Shown: piece by piece, positions 1-64,000 of the stretch
Position numbering within the stretch: position 1 is the first letter of the stretch
How the letters are laid out: each line of letters begins with the position of its first letter
NCBI GenBank assembly: GCA_021166775.1
Contig: JAJPEQ010000010.1
Span: forward strand, 1 to 64,000
Reading direction: 5' to 3'
From: Comamonas sp.
GTDB lineage: Bacteria; Pseudomonadota; Gammaproteobacteria; Burkholderiales; Burkholderiaceae_C
DNA length: 64,000 nucleotides
Notes under the pieces: generated by a model
Database searches by the model: none
The model's input: only the letters and a program-made list of their open reading frames with translations
What the model was told of the DNA's origin: nothing
Made by a program: the position numbers and the translations under genes

Positions 1-1882
1 CACAGGCAGCTCATAAAACTGACGTAACCCCCTCCACCGCCGAACGAGAGTTCACTGCCGCACAGGCAGCTCAGAAACCGCAAGATTGCTGCGAATCGGT
101 GACGGTCGAGGTTCACTGCCGCACAGGCAGCTCAGAAATTCCACGCGGCTTGCGCGTGGCGCACAAAAGAGTTCACTGCCGCACAGGCAGCTCAGAAAAC
201 CCAGGCAGCGCCCCAGCCTGCCGTACAGCAGTTCACTGCCGCACAGGCAGCTCAGAAAAACCAGGTCAGGCGATGAACCTGCCTGCATTTGTTCACTGCC
301 GCACAGGCAGCTCAGAAATACCCCGGCGGCGTCCCGGCCATTTATCGTCAGTTCACTGCCGCACAGGCAGCTCAGAAAGGCCCGCGTCGTGGGCGGGCAC
401 GACGCCGCCCGTTCACTGCCGCACAGGCAGCGCCGTAATCCGCGGCCCGGGTGATCAAGTTCTGCTCTGTGTTCACTGCCGCACAGGCAGCTCAGAAAAC
501 CAGCGAAGAAAGCACAGGAGATGCGGACACGTTCACTGCCGCACAGGCAGCTCAGAAAACACACTCGGCCCCGTTACAGCGGCAGGCGTTGTTCACTGCC
601 GCACAGGCAGCTCAGAAAGTGTCCTGCAGGCTTTGCGCCACGCTGGCGCGCGTTCACTGCCGCACAGGCAGCTCAGAAAAGACCCCAATCGTCGTCAATA
701 CAGACCCGTCTGTTCACTGCCGCACAGGCAGCTCAGAAATGTTCACCATCACCGATATCTGGGAGTGCATGAGTTCACTGTCGCACAGGCAGCTCAGAAA
801 GGCGCCGGGTGCAACCGCTTTCGATTGCATGCGTACACTGCCGCACAGGCAGCTCAGAAATCAGTGAGCATCAGGCCGCGCGGGTCGCCGGTGTTCACTG
901 CCGCACAGGCAGCTCAGAAAGAGCGCGACCCGGGCAATCACAAAGCGGGCGAGTTCACTGCCGCACAGGCAGCTCAGAAATTCCAGTCGTCGCTGGTGAC
1001 GCGCTGCATCACGTTCACTGCCGCACAGGCAGCTCAGAAATAAATGACAAAGGGGAGCGGCGCTGGAAGATCGTTCACTGCCGCACAGGCAGCTCAGAAA
1101 AAGTATTTCGGAGACGCCTGCGAGGCGCTCTCGTTCACTGCCGGACAGGCAGCTCAGAAAACCCGCCTGCGCATCGAGGATCGTGACGATCTGTTCACTG
1201 CCGCACAGGCAGCTCAGAAATTCGATCTGGGCGAGCCCGAGCCGGTGCTGGGCGTTCACTGCCGCACAGGCAGCTCAGAAAATCTTGCGGCTCAAGGTGG
1301 GCAGCTTCACCTCGTTCACTGCCGCACAGGCAGCTCAGAAATGTGACCTACACCATCGGATCGGACAACTACAGTTCACTGCCGCACAGGCAGCTCAGAA
1401 AGTCATGCCAGTACAGCGTCACGTCATAAACACGTTCACTGCCGCACAGGCAGCTCAGAAATGCAGCTTGGTGAACTCACCGGCGAGCTTGACGTTCACT
1501 GCCGCACAGGCAGCTCAGAAACTCAAGTGGATCGCCGAAATACGCCGGCGTGTGTTCACTGCCGCACAGGCAGCTCAGAAATTGGTGGCGGCTGGGACGC
1601 GCAAATGGATGATGTTCACTGCCGCACAGGCAGCTCAGAAAAGGAAGATGAGCAGGGCTGCCAGGACGCCACCGTTCACTGCCGCACAGGCAGCTCAGAA
1701 AGTGAACCGACTTACGTTCGCTTTGTCGGCAGAGTTCACTGCCGCACAGGCAGCTCAGAAAGATGAGGTCAAGCGCCTGCGCGGCCTGATGGTCGTTCAC
1801 TGCCGCACAGGCAGCTCAGAAATTTCGCTCATCGCCTTGTCCCGGTAGTTCGCGGTTCACTGCCGCACAGGCAGCTCAGGAA
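1..1882 (+). CRISPR. CRISPR array, type I-F-like repeat GTTCACTGCCGCACAGGCAGCTCAGAAA; 31 full repeats plus one partial at the left edge, spacers 32-33 nt; leader and cas genes outside the window
   Basis: Direct reading: 28-bp repeats start at 50, 111, 171, 231, 291, 351, 411, 471, 531, 591, 652, 712, 773, 833 ... 1795, 1855. The CTGCC-GCACA-GGCAG hairpin and CTCAGAAA 3' handle match the I-F repeat architecture. The degenerate last repeat (CTCAGGAA) marks the right side as the trailer end. Confidence 0.97.
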
Positions 1883-2795
1883 GATACTGCATCAAGCTCA
1901 GGCCGACCTCGCCCCCCCGATGCACCCGCACCTCCGCCCACACCACCACCAGCAAACCCGCGAGCACGCCGGCGAGGCCCAGCCATGCCAGCCACGTCTG
2001 GCTCTCGCCCACCACCAGCACCGCCAGCACGAAGGCGGTGACCGGCTCGCCCAGCGCCAGCGTCACGCCGGTGGCGCCAGAGATGTGGCGCAGACCGCTG
2101 GTGAAGAGCAGGTAGGCCACGCCGGTGCTCACCAGCCCGAGGAAGAGCACCACCGCCCAGGCGCTCGTGTCGGCCTGCAGCGGGCCGCCGAGCAGCCAGG
2201 CGGCGGGCAGGGAAAGCAGCGCGGCCGAGCCGAACACCGCAAGGTTGGTGCGCGCCGGATCGAGCCGCGCGACGATGCGCTTGTTGGCCAGCGCATAGAC
2301 CGCATACGCCAGACCCGCCAGCAGGCACAGCGTCACGCCCAGCGTCGTGAGACGCGCGCCGCCGCCCTGACCCAGCGCCATGGCCACGCCGCCCGCCACG
2401 CCCACGAGTGTGCCCAGCCACCAGAGCAGGGGCGGCAGGCGCCGCTGCTGCCAGGTCTGCAACAGCCCGGCCCAGATCGGTCCGCTGCCGATGGCGATCG
2501 CGGTGCCCAGCGCCACGCCGCTGTGCCTGACGCCGGCGAAGAAGCTCAGGTTGTAGACGGCGACGCTGGCACCGCCGAGCGCGATGACCGCCCACGGCCA
2601 GGGCGCGCCGCGCCGAGGCGCTCGGCGCGCCAGCAGCGCGAAGAAGCCGGTGGCGATGGCCAGGCGCAGCGCGCCCACCCAATAGGGCGAGAAGGTGAGG
2701 GGCGCAAAGCTTTGCGCCGTGCCGGTGGTGCCCCAGAGCATCGCCGCGAGCAGCACGAGCCCGATGCCGCGCACCGAAGAATGGGAGGTGTGCAT
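1857..2795 (-). CDS. EamA/DMT-family transporter; stop codon lies inside the terminal CRISPR repeat
   Basis: Ten-helix hydrophobic pattern, N-terminus GIGLVLLAAMLWGTTGTAQSF typical of EamA; 3' end overlaps the last repeat. Confidence 0.9.
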   Translation of the reverse strand: MHTSHSSVRGIGLVLLAAMLWGTTGTAQSFAPLTFSPYWVGALRLAIATGFFALLARRAPRRGAPWPWAVIALGGASVAVYNLSFFAGVRHSGVALGTAIAIGSGPIWAGLLQTWQQRRLPPLLWWLGTLVGVAGGVAMALGQGGGARLTTLGVTLCLLAGLAYAVYALANKRIVARLDPARTNLAVFGSAALLSLPAAWLLGGPLQADTSAWAVVLFLGLVSTGVAYLLFTSGLRHISGATGVTLALGEPVTAFVLAVLVVGESQTWLAWLGLAGVLAGLLVVVWAEVRVHRGGEVGLSLMQYLPELPVRQ

Positions 2796-2903
2796 CCCGG
2801 CGATGGTGCGGGCGGCGCGGGGTGGGAATTGTCGAGAAACGCTTGAAGTGGCGCGGACTCAAGGGCCGAGCGCGCGCACCTGCGGGGTCAAAAAATATGG
2901 GTT

Positions 2904-2950
2904 AAATATGGATCTAACGCTTACCAAGTAAGCGCAATCAGCTATTTAAT
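2904..2950 (+). repeat. Dispersed intergenic repeat, copy A (CGCTTACcaaGTAAGCG hairpin)
   Basis: aaatatggatctaacgcttaccaagtaagcgcaatcagctatttaat; same core as copies at 19.6, 20.3, 31.1, 35.7, 53.5 and 54.7 kb. Confidence 0.7.
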
Positions 2951-3649
2951 AAGAAGCGATTGACGCCGCAACCCTCGCGCGCCCACGCCGCGTTCGCGCC
3001 GGAGCGCATACGCCAGTGCGCTGGCGCTGGCGTAGCCGCAGGCCAGCGCCGTCGCCTCCAGCGAGCGGCCCTGCGCCAGCCATTGCTGCGCCTGGTCCAG
3101 CCGCAGCGCGCGCAGCCAGGCTTGCGGCGTGGCGCCGGCCAGCTCCAGCAGGCGCGCGTGAAAACGCTGCGGGCTCAGGTGGCACAGGGCCGCGAGGCGC
3201 GCGGTGGGCCAGTTTTCGTGCAGCGCGGATTGCACCTGCCGGCGCAGGCGGGCCAGATCCATGGGCCTGCGGGCCAGCAGGCGCGGCGCCTGCAGCGCCA
3301 GGGCCACGTTGGCGAGCAGCGCGTCGGCCGCCGGCGCCGCCGCCGTGCGCCAGGGCGCGGGCACCTGAAAGCGGCGCAGGCGCGCCAGGCCCGGCTGGTC
3401 CGGCGCGTCGATCACCGCGATGCGGGCGCTGCGCTCGGCCCAATAGCCGTGTCCGGCGCCCGCGGGGATGACGATGCCGCTGGCGGCGTCGACGCTGGCC
3501 GCGTGCCCGGCGATGTCGAGCTCCATGCGGCCATCGAGCGCGTAGAGAATCTGCACGAAATCGTGCGCATGCGCGTGGTGCGCGCCGTCGTAGCGGCGCA
3601 CCGAAAAGTGGGGGTGAACCAACGGGCTCTCGGGGCGCATGGCCGCCAT
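2942..3649 (-). CDS. AraC-family transcriptional regulator
   Basis: Cupin-like N-terminus (HAHDFVQILYALDGRMELDIAG) and C-terminal AraC HTH (LAALCHLSPQRFHARLLELAGATPQAWLRALRLDQAQQWL). Confidence 0.9.
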   Translation of the reverse strand: MAAMRPESPLVHPHFSVRRYDGAHHAHAHDFVQILYALDGRMELDIAGHAASVDAASGIVIPAGAGHGYWAERSARIAVIDAPDQPGLARLRRFQVPAPWRTAAAPAADALLANVALALQAPRLLARRPMDLARLRRQVQSALHENWPTARLAALCHLSPQRFHARLLELAGATPQAWLRALRLDQAQQWLAQGRSLEATALACGYASASALAYALRRERGVGARGLRRQSLLIK

Positions 3650-3760
3650 GGTACTGCCAGTGCTGTCTGGCGAGTGACCTCCAACGGCTTCAAGTCAGGC
3701 CTGCGCGCTTCGGCAGCCAGCCGGCCTCGCACCCGGTGGAACCATGGCATGCATTTGTCA

Positions 3761-3785
3761 TGGTGCCATGGCCGCCATGGCACCA
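3761..3785. promoter_or_regulatory. Perfect inverted repeat TGGTGCCATGG-CCG-CCATGGCACCA upstream of the hao-like operon
   Basis: 11-bp arms, 3-nt spacer, in the araC-haoA intergenic region. Confidence 0.55.
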
Positions 3786-3888
3786 CCGCGCATGCACGCA
3801 ATGGCTCTTGGTGCAAGTCAAGAAGCGCCGATAGTTGTCCCCATCCACACCTCATGGTCACTGGATGTGTTTGGAACGGAGGGGACTA

Positions 3889-5628
3889 ATGCTTTCGCGA
3901 CTGCTCACTTTGGCCGCCCTGGCCCTTGGCTTGCTGGCCACACACCTGCCGGCCAGCGCGGCCATCTGGGACTCGGTCCCCGATGAACAGCTCAAGGCGC
4001 TCGACCTTTCGCGCGATGCATCGCCCAAGGAGCTGTTCGACAGCCTCTCCAAGCGCTACCGCGCCGAATTGACCAAAGGCAAGCTCGCCAGATATTGGGA
4101 GCCGATCCCGATGGACACGTACCTGGCGCCCACGCTGTTCTACAAACCGCCCGCCGAGCCCGCGATCGAGGCCAAGCGCGAGGATTGCGTGGGCTGCCAC
4201 ACCGCCGTCACGCACGGCTGGGTCAAGTCGTGGGAAAAGAGCGTGCACGCCAACCTCGACCAGATCCGCGCCCTGCCCGACAGCGATGCGCGCGCCTACA
4301 AGAAGGGGGTGATCGTCGAGGTCGAGGACAATCTGCGCTCGCAGGGCCTGCTGGCGCAGGGGCAACCGCTCAAGGACGTGCAGTGCACCGACTGCCACAT
4401 GGGCGTCGGCGTGGCGGGCGGCAACCACGCCAAGGACCTGCGCATGCCCGACCGCACGGTGTGCGGCACCTGTCACGTGCGCCAGTTCGCCGAAGCCGAG
4501 TCCGAGCGCGACACGCTGGTCTGGCCGCAGAAGCAGTGGGCGCAGGGCCACCCTTCGCACACCGTGGACTACATCGCCAACGTCGAGACCGCGACCTGGG
4601 CGGCGCTGCAGCAGCGCGAAGTGGCCGCCAGCTGCACCATGTGCCACACCAACCAGACCAAGTGCGACAACTGCCACACGCGCCACGAGTTCTCCACCGT
4701 CGAGGCGCGCAAGCCCGAGGCCTGCGCCACCTGCCACAACGGCGTCGATCACAACGAGTTCGAGCAGTTCATGTATTCCAAGCACGGCACCGTGTACCAA
4801 ACGCTGGGCGCGAGCTGGGACTGGAACATCCGGCTGGCCGACCAGTTCGCCAGCAAGAACGGCCAGACCGCGCCCACCTGCCAGACCTGCCACTTCGAGT
4901 TCAAGGGGCAGTACACCCACAACGTGGTGCGCAAGGTGCGCTGGGGCTTCCTGCCGTTCAAGAACATCGCCGACAACCTGGACGATCCGTGGTTCAAGGA
5001 CCGCAAGGAGGCCTGGGTCGGCACCTGCTCGCAATGCCACTCGCCGCGCTTTGCCACCAACTACCTCACCATGATGGATGACGGCATCAAGGCCGGCACC
5101 AACCTGGTCGAGGACACCCGCAAGGTGGTGCAAAAGCTCTATGACGACCAGCTGCTGGTCGGGCAGAAAACCAATCGGCCCCCGCTGCGCGAACCCGAGA
5201 AGGACGAGCCGGGCGGCTTCTCCTCGCTGTTCTTCGCCGACAAGAACCAGACCACCATGGTGGATCGCACCTTCGCCGAGATGTGGGAGCAGCACGTCGC
5301 GCGCTACATGAAGGGCTTGCAACACGTCAATCCCGGCGGCTGGACCTATTCGCACGGCTGGAGCGACCTGATCAAGGACCAGGCCATCATCAACGAGCAG
5401 GACACGGTGCTGCGCGAGAAGGCCGCGCTGGAGCAGCGTGTGAACAAGCTCGAGGGGGCCAAGGGGGGCACGAAGACCTCGTCGTTCAACAACGCTGCGG
5501 GCGGCCCGCTAGCGGGTATGGGCATCGACCCGTTGCTTGCTGGCGGCACGCTCGCCATGCTGGGAGGGGGGCTGCTGGTCGGCGGATGGGTAGGGCGGCG
5601 TCGGCGACCCGGCGGCGACGAGCACTGA
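3889..5628 (+). CDS. haoA: Octaheme cytochrome c, hydroxylamine oxidoreductase (HAO) family, with C-terminal membrane anchor
   Basis: Signal peptide; eight CxxCH motifs (CVGCH, CTDCH, CGTCH, CTMCH, CDNCH, CATCH, CQTCH, CSQCH); C-terminal GGTLAMLGGGLLVGGWVGRRRR. Start chosen at MLSRLL, preceded by GGAGGGG; the ORF-track start at 3835 lacks this. Confidence 0.88.
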   Translation: MLSRLLTLAALALGLLATHLPASAAIWDSVPDEQLKALDLSRDASPKELFDSLSKRYRAELTKGKLARYWEPIPMDTYLAPTLFYKPPAEPAIEAKREDCVGCHTAVTHGWVKSWEKSVHANLDQIRALPDSDARAYKKGVIVEVEDNLRSQGLLAQGQPLKDVQCTDCHMGVGVAGGNHAKDLRMPDRTVCGTCHVRQFAEAESERDTLVWPQKQWAQGHPSHTVDYIANVETATWAALQQREVAASCTMCHTNQTKCDNCHTRHEFSTVEARKPEACATCHNGVDHNEFEQFMYSKHGTVYQTLGASWDWNIRLADQFASKNGQTAPTCQTCHFEFKGQYTHNVVRKVRWGFLPFKNIADNLDDPWFKDRKEAWVGTCSQCHSPRFATNYLTMMDDGIKAGTNLVEDTRKVVQKLYDDQLLVGQKTNRPPLREPEKDEPGGFSSLFFADKNQTTMVDRTFAEMWEQHVARYMKGLQHVNPGGWTYSHGWSDLIKDQAIINEQDTVLREKAALEQRVNKLEGAKGGTKTSSFNNAAGGPLAGMGIDPLLAGGTLAMLGGGLLVGGWVGRRRRPGGDEH

Positions 5629-5641
5629 CCGTTGATACGTC

Positions 5642-6739
5642 ATGGTCAACCACGGTGATCCCCTGCAGATGATCGAGCGCCAACGACGATGGCTGAGCCG
5701 CGCCGCCGTGGCCACGGGGCTGGCGCTGCTGGTTGCGGGGTCGGTCGTGCTGTGGCGGCACCTGTCGGCGCCGCCGCCGTACGGCTACACATTGGGCGAC
5801 GCCATCGCATCGGCCGAGCTGGGAGGGTGGGCGGATCTGGGTGAGCAGCAGGTCACGGTCCGGCGCGCCAGCGTCCGTTCGAGCGAATCGAACACGCTAC
5901 TGGCCGACCTCGAAGTCGCCGAGACGGCTGCCGGGCCCGTGCTGCTGCAGTGGAAGTCGCGCGTCGACGATCCGTTCCTGGCCCTCACCATCGCGCCCGA
6001 CGACGTGGTGGCACTCGCTTCGGTGCTCAAGCGCCATGTGCCGTCCGACGCCTCCGTGCTGGCCTGGTGGGACAGCTCGCGGCAGTTCAAGCTGTTGAGC
6101 GCAGTGGACGTGGCGTTCGACCAGCACCTGGGCATGCCCTTGTTCGTGCCCGCGCGCTGGAATGCCAGTCGCGGCGGCATCGAGACCGTCGAGCGCGCCT
6201 TCTGGCTCGGTGCCGACCACGCCGACCCAGCGCCGCAGCAGGAGCGCTTTCGGCGCTTTGCCGACGCGCTGCTGGCGCCCGAAGAAGAAGGCATCGCCGC
6301 GCTGCAGGCCTTGGCTGGTGGCAAGACCACGGTGCTGATCCTGCATCTGCGCGACCTGATCCTGCTCGGCCAGCTCGCACCCAGGAAGATGGGGGTGGCG
6401 TTCCAGGACTTCGGCGCCATGGGCGACGTGCATGGCTCAGTGCGCCGGGTGCACGCCTGGCTCGACCAGCACCAGTACCCCACCTACGGCGTGTGGCAGG
6501 GCAAGGATCAGCCGCTGCGCGCCATCGCCCTGACCGATGCCCCTTCCGGCAAGACCCTGGCGGCACGGCTGCTGCCGCTGATGGGCAACGACCAGCATGA
6601 CGTCGCCGGGGCCACGCTGGTCTATCGCGTGGGCGGCTTTTCGGTGTTCGAGATCGCGCCGGCCCGGGCCACGGCCGCGCCTTCGGCCGATGCGCTCAAG
6701 AGCGCCGCCGCCCCGTTGCCCGAGGAGCCGCGCCCATGA
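5642..6739 (+). CDS. haoB: HaoB-like membrane-anchored protein
   Basis: About 365 aa, single N-terminal TM (AAVATGLALLVAGSVVLWRHL), directly downstream of haoA-like gene and overlapping the next gene by ATGA. Family call rests on size, topology and synteny. Confidence 0.6.
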   Translation: MVNHGDPLQMIERQRRWLSRAAVATGLALLVAGSVVLWRHLSAPPPYGYTLGDAIASAELGGWADLGEQQVTVRRASVRSSESNTLLADLEVAETAAGPVLLQWKSRVDDPFLALTIAPDDVVALASVLKRHVPSDASVLAWWDSSRQFKLLSAVDVAFDQHLGMPLFVPARWNASRGGIETVERAFWLGADHADPAPQQERFRRFADALLAPEEEGIAALQALAGGKTTVLILHLRDLILLGQLAPRKMGVAFQDFGAMGDVHGSVRRVHAWLDQHQYPTYGVWQGKDQPLRAIALTDAPSGKTLAARLLPLMGNDQHDVAGATLVYRVGGFSVFEIAPARATAAPSADALKSAAAPLPEEPRP

Positions 6740-7974
6740 CCCTGTTCGTCGTGCTGGCCGCAGCCATGGTGCTGCTGGCTCTTGCGGTGGTGGTGGTGCC
6801 GCTGCTTCGCCACGTGCCCGCACGCGGCGCGAACGGCGATCCGGCCCTCGTCGTGCTGGCCGATGCGGCGGATGAACTGCAAGCCCAGCGAGTGTCCGGC
6901 GCCTTGAGCGATGCCGAATACACCCGCGCGCTGCGGGAGCTGCAGCAACAGGCGCTGCAGTCGCACGCGGCGTTGTCGCGATCGGGTGGCGTCGGCTCCA
7001 GCCCGCGGGCCAACTGGGGCGCGGCCCTCGCCACGGCGGTGGCCCTGCCCTTGGTTGCCGTGGCGCTCTACCTCTCGGTGGGCCAGCCCAGCGTCATCAA
7101 CGGCAACCGTCCGCTGGCGGGCAGCCCGCATCTCCCGGGCGACGACGCCATCACCGCGCTGTCGCAACGGCTGGCACGGGACGGCAACGACGCCGAGGGC
7201 TGGGTGCTGCTGGCGCGCTCGTCGTTCCAGGCGCGGCGCATCGATGAGGCCCTGAATGCCTACCGCAAGGCCACCGCTCTGCAAAGGAACAACGCCGACC
7301 TGTGGGTCGAATACGCCAACACGCTGGCGATCGCCAACGACCGCAAGCTGTCGGGCGAGCCGACGCGACTGGTCGAGCGCGCCCTCGAAATCGACCCCGA
7401 CAACCTCAATGCCCTGGCCTTTGCCGGCCTCGCGGCGTTGCAGGGCGGCAACCGTGGGCTGGCACTGCGGCACTGGCAACGGCTCCAATCGCTGGTGCCG
7501 GACGGCTCCGAGGACCGCGAGCGGATTGCGGCGCTGATCGCGCGCGCCCAGGGCGAGCCCCGGCCAGCCAGTGCAACCGTCCCTGCACAGGCCGCGGAGC
7601 GCCCCGTTGAAACCGGGGCGGCGAGTACGCCGTCGATCCGCGGCACGGTCAGCCTCGACGCTGCGCTGGCCAGCCAAGTGGCTCCTACCGACACCCTGTT
7701 CGTGTTCGCCCGGGCGACCGACGGCCCGCCCATGCCTCTGGCCGCGATGCGCACACGCACGGCCGGCTGGCCGGTGGCCTTCACGCTCGACGACAGCAGC
7801 GCCATGGGACAGGGCCGGGCGCTGTCGCAATCGGGGCGCGTGCAGATCGTCGCGCGCATCTCGCGCCTGGGCAGTCCCGGTGCCCAACCCGGCGACATCG
7901 AAGGCACGATGGAAGGCGTCGCGGTCGGCGCCAGCGACGTACGGGTGGTACTCAACCGCGTGGTCGGGCGCTGA
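6736..7974 (+). CDS. CcmI-like c-type cytochrome biogenesis TPR protein
   Basis: Two N-terminal TM segments, CcmI-like DELQAQRVSGALSDAEYTRALRELQQQ, TPR region NAEGWVLLARSSFQARRIDEALNAYRKA, C-terminal domain VSLDAALASQVAPTDTLFVFARATDGPPMPLAAMR. Confidence 0.85.
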   Translation: MTLFVVLAAAMVLLALAVVVVPLLRHVPARGANGDPALVVLADAADELQAQRVSGALSDAEYTRALRELQQQALQSHAALSRSGGVGSSPRANWGAALATAVALPLVAVALYLSVGQPSVINGNRPLAGSPHLPGDDAITALSQRLARDGNDAEGWVLLARSSFQARRIDEALNAYRKATALQRNNADLWVEYANTLAIANDRKLSGEPTRLVERALEIDPDNLNALAFAGLAALQGGNRGLALRHWQRLQSLVPDGSEDRERIAALIARAQGEPRPASATVPAQAAERPVETGAASTPSIRGTVSLDAALASQVAPTDTLFVFARATDGPPMPLAAMRTRTAGWPVAFTLDDSSAMGQGRALSQSGRVQIVARISRLGSPGAQPGDIEGTMEGVAVGASDVRVVLNRVVGR

Positions 7975-8009
7975 GGCAGGCGGCGGCGCCCGCCCCGGAG
8001 CGCCCCGCA

Positions 8010-9488
8010 TCAGTGCGCCCCGATCGCCTGGCGCAAACGCAGCAGGGCCTCGCTGATCTCGGTCTGTGACAGCGCCGCGTAGCCCAGCAGCAGCACGCGC
8101 CGCAGCGGGTGATCCGGCCCCGCATTCCACAACAGCGCGTTGCCCCGGGCAATGCTGTAGACGCCCACCCCCTGGGTACGTGCCAGCTTTTCCACCGCCT
8201 CGGCATCGGGCCCCTGCGGCGGCAGATGCGCCACCAGGTGCATGCCGCTGCCGCCGCCGCCGCAGTGCCAGCCTGGCAAGCCGTGGGAGATGCCCGCGCA
8301 CAGATGGTCGCGCCGCGCGGCGTAGGACTGGCGCAGGCGCCGCAGGTGCTCGGCGTAGCCGCCTTCGGTGATGAAGGCGGCCAGTGCCGCCTGTTCCAGC
8401 CAGGGCTGGCAGTTGTTGAGCAAGGCCTTGGCGCGTCGCGCCGGCTCGCGCAGTTCCGTCGGCAGCACCATGTAACCGATGCGCAGGCCCGCACCCAGGC
8501 TCTTGGAAAACGTGCCCAGGTAGATCACATGGCCATGGCGGTCCAGGCTCTTGAGCGCGGGCAGCGGCGTGCCGTCGTAAAAGAAATCGCAGTCGTAGTC
8601 GTCCTCCACGACGTAGGCGCCCGCCTGCGCCGCCCAGCCCAGCAGCGCCTGGCGCCGCTCGATCGACAAGGTGGCGCCCAGCGGGTACTGGTGCGAGGGC
8701 GTCACGTAGGCCAGGGCGGCGGACGTCGGCAAGGCCGCGCAGTCAAGACCGTCGTGATCGACCGCCACCGGCCGCAGGCGCGCCCCATGACCACGGAAAA
8801 CCTGGGCGGCGCCGCGGTAGCAGGGGTTTTCGACCACCACCTCGATTCCGGGCGCGATCAGCAGCCAGGCCAGCAGATTGAGCCCCTCCTGGATGCCGTT
8901 GGTGACCAGGATGTTCTGCGCAGCGGCCGCGATGCCGCGCGTGGCACCCACATGAGCGGCAATGGCCTGGCGCAGCGCCAGTTCGCCCTGGGGGTCGCCG
9001 TAGTCGCACAGGTGCCGCGCGCCACCACGCAGCTTGCGCATCAGCAGCGCCTGCCAATGCCGCATCGGGAACAGCCGGGCATCGGGCCGGCCGATCCAGA
9101 AATCGAAGGGCAGCGCGGGCCCGTGCGGGGCCACCACCTGATGGCCCTCGACACGCAGCTTGAGCCGGCGCCGGCGCCGGCGCTCGGCGGCAACGCTGGT
9201 CGTGGCCTCGGGCAGCGGCAGCAGGGCCGGTCCCTCGGCCACGATGCGCCCGGCGACAAACGTGCCGGTGGGCTCGCGTGCCTCGATCAGACCCTCGGCG
9301 GCCAGCCGCTCGAAAGCCCCCATGACGGTGTTGCGCGAGACACCAAGATCCAGCGCCAGTTGGCGGGTCGCCGGCATGCGCGCGCCCGGGGTCAGGCGGC
9401 CGTCCAGGATCAGCTGGCGAATCTGGTCGGTGACCTGCGCCTGCAGGCCCATGCCGGCGGCTGGATCGATGCGCAGAGGCAGCTGCAT
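8010..9488 (-). CDS. MocR/PdxR-family regulator (GntR wHTH fused to class I aminotransferase-like domain)
   Basis: GntR motif PATRQLALDLGVSRNTVMGAFERLAAEGLIEAREPTGTFV and PLP domain VVEDDYDCDFFYDG...YLGTFSKSLGAGLRIGYMV. Start chosen at MQLPLRIDP. Confidence 0.93.
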   Translation of the reverse strand: MQLPLRIDPAAGMGLQAQVTDQIRQLILDGRLTPGARMPATRQLALDLGVSRNTVMGAFERLAAEGLIEAREPTGTFVAGRIVAEGPALLPLPEATTSVAAERRRRRRLKLRVEGHQVVAPHGPALPFDFWIGRPDARLFPMRHWQALLMRKLRGGARHLCDYGDPQGELALRQAIAAHVGATRGIAAAAQNILVTNGIQEGLNLLAWLLIAPGIEVVVENPCYRGAAQVFRGHGARLRPVAVDHDGLDCAALPTSAALAYVTPSHQYPLGATLSIERRQALLGWAAQAGAYVVEDDYDCDFFYDGTPLPALKSLDRHGHVIYLGTFSKSLGAGLRIGYMVLPTELREPARRAKALLNNCQPWLEQAALAAFITEGGYAEHLRRLRQSYAARRDHLCAGISHGLPGWHCGGGGSGMHLVAHLPPQGPDAEAVEKLARTQGVGVYSIARGNALLWNAGPDHPLRRVLLLGYAALSQTEISEALLRLRQAIGAH

Positions 9489-9809
9489 GACAAAGAGACT
9501 CCCGCAAACTAGCTGTGCTTCACGCGGCGGCGCTGACTTGCACTGGATCTGATGAATATAGTTCGCCGCCCGCGCGCGGCACCTAGGGTTTCCCAGCAAA
9601 TGCCGAGCCCGGCAGGCGGCGTCCATCTGGAGCTCTTCGCGCTCTGGACGGCTGGTGAATGTGAAGAGTCCCGGCAAGCCGACCGAGATCGCCATCCATG
9701 TCCATCGCCTGAGGAGGGCGGGGATACGGTCAACCCCTATACTACTAAAAACGCAGCAAAATATCTGCATGCACAGCCGCTGCGCGGCCTTCAAAACTCT
9801 GGAGACCCC

Positions 9810-11633
9810 ATGCACCTGCCCCGCCGATCCGCCTTGCGCACCGCCATTCGTCCCCTGGCCTGCGGCGCACTGGCCGTTGCCGCGCTGACCGGCTGCGGCG
9901 GCGGCGACGACGCGGACCCGCTCGCGCCCTACCGCACCCAGACCGTGAACTGGGCCACGTGCGAGCCGACCATCCTCGGCGCCGACACCGACAAGCTCAG
10001 GCAGGCTTGGAAGCGGCTCGGCGACAGGCTGCAGTGCGCGTATCTGCGCGCGCCCATGGATTGGAATGCGCCGGACAAGGGCGACGTGGCCGTGAGCCTG
10101 ATGCGCGTCGCCTCCGCGCAGCCGCAGCTTCGCCAGGGCTCGTTGCTGACCAACCCCGGCGGGCCCGGAGGAGACGGCCTGGGCAATGCCCTGAGCCTGT
10201 ATTTCGCCTACGCGGGCAGCAATCCGGACACCGCGCTGGGCAAGCTGCAGCTGCAGTTGCTCGACACCTACGACTTCATCGGGTTTTCACCGCGCGGCAT
10301 GGGCGACAGCACCTCCGTCGTCTGCACGGGCAACGCCTTCATGCGCCCCACCGGCCACACGCAGGACCCGCTGGACCCAGTCAACCTGGACAACGCCCTG
10401 TACAACGGCAAGTACGTGGCCGATGCCTGCGCGAAGAACCCGGTCACACCGCACATCCACACCGAGGCCACGGCGCGCGACATGGATCTGATCCGCACCG
10501 TGCTGGGCGACGAGCGGCTGAACTACATCGGCTATTCCTACGGCACCTGGCTCGGCGCCTGGTATGCCGGCCTGTACCCCGAGCGCGTGGGACGCATGGT
10601 GCTGGACAGCGTCTGGCCGCTGTCGGATGCGATGGAAACGCGATTGTTCGACCTGCCGCGCGCGCGCCAGGCGGCGCACACGAACGTTCTGCTGCCTTAC
10701 GCCGCGCGCCATGACGGTTACTTCGGGCTCGGCACCAGCGCGGCGGGCGTGCAGGCACGCATCGACCGGCTCGACTGGCGCATTCGCAACGCGCTCGGCC
10801 TCCTTGGCGGCGCCATCTACGACCGCAGCGACAGCGACAGGTACGTGGCCACGATCAAGGCAGGCACATGGCTGGACGCGGTGTTCAGGGCGGCGCAGAC
10901 CGCGCAGTCGGGGGTGCCCGAGGCACAGCGCAACGAGGCCATCGTGCAGGCCGTCGAGCAGGCCATCGAGCAGGCGGTCGAAAACAAGGACTTCGTGCCC
11001 GGCCCCTCCACGGCCAACGCGCTGGTGCAAACCCAGGTCTCTGCCCTGTGGGAAGGGTCGGGACACCTCGGGCTCTCGCCCGCAAAGCCCGAGAGCTACA
11101 CGGGCCGGGAAGGTTTCTGGACGGTGTCGTGCAACGATGATGTCTCCGACACCGACCTGTCCCACTGGCGCAGCCGCTATGAGCAGGGCGTGCTGAGCGC
11201 CCCGCTGTTCGCCGGCGTGCTGCTCGACGACGTCTGCATGTTCTGGAGCAGGCCCAGCGTGCAAAAGCCGGCCATCGAGCGCCTGCAGGAGCTGCCCATC
11301 CTCTTGATCCAGGACGAATACGATGGCGCCACGCCCGCCCCCGGCGCGATGCGCATGTTCGCCCTGCTGCCCAGGGCGCAACTGATCTACGTTCCCGGGG
11401 AATACCACCACGGGCTGTTTCCCTACATGGACGACTGCGTGGATCTGGCAGCCACGCGCTACCTGCTGGGCGAAAGCCTGGGAGAGCGGCAGACCGACTG
11501 TCCCGCGCTCCCGCTGCAGCAGGACGCGCAGGCGCTGCAGAAGGCCGGACCGCTCGGCGCCGCCTCGGCCTATCTGGACCCGCAGGAGGCCGAGCGCCTG
11601 ATCCGCCGCTACAAGCGCTCCATCCACCCCTGA
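9810..11633 (+). CDS. Secreted alpha/beta hydrolase, TAP-like family (predicted lipoprotein)
   Basis: Lipobox-like LTGCGGG; nucleophile elbow GYSYGTWLG; GPGGDG oxyanion region; TAP-like C-terminal domain. Confidence 0.85.
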   Translation: MHLPRRSALRTAIRPLACGALAVAALTGCGGGDDADPLAPYRTQTVNWATCEPTILGADTDKLRQAWKRLGDRLQCAYLRAPMDWNAPDKGDVAVSLMRVASAQPQLRQGSLLTNPGGPGGDGLGNALSLYFAYAGSNPDTALGKLQLQLLDTYDFIGFSPRGMGDSTSVVCTGNAFMRPTGHTQDPLDPVNLDNALYNGKYVADACAKNPVTPHIHTEATARDMDLIRTVLGDERLNYIGYSYGTWLGAWYAGLYPERVGRMVLDSVWPLSDAMETRLFDLPRARQAAHTNVLLPYAARHDGYFGLGTSAAGVQARIDRLDWRIRNALGLLGGAIYDRSDSDRYVATIKAGTWLDAVFRAAQTAQSGVPEAQRNEAIVQAVEQAIEQAVENKDFVPGPSTANALVQTQVSALWEGSGHLGLSPAKPESYTGREGFWTVSCNDDVSDTDLSHWRSRYEQGVLSAPLFAGVLLDDVCMFWSRPSVQKPAIERLQELPILLIQDEYDGATPAPGAMRMFALLPRAQLIYVPGEYHHGLFPYMDDCVDLAATRYLLGESLGERQTDCPALPLQQDAQALQKAGPLGAASAYLDPQEAERLIRRYKRSIHP

Positions 11634-11707
11634 ACGGCACGCGGCACGGGCCGACATGAAGGGGCCGCGGCTTTCGGATAATGGGCCGCCCGCGCTCATC
11701 CACATCC

Positions 11708-13054
11708 ATGTCCGATCACACCTGCCCCACCGAGTCCGAAACGCGCGAGCGCCGCAACTGGATCGACGCCTGGCGCGTCTATCTGGAGCCCGCCAGCCTG
11801 CGCATGCTCACGCTCGGTTTTGCCGCCGGGCTGCCGCTCCTGCTGGTGCTGGGCACGCTCTCCTTCAGGCTGCGCGAGGCGGGCATCGACCGCACCACCA
11901 TCGGTTACCTCTCGTGGGTGGGGCTGGCCTACGCCTTCAAATGGGTCTGGTCGCCGCTGGTCGACCGGCTGCCGCTGCCCGTCGCCACGCGGCTGCTCGG
12001 CAGGCGGCGCAGCTGGCTGCTGCTGGCGCAGGCGCTGGTGATCGCCGGGCTCGTCGGCATGGCGCTGGTGGACCCGCGCGATGCGCTCGGGCCCATGGTG
12101 TGGTTCGCGCTGCTGGTGGCCTTCGGCTCGGCCACGCAGGACATCGCGCTCGACGCGTTTCGCATCGAATCAGCCGACGTCGACCGCCAGGCGGCGCTCG
12201 CGGCCACCTACCAGACGGGGTATCGCCTGGCGATGATCTGGGCCGGCGCGGGCGTGCTGTGGGTCGCCGCGCGCATGGAGGTGGCGGGCGTCGAAGGCTA
12301 CCAGCTGCAAGCCTGGCGCGCCGCCTACCTCGTGATGGCGGTGTCGATGCTGGTGGGCACGATCACCGTGCTGCTCTCGCCCGAGCCCGACCCGCGGCCG
12401 ATGCCGCCCGCGAAAAATGCCCTGCAATGGCTCAAAGGCGCGGTGGTCGAGCCGTTTGCCGACTTCATCACGCGCTACCGCTGGCAGGCGGCGCTGATCC
12501 TTGCGCTGATCGCCATCTACCGCATCAGCGACGTGGTGATGGGCATCATGGCCAACCCGTTCTACGTGGACATGGGCTACACCAAGGACGAGGTGGCGGC
12601 CATCACCAAGATCTTCGGCGTGGCGATGACGCTGGCGGGCACCTTCATCGGCGGCGTGCTCTCAATGCGCCTGGGCGTGATGCGCGTGCTGATGTTGGGC
12701 GCGGCGCTCTCGGCCGCGAGCAACCTGCTGTTCGCCTGGCTGGCCACGCGCGGGCACGATTTTCACGGACTCGTGGGCGTGATCTCGGCCGACAACCTCT
12801 CGGGCGGCATCGCCTCGGCGGCGTTCATCGCCTACCTGTCCAGTCTGACCAACGTTCGCTACTCGGCCACGCAGTACGCGCTGTTCAGCTCGATGATGCT
12901 GCTGCTGCCCAAATGGATCGCGGGATTTTCCGGCGCCTTCGTCGATGCGAACGGGTATCCGCTGTTTTTCATCGGCACCGCGCTGCTGGGCCTGCCGGTG
13001 CTGCTGCTGGTGGCGCTGGCGTCCAGAGCACAGAAAAAAACCGTCAGGAAATAA
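11708..13054 (+). CDS. AmpG-like MFS transporter
   Basis: Multi-TM; GFAAGLPLLLVLGTLSFRLREAGIDRTTIGYLSWVGLAYAFKWVWSPLVDR typical of AmpG family. Confidence 0.85.
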   Translation: MSDHTCPTESETRERRNWIDAWRVYLEPASLRMLTLGFAAGLPLLLVLGTLSFRLREAGIDRTTIGYLSWVGLAYAFKWVWSPLVDRLPLPVATRLLGRRRSWLLLAQALVIAGLVGMALVDPRDALGPMVWFALLVAFGSATQDIALDAFRIESADVDRQAALAATYQTGYRLAMIWAGAGVLWVAARMEVAGVEGYQLQAWRAAYLVMAVSMLVGTITVLLSPEPDPRPMPPAKNALQWLKGAVVEPFADFITRYRWQAALILALIAIYRISDVVMGIMANPFYVDMGYTKDEVAAITKIFGVAMTLAGTFIGGVLSMRLGVMRVLMLGAALSAASNLLFAWLATRGHDFHGLVGVISADNLSGGIASAAFIAYLSSLTNVRYSATQYALFSSMMLLLPKWIAGFSGAFVDANGYPLFFIGTALLGLPVLLLVALASRAQKKTVRK

Positions 13055-13140
13055 AACTTACCAGAGCCTGACTACTTTCCAAAACGTCGTCAAACACCTA
13101 CATTACCCGGCCATTGCACAAGAACAAGCCTCGGAGACGA

Positions 13141-14319
13141 ATGCAGGCCATGCCCCTGGGGCCCCCGAATCTCGCTGACGATCTGGTGCGCACGCTGCTG
13201 GGCAGCGATGCGCGGTTGCACCGACCCTTGGCGATGACGGTGCTGGCCCTGCTGATCATGGCCACGAGCATCATGGTCATGGAATGGGTGGCGGCGGCCG
13301 GCCTGGCCCGGTCCGCGCCCGTGCACGGGTGGGCGCTGGCGACGGGCGCGTGGATGGTGGGCTGTTTCGCGCTCATTCGCAGCGGCCACACGCGCCAGTG
13401 GCGCGACCCGGCCTTCACGATCGTGCAGATCGGCGCGGCGCTCACCTGCAACGCCGCCGCCTACGTGATCGCCGGAGAGGCGCGCGGCATCGTGCCGCCG
13501 CTGCTCTCGCTCGCCATGGTGTTTTGCGTCTTCGGCCTGTCCGTGCGACAGATCAAGGGCTTGCTGGTCTACAGCCTGGGGCTGTATGCCGTGGCCGGTG
13601 CCGTCACCCAGTGGGGCACGCCGGACGCGCCCGCTCCGGCCCTGGCCACGGTCTACATGATCGTGGTCGTCGTCGTGCTGGTGGCCAGCACGGTGCTCGC
13701 GCTGCGCATCCGCGCGATGCGCCAGCAGCTCAAGACCCAGCGCCGCGAACTGGCCGAGGCCGTGCATCACATCCGGGGCCTGGCCACGCGCGACGAGCTC
13801 ACCGGCCTGCCCAACCGCCGCTACATGCAGGAAGCCATGCGCCTGGCGTGCCTGAACGCGCAGCGCGGCGAACGGCCGCTGTTGCTCGCACAGCTCGACC
13901 TCGACGATTTCAAGCACGTCAACGACACGCATGGGCACGCCGTCGGCGACGAGGTGCTCAAGGCCTTTGCCGTCACCGCGCAAAGGTGCATCCGCGCCAC
14001 CGACGTGCTCGCGCGCTGGGGCGGAGAAGAGTTCCTGCTGATGCTGGTGGGCACCACGCACGAACAGGGCGCGCGCCTGCTCGAACGCCTGCGCGAGGCC
14101 GTCGCGGCCATGACGCTCACGCCGGGGGAGGGCGAGCCACTGCGCATCACCGTCTCCATCGGCGCGGCCATGCTGCGCGCCGACGAACCGTGCGAAGCGC
14201 TGATCAAGCGCAGCGACGAAGCGCTCTACCGCGCCAAGCACCAAGGGCGCAATGGCGTGGTGCTGGCGCACGATGCGCTGCTCTCGGATCGCCCCGTGCC
14301 CGAGATGCACGCCGGCTGA
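13141..14319 (+). CDS. Membrane-bound diguanylate cyclase (GGDEF family)
   Basis: TM segments then RDELTGLPNRRYMQEA...DLDDFKHVNDTHGHAVGDEVL...ARWGGEEFLLML. Confidence 0.92.
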   Translation: MQAMPLGPPNLADDLVRTLLGSDARLHRPLAMTVLALLIMATSIMVMEWVAAAGLARSAPVHGWALATGAWMVGCFALIRSGHTRQWRDPAFTIVQIGAALTCNAAAYVIAGEARGIVPPLLSLAMVFCVFGLSVRQIKGLLVYSLGLYAVAGAVTQWGTPDAPAPALATVYMIVVVVVLVASTVLALRIRAMRQQLKTQRRELAEAVHHIRGLATRDELTGLPNRRYMQEAMRLACLNAQRGERPLLLAQLDLDDFKHVNDTHGHAVGDEVLKAFAVTAQRCIRATDVLARWGGEEFLLMLVGTTHEQGARLLERLREAVAAMTLTPGEGEPLRITVSIGAAMLRADEPCEALIKRSDEALYRAKHQGRNGVVLAHDALLSDRPVPEMHAG

Positions 14320-14321
14320 AC

Positions 14322-15395
14322 TCAGCGCGCTGGCGCCTCGCGGGGCATCTCGCGCACCAGCCGCAAACCCACCAGCACGTAGCGCGTGCCCGGCGTGTTC
14401 CAGTTGCGAAACGCCACCCGCGCGTACAGCGGCCACGTGTGCCACGAGCCGCCGCGGCGCACGTGCACCCGACCTTCGCGCGGGCCCTGGGGATCGTTCA
14501 CGGGGGAACGCGCGTAATAGTCCTCGCCATACCAGTCCGAACACCACTCCCATACGTTGCCGATCATGTCGTACAGGCCGAAGGCGTTGGGCGCGAAGCG
14601 TGCCACCGGCGCGGTGAAGACGTGGCCGTCGCGGCCCGGCGCAGCCTCGTCCTGCCACTGCGGCCACAGACGGGCCGTCTCCTGCGCAAAGGTGTTGGCG
14701 CTCTTGAGCAGCACCGCCGGGTCGTCCCCCGCCGGGTAGCGCGTGCGCGTGCCGGCGCGGGCGGCGTATTCCCACTCGGCCTCGGTCGGCAGGCGGTAGA
14801 CGGCGCCTTCGCTCTCGGAAAGCCAGCGCGCCATGGCCTGGGCATCGTTCCAAGTCAGGTTGACCACGGGATGCTCGTCGGTCTGCGCAAAGCCCGGGCT
14901 TTGCCACGAATAGCGCGGATCGCGCCCCTCGAAGGCATCGTGGCGCACGCTGCGCGCCGGATCGTAGGCCGGGTTGTAGCCATAGCCGCCGGTGCCGTCG
15001 CGCACCGATTCGGGCACGTAGCCCGAGCGCTGCAGAAAGCGGCGGAACTGCCCCACGGTCACTTCGGTCGCGCCCATCCAGAACGCGCGCGTGATGCGCA
15101 CGCGATGCACCGGCGCCTCGTCACGCAGGTCCGTCAAGCGCCGGGCCTCGGCCTGCGGATACACCCCGGCCAGCACCTGCGGCGGCTCGCTGCTGCCCAT
15201 GAGGAACTCGCCCGCCGGGACGCGCAGCATGCGCATGCCCAGCGTGTTCGTGAACGCGCCGGCATCCGTGGGCCCGGGGGCGTGCGACGCACAGCCGCCC
15301 AGCACCAGCGCGGCCGTGGCGACGGACATCCAGACCTTCAGGCCAAAGCGTGCCCCAGCCCTTGCCAGGAAAGCGCGTGCAGCTATCGAATGCAT
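14322..15395 (-). CDS. Formylglycine-generating-enzyme (SUMF1)-family lipoprotein
   Basis: Lipobox LGGCAS; FLMGSSE...VTVGQFRRF...PVVNLTWNDAQAMARWL...RLPTEAEWEYAARAG...NVWEWCSDWY...RRGGSW. Confidence 0.9.
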   Translation of the reverse strand: MHSIAARAFLARAGARFGLKVWMSVATAALVLGGCASHAPGPTDAGAFTNTLGMRMLRVPAGEFLMGSSEPPQVLAGVYPQAEARRLTDLRDEAPVHRVRITRAFWMGATEVTVGQFRRFLQRSGYVPESVRDGTGGYGYNPAYDPARSVRHDAFEGRDPRYSWQSPGFAQTDEHPVVNLTWNDAQAMARWLSESEGAVYRLPTEAEWEYAARAGTRTRYPAGDDPAVLLKSANTFAQETARLWPQWQDEAAPGRDGHVFTAPVARFAPNAFGLYDMIGNVWEWCSDWYGEDYYARSPVNDPQGPREGRVHVRRGGSWHTWPLYARVAFRNWNTPGTRYVLVGLRLVREMPREAPAR

Positions 15396-15463
15396 GGTGA
15401 CGTTTTACCTCCGCTTTACACTGGCTTCAACGCGGCGAGACCGCCCGGCCGCAGGATAACGCC

Positions 15464-16180
15464 ATGAACGCCCAGTTGTTGATGATCGAAGACGACCACC
15501 GCCTCGCGCAGATGGTGGTGCAGTACCTGGGCCAGTCGGCGCTGCAGGTCGAGCATGTCGATACCGCCGCGGCCGGTCTGGCTCGGCTCACGGCCCCCGA
15601 GGGCGGCCAGCTGCCCGATCTCGTCATCCTCGACCTGATGCTGCCCGACATCGACGGCCTGGAGGTGTGCCGGCGCGTGCGCGCGCTGCCGGGCGCGGCC
15701 GGCAAGGTGCCGGTGCTGATGCTCACCGCCAAGGGCGACCCGATGGACCGCGTGATCGGCCTGGAGGTGGGCGCCGACGACTACCTGCCCAAGCCCTTCG
15801 AGCCGCGCGAGCTGCTGGCGCGCATCCGCGCCATCCTGCGGCGACGCGAAGGCGGTGCGCAGGCCGCGAGCAACGTGATGCGCTTCGGCAGCCTGGAGAT
15901 CGACCGCGACGCGCGCACCGTCAGCGTCGCCGGGCAGGCGGCTGATCTCACCTCCTACCAGTTCGATCTGCTGGTGACGCTGGCCGAGCGCGCGGGCCGC
16001 GTGCTCACGCGCGACCAGATCATGGAGGCAGTGCGCGGCCGCGAGCTGGAGGCGTTCGACCGCTCGATCGACGTGCACATGGGGCGCATCCGCGCCGCCA
16101 TCGAGGCCGACGTGAAAAATCCCAAACGCATCCTCACGGTGCGCGGCGTGGGCTACGTCTTCGCCAAGCACCAGGACTGA
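15464..16180 (+). CDS. OmpR-family response regulator
   Basis: Receiver domain (IEDDHRLAQMV, DLMLPDIDG, LTAKGDPMDRVIGLEVGADDYLPKPFEPRELLARI) and winged-helix C-terminus. Confidence 0.95.
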   Translation: MNAQLLMIEDDHRLAQMVVQYLGQSALQVEHVDTAAAGLARLTAPEGGQLPDLVILDLMLPDIDGLEVCRRVRALPGAAGKVPVLMLTAKGDPMDRVIGLEVGADDYLPKPFEPRELLARIRAILRRREGGAQAASNVMRFGSLEIDRDARTVSVAGQAADLTSYQFDLLVTLAERAGRVLTRDQIMEAVRGRELEAFDRSIDVHMGRIRAAIEADVKNPKRILTVRGVGYVFAKHQD

Positions 16181-16190
16181 GCCACACCCC

Positions 16191-17417
<1,227 letters not shown>

Positions 17418-17491
17418 CACCAGCCGCAACGCAGGTTCTCGCAAGCGCGAAAACGTCACCGCGCCGTACCATGCGCGCCATCGGAGGCAGC

Positions 17492-17953
17492 ATGCACGGC
17501 TTGGCACACGGAAGGATGTTCGGTTTGGCGATGGCGATGGCGATGGCGCTCGGCGCGGGCGGCGCATGGGCCGCAAGCGCGGCGCAACCAGCTGAGCCCA
17601 TGGCGCTGCGCGGCGTGATGCAGCAGATGGAACGCGACAAGCTGGCCGCGGGCGCGGCGCTTGGGCAGCAGGACTGGGCCGAGCTGGCCACGCGCGCCGG
17701 CCGGCTCGCGCACCACGCCGAGCCGCCCCTCACCGAAAAGGTACGCATCCTCGGCTGGCTGCTCACCGATGCGCCGACGTTTCGCAACCACGACGTGCAG
17801 GTGAAGGCCGCCGCCACCGACCTGCAGGCGGCCGCCCAGCAGAAGGACGCCGCCGCGGCCGCGAGCGCCTTGCAGCGCATGCAGCAAGGCTGCGACGGCT
17901 GCCACAACAGCTTTCGCGACAAATACCTCAAACGCTTCTACGACACGCCCTAA
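17492..17953 (+). CDS. Small secreted monoheme cytochrome c (c'-like)
   Basis: Signal peptide and C-terminal GCDGCHNSFRDKY; GGAGG 9 nt upstream of ATG. Confidence 0.75.
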   Translation: MHGLAHGRMFGLAMAMAMALGAGGAWAASAAQPAEPMALRGVMQQMERDKLAAGAALGQQDWAELATRAGRLAHHAEPPLTEKVRILGWLLTDAPTFRNHDVQVKAAATDLQAAAQQKDAAAAASALQRMQQGCDGCHNSFRDKYLKRFYDTP

Positions 17954-17990
17954 GGCGTCAGGCGCGACGCCTCACACGGCGAAAGCCGGC

Positions 17991-18689
17991 TCAGCGCGGC
18001 ACGTGGGGCGCCAGCTCTTCGAGCGAGCGCCCATGCTCGGCCAGCCATTGGTCGAGCAGCGGCTTGAGTGGCCCGAGCTGCTCGGCCACGGCGTCGCGCA
18101 CGGTATCGACCATGACCTGCGTGCTGCGCTCGATCTCGATGTTCAGCGCGTCGCCCACGCGCCTGTCCTCGAACACCGTGGCGCGGCGCGTCTCGGGGAT
18201 CAGCCAGACCTCGAACCAGCCGGCCGCGCGGTCGCATTCGGCGATGGTGAGGCTCGCGCCATGCACCGCGATGTAGCCGCGCGCGAACACATAGCGCCGG
18301 TGCGATGGCGGCACGGCGATGCGCCAGACGAGGTTGTTCTCCTGCGCACGCACGGCGATGAGCTCGCCCACGCAATCCACATGGCCCGAGAGCGGATGCC
18401 CGCCGATCTCCGCGCCCTCGCGGGCCGCGCGCTCCACGTTCACCCGCGTGCCGACGGCATAACGGCCCAGCGTGGTCACCGCCAGGCTCTGCTGCATCAC
18501 GTCGAAGCTCGCACGCACGGGGCTGGCGATGCGCGTGACCGTCAGGCACACGCCATCGACCGCGACGCTCGCGCCGATCGCCAGGTCCTCGCAAAAACCT
18601 GGAGGGAAGTCGATGCTGAAACTGCGCAGGCCCGTGCGGTCGTCGATCGCCGCAATGACCGCCACGGCTTGAACGATGCCAGTGAACAT
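17991..18689 (-). CDS. ribE: Riboflavin synthase subunit alpha
   Basis: MFTGIVQAVAVI, VAVDGVCLTV, GGHPLSGHVDCVGEL, VHGASLTI. Confidence 0.95.
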   Translation of the reverse strand: MFTGIVQAVAVIAAIDDRTGLRSFSIDFPPGFCEDLAIGASVAVDGVCLTVTRIASPVRASFDVMQQSLAVTTLGRYAVGTRVNVERAAREGAEIGGHPLSGHVDCVGELIAVRAQENNLVWRIAVPPSHRRYVFARGYIAVHGASLTIAECDRAAGWFEVWLIPETRRATVFEDRRVGDALNIEIERSTQVMVDTVRDAVAEQLGPLKPLLDQWLAEHGRSLEELAPHVPR

Positions 18690-18760
18690 GGTGCTGAGCG
18701 TGATGGAGAGAAAACCATTGTGCCAGCGCTACCATGCATCACGCCCGAAAAGGACTGCCC

Positions 18761-19597
18761 ATGACCGAAAGCGAACTGACCCGCCCCGACGGCGCCACGC
18801 TGGCACTGCGCCACTGGCCGCTGCCAGATCGCCAGCGGCGCGCCACCGTGATGCTGGTGCACGGGCTGGGTGAGCACAGTGGGCGCTACGACGCGGTGGC
18901 GCAGGCGCTCAACGCGTTGGGCTGCGCGGTGCGGGGCTACGACCACATCGGCCACGGGCGCTCCAGCGGCAGGCGCGGCGTGCTGCCGCAGCAAGACCGC
19001 CTGCTCACCGACCTCGCGGCCGTGGTCGATGCCACGCGCGCCGCGATGCGTGCGGGCGAGCCGCTGATCGTGCTCGGTCACAGCATGGGCGGGCTCGTGG
19101 CCGCGACGTTTGCCGCGCGCCGGCTGCGGCCCATCGATGCGCTGGTGCTGTCCTCGCCCGCGCTGGCCGTCTTCACCAACGCGCTGCAGCGCCTGCTGCT
19201 GGCCACGCTGCCCCGATGGCTGCCCCATCTGTGCATCGCCAACGGCCTGAACCCCGAGTACCTCTCGCACGACGCGGCCGTGGTCGCGGCCTATGTGAAC
19301 GACCCGCTGTGCCACGACCGCATCAGCACGCGCCTGGGGCACTTTCTGGCCTGCACCGGCGCGGACACGCTGCGGCTCGCGGGCGCATGGACCGTGCCCA
19401 CGCTGCTGATGTGGGCGGGCGACGACCGCATGGTGGACCCGGCGGGCAGCCGCGCGCTGGCGGCGCAGGCGCCGCCCGGCCTCGTGATGGCGCACGAGTT
19501 CGCCGGGCTCTACCACGAGATCTTCAACGAAGCCGACCCGGCGCCGGTCTTCGACATGCTGCAGCGGTGGCTGGACGATTATTTAAGGCAACGCTGA
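18761..19597 (+). CDS. Alpha/beta hydrolase, monoacylglycerol-lipase-like
   Basis: VHGLGEHSGRYDAVAQAL, GHSMGGLVA, catalytic D/H context GDDRMVDPAGSR / GLYHEIFNE. Confidence 0.9.
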   Translation: MTESELTRPDGATLALRHWPLPDRQRRATVMLVHGLGEHSGRYDAVAQALNALGCAVRGYDHIGHGRSSGRRGVLPQQDRLLTDLAAVVDATRAAMRAGEPLIVLGHSMGGLVAATFAARRLRPIDALVLSSPALAVFTNALQRLLLATLPRWLPHLCIANGLNPEYLSHDAAVVAAYVNDPLCHDRISTRLGHFLACTGADTLRLAGAWTVPTLLMWAGDDRMVDPAGSRALAAQAPPGLVMAHEFAGLYHEIFNEADPAPVFDMLQRWLDDYLRQR

Positions 19598-19636
19598 CGC
19601 CCGCCCGGCAAGCGCTGGCAGCTCTCTTTTCAAGAG
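19580..19636 (+). repeat. Dispersed intergenic repeat, copy B
   Basis: atttaaggcaacgctgacgcccgcccggcaagcgctggcagctctcttttc; overlaps the 3' end of the hydrolase gene. Confidence 0.5.
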
Positions 19637-20337
19637 TCGGCCAGCACCGCCAGCGCGGCCATCGCCGCCGTCTCGCTGCGCAGCACGCGCGCGCCCAGAT
19701 GCACCGGCGCAAAGCCGGCCTCCAGCGCCGCCGCCTCCTCCTCGGGCGTGAGCCCACCCTCGGGCCCGTGCAGCACCCAGACGGCGTGCGCGTTACCCGC
19801 CGCCGCCCGCGCCGCCACGCTGCCCGGCCGCAGCGACAACAGCAGCCGGCGCCCGGGCGGCAAGGCCCGCAGCACGGCCTGCAGCGGCAGCGGCTGTTCG
19901 ATGGACGGCACGCGGTTGCGCCCGCACTGCTCGCACGCCGCCAGCGCCAGTGCCTGCCAGCGCGCCTGGCGTTTGGCGGCGCGCTCGCCGTCGAGCCGGA
20001 GCACGCTGCGCGCCGTCACCACCGGCTGCAGGCTGGCGGCGCCCAGCTCGGTGGCCTTTTCCACCAGCCAGTCCATGCGCTCGTTGGCCGGCATGCCGAC
20101 GATGAGGTGCAGCGCGCGCGCAGCCTCGCGCTCGATGGGGTCGTGCGCGCCGACCTGCACCGCCACCTCGCTGCGCCCCATGCGCGTGACCGTGGCCGAC
20201 CACTCGCCACCGCGCCCGTCGAAGAGCGTGAGCGCCGCGCCCGGCTGCAAGCGCAGCACCTGCACGTGGCGCGCGGCCTCGGCGGGCAAAAGCAGGGGAC
20301 CGCTCGTCAGGAGCTCGGTGCAATAGACCCGGGGCAT
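19630..20337 (-). CDS. rsmE: 16S rRNA (uracil(1498)-N(3))-methyltransferase
   Basis: MPRVYCTELL...AARHVQVLRLQPGAALTLFDGRGGEW...VEKATELGAASLQPVV...GPEGGLTPEEEAAA...LGARVLRSETAAMAAL. Confidence 0.93.
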   Translation of the reverse strand: MPRVYCTELLTSGPLLLPAEAARHVQVLRLQPGAALTLFDGRGGEWSATVTRMGRSEVAVQVGAHDPIEREAARALHLIVGMPANERMDWLVEKATELGAASLQPVVTARSVLRLDGERAAKRQARWQALALAACEQCGRNRVPSIEQPLPLQAVLRALPPGRRLLLSLRPGSVAARAAAGNAHAVWVLHGPEGGLTPEEEAAALEAGFAPVHLGARVLRSETAAMAALAVLADS

Positions 20338-20397
20338 ATCAAAATAAAGAGCTGCTCACGCCCGTCCAGAAAGCGCTGAAGGCTGGTTTGAATCAAA
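20337..20397 (-). repeat. Dispersed intergenic repeat, copy C (reverse orientation)
   Basis: tcaaaataaagagctgctcacgcccgtccagaaagcgctgaaggctggtttgaatcaa. Confidence 0.6.
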
Positions 20398-21490
20398 TTC
20401 TGCCAAACGCATAGCCTTCCACCGCCTGCGTGCCTTCGATCTGATCGACGAGACGCAGCAGCGGCGCAAGCTCGCGGTAGCGCGCGCAGGTGGCGCGGAT
20501 GTAGGCAATGAAGCGCGGCGCGTCCGCGAGGTATTTCGGCTTGCCGTCGCGCAGCGTGATGCGCGCAAAGATGCCGGCCACCTTCAGATGGCGCTGCAGC
20601 GCCATCCAGTCCACGGCGCGGTAGAACTCGCCGAAGTCCGTGCCCCAGCCGCTCTCGCTGGCCGCGCCCAGCAGGCCGGCCTTCCTCGCCTTTTCCCAGT
20701 AGCGCACGGTGAGATCGATGACGAAGTCTTCCTCCCAGCTGATGAAGGCGTCGCGCATGAGGCTGGCGATGTCGTAGGTGATGGGGCCGAACACCGCATC
20801 CTGAAAGTCGAGCACCCCCAGGCGAGCGTCGCCGCCGACGATGAGGTTGCGCATCATGAAGTCGCGGTGCACGAACACGCGCGGCACCGCGAGGTTGTGC
20901 GCGACGATGGCGTCGAACGCCCGCGCCAGCACCGCCTGCTGCTTTTCGTCCAGCGCCACGCCGCGGTGGCGCGCCACGTACCAGTCGGGAAAGAGCTGCA
21001 GCTCGCGGCGCAGCAGCGCCTCGTCATAGGGCGGCAAGGCCCCTGCGCGGCTCGCCTTCTGCCAGTCGACCAGCAGATCGACGGCCTGCAGATACCAGCC
21101 GTGCGCGGCCTGCGGGTCGGCCGGATCGAGGCGCTCGATCGCCGTCTGCGCGCCCAGGTCCGACAGCAGCAGGAAACCATGCGCCTCGTCCCAGGCGAGG
21201 ATCTCGGGCACGCGCAGGCCCGCACCGTGCATCAGCGCCTGCACGGCGACGAAGGGACGGCAGTCCTCCTTGTCGGGCGGCGCGTCCATGATGATGCGGC
21301 TGGCGCCGCGCGCGGTGTCGATGCGCAGGTAGCGGCGAAAGCTCGCATCGCTGCTGGCGGGGCGCAGCGTGGCGCCTTGCAGCCCCTGCGGGCCGATCAG
21401 CGGCGCGAGCCACGCCTGGAAGGCCGCCTCGCGCGCGGGGTCAGGCCAGCTCACGGCGACGGGGGAAGGGGAGATGGGCGTATCGCTCAT
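20393..21490 (-). CDS. amgK: Aminoglycoside-phosphotransferase-family kinase, AmgK-like (MurNAc/GlcNAc kinase)
   Basis: FRRYLRIDTARGASRIIMDAPP, VFVHRDFMMRNLIVG, LGVLDFQDAVFGPITYDIASLMRDAF; divergent to lptD. Confidence 0.8.
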   Translation of the reverse strand: MSDTPISPSPVAVSWPDPAREAAFQAWLAPLIGPQGLQGATLRPASSDASFRRYLRIDTARGASRIIMDAPPDKEDCRPFVAVQALMHGAGLRVPEILAWDEAHGFLLLSDLGAQTAIERLDPADPQAAHGWYLQAVDLLVDWQKASRAGALPPYDEALLRRELQLFPDWYVARHRGVALDEKQQAVLARAFDAIVAHNLAVPRVFVHRDFMMRNLIVGGDARLGVLDFQDAVFGPITYDIASLMRDAFISWEEDFVIDLTVRYWEKARKAGLLGAASESGWGTDFGEFYRAVDWMALQRHLKVAGIFARITLRDGKPKYLADAPRFIAYIRATCARYRELAPLLRLVDQIEGTQAVEGYAFGRI

Positions 21491-21593
21491 GGATAATGTC
21501 CATTGTATGGGTCGAGTCTGCGCCCGGTGCCCTGGCAGCCACTGCCAGGGCAAGCGCGCAGATGCGGCCCCCGCGCTTCATCTTCTCGCATCC

Positions 21594-23978
21594 GTGCCCT
21601 CGCGCCACCCCCCGTTTTCTCGTCGATGCCTTGCCCTCGCCACCTGCGTGCTGCTGGTGTGCGCGCCCATGGCCCAGGCGCAGCCGGCCCAGGACGGCGC
21701 CGACCCAGCGCTGCACCTCACGCCACAACTCGCCGAGAAGGCCCCCGCGCCGCCCGACACGCTGCCCACCTTCGTGCGCGGCGAACGCATCGAAGGCCAG
21801 ACCGACGTGCAGGTGAACATCCAGGGCGATGCCGAACTGCGCCGCGGCGACACCGTGATCCGCGCCGACCGGCTGGACTACGACATCCCGCAAGACCGCG
21901 CGCGCGCCAGCGGCCACGTGCGCATCAACCGCGCGGGCAACCTCTACGACGGGGCGCTGCTGGACCTGCAGGTCAACACCTTCAACGGGTTCTTCACCGA
22001 CATCGACTACCGGCTGCTGGAAACCGGCGGCCATGGCACGGCACGAAAAATCGACTTCATCGACCGCAACCACTCGGTCGCGCACGAGGCCAACTACACC
22101 ACCTGCGAGAAGGACGACGAGGCCAGCTGGCAGCCCGACTGGATCCTGCGCGCGCGCACCCTCACCATCGACAAGACCGAGGACGAGGGAACGGCAGAGA
22201 ACGCGGTGCTCGAATTCAAGGGCGTGCCCATCCTCGCCACGCCGTGGATCAGCTTTCCGCTGTCGAGCAAACGCAAGTCCGGGCTGCTGCCGCCCACGCT
22301 GGCGCTGGACAGCACCAGCGGCTTCGTCTATGCGCAGCCGTACTACTGGAACATCGCACCCAACCGCGATGCCACATTCACGCCCACGCTGCTGTCGCGC
22401 CGGGGCGTGCAGCTGGGTTCGCAGTTTCGCTATCTGGAGCCGCGCTACAGCGGCGAGCTGGGCCTGGATCTGATGCCCGGCGACCGGCTCAGGGATCGCT
22501 CACGCTGGCTCGCCAACATCAAGCACAACGCCCAGATCGCCTCGCCGTTCGGTGATCTGGGACTTTCGATCAACGCCCGGCGCGCCAGCGACAACGACTA
22601 CTGGCGCGACTTCCCCCAGCGCGGCTCCACGAGCTACAACCCGCTGGACGTGACTGCCCAGCGGCTGCTCGCTGCCGACGGCAACCTGCGCTGGTCCGAG
22701 GGCAACCACGCGCTGAGCCTGCGCACGCTCAAATGGCAGACGCTGCAGGACGTCACCGCGCCCATCACCCCGCCCTACGACCTGCTGCCGCAGCTGCACT
22801 GGAGCTACACGCCCGACAGCGTCGGCCCGGGGCTGGACCTGCGCCTGGACGGCGACTACACGCACTTTCATGGCGATCGCAGCTTCTACAACCAGCCCAA
22901 TGCCCGGCGCAGCTATTTCGTGGCGCAGGTCAGCCGCCCCTGGCTCACGCCCGCGAGCTTCATCACGCCGCGCATGCAGCTGCACGCCACGCACTACGGC
23001 TTCGATTCGCCGCTGACGATGGGGCAGACCGGCATCAGCCGCATCCTGCCGACCTTCAGCCTCGACAGCGGCCTGGTGTTCGAGCGCGAAGCCAGCTGGT
23101 TCGGCCGCGGTTTCGTGCAGACGCTGGAGCCGCGCGCCTTCTACACTTTCACGCCGCACCACGACCAGAGCATGCTGCCGGTCTACGACACCGCGCAGAC
23201 GGATTTCAACTTCGCCTCGATCTACACCGAGAATTCGTTCGGCGGCAACGACCGCATCGCCGACAACAACCTGCTGACCCTGGGCGTGACCACGCGCCTG
23301 CTCGACCCCGGCACCGGCGCCGAAGCCGTGCGCCTGGGCATCGCGCAGCGCTACCGCTTCTCCGAGCAGACCGTGACCATGCCCGGCGTCGCCGCGGTCG
23401 ATGAGCGCCTGTCGGACGTGCTGCTGGGCGCGGGCATCCACTGGAGCCCGCACTGGGGGTTCGACGCCACCTTCCAGTACAACCCCAAGGCACGCCAGTC
23501 GACGCGCGCCACCGTCGCCGCGCGCTATACGCCGGCCAAGTACCACACGCTGAGCATCGCCGTGCGCAAGCAGGACGTGACCGGCCCCTACTCCATCGCC
23601 ACCAAGCAGGTGGATCTGGGCTGGCAATGGCCACTGGGCGAGCTGTTCTCGCGCACGCGCAAGGATGAAGCGACACGCGACGGCCGCTGGTACGGCGTGG
23701 GGCGCGTGAACTACAGCATTCCGGACCGCAAATTCGTCGATGCCATCCTCGGCGCCGAATACCAGAGCTGCTGCTGGACCGGACGCGTCGTGCTCGAGCG
23801 CCTGCAGATGGGCGCAAGCACCTCCAACACGCGGCTGCTGCTGCAGCTTGAGCTCAAGGGGCTCTCGCGCCTGTCGTTCGGCAACAATCCGCTGTCGAGC
23901 CTGCAGCAGAATGTGCCCGGCTACCAGACGCTGGAGAGCACCCCCGCCGCGCCCAGCCGTTTCACCCATTACGATTGA
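21594..23978 (+). CDS. lptD: LPS-assembly outer membrane protein LptD
   Basis: OstA/LptA-like N-domain (VNIQGDAELRRGDTVIRADRLDYD) and beta-barrel. Start uncertain: GTG 21594 gives the cleanest signal peptide; ATG 21507 is an alternative. Confidence 0.92.
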   Translation: MPSRHPPFSRRCLALATCVLLVCAPMAQAQPAQDGADPALHLTPQLAEKAPAPPDTLPTFVRGERIEGQTDVQVNIQGDAELRRGDTVIRADRLDYDIPQDRARASGHVRINRAGNLYDGALLDLQVNTFNGFFTDIDYRLLETGGHGTARKIDFIDRNHSVAHEANYTTCEKDDEASWQPDWILRARTLTIDKTEDEGTAENAVLEFKGVPILATPWISFPLSSKRKSGLLPPTLALDSTSGFVYAQPYYWNIAPNRDATFTPTLLSRRGVQLGSQFRYLEPRYSGELGLDLMPGDRLRDRSRWLANIKHNAQIASPFGDLGLSINARRASDNDYWRDFPQRGSTSYNPLDVTAQRLLAADGNLRWSEGNHALSLRTLKWQTLQDVTAPITPPYDLLPQLHWSYTPDSVGPGLDLRLDGDYTHFHGDRSFYNQPNARRSYFVAQVSRPWLTPASFITPRMQLHATHYGFDSPLTMGQTGISRILPTFSLDSGLVFEREASWFGRGFVQTLEPRAFYTFTPHHDQSMLPVYDTAQTDFNFASIYTENSFGGNDRIADNNLLTLGVTTRLLDPGTGAEAVRLGIAQRYRFSEQTVTMPGVAAVDERLSDVLLGAGIHWSPHWGFDATFQYNPKARQSTRATVAARYTPAKYHTLSIAVRKQDVTGPYSIATKQVDLGWQWPLGELFSRTRKDEATRDGRWYGVGRVNYSIPDRKFVDAILGAEYQSCCWTGRVVLERLQMGASTSNTRLLLQLELKGLSRLSFGNNPLSSLQQNVPGYQTLESTPAAPSRFTHYD

Positions 23979-24005
23979 CCGCTCACCACGGCACCCACCC
24001 TGGCC

Positions 24006-25457
<1,452 letters not shown>

Positions 25458-25466
25458 ACCGAGGAC

Positions 25467-26264
25467 ATGAAGCACATCCCGCGCAAGCGCTTCGGCCAGC
25501 ACTTCCTTTGCGACGAGGCGATCATTGACGCCATCGTGCGCGCGATTGCTCCCGCGCCCGGCCAGGCCATGGTGGAGATCGGCCCGGGCCTGGCCGCGCT
25601 CACCCATCCGCTGGCCGATCGCCTGGGCAGGCTCTGCGTGATCGAACTGGACCGGGACCTGGCCGCACGGCTGCGCGCCGACCCACGCCTGACAGTGATT
25701 GAATCGGATGTACTGAAAGTCGATTTCGCGCAGGTGGCGCAAGCGCTGGGTGCTTTGAAATTGAGAGTCGTGGGCAATCTGCCCTACAACATCTCCACGC
25801 CGATTCTGTTTCACCTGCTAGGCTTTGCCGGGCAGATTGAGGACCAGCACTTCATGCTGCAAAAGGAGGTGGTCGATCGCATGGTGGCGCCTTGCGACAG
25901 CAGTGCCTACGGGCGCCTCTCGGTCATGCTGCAATGGCGCTACGAGATGGAGGACGTGCTGTCCGTGCCGCCCGCGAGCTTCGAGCCGCCCCCGCGCGTG
26001 GACAGCGCGGTGGTGCGCATGCGTCCCCGGGATGAACCTGCGCCGGTCGACGCCGCGCTGCTGTCCGATCTGGTGCACGCCGCATTCAGCCAGCGGCGCA
26101 AGCTCCTGCGCCACCCGCTCGCGCCCTGGCTGGCCGAGCACGGCTACGCGGGCGAGTTCGACCTGCAGCGACGCGCCCAGGAAGTGCCGGTGCACGAGTA
26201 CGTGGCCCTCGCGCAGGCTCTGCGGCCTACCGAGCCGCGTCAGGCGGCGTCGGCGAGCCAGTAG
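25467..26264 (+). CDS. rsmA: 16S rRNA (adenine(1518)-N6/adenine(1519)-N6) dimethyltransferase
   Basis: [54 protein letters not shown]. Confidence 0.95.
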
Positions 26265-26410
26265 CTGCTGTTGAAGGGGCTGCTCATGCGCAGCGCCAGG
26301 GGTGAGACATCGACCAGCTTGTCCGTGGGCATCTTCTCGCCCGATTCGGCGTCAAACTGCTCGCCTTGCAAGGCCAAAGGCTGCGCAGCACCAGGCTGCT
26401 CGGCCTCGTC

Positions 26411-26447
26411 AGCCCGTTCCGCAGGGCCAAAGGTGGCGGAACGGGCT
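26411..26447 (-). terminator. Perfect 12-bp inverted repeat at the end of the barstar gene; possible terminator
   Basis: AGCCCGTTCCGC-13 nt-GCGGAACGGGCT spans the barstar stop; no clear T-tract. Confidence 0.45.
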
Positions 26448-26952
26448 ACAGAAAAGAATAGAAGCAGCGAAACGCGATGCGGCGTTCACCCCAGTACTCG
26501 GCGGCATCGCGGAAGATGTCCAGCAGTTGCTCGCGCGCTTCCTTGTCGAATTTGGCCGTGGCCGGAATCTGCTCCAGCACCACGACGAAACCCGGCTGCG
26601 GCCCCGCCTTGTGCAGCGGATCGGTCATGCAGTCGTACAGCGCATCAAAGTTCTTGCCGAAGTGCGCGGGAAACAGGAATTGCTGGGCCAGCAGGTCCAG
26701 CACGTCCTGCTTGGTCTGCGCGTGCGCCAGATTGGCATAGAGAAAGTGGTGGCCGAGCTGGCGCGCCGTCTCCTGCAGGTCATGCACGCGAAACGCGCGG
26801 ATCGACTGCACGATATTGGGCCGCACATTGCGCAGCAGGTTCTCGTCATTGGGACGAAGTGGGGTGTCCATCTCCGCTGCTCTTTCTTTCGGGGGTTCGT
26901 TGAAGGCAAAATCCTCGGCCGCCGAGGGCCGCAAGGCATGGAAGGTTGTCAT
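26446..26952 (-). CDS. Barstar-family ribonuclease inhibitor
   Basis: FPAHFGKNFDALYDCMTDP and downstream barstar-like region; sits directly after a barnase-like RNase gene. Confidence 0.85.
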   Translation of the reverse strand: MTTFHALRPSAAEDFAFNEPPKERAAEMDTPLRPNDENLLRNVRPNIVQSIRAFRVHDLQETARQLGHHFLYANLAHAQTKQDVLDLLAQQFLFPAHFGKNFDALYDCMTDPLHKAGPQPGFVVVLEQIPATAKFDKEAREQLLDIFRDAAEYWGERRIAFRCFYSFL

Positions 26953-26983
26953 GGTGGTACCTGTTCAATGACCGCGCCCCTCA

Positions 26984-27388
26984 TCAGGGCGTGATCGTGC
27001 GAAAGCTCGTGTAATGGTCCTGTGTGTAGTAGCAGGCATCGGGCGTGCGCGGCGCCCCGCCACAGACGATGCGGCGTGCCCCGCGCCCTCGCACACCCGG
27101 CGTGCGCACCGTGTATTCACGGTAGTAGCCGCGCTTGCGGGCAGGCAGCTGGCGCTCGTAATTGCCAAACACGGAACCATCCTTGTCGTAGGAAAACGGG
27201 CCGCCGTCGCGGATGCGTGCATGAATGACACGCGCCTGCGCCGGCAGTTCCGCCAGACTCACGGTGGCGGGTTGATCGATCGGCGCACTCTGGCGCGCAG
27301 CGCCGGGCGAGGCGAGCAGCAAGCACGCGCTGCCCAGCAGGCCTGCCGCCATCCACCGGCGCGCGCCCCTGGCAAAAGCGTTCCACAT
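26984..27388 (-). CDS. Secreted barnase-like guanyl-specific ribonuclease
   Basis: Signal peptide; GPFSYDKDGSVFGNYERQLP...YYREYTVRTPG...RGARRIVCGG...YYTQDHYTSF retains E/R/H positions expected of the barnase/T1 family. Confidence 0.88.
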   Translation of the reverse strand: MWNAFARGARRWMAAGLLGSACLLLASPGAARQSAPIDQPATVSLAELPAQARVIHARIRDGGPFSYDKDGSVFGNYERQLPARKRGYYREYTVRTPGVRGRGARRIVCGGAPRTPDACYYTQDHYTSFRTITP

Positions 27389-27547
27389 TGACTACCGCTC
27401 CCGTCAAACCCGAGCCATCCGCAGACTCAGGGTTTACCCGAAATCAAAACGCGTTAGTGTGACAAGAACCTGCTCAAAAATCAAGCGATTGCCTAATAAA
27501 TAGGCAAACCACTCCGGGTTTTCCCATACATTCGGATACAAACGCGC

Positions 27548-29869
27548 TCAGCGCGCGGCGTTTGCGTCGGTGACCGTGAGTGCCACCATGTTGACGATGC
27601 GGCGCACCGTGGCGCTGGGTGTGAGCACATGCACCGGCGCGGCCGCGCCCAGGAGCATCGGCCCGATGGCAATGCCGCCACCGGCCGCGGTCTTGAGCAG
27701 GTTGTAGGCGATGTTGGCGGCATCGATGTTGGGCATTACCAGCAGATTGCAACTGCCGGTGATGGTCGCATTGGGCATCAACGCCTGGCGCGCATGCGCG
27801 TCCAGCGCCACGTCGCCATGCATCTCCCCCTCGACCTCCAGCCACGGCGCCATGGACTGCAACAGTTCCAGCGTCTGGCGCATCTTGATCGCGCTGGGCT
27901 GCTGGCTCGAGCCGAAGTTGGAGTGCGAGAGCAGCGCCGCCTTGGGCTTGATGCCGAAGCGCATGATTTCCTCGGCGGCCATCACGGTGATTTCGGCGAG
28001 CTGCTCGCTGCTTGGGTCGTAGTTGACGTGGGTGTCGACGATGAAGACCTCGCGCTCGGGCAGCAGCAGCGCGTTCATGCAGGCATAGGTGTTGGCACCG
28101 GCGCGCTTGCCGATCACCTGATCGATGTACTGCAGGTGGTGCTGCGTATGGCCCCAGGTGCCGCAGATCAGGCCATCGACCTCGCCCGTGTGCAGCAGCA
28201 TGGAACCGATCAGCGTCAGGCGCCGGCGCATCTCTATCTTGGCGATCGGCACCGTCACGCCCTTGCGCTCGGTCATGCGGTGGTAGGTCTGCCAGAAGCC
28301 CCGATAGCGGTCGTCGTGCTCGACGTTCACCACGTCGTAATCGCGCCCTTCCACCAGGCGCAGGCCGAATTTTTCGATGCGCTGGGCGATGATGGCCGGA
28401 CGCCCGATGAGCGTGGGGCGCGCGATGCGCTCGTCGAACACGATCTGCGCCGCGCGCAGCACGCGCTCTTCCTCGCCTTCGGCGAAGGCCACGCGCTTGA
28501 GCTGCGCCTGGCGCGCGGCCATGAACACGGGCTTCATCATCGTGCCCGAGGCATAGACGAAGGTCTGCAGGTGGTCCTGGTAGGCCGCAATGTCCGGGAT
28601 CGGCCGGCTCGCCACGCCGCTGTCCATCGCCGCCTGCGCCACCGCCGGGGCGATCTTCATCATGAGCCGCGGATCGAAGGGCTTGGGAATCAGATAGGTG
28701 GGTCCGAACGAAAGCTGCTCGCCCGCGTAGGCCGCGGCCACCACCTCGCTCTGTTCGGCGCGCGCCAGCTCGGCGATCGCGTGCACCGCCGCGATTTCCA
28801 TCTCCGTCGTGATCGTCGTGGCGCCACTGTCCAGCGCGCCACGAAACACGTATGGGAAGCACAGCACGTTGTTGACCTGGTTGGGGTAGTCGCTGCGCCC
28901 GGTGGCGATGATGGCGTCGCCACGCACCGCCTGCACCTCCTCGGGCGCGATCTCCGGGTTGGGATTGGCCAGCGCGAAGATCAGCGGCGTCGGCGCCATC
29001 TTGCGCACCATGTCCTGCTTGAGCACGCCACCGGCCGACAGCCCGAGGAAGATGTCCGCGCCGTCGATGATGTCCGCGAGATGGCGCGCCTCGGTCTTCT
29101 GCGCGAACTGCGCCTTGGCCTCGTCCATGAGTTCGGTGCGACCTTCGTAGACGACGCCGACGATGTCGCTGACCCAGATGTGCTCGCGCGGCAGCCCGAG
29201 CTTCACGAGCAGTCCCAAGCAGGCCAGCGCCGCCGCACCCGCGCCCGAGGCCACGAGCTTGACCCGCGTGATGTCCTTGCCCGCCACCTGCAGGGCATTG
29301 AGCACCGCCGCGCCGACAACGATGGCCGTGCCGTGTTGGTCGTCGTGAAAGACCGGAATCTTCATGCGCTCGCGCAGCTTGCGCTCGACGTAGAAGCAGT
29401 CCGGCGCCTTGATGTCCTCGAGATTGATGCCGCCAAAAGTGGGCTCGAGCGCCGCGATGATCTCCACGAGTTTGTCCGGGTCCTTCTCGGCGATCTCGAT
29501 GTCGAACACGTCGATGCCCGAGAACTTCTTGAACAGCACCGCCTTGCCTTCCATCACCGGCTTGCCCGCCAGCGGGCCGATGTCGCCCAGGCCCAGCACC
29601 GCCGTGCCGTTGGTCACCACACCCACGAGGTTGCCGCGCGCGGTGTAGCGAAAGGCCGCGGCCGGGTCGTTCACGATCTCCTCGCAGGGCGCGGCCACGC
29701 CGGGCGAATACGCCAGCGACAGATCGTGGCGGCTCACCATCTGCTTGGTGGCATGGATGGAAATCTTCCCCGGCTTGGGATGCTCGTGGTATTCGAGCGC
29801 GGCGCGGCGCAGCATCGCGCGCTTGTCGGCATCGGAAGAGTCGGAGGGGGCGTTCGTTATTGAGGTCAT
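27548..29869 (-). CDS. maeB: NADP-dependent malic enzyme (malic domain + phosphotransacetylase-like domain)
   Basis: [44 protein letters not shown]-terminal PTA-like domain. Confidence 0.95.
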
Positions 29870-29955
29870 GGAGCGACTTTAACCAAGGCGGCGGCACGGG
29901 CGTGCAGCCACCGGAAATAATCTGTATACGATGATGTATACGATCAATCGGCAAG

Positions 29956-31119
29956 TCAAGCGACGGCGCTTGCGGCACGCAGCTGGTTGCGCCCGCCCGC
30001 CTTGGCCGCGTACAGCGCACGATCGGCGCTGCGCAAGAGGGTGTCGGCATCGGTGCCATCTTCGGGACAGCTTGCCAGGCCGCAAGACACCGTCGCCTGC
30101 AGGCGCGCCCCGTCGTGGACGACGGCGAGCGCCTCGAACGCCTGGCACAGGGCCTGCGCCCGCTCCCAGGCGGGCCGCAGTGCGGCATTCTCCAGCACCA
30201 GCAGAAATTCCTCGCCGCCCACGCGGCACGCCATGTCCCCCTCGCGCACCTGCGTCTGCAGCAGCTGCGCCAGCGCCTGCAGCATGGCATCGCCCGCCGC
30301 GTGACCATGGCGGTCGTTGATCTGCTTGAAGTGGTCAATGTCGATCATCACCAGCGTGAGCGGCGTGCCCTGGCGCGCGCAGCGCGCCAGGGCCCCGGGC
30401 AGGGTGTCCGACAGGTGGCGGCGGTTGTACAGGCCGGTGAGCGGATCGCGCAGGGCCGCCTCGCGCAGCCTGGCCTGCAGCAGGCTGATCTCCTCGAGCT
30501 GGCGCCGCGCCTGGCTGCGGCTCTGGTGCAGGCCCAGCGCACGCAGGTAGCCGTCGCGCGCGAACGAGATCAGGAACGCGGTGAACACCGCCATGCACAT
30601 GCCCGTGACCAGCAGACTGGTGTCGGGCTGCCAGCGCAGTGGGTGCACCAGCGCCGCGCCCAGCAGCACGCCCGCCGCCAGGACCAGCACCAGGCGCCAC
30701 AAGCCGTGCCAGCCCATGAAGACGACGAAGTTCAGGCACATCGCCGCGAACAGGATGAAGCTCGGCCACAGCGGGAAGCCCAGCAGCGCCGACCACAACG
30801 CGAAAAGCAGTGCTTCGAGGTGCATGACCCCCAGCTCCGCGCGCCGCTGCCGCACCGAATCACGCTGGCGCGAGGCGTAGCCGTAGACCAGCTGGGGAAA
30901 CAGCAGCAACTGCACGAGCATCAGCACCCAGGTGGCGGTGTCCGCGTGCACCTCGCGCAGATGCACCGCGAACACCGGCACCAGCACGGCACTGAAGAGG
31001 CTGCGGTTGCGCCAGTTCATCCGCACCATCCAGTGCACGCGCACCGGCGCGGGGGCCGCCGCGGCCGTGCTCCGCGCGATGCCGGGGTTCAGTGGCGTTT
31101 CGTTCGGCGGCGTTTTCAC
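29956..31119 (-). CDS. Membrane GGDEF diguanylate cyclase
   Basis: Multiple TMs; RDPLTGLYNRRHLSD...DIDHFKQINDRHGHAAGDAML...CRVGGEEFLLVL. Confidence 0.92.
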   Translation of the reverse strand: MKTPPNETPLNPGIARSTAAAAPAPVRVHWMVRMNWRNRSLFSAVLVPVFAVHLREVHADTATWVLMLVQLLLFPQLVYGYASRQRDSVRQRRAELGVMHLEALLFALWSALLGFPLWPSFILFAAMCLNFVVFMGWHGLWRLVLVLAAGVLLGAALVHPLRWQPDTSLLVTGMCMAVFTAFLISFARDGYLRALGLHQSRSQARRQLEEISLLQARLREAALRDPLTGLYNRRHLSDTLPGALARCARQGTPLTLVMIDIDHFKQINDRHGHAAGDAMLQALAQLLQTQVREGDMACRVGGEEFLLVLENAALRPAWERAQALCQAFEALAVVHDGARLQATVSCGLASCPEDGTDADTLLRSADRALYAAKAGGRNQLRAASAVA

Positions 31120-31120
31120 A

Positions 31121-31175
31121 TCAAATATGGCATAAACCTTTTTACAACAAGCGCCATTAGCTACTCATACGATAG
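31121..31175 (+). repeat. Dispersed intergenic repeat, copy D
   Basis: tcaaatatggcataaacctttttacaacaagcgccattagctactcatacgatag. Confidence 0.55.
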
Positions 31176-31177
31176 TG

Positions 31178-32542
31178 TCAGGCGGTTTCCGTCAGCGCAT
31201 CGCCCAGCGCGCCGACGAGGCGATCGAGCTCCGCCTCGGTGCTGATGAAGGGCGGCGCGAGCTGGATGCTGTCGCCCCCGTAGCGCACGTAAAAACCCTT
31301 GCGCCAGCACGCCATGGCGACTTCGTACGGCCTGCGCCCGGGTTCGCCCGGCATCTGCTCGATGGTGAAGCCGGCGGCCAGCCCGTAGTTGCGGATGTCC
31401 TGCACGTGCGGCGCGCCCCTGAGACCGTGCACCAGCGTTTCAAAAACGGGGGCCAGTGCCTTCACACGCGCCGGTGCGTCTTCTTTCTCGAGCAATTCGA
31501 TCGTGGCATTGCCCGCCGCGCACGCCACCGGATGCGCCGAATAGGTGTAGCCATGCGCAAATTCCAGCAGGTACTCGGGGCCCGCGGTCTGCATGAAGGT
31601 GTCGTAGATGTCCTTGCTCGCCACGCAGCCGCCCAGTGGCTGCGTGCCGTTCGTGACCTGCTTGGCGAAGTTCAGGATGTCGGGGGTCACGCCAAACACC
31701 TCGGAGCCCGTCCAGCCGCCGGCGCGCCCGAAACCGGTGATGACCTCGTCGAAGATGAGCAGGATGTGGTTTTGCGTGCAGATCTCGCGCAGTCGCTGCA
31801 GATAGCCGGCGGGCGGGATGACCACACCGGCCGAACCCGAGAAGGGCTCGACGATGACGGCGGCGATGGTGCTCGCGTCGTGCAGCGCGATCACGTCCAG
31901 CAGCCGGTCGGCGAGCGCCTTGCCATCGAGCGGCGGCATACCGCGATGAAACGAGCCCAGCGGCGGCTGCGTGTGCGGCAGGTGATCGGCCTCGATGCCC
32001 TGACCGAAGGCCTTGCGGTTGCCCGCCATGCCGCCCACCGAGATGCCGCCGAAGTTGACGCCGTGGTAGCCCTTTTCGCGGCCGATGAGGCGCGTCTTGC
32101 CCGCCTGCCCGCGGGCGCGCCAGTAGGCGCGCGCCATCTTCAGGGACGTGTCGGCCGCCTCCGAGCCCGAGCAGGTGAAGAACACGTATTCCAGCCCCTG
32201 AGGCATGCGTGCCTTGATGCGGTTGGCCAGCTCGAACGAGGCCGGGTGGCCGAACTGAAACGCCGGGGCGTAATCGAGCGTGCCCACCGCCTGGCTCACG
32301 GCCTGCGTGATTTCCTTGCGGCCATGGCCCAGGCCCGTGGTCCACAAGCCCGAGAGCCCGTCGAAGATCTTGCGGCCGTCGGCATCGGTGTAGTAGGCGC
32401 CCTGCCCGCTCACGATCATGCGCGGCTGCGCCTTGAAGTTGCGGTTGGCCGAAAACGGCATCCAGTGCGCCTCGAGCCAGGCCGCGTCACGGCGTGGCGC
32501 GGCGGTGGCGGCTGGGGCTTCGTCCATCACGGCGAAATTCAT
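31178..32542 (-). CDS. Class III (omega-amino acid:pyruvate-type) aminotransferase
   Basis: YYTDADGRKIFDGLSGLWTTGLGH, FFTCSGSEAADTSLKMARAY, LLIFDEVITGFGRAGGWTG, FAKQVTNGTQPLGG. Start at MNFAVMDEAP. Confidence 0.9.
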   Translation of the reverse strand: MNFAVMDEAPAATAAPRRDAAWLEAHWMPFSANRNFKAQPRMIVSGQGAYYTDADGRKIFDGLSGLWTTGLGHGRKEITQAVSQAVGTLDYAPAFQFGHPASFELANRIKARMPQGLEYVFFTCSGSEAADTSLKMARAYWRARGQAGKTRLIGREKGYHGVNFGGISVGGMAGNRKAFGQGIEADHLPHTQPPLGSFHRGMPPLDGKALADRLLDVIALHDASTIAAVIVEPFSGSAGVVIPPAGYLQRLREICTQNHILLIFDEVITGFGRAGGWTGSEVFGVTPDILNFAKQVTNGTQPLGGCVASKDIYDTFMQTAGPEYLLEFAHGYTYSAHPVACAAGNATIELLEKEDAPARVKALAPVFETLVHGLRGAPHVQDIRNYGLAAGFTIEQMPGEPGRRPYEVAMACWRKGFYVRYGGDSIQLAPPFISTEAELDRLVGALGDALTETA

Positions 32543-32632
32543 GTGGGTCTCCTTGAAATGGCCTCCGGGCCGGACGACGCCCGGCCGGGGCGGCAAAAAC
32601 GATGCTTGTACCTCGACATTGTGCGTCGTGGC

Positions 32633-32884
32633 ATGCTCGCGTGCATGCCAGGGGCACACAAGGCCATTGCCGCCATCGATCCCGACCGCTGCACCGGCTG
32701 CGGCTGGTGCGTGGCCGTGTGCCCGCCGCACGTGCTGTCGCTGCACGCGCAGGGCGATGCACCGGGCGCGGCCAAGCGCTCGGTGCTCGATGATGCCGAC
32801 GCCTGCACCGGCTGCGCCCTGTGCGCGCTGCGCTGCCCGTTCGACGCGATCACCATGGTGCGCCGGGACGCGCCCTTTCACTGA
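32633..32884 (+). CDS. Small 2x[4Fe-4S] ferredoxin
   Basis: DRCTGCGWCVAVCPP and DACTGCALCALRCPF. ATG 32633 or 32645. Confidence 0.85.
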   Translation: MLACMPGAHKAIAAIDPDRCTGCGWCVAVCPPHVLSLHAQGDAPGAAKRSVLDDADACTGCALCALRCPFDAITMVRRDAPFH

Positions 32885-32891
32885 CCAGGCC

Positions 32892-33764
32892 TCAAAACGC
32901 CGCCGGGCGCCACTTGAGCAACCGGCCTTCCAGGCGCGTGAGCACGAAGTCCGCCACCAGCGCCACGGCCGCAAGCAGGATCATGGCCGCGAACACGCCG
33001 CTGGCGTTGAATGCGCCTTGCGCCGTGGCGATGAGCAGGCCCATGCCCTGCTTGGCGCCGAGGAACTCGCCCACCACCGCACCGACCAGCGCAAAGCCGA
33101 AGCTCACGTGCAGGCTGGCCAGAATCCACGACATGGCCGACGGAATCACCACCGCCGTCGTCACCTGGCGCGGCGAGGCGCCGAGGATGCGCGCGTTGGC
33201 GATCAGGTATTTGTCGGCCTCGACCACGCCCTGGAAGGCGTTGCCGAAGACGACGAAGAACACCATCACCACGGCCAGCGCCACCTTGGAGGCCATGCCC
33301 AGGCCGAGCGCGATCACGAACACCGAGCCCAGCACCACGCGCGGAATCGAGTTCGCGATCTTGATGTAGATGCTGAACACGTCGGCGAGCAGCTTGTTGC
33401 GCCCGAGCAGGATGCCGAAGACGATGCCGCCGATGCCGCCGATCAGGAAGCCGATGACGGTTTCCTCCAGCGTCACGGCGATCTGCACCCACAGCGGCCC
33501 CTGCGAGGTGCCGTCGCGCTGCCATTCGACGATCTGCTCCCAAATCAGCGAAGGCTGCGAATAGAAAAACGGGTCTATCCACTTGAGCCGTGCAAACAGC
33601 TCCCAGCCGCCGAGCACGGTGAACAGGAACAGCAGCCGCAGCGTGATGATGCCCCAGCGGCGCCGGCGCAGCAGTGCCTGCGCGCGCACCGATTCGCGCG
33701 CCAGTGCTTCCTCGCTGAGCGAGGCGGGCACCACGACCGGGTGGGGAAGAACGGCGGTATTCAT
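32892..33764 (-). CDS. ABC transporter permease (SsuC/TauC-like)
   Basis: BPD permease; GASPRQVTTAVVIPSAMSWILASLHVSFGFALVGAVVGEFLGAKQG. Confidence 0.93.
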   Translation of the reverse strand: MNTAVLPHPVVVPASLSEEALARESVRAQALLRRRRWGIITLRLLFLFTVLGGWELFARLKWIDPFFYSQPSLIWEQIVEWQRDGTSQGPLWVQIAVTLEETVIGFLIGGIGGIVFGILLGRNKLLADVFSIYIKIANSIPRVVLGSVFVIALGLGMASKVALAVVMVFFVVFGNAFQGVVEADKYLIANARILGASPRQVTTAVVIPSAMSWILASLHVSFGFALVGAVVGEFLGAKQGMGLLIATAQGAFNASGVFAAMILLAAVALVADFVLTRLEGRLLKWRPAAF

Positions 33765-33776
33765 GGTGGTGCTCCT

Positions 33777-34586
33777 TCAGTGGATGGCGACTTCTTCGCG
33801 CAGGTCGGCCCAGATGCGCTTGGAGAGGTCGATGAAGGCCGGCTCGTAGCGCACCTGCGCCATCACGCGCGGGCGCGGCAGATCGACCGGGTAGACGGCC
33901 TTGAGCGTGGCCGGGCGCGCCGAGAGCACGAAGACGCGGTCGGCCAGCGCGATCGCCTCCTCGATGTCGTGCGTGACGAAGACCACCGAGCCGCCGCTGG
34001 CCGTCCACAGCCCGAGCAGCTCGTCCTGCATCAGCGTGCGCGTCTGCATGTCGAGCGCGGAAAACGGCTCGTCCATCAGCAGGATTTCGGGGCGGTTGAT
34101 GAAGGTCTGGGCGAGGGCCACGCGCTTTCTCATCCCGCCCGAGAGCTGGTGCGGGTAGTGGTGCTCGAAGCCTTTGAGGCCCACGCGCTCGATCCACTGC
34201 ACCGCCTCGTCGTGCGCCTTCGCACGCCCCGCGCCACGAAAGATGGGCCCGGCGGCCACGTTGTCGATCACGTTGCGCCAGGGAAAGACCGCGTCGGCCT
34301 GAAACACGAAGCCGATGCGCGGATCGATTCCGCCCACCTTCTGGCCCATGACTTGAACCTCGCCCACGGTGGGGCGCAAGAGCCCGGTGATGAGATTGAG
34401 CGTGGTCGACTTGCCGCAGCCCGTGGGCCCGACGATGGCGACGAACTCGCCGCGCGCCACGCTCATGCTGAAGTTGCGCAGCGTGACGGTGGCCGTGCCG
34501 TCGCCAGAGATGAAGCGCAGGGAAACGTCGCGAAAATCGATGGCCGCCGAGCTGCCCGGTGCGGCCGTGCTGGTCACTGCATCCAT
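33777..34586 (-). CDS. ABC transporter ATP-binding protein (SsuB/TauB-like)
   Basis: GPTGCGKSTTLNLITG, LSGGMRKRVALAQ, LLMDEPFSALD, VTHDIEEAI. Confidence 0.95.
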   Translation of the reverse strand: MDAVTSTAAPGSSAAIDFRDVSLRFISGDGTATVTLRNFSMSVARGEFVAIVGPTGCGKSTTLNLITGLLRPTVGEVQVMGQKVGGIDPRIGFVFQADAVFPWRNVIDNVAAGPIFRGAGRAKAHDEAVQWIERVGLKGFEHHYPHQLSGGMRKRVALAQTFINRPEILLMDEPFSALDMQTRTLMQDELLGLWTASGGSVVFVTHDIEEAIALADRVFVLSARPATLKAVYPVDLPRPRVMAQVRYEPAFIDLSKRIWADLREEVAIH

Positions 34587-34587
34587 G

Positions 34588-35604
34588 TCACTTGGCCGCG
34601 GGCAGGTAGGCGTTGGTATAGGTCTTGGACAGGTCGATGTTCTTGGCCTTGACCTGCGGCTTGAAGGTGGCGAGCACCTTGAGCACGGTCTCGGGCCCGC
34701 CCTCGGGCATGCGGCCGTCCTGGGTGAACATCGACAGCGAGCTCTTGAGCGCGGCCACGTACTGCGCCTTGTCCTTGCCGTAGTAGTCGCGCGGCATGTG
34801 CTCGGCGATCTCATCGGCGCTGTGGGTGTGGATGTAGTTCATCGTCTTGGCAAACGCGTGCGCGAGCTGGGTCGCCTGCTCCTTGTGCGCTTCGGCCCAG
34901 GCGTTGGAGACGTACAGGCTGGGCGCCGGATACAGCCCGCCCAGCGCCGCGCGCGTACCTTCCTCGGTGCGCATGTCCACCAGCACCTGCGCCTCGCCGG
35001 TCTTGAGCATCTGCGAGACCGTGGGCTCGGTCGTCATGCCCGCCTGAATGCGGTCCTGCTGCATCGCGGCGATGAAGGTGTTGCCCGCGCCCACGGGCAG
35101 CAAGGAATAGTCCTTGGACTCCACGCCCTGGCGCAGCGCCAGGTAGCGCGTGAGAAAGTCGGTGGACGAGCCCAGCCCGGTCACGCCCAGCGTCTTGCCC
35201 TTGGCATCGGCCATGCTCTTGAAGGTCGGCGCGGCCTTGGTGGACACCAGCTCCACCTCGCCCGGCACCTTGCCGAAGACGACGATGGCCTCGACCTCCT
35301 TGCCCTTGGCCTGCAGGTCGATGGTGTGGTCATAGAAGCCGACCACACCCTGCACCGCGCCGGCGATGAGCTGGTTCTCGGCATCCACGCCCGCGGGCTG
35401 CGACTGCAGCTCGACAGTCAGGCCCTCGTCCTTGAAATAGCCCAGCGCCTCGGTGAGCTTGGCCGGCAGGTAGATGATCTTGTTGATGCCGCCCACCATG
35501 ATGGTGACGGTGTTCGCATCGGCCGCGTGCGTGAGCGGCGCGCCCAGCATGAAGAGCGAGCCCAGCAGCGTGGCCAGCAACGTGCGGCGGGTGGGAATGT
35601 GCAT
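34588..35604 (-). CDS. ABC transporter substrate-binding protein (NMT1/THI5-like)
   Basis: Signal peptide; IIYLPAKLTEALGYFKDEGLTVELQSQPAGVDAENQLIAGAVQGVVGFYDHT. Confidence 0.92.
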   Translation of the reverse strand: MHIPTRRTLLATLLGSLFMLGAPLTHAADANTVTIMVGGINKIIYLPAKLTEALGYFKDEGLTVELQSQPAGVDAENQLIAGAVQGVVGFYDHTIDLQAKGKEVEAIVVFGKVPGEVELVSTKAAPTFKSMADAKGKTLGVTGLGSSTDFLTRYLALRQGVESKDYSLLPVGAGNTFIAAMQQDRIQAGMTTEPTVSQMLKTGEAQVLVDMRTEEGTRAALGGLYPAPSLYVSNAWAEAHKEQATQLAHAFAKTMNYIHTHSADEIAEHMPRDYYGKDKAQYVAALKSSLSMFTQDGRMPEGGPETVLKVLATFKPQVKAKNIDLSKTYTNAYLPAAK

Positions 35605-35714
35605 GGATTTCTCCTTGGTATGCGAATGGGGACACGGTGACTCTAGGAGGCGCACTCTTTCAACGCGCTTTCGCTGCATCGCAGCATCCGTAGGTGAAAA
35701 CCCTGAAATTCTTG

Positions 35715-35780
35715 GCTTTGAGCCGAATGGGCCTCCAGCGCTTTTTCAGCAAGCGCTGACAGCTATCAAAATGGAGGCCC
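35715..35780 (+). repeat. Dispersed intergenic repeat, copy E (CAGCGCTT...AAGCGCTG stem)
   Basis: ggctttgagccgaatgggcctccagcgctttttcagcaagcgctgacagctatcaaaatgg; 8-bp perfect stem. Confidence 0.7.
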
Positions 35781-35794
35781 GTGGGGCACCCCCG

Positions 35795-36466
35795 ATGAAA
35801 CTGCTGCTGATCGAAGACAACCTGGAACTCGCGCACTGGCTCGTCGAGCTGCTGCGCGAGCAGTCCTTCGTCGTCGACCACGTGGCCGATGGCGCCGCGG
35901 CCGACCAGCTGCTGCGCCAGGGCCGCTACGATGTGGTGCTGCTCGATCTGAACCTGCCGCTGCTCTCGGGCAAGGGCGTGCTGCGGCGCATCCGCGAGCG
36001 CCAGGACGCGGTGGCGGTGATCGTGCTCACGGCCACGGCCTCGCTCGATCAGAAGGTGCAGTGCCTGGAGATCGGCGCCGACGACTACCTCGTCAAGCCC
36101 ATCGAGGTGCGCGAACTCGTGGCGCGCATCCAGGCGCTCATGCGCCGCCAGATGCCGGGCCGGGCCAACCTGCTGAGCTGCGGCGACCTGCACTACGACC
36201 TGCGCACGCGCCAGTTCGAATGCGCGGGCACCGAGCTCGCGCTGCCGCCGCGCGAGCGCACGCTGCTCGAAACCCTGATGCGCCACATGGGCGAAGCCGT
36301 CTCGCGCCAGGCGCTGGTGCAGAGCCTCTTCGGCGTGGACGAGGACGCGAGCGCCGACGCCATCGACCTGTATGTGCACCGCCTGCGCAAGAAGCTCGAA
36401 GCCAGCCGCGCCACCATCGTCACGCTGCGCGGCGTCGGCTGGTTGCTGCGCGCGCGCGAAGGCTGA
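35795..36466 (+). CDS. OmpR/TctD-like response regulator
   Basis: MKLLLIEDNLELAHWLVELL...LLDLNLPLLSGKGVL...GADDYLVKP. Upstream ORF-track start lies in repeat E. Confidence 0.95.
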   Translation: MKLLLIEDNLELAHWLVELLREQSFVVDHVADGAAADQLLRQGRYDVVLLDLNLPLLSGKGVLRRIRERQDAVAVIVLTATASLDQKVQCLEIGADDYLVKPIEVRELVARIQALMRRQMPGRANLLSCGDLHYDLRTRQFECAGTELALPPRERTLLETLMRHMGEAVSRQALVQSLFGVDEDASADAIDLYVHRLRKKLEASRATIVTLRGVGWLLRAREG

Positions 36467-36477
36467 AGGCGGGCCCC

Positions 36478-37899
36478 ATGAGCAGCCTGCGCCTGCGCCT
36501 GGCCCTGTGGCTGCTGCTGCCGCTGTCGCTGTTCGTGGCGGTGAGCAGTGCCTTGAGCTGGCGCAACGCCGCGGCCGTGGCCGACTACGTGCAGGACCAC
36601 GATCTGCTCGCCTCGGCCAAGGTGCTTTCCGACCGCCTGATCTGGGAGGACAACGCCGTGCAGGCCAGCGTGCCGCCTTCGGCGCTGAGCCTCTTCGCCT
36701 CGCCCAATCGCGATCGCGTCTACCTCAGCGTGATCGGCGCGGACGGCCATCTGCTGGCCGGCATGCCCGACTTTCCGATGCCGCCCGAGCGCCACCCCAC
36801 GGGCGCGGACCGCGCCCAGTGGTACGACACGCAGTGGCAGGGCGAGCCGCTGCGCGCCGTGCTCGTGACGCGCTCGATGTACGACGTGGACGGCGCGCGC
36901 GAAATCACCATCGCCGTCGGCAAGACCACGGGCAGCCGCGACCAGATGCTCGCGCGCCTGTGGCGGCCGACGCTGTGGTATCTGATCGCGGCCCTCGCGC
37001 TCACGGTGCTGATTTCGGCGATCGCGCTCACCATCGAACTGCGGCCGGTGATGCGGCTGTCGCGCCAGCTGAGGGCGCGCGACCCGCTGCACCTAGACCT
37101 GTTCGTCGACGCCAGCGCGCTGCACCGCGAGCTGCGCCCCGTGGCCGAGACCATCAACCAGTCCACCCGCCTGATCGCCGAGCATTCGGCCGCCCAGCGG
37201 CGCTTCATCGCCGACGCCGCGCACCAGCTGCGCACGCCGCTGGCGCTGCAGTCCTCGCTGATCGAATACGCGCGCACCGCCGCACCCGAGAGCCGCAACG
37301 CGCAGGACCGCGAGCTGTGGGCAAAACTCGCCACGAGCAACCGGCGACTCATCGCCGTGACCAATCAGCTGCTGCTGCTCGCGCAGGCCGAACAGCGCGA
37401 TGTGCAGAACCACCTCGCTCCCCTGGATCTCGCGCAAGCGGCGCTCGAAGGCGTCACGGCCCTCTCGCCGCTGGCCGAACAGCGGCGCATCGACCTCGGG
37501 CTCGACGCCCCCCTCGCGCCCGGCGCGGCCAGCGTGCTGGCCGAACCGGCGCTGCTCCATGCCCTGATCCACAACCTCATCGACAACGCACTGCGCTACA
37601 CCCCCGAGGGCGGGCACGTCACCGTCAGCGTACGCCAAGACGGCGCGCCGCACGGCACCGTGCGACTCATCGTGGCCGACGACGGGCCGGGCATCCCCGC
37701 GCAGGCGCGCGAGCGCGTGTTCGAGCGCTTTTACCGCATCGCGCCACAGGCCAGCGAGGGCAGTGGCCTGGGCCTGGCCATCGTACGCGAGGCGGCGCGG
37801 GCGTTCGGAGCAGAGGTGAGCTTGGAGGCCCACACACAGGGGGCCTCGGGGCTGCGGGTCAGGGTTGAATTCACCAGACTTCCCGCGCATGCGGATTGA
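36478..37899 (+). CDS. TctE-like sensor histidine kinase
   Basis: Two TMs, FIADAAHQLRTPLALQSSLIEYA, NLIDNALRYTPEGG, GSGLGLAIVREAARAFG. Confidence 0.95.
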   Translation: MSSLRLRLALWLLLPLSLFVAVSSALSWRNAAAVADYVQDHDLLASAKVLSDRLIWEDNAVQASVPPSALSLFASPNRDRVYLSVIGADGHLLAGMPDFPMPPERHPTGADRAQWYDTQWQGEPLRAVLVTRSMYDVDGAREITIAVGKTTGSRDQMLARLWRPTLWYLIAALALTVLISAIALTIELRPVMRLSRQLRARDPLHLDLFVDASALHRELRPVAETINQSTRLIAEHSAAQRRFIADAAHQLRTPLALQSSLIEYARTAAPESRNAQDRELWAKLATSNRRLIAVTNQLLLLAQAEQRDVQNHLAPLDLAQAALEGVTALSPLAEQRRIDLGLDAPLAPGAASVLAEPALLHALIHNLIDNALRYTPEGGHVTVSVRQDGAPHGTVRLIVADDGPGIPAQARERVFERFYRIAPQASEGSGLGLAIVREAARAFGAEVSLEAHTQGASGLRVRVEFTRLPAHAD

Positions 37900-37988
37900 G
37901 CCGTAGCGCGGGAAGTCCACACCCCGATCCAGGCCCACGGCCCGAAGGCGCGCACGATGCGGGTTAGCATGCCGGCCGCACATACAGT

Positions 37989-40175
37989 TTGGACACGCAT
38001 TTGACATCTCCCCCGACGCTCGCCGCTCAGGCGCTGCAGCAATTCGACGCCGTGGTGGCCTCCACGCCCGGCCTGCGCGCGCGCGCGGGCCAGCGGCAGA
38101 TGGCGCAGCAGGTGGCCGAGACCCTGGCGCGTGCGCGGCTGCGGCGTGAGGCTGGCGAGGGCGACGAGGACGACGCGATCGAGCGCTCGATCGCCGTCAT
38201 CGAGGCAGGCACCGGCGTGGGCAAGTCGCTGGCCTACGCGGTGCCCGCGATCCAGATGGCGCTGGCGCGCGGCACGCGGGTGCTGATCGCCACCGCCACC
38301 GTGGCGCTGCAGGAGCAGCTCGTGCACAAGGACCTGCCGGCGCTGGCCGCTGCCCTGCCAAAACCCTTCACCTTTGCCCTGGCCAAGGGGCGGGCGCGCT
38401 ATGTCTGCAAGCTCAAGCTCGAACGGCTCGCGTCCGACGCCGCGGGCGACGACGACGGCCTGTTCCCCGATGACGCCACGCCTGACGCCGCGCAGCCGCC
38501 CCAGGCGCGCCGCGCCTTCTACAAGAGTCTGGCCGACGACCTGGCCAGCGGCCGCTGGGACGGCGACCGCGACCAGCTCGCCACGCCGCCCCATCCGGCG
38601 CTGTGGTCGCCCGTGGCCGCCGTCGCGCACACCTGCACCGGCCGGCACTGCCCCCTCTTTTCCGTCTGCACCTATTACGAGCGGCGCAAGGAGCTCGTGG
38701 CCGCGCAGGTGATCGTGGCCAACCACGATCTGCTGCTCTCGTCCATCGGCGCGCGGCTGCTGCCCGATCTGGACAACTGCCTGCTCATCATCGACGAGGC
38801 CCACCACCTGCCCAAGACCGCGCTGGCGCAGTTCGCCTGCGAGATGGACATCTCGCGCCTGGCGTGGCTGCAGCAGCTCGCAAGCCGCGCCCTGCGCGTG
38901 AGCGCGCAAGTGCAGCTCGATGACGCCACGGACCTGGCCGCGTGCGGCAGCCGGCTGCGCATTGCGCTGCAGGATGCCGAGCGCCTCGTCATCGACCTGT
39001 ACGGCATGCCCCTGCGCGATGCCATGGCCCGGGCGCCCGGCCCGGGCGCAAGCCACCGCGCACGCGTGCCGCAAGGGCAGCTGCCCGAGGCGCTGTCCGA
39101 GGCCATCTCGCAGGTGCTGCAACACGCGGGCGAGTTCCTCGAGGGGCTGCGCGCCGTTGCCAAGGCGCTGCGCGAACACATACGCGACGAACCGCAGGAC
39201 GCACGGCGCCTGTCGCAGCTCTATGCCCAGGTGGGGCAGCTCGCGCCCCGGCTGGAGGCCATCCACGCGACCGCTTCCCTGCTGCTGCAGGAGCCCGGCG
39301 AGGGCGGCGCCCCGGCAGCCAAGTGGTTCACGCTCACCGCGGACCCGGGCGGGATCGTCGTGCGCGCCCACGCCAGCCCCTTGCTGCCCGGCGCCGCGCT
39401 CGCCCGGCATTTGTGGTCCAGCGTGCGCGCGGCGGTGCTGACCTCGGCCACGCTCACCAGCTGCGGCAGCTTCGATTTTTTCCTGCGCGAAGCGGGCCTC
39501 GCGAACGAGCCGGGCGTGACGACGTTGCAGGTGGCTAGCCCCTTCGACTATCCCCGCCAGGGCACCTTGACCGCCAGCAGCACGCTGGCCGCGCCGCGTG
39601 AAGTGGCCGCCTTCACCGGCCAGATGATCGAAGCCTTGCTGGACGACCTCACGCAGGTGCAAAGCGGCGCACTGGTGCTGTTCACCTCGCGCGAGCAGAT
39701 GCGCCAGGCCGTGGAGCAACTGCCGGATGCGCTGCGTGCCACGGTGCTGGTGCAGGGGCAGCGGCCGCGCCTGAAGCTGCTGGCCGCGCACCGCGAGCGC
39801 GTGACGGGGGGGCAGGCATCCATCATCTTCGGCCTGCAATCGTTTGGCGAGGGCCTGGACCTGCCCGGCCGGCTGTGCGAATCGCTGTTCATCACCAAAC
39901 TGCCCTTCAGCCCGCCCGACGAGCCCGTGGACGAGGCGCGCGCCGAGTGGCTGCGCGCCAGCGGCGGCGATCCGTTCATGGACCTCGTGGTCCCCGCCAC
40001 CGCCATGCGCCTGGCCCAATGGGTGGGCCGCGCGATCCGCAGCGAAGACGATCGGGCGCAGGTGACCTGCTACGACAAGCGCCTGCTACACACGGGCTAC
40101 GGCCGCAGGCTCCTGCGCAGCCTGCCCGCCTTCACGCTGCTCGAGCGCCCGGCCAGCGCGCACGAAACCGGATAG
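37989..40175 (+). CDS. DinG/XPD-like ATP-dependent DNA helicase
   Basis: VIEAGTGVGKSLAYAVPAI; Cys-cluster CKLKLERL...HTCTGRHCPLFSVCTY; DEAH; QSFGEGLDLPG; C-terminal QWVGRAIRS. Confidence 0.92.
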   Translation: MDTHLTSPPTLAAQALQQFDAVVASTPGLRARAGQRQMAQQVAETLARARLRREAGEGDEDDAIERSIAVIEAGTGVGKSLAYAVPAIQMALARGTRVLIATATVALQEQLVHKDLPALAAALPKPFTFALAKGRARYVCKLKLERLASDAAGDDDGLFPDDATPDAAQPPQARRAFYKSLADDLASGRWDGDRDQLATPPHPALWSPVAAVAHTCTGRHCPLFSVCTYYERRKELVAAQVIVANHDLLLSSIGARLLPDLDNCLLIIDEAHHLPKTALAQFACEMDISRLAWLQQLASRALRVSAQVQLDDATDLAACGSRLRIALQDAERLVIDLYGMPLRDAMARAPGPGASHRARVPQGQLPEALSEAISQVLQHAGEFLEGLRAVAKALREHIRDEPQDARRLSQLYAQVGQLAPRLEAIHATASLLLQEPGEGGAPAAKWFTLTADPGGIVVRAHASPLLPGAALARHLWSSVRAAVLTSATLTSCGSFDFFLREAGLANEPGVTTLQVASPFDYPRQGTLTASSTLAAPREVAAFTGQMIEALLDDLTQVQSGALVLFTSREQMRQAVEQLPDALRATVLVQGQRPRLKLLAAHRERVTGGQASIIFGLQSFGEGLDLPGRLCESLFITKLPFSPPDEPVDEARAEWLRASGGDPFMDLVVPATAMRLAQWVGRAIRSEDDRAQVTCYDKRLLHTGYGRRLLRSLPAFTLLERPASAHETG

Positions 40176-40184
40176 AGCGCTGCC

Positions 40185-40940
40185 ATGCCCGCGGCACGCG
40201 CCACACGCCACGCCCTTCACGCCTTGGCCCTGGCCCTGGGCACGGTGGCGCTGCTGCTCGGCTGCGCGAGCTCCGCGCCCACACCCCGCGGCGAAGTCAA
40301 GGGCAGTCCCGCAAACCACGGGGAGCTGGCCCAATCCGAACTCAACCGCGTGGCCACGCTGGCGATGCGCGACAACCTGCACAGCCTGATGCGGCTCGCG
40401 GGCAAGCTCTACCGGCGCAACCCGTCGCAGTGGCGCATGGGTGGAGCCGCCAGCCGGGAGCAGGCGCTCGCGCGCATCCAGAGCGCGATCGATCTGCGCC
40501 AGACATGGCCGACCCTGCAAGGCCGCCGCGACATCGACGCCATGGCGTTCGCCATGTCGCGCGAGTTCGCGGGCGACCGCGTGGCCGCGCTCATCATGGC
40601 CACCGTGGACATGCTCGTCACCGCCCATGGCGGCAAGACGGCGTTCTACCTGCTCGACAACATCGACGCGCAACACATCTACAACGCCGCACGCAACATC
40701 GAGATCGCCGCGTGGATTCTTGCGCAACGGCGCGACGACCGCGGCGCGCCGCTGCTGCTCGCGGACGACATCGCGGCCGACGGCACACGCAACCTGAGCT
40801 TCGAGCGCGAATTCGGCAAGATCATCGCGCGCCTGGACCTGCTCGCCGAACTCGCCGATGAACGCCTGCGCCGCGCGGCGATCAACTACGTGCAGAGCCT
40901 GCTGGGAGCCGGCCTGCTGCAGTTCCTGCCGGTGCGCTGA
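40185..40940 (+). CDS. Hypothetical lipoprotein
   Basis: LLLGCASSAP lipobox; no specific family recognised. Confidence 0.75.
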   Translation: MPAARATRHALHALALALGTVALLLGCASSAPTPRGEVKGSPANHGELAQSELNRVATLAMRDNLHSLMRLAGKLYRRNPSQWRMGGAASREQALARIQSAIDLRQTWPTLQGRRDIDAMAFAMSREFAGDRVAALIMATVDMLVTAHGGKTAFYLLDNIDAQHIYNAARNIEIAAWILAQRRDDRGAPLLLADDIAADGTRNLSFEREFGKIIARLDLLAELADERLRRAAINYVQSLLGAGLLQFLPVR

Positions 40941-40949
40941 CCGGACAGC

Positions 40950-41201
40950 TCAGGATTTTTTGCGCAGCAGGTCGTAGAGCACGAGCAGGACGATCGCGCC
41001 CACGACCGAGGCGATCCAGCCCGCGGATTGCCCCACCTGGTACCAACCCATCGCCTGCCCGGCATAAGTGGCGGCGAAGGAACCCGCTACGCCCAGCACG
41101 CCGGTCATGATCCAGCCCATCTTGTCGTCCCCGGGCTTGATCGCGCGCGCGATGAATCCCACGACGAGCCCGATCAGCGCGGTGCCTAGCAAACTGAGCA
41201 T
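40950..41201 (-). CDS. GlsB/YeaQ/YmgE-family membrane protein
   Basis: ALIGLVVGFIARAIKPGDDKMGWIMTGVLGVAGSFAATYAG. Confidence 0.92.
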   Translation of the reverse strand: MLSLLGTALIGLVVGFIARAIKPGDDKMGWIMTGVLGVAGSFAATYAGQAMGWYQVGQSAGWIASVVGAIVLLVLYDLLRKKS

Positions 41202-41302
41202 GATGTGTCGACCTTGTGGTGCGAGGATCGAGCATCTTACGGCGCCCCGCCGGCGCCTGCACTGCAGCGTGCGTCACTCATCGATAAAATTGGCCTTTGT
41301 TT

Positions 41303-41376
41303 TCAAGGAGCGCTGCAGCGGGCCACACAGTGCCTGTCAGGCTTGAGAACACCGGTTCCCTCCAACGGCGCTCACC
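41303..41376 (+). promoter_or_regulatory. S-adenosylhomocysteine (SAH) riboswitch
   Basis: TCAAGGAGCGCTGCAGCGGGCCACACAGTGCCTGTCAGGCTTGA...CAACGGCGCTCACC; P1 TCAAG/CTTGA and pseudoknot GAGCGC (41308-41313)/GCGCTC (41368-41373) match the SAH motif; located upstream of metH. Confidence 0.92.
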
Positions 41377-41409
41377 TGTTTACGTCGCGCACGCCCCCGC
41401 GCAGGTGAG
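41371..41409 (+). promoter_or_regulatory. Candidate expression platform: CTCACCTG (41371-41378) pairs with the RBS CAGGTGAG (41402-41409)
   Basis: Perfect 8-bp complement; the 5' arm shares CTC with the riboswitch pseudoknot strand and the 3' arm is the Shine-Dalgarno for ATG 41414. Confidence 0.75.
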
Positions 41410-41413
41410 ATCA

Positions 41414-44155
<2,742 letters not shown>

Positions 44156-44173
44156 CGGCCAGGGTTCTCGTGC

Positions 44174-44965
44174 TCAGACGTCCAGGGTGTCCACGGTCTG
44201 CAGATCCACGATCTGCAGATCGAAACCGTTTTCGAGCGCACGCACCTCGGCCAGGATGGTGGCACCCTCGCTGGGCTTGAAGTGCGAAAGATAGATGGGA
44301 AATTTCCCTTTCGGCTGAAGCTGCGCCAGTTCCCTCGCAAGCCCTGCGGGCGACAGGTGCCCGCTCCTGCGCGCCAGCGCCTCCTCCTGATTGCTGAAGG
44401 CCGTTTCGATCACGAGCGCACCCACCCCCGGTGCCCCGGCCTGCAAGGCATTCACGCGCTGCCAGAAGGCGGGTTCGTGCCCCTGCGTGTCACCGCTGAA
44501 AACCCACCACGCGCCATCGCCGCGCGCCGCATAGCCGGTGGCGGGCACGCTGTGACGCGCGGGCAGCACTTCCAGCGTGACGCCAGCCACCACAAAGACG
44601 TCACCCACGCCCAGGGGCTGCAATTGAACCAGGGGAGCGCCAGGGTGCGGAATGCGGGTGAAATCGGGCCAGATCACGTTGTTGAACACATGCTGGCGCA
44701 AGGCATCGAGCGTCTGCGGCAGGGCAAACACCTGCAGCGGCCGCGCACGCTGCGTGCCCACGGTATCGAGCAACAGGGGCAGCGCCGCGATATGGTCCAG
44801 ATGGGAATGCGTGAGAAAGACGTGGGTGATGGCGCGCATTTCCTGCGCCGTGAGCTCGCCCACGCCCGTGCCGGCATCCACGAGGACATGCTCGCCCACC
44901 AGGAAGGCCGTCGTGCGGCAGCCCCGGGCGATGGAGCCGCTGCATCCGAGCACGCGCACTTTCAT
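44174..44965 (-). CDS. Metallo-beta-lactamase-fold hydrolase, class II cyclic-nucleotide phosphodiesterase / RNase Z-like
   Basis: THSHLDHIAALPLL, VFSGDTQGHE, LSHFKPSEG. Confidence 0.82.
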   Translation of the reverse strand: MKVRVLGCSGSIARGCRTTAFLVGEHVLVDAGTGVGELTAQEMRAITHVFLTHSHLDHIAALPLLLDTVGTQRARPLQVFALPQTLDALRQHVFNNVIWPDFTRIPHPGAPLVQLQPLGVGDVFVVAGVTLEVLPARHSVPATGYAARGDGAWWVFSGDTQGHEPAFWQRVNALQAGAPGVGALVIETAFSNQEEALARRSGHLSPAGLARELAQLQPKGKFPIYLSHFKPSEGATILAEVRALENGFDLQIVDLQTVDTLDV

Positions 44966-44978
44966 CGCATATCCTGCG

Positions 44979-45590
44979 TCAGCGCAAGAGAAATTCCATT
45001 TCCACGTCCGCCAGCAGGATGCGATCTCCAGCCTTGAGAGCCTGCGGCTCCAGCACCGGCTGTCCGTTGATCACGGGGGCGACGGGGCCATCGACCCGGG
45101 CCAGCACGAAGCCATGCGGCCGATGCGTGACCGAAGCCACGACCTCGCCGGGTTTCCCCAGGGTGGTCACCACCTTCGTGAGCACCACCTCGCGCCCCGC
45201 TCCCGGGCCGGTCAGCACGCGAACAAAGGCATCTCTTGGCACCGGCGCAGGCGAGGGCGCCGACGTGCGCTCCGGCGCATCCACGGCTTTTGCGAAGCGC
45301 TGGCGTGCGTCGGCAAAACGCACCTCGTACTTGCCGATGATGATCTGGTCTCCATCATGCAGCACCTGCCGCTCGACAGGCTGGCCGTTGACGAACGTGC
45401 CATTGGTGCTGCCGAGGTCCTGGATCTCCACCGCCTGATCCCGCAGGTGCAGCACCGCATGCTCACCACTGACGGTAAGATTATCGATAATGATATCGTT
45501 GTTGGGGCGCCGCCCGAGCGTCGTGCGTGGCTTGATGAGTTCTACTTCCTTGACCACCGCGCCATCAAGCAGGAAAACCAGACTGGGCAT
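44979..45590 (-). CDS. Tandem FHA-domain protein
   Basis: TTLGRRPNNDIIIDNLTVSGEHAVL...IQDLGSTNGTFVNG; second degenerate FHA toward the C-terminus. Confidence 0.88.
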   Translation of the reverse strand: MPSLVFLLDGAVVKEVELIKPRTTLGRRPNNDIIIDNLTVSGEHAVLHLRDQAVEIQDLGSTNGTFVNGQPVERQVLHDGDQIIIGKYEVRFADARQRFAKAVDAPERTSAPSPAPVPRDAFVRVLTGPGAGREVVLTKVVTTLGKPGEVVASVTHRPHGFVLARVDGPVAPVINGQPVLEPQALKAGDRILLADVEMEFLLR

Positions 45591-45616
45591 GCAATATTTC
45601 CTCTTTCGGCTCATTA

Positions 45617-46399
45617 TCACGGATGGCCAGCACCCCTGGGTGCTGCAGCACCGGCACGAACCAGAAGCGCACTGACATTGTCACGTCCGCCCAACGCATT
45701 GGCTTGCTGCACGAGACGCTCGGTCAGCGTGGGCAGGGGCGACGGGTCCCGCAGCAGAACAGCGAGTTCGGCATCGTCGATGCTGTCGGTGAGACCGTCC
45801 GAGCAGAATAGAAAAAGGTCCCCCGTCTCGACAGGAAATTCGTTCACCTCCAGACGCACGTGCGGATCCACCCCGACGGCGCGAGTGAGCAAACTGCGCA
45901 TGCCGGAGCGCTGCGCTTCCAGCGGTGTCATCTCGCCCTTGTCCACCTGCTCCTGCAACCAGGTGTGGTCGCGCGTCAAACGGCTGAAAATACCGCCGCG
46001 CAGCAGATAGGCGCGCGAATCGCCGATGTGGCCGATCACCACGCGACGATCGCCAAACAGGCCGACGATCAACGTGGTCCCCATGCCGGCGTAGTGCGCA
46101 TGCGCCCTGGCCGCCTGATAGATCGCGCTGTTCGCACGATCGACACTCGTCGTCAGCATGTCGCGCACCAGTGCCGCATCGGCGCCGGCGCCCGCCGCCA
46201 CCAGGCGGTTGCGCAGTTCCCGGTTGAGGATCTGCACGGCCATGACGCTGGCCACCTCTCCGGCGTTGTAGCCCCCCATGCCGTCGGCCACGATCACCAT
46301 GCGCGCGTCCTGGCTGACGGCCACGGAGTCTTCATTGTTGCTGCGCACCCGCCCTACGTCCGTGCGCGCGCAGAATTCGTAATCCAGGGACAAAGGCAT
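45617..46399 (-). CDS. PP2C-family Ser/Thr protein phosphatase
   Basis: RTDVGRVRSNNEDSVAV, VADGMGGYNAGEVAS, IGHIGDSRAYLLRGG, LFLFCSDGLTD. Confidence 0.93.
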   Translation of the reverse strand: MPLSLDYEFCARTDVGRVRSNNEDSVAVSQDARMVIVADGMGGYNAGEVASVMAVQILNRELRNRLVAAGAGADAALVRDMLTTSVDRANSAIYQAARAHAHYAGMGTTLIVGLFGDRRVVIGHIGDSRAYLLRGGIFSRLTRDHTWLQEQVDKGEMTPLEAQRSGMRSLLTRAVGVDPHVRLEVNEFPVETGDLFLFCSDGLTDSIDDAELAVLLRDPSPLPTLTERLVQQANALGGRDNVSALLVRAGAAAPRGAGHP

Positions 46400-46490
46400 G
46401 GATGAAATGCAGTGGATTGCAGGATGCCGGCTTGTATCACCATCAATCGCAAAATCCGCAAAAGACTGCAAATCATGCCGTCCCATACGG

Positions 46491-46521
46491 AAAAAGCCAG
46501 TCGCACCCGCAACTGGCTTTT
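46491..46521 (-). terminator. Rho-independent terminator downstream of sucD
   Basis: Minus strand AGCCAGT-tgcgggtgcg-ACTGGCTTTTT: 7-bp stem followed by T-tract. Confidence 0.85.
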
Positions 46522-46541
46522 CACAGGCCGCTGTCGTGAAC

Positions 46542-47435
46542 TCAGATCAGGCTCTTGAGCAGACGCCCCATCTCCGACGGGTTGCGCGTGATTTTGAACC
46601 CGCACTCCTCCATCACCGCGAGCTTGGCCTCGGCGGTATCGGCACCGCCTGAGATCAGGGCGCCGGCATGGCCCATGCGCTTGCCCGCCGGTGCCGTCAC
46701 CCCCGCGATGAAGCCGACGACGGGCTTTTTCATGTGGGTCTTGCACCAGCGCGCGGCCTCGGCTTCGTCGGGGCCGCCGATCTCACCGATCATGATCACG
46801 GCATCGGTGTCGGGATCATCGTTGAACGCCTGCATCACGTCGATGTGCTTGAGGCCGTTGATCGGGTCGCCACCGATGCCCACGGCGCTGGACTGACCGA
46901 TGCCCAGTTCGGTGAGCTGCGCCACCGCTTCATAGGTCAGCGTGCCCGAACGCGACACGACACCGATGCGACCCTTCTTGTGGATGTGGCCGGGCATGAT
47001 GCCGATCTTGATTTCGTCGGGCGTGATGAGGCCCGGGCAGTTGGGGCCCAGCAGCAATGTCTTCTTGCCGCCCTTGGCTTCCTTGGCCTTCATCTGATTG
47101 CGCACCTGCAGCATGTCACGCACCGGAATGCCCTCGGTGATGCAGATGGCCAGGTCCAGATCGGCTTCCACGGCCTCCCAGATGGCCGCGGCGGCGCCCG
47201 CCGGCGGCACGTAGATCACGCTCACGGTGGCGCCGGTCTGCGCGGCAGCCTCTTTCACCGTGCCGAAGATCGGGATGTCGAAAATCTTCTCGCCCGCCTT
47301 CTTGGGATTCACGCCCGCGACGAAGCAATTCTTGCCGTTGGCGTACTCCTGGCATTTGCCCGTATGGAACTGACCGGTCTTGCCGGTGATGCCCTGGGTG
47401 ATGACCTTGGTGTCTTTGTTGATGTAAATCGACAT
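46542..47435 (-). CDS. sucD: Succinyl-CoA synthetase subunit alpha
   Basis: [41 protein letters not shown]. Confidence 0.97.
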
Positions 47436-47450
47436 GGAATGCTCCCGGGC

Positions 47451-48611
<1,161 letters not shown>

Positions 48612-48824
48612 GAGGTCTCTCTCAATGGAAGGATGGTGTCTTTACCCGTGCTGCCGAAGAGCGCATGCAGGACCGCAGGTATTCGGGTCGTCTATCGTGG
48701 GCAGCTGCAGGCGCAGAAGCGACACGATCCCGGCAACCGGTAAATGTATCATGTTGCGACGCAACACACGCGCGATCGGCATGTCCCCGCGCGTTCGGGC
48801 GAAAAGCGAAAAGGAGTGCGCCCC

Positions 48825-49757
48825 ATGGCCAGAGTATTCATCGACGGAGAGGCCGGCACCACCGGCCTGCAGATCCGCGAGCGCCTGCAGGCGCTGCCTC
48901 GGATCGAATTGGCGAGCATAGACCCCGCTCTGCGCAAGGATGCGCTGGCCAAGCGTGCCCTGATCGCGGGCGTCGATCTGGTGATCCTGTGCCTGCACGA
49001 CGACGCCGCGCGCGAAACCGCGGCCATGGTGAACGCGATCACCGCCGAGACCGGCCGCGCGATCAAGATCATCGACGCCTCGACCGCGCATCGCACGGCC
49101 CCCGGCTGGGTGTTCGGCTTTCCCGAACTGGCCGAGGGCCAGCTCGATGCGATACGCGCAGCCGATCGAGTAGCCAATCCCGGCTGCTACGCCACCGGCG
49201 CAATCGCGCTGCTGCGCCCGCTGGTCGATGCCGGCCTGATTCCCGACGACTACCCGCTGGTGCTGCCTTCGGTGAGCGGCTATTCGGGCGGTGGCCGCAG
49301 CATGATCGAGGCGCACGAAAAAGGCGAGGCCGCACCCTTCGAGTTGTACGCACTGGGCCTGTCGCACAAGCACCTGCCCGAGATCATGAAGTACACGGGG
49401 GTCACACGCCGCCCGCTCTTCGTGCCCGCCGTGGGCAATTTCCGCCAGGGCATGCTGGTGGAGCTGCCGTTGCATCTGGATCTGCTCCGGGGCGCGCCCA
49501 AGACGGCGGATATCCACGAGCTGCTTGCCGCGTATTACGCCAAAACCAATACCAGCGAACAGTTCGTGAAAGTGCTGCCCGCCACGGACAACGGCAAGCT
49601 CGACGCCGAGGCGCTCAACAACACCAACCACCTGGAACTGCGCGTGTTCGGCAACGACAGCTACCGCCAGGCGGTGCTCGTCGCACGGCTGGACAACCTG
49701 GGCAAGGGCGCGAGCGGCGCGGCGGTGCAGAACCTCAAGATCATGCTCGGCCTGTGA
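48825..49757 (+). CDS. argC: N-acetyl-gamma-glutamyl-phosphate reductase (type 2)
   Basis: [48 protein letters not shown]. Confidence 0.95.
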
Positions 49758-50055
49758 CCGGGCTCTAAAACGAATTGGGCGCATTCCCGCGAATACACGC
49801 GGCGGTCGGAATTCCAGCACCTTTCATCGGCGTTCATGCGACACCCGACGCAGTGCAGTACCTGAAGGGCGCCCAGGTCCAGTCGGTCGACGCGGTGCAG
49901 GGCGGCGGTCGCCATGGGCCTGCCCTTGGAGTCAACACGCCGACAAGCCGGGCCCGTCTGCCATGGCCCGGGTACGACGGCGGGCGATGCGATCGGCGCC
50001 GTTGCGACGCAAAGTGAGTGGCTGTCGTCTGCGGATGCGGGTTCATGGCGGCTTG

Positions 50056-50442
50056 TCAGCTCATGGAGTGCAGGCCTATGCAGTTGCCCTCGGTATCCGC
50101 CACCAAGGCAATGTGGCCGTGCGGGGCAATGGAGAACTTGGACTTGAGCAGCTGGCCGCCCGCGGCCACCACCCGGCCCTGTTCCACGGCGCAGTCGTCG
50201 CAGGCAAAGTACACCAGCGTACCGCCACCGCCCGAGGGCATGCCGTCCATCCTGACCAGCATGCCGCCCGAGCCCATGGTACTCATGTCGCCGGGGAAGG
50301 ACAGCATCTGCATGCCGCCCTCCAGCCCGGCGGGCGCCGCCAGCGCCTGCAGTGCGCACTGGAAGACCGTCTCGTAGAAGCGCTGGGCGCGCGCGAGATC
50401 CTGCACGTAGATTTCGAACCAGACGACGGGATTGGGTTTCAT
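50056..50442 (-). CDS. VOC-family (glyoxalase-like) protein
   Basis: MKPNPVVWFEIYVQDLARAQRFYETVF...MLSFPGDMSTMGSGGMLV. Confidence 0.85.
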   Translation of the reverse strand: MKPNPVVWFEIYVQDLARAQRFYETVFQCALQALAAPAGLEGGMQMLSFPGDMSTMGSGGMLVRMDGMPSGGGGTLVYFACDDCAVEQGRVVAAGGQLLKSKFSIAPHGHIALVADTEGNCIGLHSMS

Positions 50443-50513
50443 GAGAGGCTCCTGGGTGATTGAATGAGAAAGGCTGCTTCGGTCGCGGTGTGTTGTCGCA
50501 GGTGCCCCCTGCG

Positions 50514-51167
50514 TCACGGCGCGCGTCTCGTGAGGGTGCAATGCATCGCATGGGCGGTGGCCACGTGCTGGCGGCAGCGGTACCCCAGCGCCACCCCGTC
50601 CAGGCCGCCGAACAGGTGTTCTCCGCTGCCCAGCAACACGGGGCTGATGGCGACGTGCATCTCATCGATGAGCCCGGCTCGCAGGTATTGCCGGACGGTG
50701 GCCACGCCACCACCCAGGCGCACGTCCAGGTCGCCCGCGGCCTCGGTCGCCCGCTGCAACGCGGCATAGATGCCATCCGTGACGAAGTGAAAGGTGGTGC
50801 CGCCTTCCATGTGGATACTCGGCCGTTCGTGGTGGGTGAGCACGAAAACCGGCGTGTGATAGGGCGGGTTGTCGCCCCACCAACCTTTCCAGGCGTGGTC
50901 GGGCCAGTCGCCCCGGATCGGGCCGAACATGTTGCGGCCCAGGATCCAGGCGCCGACGTGGGCGAACCCGCGTGCCGTGAAGTCGTCATCCACGCCGCTC
51001 TCACCATTGCTGTTGCCCAGCACCTTTTGCTGAAAGGTGCGCGTGGGCACCATCCACCCATGCAGCGCCTCGCCACCGACTCCGAGCGGGTGTTCGAGGT
51101 TCTGGCGCGGCCCGGCACCGTAGCCGTCCAGCGAGAGCGTGAAGCAATGGACGCGGAGTTTGGGCAT
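50514..51167 (-). CDS. Dihydrofolate reductase/RibD_C-family protein
   Basis: FTLSLDGYGAG, LGRNMFGPIRGDW, LGGGVATVRQYLRAGLIDEMHVAISPVLLGSGEHLF. Confidence 0.88.
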   Translation of the reverse strand: MPKLRVHCFTLSLDGYGAGPRQNLEHPLGVGGEALHGWMVPTRTFQQKVLGNSNGESGVDDDFTARGFAHVGAWILGRNMFGPIRGDWPDHAWKGWWGDNPPYHTPVFVLTHHERPSIHMEGGTTFHFVTDGIYAALQRATEAAGDLDVRLGGGVATVRQYLRAGLIDEMHVAISPVLLGSGEHLFGGLDGVALGYRCRQHVATAHAMHCTLTRRAP

Positions 51168-51212
51168 GTTCTGATCCTTGGTCCGGGATCGGCGAGATCA
51201 ACGGCGCAGTGG

Positions 51213-51659
51213 CTACCCCGGAATGTCCGGCTCGACGAGCGCGGCGAGCTGAAGCAGGGATTCTTGCCAGCCCAGGTAGCACGCCTCGACCGGGATCGCC
51301 TCGGGAATGCCGGCCTGCTCGATGCTGACTTCGGTGCCGCACGTGACCGCCCGCAGCCGCACGGTCACGTGCATCTGGCCGGGCAGGCCGGGGTCGTCGA
51401 ACCGGTCGGTGTACTCGACGAGTTCGCCGGGGGTCAACTTCAGGTACTCGCCGCCGAAAGAGTGGCTTTGGCCGGTCGAAAAATTCTCGAACGACATCCT
51501 GAAGCTGCCGCCCACCCGGCCATCGAATTGATGGACGTGACAGATGAATCCGTGGGGCGGCAGCCACTTGGCCAGGGCCGCGCCGTGCGCGAAGGCGCGG
51601 TAAACCTTGTCGGGCGGCGCGCGCAGCACGCGGTGCAAGCGGACGGTTCCGGTGGGCAT
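51213..51659 (-). CDS. SRPBCC/AHSA1-family protein
   Basis: LHRVLRAPPDKVYRAFAHGAALAKWLPPHGF...YTDRFDDPGLPGQMHVTVRL. Confidence 0.88.
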   Translation of the reverse strand: MPTGTVRLHRVLRAPPDKVYRAFAHGAALAKWLPPHGFICHVHQFDGRVGGSFRMSFENFSTGQSHSFGGEYLKLTPGELVEYTDRFDDPGLPGQMHVTVRLRAVTCGTEVSIEQAGIPEAIPVEACYLGWQESLLQLAALVEPDIPG

Positions 51660-51675
51660 GATCGTTTCTCCCGAT

Positions 51676-52113
51676 TCAAGTGGCGGCCACGTTGACCATC
51701 CACGGTGTGCCAAAGCGGTCGGTCACCATGCCGAAGCCAGCCGACCAGAAGGTACGGCCGAACGGCATGGTGAGCTGGCCGCCTTGCGCCAGGGCGTCGA
51801 ACAGGCGCCTGCCTTCGGCAACATCGTCCGCCTGGATCGATACCCACATGCCGTGCGGCTTGGCGTAGGCTCCCGCGCAGCCTTCGTCGGCGCCTGGCAG
51901 CGCGTCGGAGCCCATCAGTGACTGCGCGCCGATCTTCAGGTGCACGTGCATCAGGCGGTCTTTCGCCTCGGGCGAAATGGGCGGGTTCTGAGGGTCCGGC
52001 GGGATCTCGCCGAAGGTGCTCTGGTGCACGACGATGCCCTTGAACAGTTCCTGATAGAACGCAAAGGCTGCGCGGCAGTTGCCGTCGAAATTGAGGTAGG
52101 GGGTGAATTGCAT
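51676..52113 (-). CDS. PhnB-like VOC-family protein
   Basis: MQFTPYLNFDGNCRAAFAFYQELFKGIVVHQSTFGE...MVTDRFGTPWMVN. Confidence 0.9.
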   Translation of the reverse strand: MQFTPYLNFDGNCRAAFAFYQELFKGIVVHQSTFGEIPPDPQNPPISPEAKDRLMHVHLKIGAQSLMGSDALPGADEGCAGAYAKPHGMWVSIQADDVAEGRRLFDALAQGGQLTMPFGRTFWSAGFGMVTDRFGTPWMVNVAAT

Positions 52114-52153
52114 GCTGTCTCCAGGTTGAACCGGGTGTGTCGGGCGCCGTGGG

Positions 52154-52642
52154 TCAGTGGCCCGCCACGGCGGCCTCAATGGCGGCGACGTCGATCTTTT
52201 TCATGACCATCATGGCGTCGAAGGCGCGCTTGGCGGCGGCGCGGTCGGCGCCAGCGATGGCCTGCGTCAGCGCAATCGGCGTGATCTGCCACGAGATGCC
52301 CCATCGGTCCCTGCACCAGCCGCATTCAACTTCCTGACCGCCGTGGCCGACGATGGCGTTCCAGTAGCGGTCGGTCTCGGCCTGGTCGGCGGTGGCGACC
52401 TGGAACGAGAACGCGTGGCTGTGCTCCACGCCCGGCCCGCCGTTCAGGCCCACGCAGGGCAGGCCCAGCACGGTGAACTCGACGACCAGCACATCGCCCG
52501 CCTTGCCTGCGGGATAGTCGCCCGGTGCGCGGTGAACCGCGCCGACCGCCGAATCGGGAAAGGTTTCGGCGTAGAAGCGCGCCGCTTCCTCCGCGTCGCG
52601 CTCATACCAGAGGCAGATGGTGTTCTTCGCGGGCTGGGTCAC
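52154..52642 (-). CDS. PhnB-like/3-demethylubiquinone-methyltransferase-like VOC protein, GTG start
   Basis: VTQPAKNTICLWYERDAEEAARFYAETFPDSAVGAVHRAPGDYPAGKAGDVLVVEF...CGWCRDRWGISWQI. Confidence 0.88.
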   Translation of the reverse strand: MTQPAKNTICLWYERDAEEAARFYAETFPDSAVGAVHRAPGDYPAGKAGDVLVVEFTVLGLPCVGLNGGPGVEHSHAFSFQVATADQAETDRYWNAIVGHGGQEVECGWCRDRWGISWQITPIALTQAIAGADRAAAKRAFDAMMVMKKIDVAAIEAAVAGH

Positions 52643-52774
52643 GTCATTACCTCGTGTGGGACTCAAGAACCGGCGGCCCTCGGCGCGGGCTTCGCGCCTG
52701 GGGGGGTGTCGGCCGCGAAATGGCAGCCGGAAAGTCGTCGATATGGGCTTCGAATCCCATGCGCGGACTCTTTT

Positions 52775-52789
52775 GTGGACAATGTACAC
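52775..52789. promoter_or_regulatory. Dyad GTGgACA-A-TGTaCAC between the VOC cluster and the TetR gene; candidate operator
   Basis: 15-bp dyad with one mismatched pair, in the divergent promoter region. Confidence 0.5.
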
Positions 52790-52837
52790 TTATCTTGAGC
52801 TTCAAACTGAACGCCGTCCACATTTAACCCACAAATT

Positions 52838-53488
52838 TTGTCGGATAACGCTTTGTCACCAACGACCCGAGATACCTACCGCCATGGCGACCTGCGCCGC
52901 GCACTGCTGGACGCGGCGGTCGCTCTGGCGCGCGAAGGCGGCCCGCAGGCCGTCGTGCTGCGCGAAGCCACGCGCCGCGCCGGCGTGGCGCCCAATGCCG
53001 CGTATCGCCACTTCGCCAACCACCGGGCACTGTTCGATGCAGTGCGCGGCATCGCGCTGGCCGAGGTTGCGCGCGCGATGGAGGCTGAATTGGCGCTGGC
53101 CGAGGCGCTTCCCGATCCGGCCGAGCGTGCGCGAGCGCAAGTGGCCGCCGTCGGCCGTGGTTACCTGGCTTTTGCGCGGCGCGAGGTGGGGCTGTTTCGC
53201 ACCGCTTTCTTCGGCGGCGACACGCTGACCACCGAGTGGCCTGCGGACGCATTGCCGGTAGGGGAGCGTGGCCTCGATCCGTTGCAGTTGCTCAGCTACG
53301 CGCTCGACGCCGCGGTGCAGGCGGGCGTGCTGCCAGCCGAGCGCCGACCCGGCGCCGAGTTCTTGGCTTGGTCGGCCGTGCACGGTCTGGCCCTGCTGTT
53401 GATCGAGGGGCCACTGCAGGACGCCAATGCGACGCTGCGCCAGCAGCTCGCAGCGCGCCTGCTTCGTATGGTTGAAAACGGTCTTTAG
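52838..53488 (+). CDS. TetR-family regulator (WHG-type C-terminus), TTG start
   Basis: HGDLRRALLDAAVALAREGGPQAVVLREATRRAGVAPNAAYRHFANHRALFDAV. Confidence 0.9.
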   Translation: MSDNALSPTTRDTYRHGDLRRALLDAAVALAREGGPQAVVLREATRRAGVAPNAAYRHFANHRALFDAVRGIALAEVARAMEAELALAEALPDPAERARAQVAAVGRGYLAFARREVGLFRTAFFGGDTLTTEWPADALPVGERGLDPLQLLSYALDAAVQAGVLPAERRPGAEFLAWSAVHGLALLLIEGPLQDANATLRQQLAARLLRMVENGL

Positions 53489-53530
53489 CCCAATACCAGA
53501 AAGCGCCAACAGCTATAAAATTCAATTACC
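53485..53530 (+). repeat. Dispersed intergenic repeat, copy F
   Basis: tttagcccaataccagaaagcgccaacagctataaaattcaatt. Confidence 0.5.
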
Positions 53531-53537
53531 TCGGCAT

Positions 53538-54572
53538 TCACGCGTGCGCCGGATAAAACAGCCTGCGCGCGGCCACGGGCGCCACCGCCTTGGCGATCGC
53601 GCTGATGTGCTCGGGCGTCGTGCCGCAGCAGCCGCCGACGATGTTCACGAGGCCCTCGGCGGCGAATTCGTGCAGCAATCGGCTCGTCACCTCGGGCGTT
53701 TCGTCAAAGCCCGTGTCGCTCATCGGGTTGGGCAGGCCGGCATTGGGATAGCAGCTGATGAAGGTGTCGGGCGCGGCCTTGGCCAGCTCCTGGATGTAGG
53801 GGCGCATGAGCGCAGCGCCCAGCGCGCAGTTCAGCCCCACCGCCAGCGGATGGGCGTGACGCACGCTGTGCCAGAAGGCGGTGACGGTCTGCCCCGAGAG
53901 GATGCGGCCTGACGCGTCGGTGACGGTGCCGCTGATGATGAGCGGCAGGCGCTCGCCGGTTTCCTCCTGCACCTCGTCGATCGCGAACAACGCCGCCTTG
54001 GCGTTGAGCGTGTCGAAGATGGTCTCGACCATCAGCACATCGGCGCCGCCCTCGATCAGGCCGCTCGCCTGCTCATGGTAGGCCGCGCGCAGTTGCTCGA
54101 AGGTGATGTTGCGCGCCCCGGGGTCGTTCACGTCGGGGCTGATGCTCGCGGTCTTGGGGGTGGGGCCGATCGCGCCAACGACGAAGCGCGGCTTGTCGGG
54201 CGTGGAGAACTGGTCGCAGGCCGCGCGCGCCAGCCGGGCCGCCGCCACGTTCATCTCACGCGCCAGATCCTGCATGTCGTAATCCATCTGCGCGACGCTG
54301 GTGGCGCCAAAGGTGTCGGTCTCGATCAGATCGGCCCCGGCGGCGAGGTAGCCCTGGTGGATGTCGCTGATGAACTGCGGCTGCGTGAGCACGAGCAGTT
54401 CGTTGTTGCCCTTGACGTCCTTGTGGAAATCCTTGAAACGCTCGCCGCGGAACTGCGCCTCGCTGAGTTTCAGACGCTGCACCATGGTGCCCATCGCCCC
54501 GTCGAGGATGACGATGCGGTGCTTCAGGATGTCGGGCAGTTGCTGCGCGCGGGTGTAGTGCGGGAGAGTCAT
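53538..54572 (-). CDS. metH: Methionine synthase homocysteine-methyltransferase domain (split MetH, N-terminal part)
   Basis: [66 protein letters not shown]. Confidence 0.95.
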
Positions 54573-54650
54573 GCGGCGATTGTAGGAAGTCGATTGCCGG
54601 ACAATCACGCTGGCGCGGGCAGACGCGCGGCCCATGGCCACCACGCTTGT

Positions 54651-54711
54651 TCATAAAGAAATATGGCTCTAGCGCCCGCCAATCAAGCGCGAGCAGCTAT
54701 TTATTCGGTAG
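54651..54711 (+). repeat. Dispersed intergenic repeat, copy G
   Basis: tcataaagaaatatggctctagcgcccgccaatcaagcgcgagcagctatttattcggtag. Confidence 0.7.
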
Positions 54712-54715
54712 TCCT

Positions 54716-56587
54716 TTGTCTTCATCACTTTCCATCCTGCGCGAGGTTTTCGGCTACGAGCAGTTTCGCGGCCCGCAGGCGGCCATCATCGAGCACGTCG
54801 TGCAAGGCGGCGACGCGCTCGTGCTCATGCCCACGGGCGGCGGCAAGTCGCTGTGCTATCAGATTCCGGCCATCGCGCGCCAGCAGGCGGGCCGGGGCAT
54901 CACCCTGGTCGTCTCGCCGCTGATCGCGCTGATGCACGACCAGGTCGGGGCGCTGCGCGAAGCGGGCGTCGCGGCGGCCTTTCTCAATTCGACGCAGGAT
55001 TGGCAGCAGACGCTGCGGGTGGAGCAGCAACTGGCGCGTGGCGAGATCACGCTGCTGTACGCCGCGCCCGAGCGCGTGGTGAGCGAGCGTTTTCTGAACC
55101 TGCTCGACGACCTGCGCGGGCGCGACGCGCTGGCGCTCTTCGCCATCGACGAGGCGCACTGCGTGAGCCAGTGGGGCCACGACTTTCGCCCCGAATACCG
55201 CCAGCTCGCGCTGCTGGCCGAACGCTATCCCGGCGTACCGCGCATCGCGCTCACGGCCACCGCCGACGCGCTCACGCGCGCCGACATCCTCGAAGGCCTG
55301 CGGCTGCAGGCGGCGCGGCTGTTCGTGAGCAGTTTCGACCGGCCCAACATCCGCTACCGCGTCGAGGAAAAAAAGGAGCCGCTGGCGCAGCTGCTGCGCT
55401 TCATCGAGCACGAGCACGCCCAGGATGCGGGCATCGTCTACTGCCAGTCGCGCAGGCGGGTCGAGGAAATGGCGCAGGCGCTCGTGGACGCGGGCATCCA
55501 GGCACTGCCCTACCACGCCGGCATGCCCGCCGAGATTCGCCAGACCCACCAGGACCGGTTCCTGCGCGAGGACGCCATCGTGATGGTCGCGACCATCGCC
55601 TTCGGCATGGGCATCGACAAACCCGACGTGCGCTTCGTCGCCCATGTGGACATGCCGCGCAACATCGAGGGCTACTACCAGGAGACGGGCCGCGCCGGAC
55701 GCGATGGCCTGGCCGCCGACGCCTGGATGATCTACGGCCTGCAGGACGTGGTGAATCAGCGGCGCATGATCGACGAAGGCGACGCGTCCGAAGAGTTCAA
55801 GGCCGTGCTGCGCGGCAAGCTCGACGCGCTGCTGGCGCTGGCCGAGGCCACCGACTGCCGCCGCCAACGGCTGCTGGCCTACTTCGGCGAGGCGTCCAAG
55901 CCCTGCGGCAACTGCGACAACTGCCTGCACCCACCCGCCGTGTGGGATGGCACGGATGCGGCGCGCAAGCTCCTGTCCACCATCTACCGCGTGCACGCGG
56001 CCAGCGGCCTGACCTTCGGCATGGGGCACCTGATGGACATCGTGCGCGGCAAAGCCACCAACAAGGTGCGCCAGTTCGGCCACGAGCGGCTCTCCACCTT
56101 CAACGTGGGCGCCGAGTACAGCGAGAGCCAGCTGCGCGCCGTGCTGCGCCAGCTGCTCGCCCGGGAAGCGATCGGAGTGCAGCGCATCCAGCTCGACGGC
56201 GGGCGGGCCTTCGACACGCTGACGCTCGGCGCCAGCGCACGGGAGTTGCTGCGCGGCGAAGAGCAGGTGCTGCTGCGCGAGGCCAGCGCGTTGGCGCGCG
56301 GCAAATCCAGGTCCAGGTCACGCCGAGGCGCGCCCGCGGCGGCCGCGGCCGATCTCGGGCCCGAGGCACAGATGCGCTTCATCAACCTCAAGGCCTGGCG
56401 CGCCGAGGTCGCGCGCAAGCACGGCCTGCCGGCCTATGTGGTGTTTCAGGACACGACGCTCGCGGCGATTGCCCACCGCAATCCGGCGTCGCTCGCCGAC
56501 CTGTCGGGCATCCCCGCCATGGGCGTCAAGCGGCTGGAGGCCTACGGCGCGCAGGTTCTGCAGGTGTGCCAACAAACCCAAACGTGA
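54716..56587 (+). CDS. recQ: ATP-dependent DNA helicase RecQ
   Basis: FGYEQFRGPQAAIIEHV, LMPTGGGKSLCYQIPA, DEAHC, QETGRAGRDG, RQC zinc motif CGNCDNC, HRDC domain. Start TTG 54716 preferred because ATG 54647 precedes and would translate repeat G. Confidence 0.95.
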   Translation: MSSSLSILREVFGYEQFRGPQAAIIEHVVQGGDALVLMPTGGGKSLCYQIPAIARQQAGRGITLVVSPLIALMHDQVGALREAGVAAAFLNSTQDWQQTLRVEQQLARGEITLLYAAPERVVSERFLNLLDDLRGRDALALFAIDEAHCVSQWGHDFRPEYRQLALLAERYPGVPRIALTATADALTRADILEGLRLQAARLFVSSFDRPNIRYRVEEKKEPLAQLLRFIEHEHAQDAGIVYCQSRRRVEEMAQALVDAGIQALPYHAGMPAEIRQTHQDRFLREDAIVMVATIAFGMGIDKPDVRFVAHVDMPRNIEGYYQETGRAGRDGLAADAWMIYGLQDVVNQRRMIDEGDASEEFKAVLRGKLDALLALAEATDCRRQRLLAYFGEASKPCGNCDNCLHPPAVWDGTDAARKLLSTIYRVHAASGLTFGMGHLMDIVRGKATNKVRQFGHERLSTFNVGAEYSESQLRAVLRQLLAREAIGVQRIQLDGGRAFDTLTLGASARELLRGEEQVLLREASALARGKSRSRSRRGAPAAAAADLGPEAQMRFINLKAWRAEVARKHGLPAYVVFQDTTLAAIAHRNPASLADLSGIPAMGVKRLEAYGAQVLQVCQQTQT

Positions 56588-56819
56588 GGCCACACACCCG
56601 TTTTTTTGCGCAATTGTGTTGCGTATTGCACCACTGACACGTAAAAAGCGCTTGCATCGCCGTGGAAATTAAAGAACAGTAGCGTATTGGCGGGCATGCG
56701 TCCGTCAAGAAGGTTACGGTGATCCGTCAGTTTTCGCGCATAGGGCTTCTTAGGTGATTCACTGGTGGCGGTTTCGGGACTCCGTGGTTCCATTTTTTGT
56801 TTATTAGGAGCCCCATTTC

Positions 56820-57242
56820 ATGGGCAACAAACTGTACGTCGGCAACCTGCCGTACTCGGTACGCGACGAAGATCTGCAGCAGGCCTTCGGGCAATTCGGC
56901 GTGGTCACCAGCGCCAAGGTCATGATGGAGCGCGACACCGGCCGTTCCAAGGGTTTCGGCTTTGTCGAAATGGGCAGCGACGCCGAGGCGCAGCAAGCCA
57001 TCAATGGCATGAACGGTCAGCCTCTGGGCGGTCGCAGCCTGGTGGTGAACGAAGCACGTCCCATGGAAGCTCGTCCCCCGCGTTCGGGCGGCTTTGGCGG
57101 CGGCCGCAGTGGTGGCGGCGGCTTTGGCGGCGGCCGCGGTGAAGGCGGTGGCGGCGGCTTCCGCAGCCCCTACGGCGGCGGTGGTCGTCATGGTGGCGGC
57201 GGCGGTCGCGGCGGCTACGATGGTGGCGGCAGCAGCTACTGA
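56820..57242 (+). CDS. Glycine-rich RRM RNA-binding protein
   Basis: KLYVGNLPYSVRDEDLQQAF, SKGFGFVEM, then RGG/GGG tail. Confidence 0.95.
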   Translation: MGNKLYVGNLPYSVRDEDLQQAFGQFGVVTSAKVMMERDTGRSKGFGFVEMGSDAEAQQAINGMNGQPLGGRSLVVNEARPMEARPPRSGGFGGGRSGGGGFGGGRGEGGGGGFRSPYGGGGRHGGGGGRGGYDGGGSSY

Positions 57243-57260
57243 GTCACCTCAATCACGAAA

Positions 57261-57283
57261 AAGCTCCTGCGGGAGCTTTTTTG
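57261..57283 (+). terminator. Rho-independent terminator of the RRM gene
   Basis: AAGCTCC-TGCG-GGAGCTTTTTTG. Confidence 0.93.
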
Positions 57284-57311
57284 TTGGGCGCTCTCAGCGC
57301 CCGTGCCGGCT

Positions 57312-58094
57312 CTACTCCCCTTCGCGCCGCTTGCGCGGCTGACGCGCCATCAGGCGGTCGAACCACCCATTGGGAAGCAGCGGCAGCACCCGCGCCACGA
57401 TCGCCATGGGCCACGGAATCACGCGATAACTGGCGCGCGAGGCAATGGCCCGCGCCGCCCGCCGGGCAAATGCGTCGGCCGTGAGCAAAAAAGGCATGGG
57501 GTAGCGGTTGCGCGCCGTCAGCGGTGTGGCCACGAACCCGGGACACAGCGTGAGCACGCTCACCCCGCTGCCGCCGAGTTCGCTGCGCAGGCTTTCGCAG
57601 TAGCTGATGACCGCCGCCTTGCTCGCGCAATACGCCGCCTGTCCGGGCACCCCCCGCACGCCCGCGACGCTCGCCACCGCGACGAGGCGCCCACGGCCGC
57701 GCTCGCGCATCGGCCCCAGGAAAGGCTGGAAGGTGGCGGCCAGCCCGGTGACATTGGTGGCGAGCGTACGCGCCAGCACGTCGAGATCCTGTGCCGCCCC
57801 CGTATCCATGCCGATGCTGATGCCTGCGTTGGCGATGACCACGTCGGGCAGCCCCTGGCGGCGCAGGCACTCGTGCACCGCGGCACTCAAAGAGTCCCCA
57901 TGGCTGACATCGGCCACGTAAACGGCATGATCCCCGGCGCTGGCGCCGCCACGGCTCTCCAGCCAGGAACGCATGACAGGGCCCCGGCGCGCCACGAGCG
58001 CCAGCCGCCAGCCCGCGCGCAGGTAGTGCCCCGCAAGGGCCTGCCCTATTCCGCTGGACGCACCCGTGATGAAGACCAGGGGCGGCGCGCTCAC
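57312..58094 (-). CDS. SDR-family oxidoreductase
   Basis: VFITGASSGIGQALAGHYL, NAGISIG, YCASKAAVISYCESL. Confidence 0.93.
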   Translation of the reverse strand: MSAPPLVFITGASSGIGQALAGHYLRAGWRLALVARRGPVMRSWLESRGGASAGDHAVYVADVSHGDSLSAAVHECLRRQGLPDVVIANAGISIGMDTGAAQDLDVLARTLATNVTGLAATFQPFLGPMRERGRGRLVAVASVAGVRGVPGQAAYCASKAAVISYCESLRSELGGSGVSVLTLCPGFVATPLTARNRYPMPFLLTADAFARRAARAIASRASYRVIPWPMAIVARVLPLLPNGWFDRLMARQPRKRREGE

Positions 58095-58720
58095 CGCCGT
58101 GGCCCGCCCTGACGGGGCTGCACCAGGCCGCGCACGTGGCCGTCCATCCTGAGCAGGCCCGCCTTGTTGTCGTAGTCGAGCGTGTCGGCCGTGACCGTGT
58201 CGCCGCCCTGGATCAGGGTGACGGGGTCGTCGGAGCGCACGCGCTCGGTCTGCGCCCAGGCCTGCAGCCGCTGTCCTTGCAGCCTCAGGGCCGGAATCGC
58301 CCGCTGCCCGGCCGCCGCCGGCGTGACGCGCTCGACCACCGCATCGCCCAGCAGGGTCACCTCGGAGCCATCGGCATTGCTGATCGCACGCTGGGCGGTG
58401 GCCGTCATGACACGCCCCTGGGCATTGGTGGAATGAATATCCACCTGGTCTATTTCCAGCGTATCGGTGTCTGGATAGTGCTGCGCGAGACGTCCGCGCA
58501 CCACGCTTTGCAGCCGCCCATCGGCATCGAACGACTTGACCGAAAAATCGCGCATGAAATAGTCTGCTTCATGCGCGGGACGCGCGGGCGCCTCGGGCTG
58601 CAGCGCCTGCGGCGCGTTGCGCACCAGCCACCAGGTGGCGAGGGCCAGCAGCCCCATGAGCGTCAGCGGCAGATACAGCGTGACCTGCTCCCAGGCGCGA
58701 TGCCAGACCAGCCGTGTCAT
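58091..58720 (-). CDS. lptC: LPS export system protein LptC
   Basis: N-terminal TM, YFMRDFSVKSFDADGRLQSVVRGRLAQHYPDTDTLEIDQV; downstream of kdsC with overlapping start/stop. Confidence 0.9.
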   Translation of the reverse strand: MTRLVWHRAWEQVTLYLPLTLMGLLALATWWLVRNAPQALQPEAPARPAHEADYFMRDFSVKSFDADGRLQSVVRGRLAQHYPDTDTLEIDQVDIHSTNAQGRVMTATAQRAISNADGSEVTLLGDAVVERVTPAAAGQRAIPALRLQGQRLQAWAQTERVRSDDPVTLIQGGDTVTADTLDYDNKAGLLRMDGHVRGLVQPRQGGPRR

Positions 58721-59280
58721 GAAAGTTGCGCCAGCAGGCGCGCGTAGTGTCCCCCCGCCACCAGCAGCAGGTCGCACAGCTCGCGCACCGCGCCATGCCC
58801 GCCCCGGGCGTGGGTCACGTAGTGCGCCACGGCGCGCGCCTGCGCATGAGCCTGCGCCGGCGCACAGGCCCACGCTGCGCGGCGTAGCAACGGCACATCG
58901 GGCCAATCGTCGCCCATCACGGCCGTCTCTTCCCAGGACAGCGACTGTTCTGCCAACAGGGCCTCGGCGGCGGGCAGTTTGTTCTCGCATCCCAGGCGCA
59001 GGTGAACAATGCCCAGGGCGCCCAGGCGCGCGCGCAGGGCCGCCGAATCGCGCCCGCTGACCACCATGACCGCCAGCCCGGCCTGCCGCAGCAGCTTCAG
59101 GCCATGGCCATCGAGCGAATCAAAGCGCTTGAGCATTTCACCTTCGGCGGACAGGTACAGGCCGCCGTCGGTCAACACGCCATCCACGTCGAGGATCAGG
59201 CCCCGCACCGACTGAGCGCGCAGCAGCAACTCGGGCGCGAAATGCAGTGCGGGCTCCAGAGCAGGCAAGGGCGCGGTCAT
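58717..59280 (-). CDS. kdsC: KDO-8-phosphate phosphatase
   Basis: LILDVDGVLTDGGLYLSAEGE...FDSLDGHGLKLLRQAGLAVMVVSGRDS...MGDDWPDVPLL. Confidence 0.93.
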   Translation of the reverse strand: MTAPLPALEPALHFAPELLLRAQSVRGLILDVDGVLTDGGLYLSAEGEMLKRFDSLDGHGLKLLRQAGLAVMVVSGRDSAALRARLGALGIVHLRLGCENKLPAAEALLAEQSLSWEETAVMGDDWPDVPLLRRAAWACAPAQAHAQARAVAHYVTHARGGHGAVRELCDLLLVAGGHYARLLAQLS

Positions 59281-60278
59281 CAGATCACCTTCGCGCGCAG
59301 CAGGTCGCCAATGTGCACGATGCCGACGAGCTTGCCCTCGCCATCGGTCACGAGAACACTCGTGATGTGGTGCTGCTCCATAAGCTGCGCCGCATCGGCG
59401 GCGAGCGCGTCGGGCGCGATGGTGCGCGGGTGCTGGTGCATGAGGTCCCCTGCGGTGAGCGCGAGCAGGTCGCTGCCCGCCTCGATGCGCCGACGCAGGT
59501 CGCCATCGGTGAAGATGCCCAGCAGATGCCCGCCCGCATCCACCACGGCCGCCGCGCCCACGGCCTTGGCGCTCATTTCGCGCATGAGAGCGCTGAAGCT
59601 CGCCCCGGGCGCCACCCGCGGCACCTCTTCGTCCCTGCGCATGACGTCACGCACCAACGTGAGCAGGCGCCGCCCCAGCGCTCCGCCCGGATGCGAACGG
59701 GCGAAATCCTCGGCGCGAAAGCCGCGTGCATCAAGCAAGGCCACGGCCAGTGCATCTCCCATGGCGATCTGCGCCGTGGTGCTGGCCGTCGGCGCCAGGT
59801 TGAGCGGGCAGGCCTCGCGCTGCACGCTGCAATCGAGCACGAGATCGGCATGCCGGGCCAGCGTGGACTGCAGGCCACCCGTGAGCGCCACGAGCGGCAC
59901 GCCTTCACGTGCGAGGACCGGCAGAAGGCTCGTGATCTCACTGCTCTCGCCGCTGTTGGAGAGCGCCAGCACCAGGTCTGAGCGCGTCACCATGCCCAGA
60001 TCGCCATGGCTGGCCTCGGCCGGGTGCACGAAAAACGAGGGCGTGCCCGTGGACGCCAGCGTGGCCGCGATCTTGCGACCGACATGCCCGCTTTTGCCCA
60101 TGCCCATGACCACGACGCGTCCCTGGATCACCAGAATGCGCGAGACCGCCTGCACAAAAGCGTCTCCGAGGCGCCCGGCCATGTCCTGCAGCGCCGCCGC
60201 TTCGGTGGTACAGGCGTCGCGGCCGAGTCGCAGGACGCGCCCGGCATCGACGTTCAGGGCGTCGGATAAAGAAATCAT
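59280..60278 (-). CDS. kdsD: Arabinose-5-phosphate isomerase (KpsF/GutQ family)
   Basis: SIS domain VVVMGMGKSGHVGRKIAATLASTGTPSFFVHPAEASHGDLGMV; two CBS domains. Confidence 0.94.
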   Translation of the reverse strand: MISLSDALNVDAGRVLRLGRDACTTEAAALQDMAGRLGDAFVQAVSRILVIQGRVVVMGMGKSGHVGRKIAATLASTGTPSFFVHPAEASHGDLGMVTRSDLVLALSNSGESSEITSLLPVLAREGVPLVALTGGLQSTLARHADLVLDCSVQREACPLNLAPTASTTAQIAMGDALAVALLDARGFRAEDFARSHPGGALGRRLLTLVRDVMRRDEEVPRVAPGASFSALMREMSAKAVGAAAVVDAGGHLLGIFTDGDLRRRIEAGSDLLALTAGDLMHQHPRTIAPDALAADAAQLMEQHHITSVLVTDGEGKLVGIVHIGDLLRAKVI

Positions 60279-60386
60279 GGGCAAATTCTATCGGCGGCGT
60301 ACGCTCGGTCGAAAGGCCAAGCCATCGCACAATAGCGTCACCCCGCACAACGCGCGTGTCGCGCGGCGCACCCTGGCACAGACACC

Positions 60387-60941
60387 ATGACCACCCCCAG
60401 CATCACCGACTACCTGCGCTCGCACATTCGCACCGTCCCCGACTGGCCCGCGCCGGGCGTGCAGTTTCGCGACATCACGCCACTGCTGCAGGACCCGCGG
60501 GTGTTCCGCGTGCTGATCGACACCTTCGTGCACCGCTACATGGACAAACGACTGCGCCCGGACGTGGTGGCGGGGCTGGATGCCCGCGGCTTCATCATCG
60601 GCTCGGTCCTCGCGTATGAACTGGGGCTGGGGTTCGTACCCATCCGCAAGAAGGGCAAGCTGCCCTACACCACGGTGCAGGAAACCTATGAACTCGAATA
60701 CGGCAGCGCCACGGTCGAGCTGCATGCCGACGCGGTCAAACCCGGGGATACGGTGCTGCTGGTCGATGATCTGATTGCCACGGGCGGCACGATGATGGCC
60801 GGCAAGAAACTGCTGGAAAAACTCGGGGCGCGCGTGATCGAGGGTGCCGCCATCGTCGATTTGCCGGAGCTCGGCGGCTCCATGCGCCTGCGCTCGGCGG
60901 GCCTGCCGCTGTTCACCCTGGTGAACTTCAACGGCCACTGA
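60387..60941 (+). CDS. apt: Adenine phosphoribosyltransferase
   Basis: [52 protein letters not shown]. Confidence 0.96.
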
Positions 60942-60965
60942 ACCACGCCGCCCGCGCGACGGTGG

Positions 60966-61694
60966 TCAGTGCAGCTCGCCGTATTGCGTCGCCCCCAGGC
61001 GCGAGGCGCGTTCTTCCTGGTCGACGATCATGGTGTCGGCAAAACCATTGCCAGCGGCGTTCCCCTCCTCGACATGCGGGCGCGCATACGTCGGCGCGGC
61101 GACAGCATGCGGGGGCGCCGCCTTTTTCAAGGCCTGCTTGAACGCTTCCACTTCATCGGGTGCAATGGGCTCGAAATCGGACTCGACGGACGGTGGCGCC
61201 GCCATGGTCGGTGCCGCCACCGGCAGGGCCGCGGGCGCCGGCGCGGGCGTCTCGCGCGCGGCGGGAGCCACCGGTGCCTGAGCCACCGCAGGCGCCAAAA
61301 AACCAGGCTTGTCCACGCTGGCCAGCGCGCCATTCAGGCGCCAGTACACGGCTGTCACCTCGACGTGGAAGCGCGTTTTGGCGGTGCGCATCAGCAGTTG
61401 TTCCATTTCCGCCTGGCGCGCCGTATCGGCCCCGTAGCCCGGTGCGATGTCGAGCATGACCAGAAACTGGCGCCCATCGGCATCAAGTGACAGCACCTTG
61501 AACTTGTAGCCCGAGGACAGCACCCCCGAGCGCACCATGGTGTCGCGCACCGCCAGGTAGAGATGCTCACGCCGCTGGGTACGTTCTCCCTTGGGACCAT
61601 CGGCCGCAGCCACGGCATGCGACTGCGTCGGGGCAGCGGCATGGCGCGCACCCGCCTTCGGCTTTGAAGGGAAAAGCCAACTCAACAGCGACAT
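60966..61694 (-). CDS. Conserved hypothetical protein
   Basis: Good coding pattern; HLYLAVRDTMVRSGVLSSGYKFKVLSLDADGRQFLVMLDI; no family assigned. Confidence 0.7.
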   Translation of the reverse strand: MSLLSWLFPSKPKAGARHAAAPTQSHAVAAADGPKGERTQRREHLYLAVRDTMVRSGVLSSGYKFKVLSLDADGRQFLVMLDIAPGYGADTARQAEMEQLLMRTAKTRFHVEVTAVYWRLNGALASVDKPGFLAPAVAQAPVAPAARETPAPAPAALPVAAPTMAAPPSVESDFEPIAPDEVEAFKQALKKAAPPHAVAAPTYARPHVEEGNAAGNGFADTMIVDQEERASRLGATQYGELH

Positions 61695-61758
61695 ACCCTA
61701 CCTCTCAGATGCAAATTGTTCCAGCGTCGCAGTTTAGCGTCCCGCCGGGGTCTCGCGA

Positions 61759-62253
61759 TCAAGTCGCCGCCACGCGCAGACGTCGGTTGGCCAGGCGCTT
61801 GGCGAGCACGGCGCCCACCGCCATCACCAGGGCCAGCGCCGCGGCCGGCTGCCGGTTGGACAACTCGGCGAACCGCAACGGAGTCAGCCCCCACAAACGG
61901 CACGCGCCGTTGGCTTGCACCGTCGCGCTGCGCGAGCGGTGCGAAAAGAAGGCGCCTTCGCCCACGACCGAGCCGCTGCCGACGATGGCCAGGCGAACGC
62001 GCTGCCTCAGGTCTTGGTAATGCACGCTCAGCGACCCACTCTCGACCAGATAGAGCGAGCGGTCGCTGCTGCCCTGATCGAACAGAACCTGGCCCGCGCC
62101 CAGCTCCATCGGCTGGAGATAGGGTCCGACCAGAGCCCATTGCGCGGGGCTGAGCGCCGCGTCAAGTCCGTCCTCCTCGGAGACCTGCTGGACGGCCGCG
62201 ATCAGCCCTTCCAGACCACCGGTCGGCGTCGGCGAATAACGTTCTGTAGTCAT
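61759..62253 (-). CDS. Cyclic-nucleotide-binding-domain (Crp-like sensor domain) protein without obvious HTH
   Basis: LGAGQVLFDQGSSDRSLYLVESGSLSVHY...IVGSGSVVGEGAFFSHRSRSATVQANGACRLWGL. Confidence 0.8.
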   Translation of the reverse strand: MTTERYSPTPTGGLEGLIAAVQQVSEEDGLDAALSPAQWALVGPYLQPMELGAGQVLFDQGSSDRSLYLVESGSLSVHYQDLRQRVRLAIVGSGSVVGEGAFFSHRSRSATVQANGACRLWGLTPLRFAELSNRQPAAALALVMAVGAVLAKRLANRRLRVAAT

Positions 62254-62365
62254 GCGGGCGCAACTTACCGTGAGTTGCGCCATGATGCAAGAGGAACGGG
62301 GTGCGCCTTACACCTGGAAGCACACGCGCCGCACTCAAACCACGAGGTGGCGAGTGCCTGGGGCC

Positions 62366-63760
62366 TCACTTGCCGATGCAAAACCGCGCAAAGATCGTGC
62401 CCAGCAAGTCATCGGCCGTGAATTCCCCGGTGATGACCCCGAGCGCGCCCTGCGCCAGGCGCAGTTCCTCCGCCAACAGGTCGAGCGGCGGCAACGGTGC
62501 CTCAAGCAACTGCGCGGCCTGCAGCAGATGGGCCTGCACCTCCTTGAGCGCCTGCAGATGGCGCTCTCGCGCCATGAATACGCCCTCGGGCGTGGCCTGC
62601 CAGCCCACCACCTGCAGCAGCCGCTCGCGCAGGGCCTGCAAGCCCTGGCCGGTCAATGCCGAAAGCACCACGGCCTGCGTCGGCGCCATCGGTGCCTCAT
62701 CGGCGGCATCGGCCTTGTTCCACACATCGATCAGCGGCACCGCGCGACCGAGCCTGTCGGCGAGCTCCCGGCCCAGCGCGGCATCGGCGGCCGCGCAGTC
62801 GGCGTCCCCGCGACGCGTCAGGTCATGCAGGAACAGCACCGCGTCGGCGCGCTCGATCTGCTGCCATGCGCGCTCGATGCCGATGCGCTCGACCACATCG
62901 CCGCTGTCTCGCAGACCCGCCGTGTCGATCACATGCAGCGGCATGCCTTCGATCTGGATGGTCTGGCGCACGGTGTCGCGCGTCGTGCCCGCAATCGGCG
63001 TGACGATCGCCAGCTCTGCCCCCGCAAGCGCATTGAGCAGCGAGCTCTTGCCCACGTTGGGCTGCCCGGCGATGACCACGGTGATGCCTTCACGCAGCAG
63101 TGCCCCCTGGTGCGCCTGTCGCAGCACGGCAGCCACCTGGTTCTGCAAATTCAATAGCTGCCCACGCGCGTCTGCCTTGCGAAGAAAGTCGATTTCTTCC
63201 TCGGGAAAATCCAGCGTCGCCTCCACCAGCATGCGCAGCTGCACGAGCGCATCGCGCAGCGCGTGGATGTGCGCGGAGAGCTCGCCCGAGAGCGAGCGCG
63301 CGGCGCTGCGCGCGGCGGTCTCGGTGCTCGCGTCGATCAGGTCGGCCACGGCCTCGGCCTGGGCCAGGTCCAGCTTGTCGTTGAGAAATGCCCGCTCGGT
63401 GAATTCCCCGGGCTGCGCGGCGCGCAGGCGCGGCAGCGTGAGCCGCGCCACCTCCAGGCAGCGCGCAAGCAAGAGCTGCAGCACCACCGGACCCCCATGC
63501 GCCTGCAGCTCGAGCACGTCCTCGCCGGTGTAGCTGCGGGGCGCGGGAAACCACAGCGCCAGCCCCCGGTCGATGGCCTCACCGTGCGCATCCGGGAACG
63601 CCAGGTAATGCGCCTCGCGCGGCCGCAGATCACGCCCCAGCAGCGCCCGGGCAAAGTCCGCCAGGCCCTGCCCCGACACGCGCACGATCCCCACCGCGCC
63701 GCGCCCCGGGGCCGTGGCAATGGCGACGATGGCATCGTCATGGCGCGCCAGCGAGTTCAT
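62366..63760 (-). CDS. mnmE: tRNA uridine-5-carboxymethylaminomethyl(34) synthesis GTPase MnmE
   Basis: [49 protein letters not shown]-terminal [13 protein letters not shown]. Confidence 0.96.
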
Positions 63761-64000
63761 GGCAGATGCCTCCAACGCAGCGCCGACCCGGCGTAGATCA
63801 CCGCGCCCAGCACCAGCGCCGACGCAGCAAAGATCAAGCCCAGCGTGAACCCTCGCGCCTGGCCGTGTGTCGCAAGCAGGCCGGCCGTGATCGGCGGGCC
63901 GATGATCTGGCCCAGGCCATAGGCCACCGTGATCAGGCTCATGAAGCTGTCGGCCGACGCGGGCCACAGGCGCCGCGCCGCCTGCATCGCGTAAAACACG
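63757..64000 (-). CDS. MFS transporter (YbfB/YjiJ-like), C-terminal end only; runs off the window
   Basis: [54 protein letters not shown]; overlaps mnmE start by 4 nt. Confidence 0.7.

Follow-up and report, generated by a model that had tools for sequence, protein, structure and literature searches.

In ammonia oxidisers (AOB), haoA and haoB lie in haoA-haoB-cycA-cycB clusters that form the hydroxylamine:ubiquinone redox module. Methanotrophs such as Methylocystis SC2 carry haoAB without cycAB; their haoAB are regarded as serving hydroxylamine detoxification (PMC3794950, PMC9600857), and HaoAB of Methylocystis SC2 increases with the NH4+ load (PMC9600857). The presence of haoAB in heterotrophs is already known, and hydroxylamine oxidoreductase (HAO) outside ammonia oxidisers is mostly mentioned in passing and without explanation. 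On the megaplasmid of the alphaproteobacterium Ruegeria pomeroyi DSS-3, the gene order is haoA-haoB-mocR-ccmFGHI-hemA-ccmE, followed by an annotated truncated hemoglobin gene and annotated cbb3 oxidase genes; the MocR itself is annotated "PLP-dependent aminotransferase family protein". A MocR regulator in a hydroxylamine pathway has a precedent in the heterotroph Alcaligenes, in which the dnf cluster of Dirammox, which forms hydroxylamine, is under the control of DnfR (PMC12575085). Unlike HAO, the dnfABC system makes and oxidises hydroxylamine with unrelated enzymes, and the ligand of DnfR is not settled according to PMC11440038.

The window, i.e., the entire 64-kb stretch of Comamonas sp. 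DNA analysed here, contains a related locus with the following features.

3737-3769, + strand: second operator-like half-site pair, TGGAACCAT (3737-3745) and TGGTGCCAT (3761-3769), 24 bp apart, kept in L001, the nearest relative
3778-3810, + strand: predicted MocR operator, a conserved repeat of the direct half-sites TGGCACCAC (3778-3786) and TGGCTCTTG (3802-3810), 24 bp apart
3808-3835, + strand: putative sigma-70-like promoter suggested by sequence and site alignment, -35 TTGGTG (3808-3813), 16-bp spacer, -10 GATAGT (3830-3835)
3889-5628, + strand: haoA, octaheme hydroxylamine oxidoreductase of 579 aa (ORF, heme motifs, homology to HAO)
about 3889-3963, + strand: Sec-type signal peptide of HaoA, from sequence
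4633-4647, + strand: CTMCH at HaoA residues 249-253, which corresponds in the alignment to heme motif 4 (P460) of Nitrosomonas europaea HAO (mature residues 229-233)
4747-4752, + strand: Asp287-His288 of HaoA, alignment equivalents of the catalytic-pocket Asp267-His268
5347-5349, + strand: Tyr487 of HaoA, alignment equivalent of the heme-P460 cross-linking Tyr467
about 5524-5590, + strand: C-terminal membrane segment of HaoA, from sequence
5642-6739, + strand: haoB, 365 aa, one N-terminal TM helix (TIGR04392, 7e-68)
6736-7974, + strand: ccmI paralogue (CcmI/CycH with TM, TPR and Ig-like domain), 412 aa, above the TIGR03142 cut-off
8010-9488, - strand: mocR, 492 aa, regulator with a GntR wHTH and a PLP-binding aminotransferase fold (PF00392, PF00155), convergent with ccmI

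A sequence-only reading of this locus had placed an HAO-, HaoB- and CcmI-like operon at 3889-7974, and had described HaoA as an octaheme CxxCH protein with a signal peptide and a C-terminal anchor. Both points were borne out: the coordinates and frames are correct, and HaoA contains eight CxxCH c-type heme motifs in addition to the Sec-type signal and the membrane segment. With the window HaoA as query, the match to N. europaea HAO (PDB 4fas/6m0p) reached 1e-178 with ~530 residues aligned (4fas: E = 1.6e-178, HaoA residues 29-559), whereas anammox HAO and HDH scored far lower. An unrelated octaheme (OTR/ONR/HDH) was ruled out, as these proteins score well under N. europaea HAO. An iron-reduction cytochrome was likewise ruled out. 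In the alignment of the HaoA set, the equivalents of Tyr467 and of Asp267/His268 are kept in all HaoA proteins that cover these sites. Judged by its motifs, alignment and active-site residues, the window HaoA is a true oxidative P460-type HAO. In the HAO tree, a check that the sequence-only reading had proposed, it falls in a separate clade on the opposite side from AOB HaoA. That reading had also treated the membrane tether as distinctive; this did not hold, because every HaoA examined, including those of AOB, has a C-terminal membrane segment.

Reductive HAO (epsilon-HAO) and octaheme nitrite reductases (ONR) are not known to have the P460-cross-linking tyrosine, which the window HaoA has. 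The retention of this residue in all members covering the site argues against an enzyme that works chiefly in the reductive direction, making hydroxylamine or ammonium out of NO or nitrite; such a direction has been put forward for the HAO of epsilonproteobacteria and that of Ca. Desulfobacillus. A NapC/NirT-type quinol donor, too, was not found in the window genome by profile search. Reverse operation is thus improbable, even though N. europaea HAO is able to reduce NO in vitro (as cited in PMC8402940) and the isolate names of many hao-positive MAGs suggest nitritation/anammox reactors.

The second gene had been read as encoding a single-TM, HaoB-like protein of 365 aa, and its product indeed scored 229.6 bits against TIGR04392, above the curated cut-off of 200. 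Hence, neither of the outcomes that had been named as contradicting the sequence-only reading, i.e., an unrelated octaheme and a second gene without similarity to HaoB, occurred. The AlphaFold model of HaoB is confident (pLDDT 89), but its PDB fold matches (TMq about 0.3 to the C-terminal domains of PglB/STT3) are too weak to assign a function from the fold, and we set this route aside. The third gene, of which the start overlaps the end of haoB by ATGA as previously noted, encodes a CcmI-like TPR protein. Several relatives have a whole ccm operon, or ccmF/H/I, adjoining haoAB, and cytochrome-maturation genes are recurrent neighbours of haoAB. To this extent, the earlier idea of a heme-ligation helper belonging to the operon stands. 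As a helper unique to HAO, CcmI is a weaker candidate, because a complete ccmCDEFGHI-AB operon with its own CcmI is present elsewhere in the genome (G000:C11, L034) and because this second CcmI groups among the hao-linked CcmI proteins of relatives in the CcmI tree, in which the window CcmI is an extra, diverged copy. The window has CcmI only and not the full CcmF/CcmH/CcmI set of an NrfEFG-like dedicated heme lyase; more ccm genes lie beside hao in L008, L022, L024 and R. pomeroyi.

In the window genome (95% complete), profile searches gave no match to AMO (PF02461), c554 (PF13435) or cM552 (PF03264), while these searches matched the AMO-positive AOB genomes, and no cycA or cycB follows haoAB at the locus. 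The absence of cycA/cycB and the heterotrophic setting described previously are consequently upheld, while heterotrophic nitrification, if taken to mean the oxidation of ammonia, is not supported, as ammonia monooxygenase was not found in the genome. AMO is absent from nine related HaoB-positive genomes as well, as are c554 and cM552 save for one match each (a weak C554 in G488 and a NapC-family protein in G615). Comamonas badia is a further example of a hao-positive strain without AMO. Compared with the AOB module, the window locus shares the eight-heme HaoA, the P460 tyrosine, the catalytic Asp-His, HaoB and the haoA-haoB order, but it differs in being without AMO, c554 and cM552, in having a MocR, an operator and a linked ccm gene, and in the separate clade of its HaoA. 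It resembles the methanotroph loci in having haoAB without cycAB; in contrast to the window organism, methanotrophs make NH2OH with their own pMMO.

These data bear on whether energy conservation is the main function of the module, with external NH2OH as the electron source for the respiratory chain and detoxification in second place. The cbb3 oxidase genes adjoining the R. pomeroyi module and four AMO-less genomes (G039, G356, G1169 and G1502) that keep cycAB beside haoAB are in line with such a role. Nevertheless, c554 and cM552 are missing from the window genome and from nearly all close relatives, and NH2OH is scarce in the environment; we regard energy conservation as the main function as unlikely. 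Detoxification of hydroxylamine, which the sequence-only reading had included among the options, is the role that we judge likeliest.

The conserved unit extends to 9488 at the mocR end and upstream to about 3737 at the operator end; the sequence-only reading had ended at 7974, without mocR and the operator. The window MocR matched GabR (4n0b) at 4e-62 and has the N-terminal GntR wHTH and C-terminal class I/II aminotransferase fold that define the MocR/GabR subfamily. As in GabR and EnuR, it has the PLP lysine, here in a TFSK motif, and the pocket, with the equivalents of GabR Lys312, Asp279, Tyr205, Tyr281 and Arg319 being kept. The pairing of haoAB with such a regulator recurs across heterotrophic Proteobacteria: wherever a locus of the heterotroph set has enough flanking sequence, a MocR orthologue adjoins haoAB, in one of four placements (downstream convergent, upstream codirectional, downstream codirectional and divergent). 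MocR adjoins hao in 24 of the 28 hao genomes without an AMO/pMMO match vs 1 of the 10 with one (Fisher, 4e-5, a statistic that ignores kinship). The alphaproteobacterial pMMO-positive genome G973 has both a linked MocR and the operator, and the pMMO/AMO-positive genomes G1292 and G1410 have neither. The hao-linked MocRs form one clade (support 100/99) that leaves out 14 of 16 unlinked homologues. This clade is not restricted to hao, because its members in G1241 and G1369 lie beside a TorA/TorC-type S/N-oxide reductase; MocR homologues on Jannaschia and Serratia plasmids have unrelated neighbourhoods. In G356, MocR has Arg at the position of the PLP lysine.

Upstream of haoA, we identified the direct repeat YGGNNCCA-N16-YGGNNCTW, which has a single match in the window (3778-3810; 0.05 expected by chance). 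The operator is present upstream of 38 of 40 MocR-linked haoA genes (plus L023), counted with a regular expression that was refined on the same sequences, and in three hao contigs that end before mocR; a consensus search of 13 haoA upstream regions without MocR found none. The half-sites are offset by 24 in 20 of 31 upstream regions vs a shuffle maximum of 3, and in all 8 regions added later. The operator stays at haoA whatever the position of mocR, and R. pomeroyi has a variant of it with the same 24-bp offset, although its mocR lies within the operon together with its own hemA, while the window retains ccmI only and has a convergent mocR. The half-site (YGGNNCYW) and the target operon of hao-linked MocRs differ from those of GabR and EnuR. 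We infer that MocR binds the predicted operator. The -35 box overlaps the second half-site, which is comparable to EnuR, in which the promoter core overlaps two predicted operators. HaoB is distributed patchily (11 of the family's 401 genomes), which could mean that the operon came from a neighbouring AOB and is now decaying or persists passively as a relic, but the position of HaoA across the HAO tree from AOB, its intact active-site residues and a regulator and operator maintained in dozens of loci make a relic scarcely credible.

Overall, we consider it probable that haoAB-ccmI-mocR is an inducible module for hydroxylamine oxidation and detoxification in a heterotroph, controlled by MocR via the operator and with hydroxylamine as the probable signal. 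NH2OH would come from outside, e.g., from nearby ammonia oxidisers, or from side reactions; without AMO, detoxification would therefore be the first task. HaoA would oxidise NH2OH in the periplasm, most likely to NO, with HaoB acting as its accessory membrane protein and the extra CcmI aiding the loading of its many c-hemes, while the System I ccm machinery would otherwise be housekeeping. Electrons would probably leave via ordinary c-type cytochromes rather than c554/cM552. The convergently encoded MocR would switch the operon by binding the direct repeat over the -35 box.

Hydroxylamine is probably the ligand, by chemical analogy, because it reacts with the aldehyde of PLP to give an oxime: hydroxylamine may displace the Lys-PLP aldimine to give a PLP-oxime, comparable to the external aldimines formed by amines in GabR and EnuR, and the cofactor of PLP enzymes gives stable oximes when it meets O-substituted hydroxylamines (PMC11557217). 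The equivalent of Arg207, which together with Arg430 binds the GABA carboxylate in GabR, is Gly in 40 of 40 hao-linked MocRs, and that of Arg430 is kept in only 6 of the 40, including the window MocR, which is accordingly not a GabR proper. The loss of these arginines lends little weight to a hydroxylamine ligand, since many unlinked MocRs have lost them as well. Alternatively, MocR may control the module but respond to an oxime, an amine or amino acid, or the PLP status, in which case HAO would be switched according to the overall nitrogen or vitamin B6 state. Where the ligand of a MocR is known, it is an amine or amino acid (GABA, ADABA) or PLP itself (PMC8739950); this, the retained Arg430 equivalent in the window MocR and the torAC-adjoining relative fit the alternative. 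We find it rather unlikely, given that MocR linkage tracks hao across distant lineages with the operator at haoA wherever mocR sits, that most linked MocRs are without both arginines, and that the Alcaligenes MocR also controls a hydroxylamine cluster (PMC12575085).

Extending the proposal of a hydroxylamine-responsive MocR, we tentatively suggest that the hao-linked clade is a dedicated hydroxylamine sensor, with PLP as an oxime trap and a 24-bp-spaced repeat, that serves HAO modules in heterotrophs, in an alphaproteobacterial pMMO-bearing lineage and in AMO-less relatives of AOB. AOB hao-cycAB might then derive from such an inducible, AMO-independent module, the sensor and operator having been lost after AMO had turned hydroxylamine into a permanent intermediate.

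Our searches of the open literature found no paper that connects MocR with HAO, and within this literature, control of hao by a MocR and its operator appears to be undescribed. As the regulator is conserved and its operator predictable, the retention of HAO by heterotrophs becomes a testable matter, and the pairing of this regulator with hao suggests a gene-encoded hydroxylamine sensor. In metagenomes, mocR and the operator provide a signature by which hao loci for inducible detoxification can be distinguished from AOB loci. The module also hints at a possible origin of the AOB hydroxylamine module, and heterotrophs carrying hao may be an unrecognised source of NO/N2O or sink for hydroxylamine in nitrifying reactors.

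The genes concerned are as follows.

3889-5628: haoA, encoding an octaheme protein that bears a signal peptide and, toward its C terminus, a hydrophobic segment
5642-6739: haoB (TIGR04392)
6736-7974: ccmI, encoding a CcmI/CycH protein and overlapping haoB by ATGA
8010-9488, minus strand: mocR, encoding a regulator with a GntR-type helix-turn-helix and an aminotransferase fold, convergent with ccmI

The sequence-only reading had placed the first three genes and the ATGA overlap correctly and overlooked mocR. Window HaoA contains eight CxxCH motifs and aligns with N. europaea HAO over ~530 residues (E value, 1e-178), while anammox HAO-like proteins and hydrazine dehydrogenase match far worse. 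Its Tyr487, Asp287, and His288 correspond to Tyr467, Asp267, and His268 of N. europaea HAO, equivalents of which are aligned in all collected HaoA covering those sites. HaoB exceeds the curated TIGR04392 cut-off, and the third gene product is CcmI/CycH. The haoA-haoB-ccmI match is well past chance, and the enzyme is almost certainly an HAO. It is a further member of a known family, and haoAB outside AOB is already on record (R. pomeroyi annotation, Ca. Desulfobacillus [PMC8402940], and methanotrophs); the closest named relative is the Comamonas sp. SCN 67-35 MAG (HaoA identity, 97%). The membrane tether is not a distinguishing trait, as all HaoA examined, including those of AOB, have a C-terminal membrane segment. 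The AlphaFold model of HaoB is confident (pLDDT 89), and in fold comparison PglB/STT3 C-terminal domains match it weakly and partially.

Profile searches of the host genome (2.9 Mb, 95% complete) gave no match to PF02461 (AmoA/PmoA), PF13435 (c554), or PF03264 (cM552/NapC), while AMO-positive Nitrosomonadaceae, the positive control, were matched. This supports a heterotrophic host without AMO or c554/cM552. HaoB is patchy in the family (11/401 sampled genomes, 9 above the cut-off). In nine related HaoB-positive genomes of the family, AMO was not found in any, and c554 and cM552 were each not found in eight, the exceptions being one weak C554-family match in G488 and one NapC-family match in G615.

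The module had also been credited with its own heme-ligation helper. However, contig 11 of the same genome carries a full ccmC-E-F-G-H-I-A-B set, so that the hao-side ccmI, 52% identical to its contig 11 counterpart, is an additional, diverged copy. In close relatives (L005, L007, L009, L010, and Allopusillimonas/Castellaniella L011 and L012), haoAB is followed by the ccm operon proper; ccmF/H/I follow in L008 and L022, and ccmF-G-H-I, hemA, and ccmE in alphaproteobacteria (L023-L025, L029, and R. pomeroyi). Linkage of hao to maturation genes is therefore recurrent, and the window has a reduced form of it. In L177 (pMMO/AMO-positive G1292), ccmA-ccmB-ccmC directly follow haoA-haoB, and the linkage thus exists also without a linked MocR.

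Pfam and PDB comparisons assign the window regulator to the MocR/GabR subfamily. Clustering of neighbor proteins recovered its family in 26/30 loci, and a MocR directly adjoins the hao(-ccm) block in every one of these loci with enough flank. Counting later-fetched loci too, it lies downstream and convergent in the Comamonas group, downstream and codirectional inside the operon in alphaproteobacteria, and upstream codirectional or divergent in others. That the partnership persists across four arrangements speaks for a functional link rather than passive synteny.

Of the first 31 regions upstream of haoA, 20 contain TGGNNC direct repeats at an exact offset of 24 bp (maximum of 3 at any offset in dinucleotide shuffles). 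The strict form recurred in about half of the later non-redundant MocR-linked loci (L171, L173, L175, and L178), and a relaxed YGG form at offset 24, chosen after those regions had been seen, in 8/8 later-fetched regions (500 randomized sets: mean 0.5, maximum 4). The resulting consensus, YGGNNCCR-N15/16-YGGNNCYW, lies upstream of 38/40 MocR-linked haoA, also in L023 with its short upstream stretch; the two exceptions are R. pomeroyi, with a variant site of unchanged spacing, and L026, with a degenerate one. It is also present in three contigs ending before mocR (L003, L004, and L022) and in 0/13 MocR-less upstream regions (background, ~0.01 per 400 bp, both strands). Across 39 sites, A at position 8 and T at position 31 are invariant, both positions being partly free in the search pattern. 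The single match in the 64-kb window (0.05 expected) is at 3778-3809, with a further element nearby.

3737/3761: second half-site pair

In the 3778-3809 match, the downstream half-site runs into a -35-like TTGGTG, and GATAGT comes 16 bp further on. Sites also precede mocR and cycA in some genomes (L167, L168, L172, and L175), the pattern expected of a small, autoregulated regulon. MocR very probably controls haoA via the predicted site.

Among HaoB-positive genomes searched for both traits, 24/28 without an AMO/pMMO match have an adjoining MocR versus 1/10 with a match (Fisher P = 4e-5, uncorrected for phylogeny and near-duplicates). The four AMO-less genomes without it are G1378; G214 and G274, drafts of the AOB genus whose assemblies may lack amo; and G244, a small Nitrosomonadaceae genome with a partial HaoB match only. 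The one AMO/pMMO-positive genome with an adjoining MocR, G973, is alphaproteobacterial, pMMO-positive, and presumably a methanotroph. Methanotroph HAO is regarded as a detoxification enzyme (PMC3794950), and HaoA and HaoB of Methylocystis SC2 increase with ammonium load (proteomics; PMC9600857). In the open literature, with most subscription journals outside this scope, we found no report of the MocR partner, the operator, or the AMO anticorrelation.

DNA binding by GabR and EnuR changes when an amine displaces the Lys-PLP internal aldimine as ligand (PMC6917764, PMC8739950). The hao-linked MocRs keep equivalents of GabR Lys312, Asp279, Tyr205, Tyr281, and Arg319, except one G356 MocR (in two fetched loci) with Arg for the PLP Lys. 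They lack equivalents of Arg207 and mostly of Arg430, which hold the GABA carboxylate in GabR. Hydroxylamine has no carboxylate. Stable oximes are known to arise from O-substituted hydroxylamines and the PLP of enzymes (PMC11557217); a PLP regulator would thus be chemically suited to sense hydroxylamine. The arginine loss is only suggestive of such sensing, because it is not specific to the hao-linked clade and the window MocR itself carries an Arg430 equivalent. We consider it evenly balanced whether hydroxylamine would be the ligand through a PLP-oxime; detoxification is the likely main role of the module. DnfR of Alcaligenes, likewise of the MocR family, regulates the hydroxylamine-forming dnf cluster (PMC12575085) and is, by analogy, an independent parallel; its ligand is yet to be identified (PMC11440038).

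On the R. pomeroyi megaplasmid (NC_006569.1, 196-216 kb; L187/L188), the hao block is contiguous with hemA, ccmE, a truncated hemoglobin gene, ccoNOQP, an Rrf2 regulator gene, and a short gene pair that is annotated as cytochrome oxidase subunit I and may be norCB. The stretch is possibly a complete NH2OH-to-NO handling island. Separately, the window begins, at the start of the contig, with a CRISPR array (1-1883; 28-bp type I-F-like repeat GTTCACTGCCGCACAGGCAGCTCAGAAA, at least 25 copies, 60-bp period); long ORFs listed there are artifacts of the repeat.

The hao-linked MocRs form one clade (support, 100/99), and 14/16 unlinked homologues from the same genomes fall outside it. The two inside, from G1241 and G1369, are near-identical; the neighborhood of the former is as follows.

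L174:3701-9092 (G1241; related copy in G1369): second hao-clade MocR, TorA-family S/N-oxide reductase, and TorC-like cytochrome

This hints at a wider regulon for N-O compounds. In four genomes with no AMO/pMMO match at all, mocR adjoins haoA-haoB-cycA-cycB (L167, G039; L168, G356; L171, G1169; L172, G1502); these are candidate AMO-independent hydroxylamine-oxidizing modules. G356 has two different hao loci, one of cycAB type and one of Burkholderiales type (L168 and L169), each with its own linked MocR.

The HaoA tree has two halves, one with the window, heterotrophic Burkholderiales, alphaproteobacteria, and G973, and the other comprising AOB, pMMO/AMO genomes of gammaproteobacteria, and genomes that have cycAB but no AMO. 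MocR-linked HaoA are present in both halves, and the sister of AOB HaoA is the AMO-less, MocR-linked G039/G356 group (100/97). This topology, in a tree without an outgroup root, suggests that AOB may have taken over a regulated hydroxylamine module and then lost the regulator.
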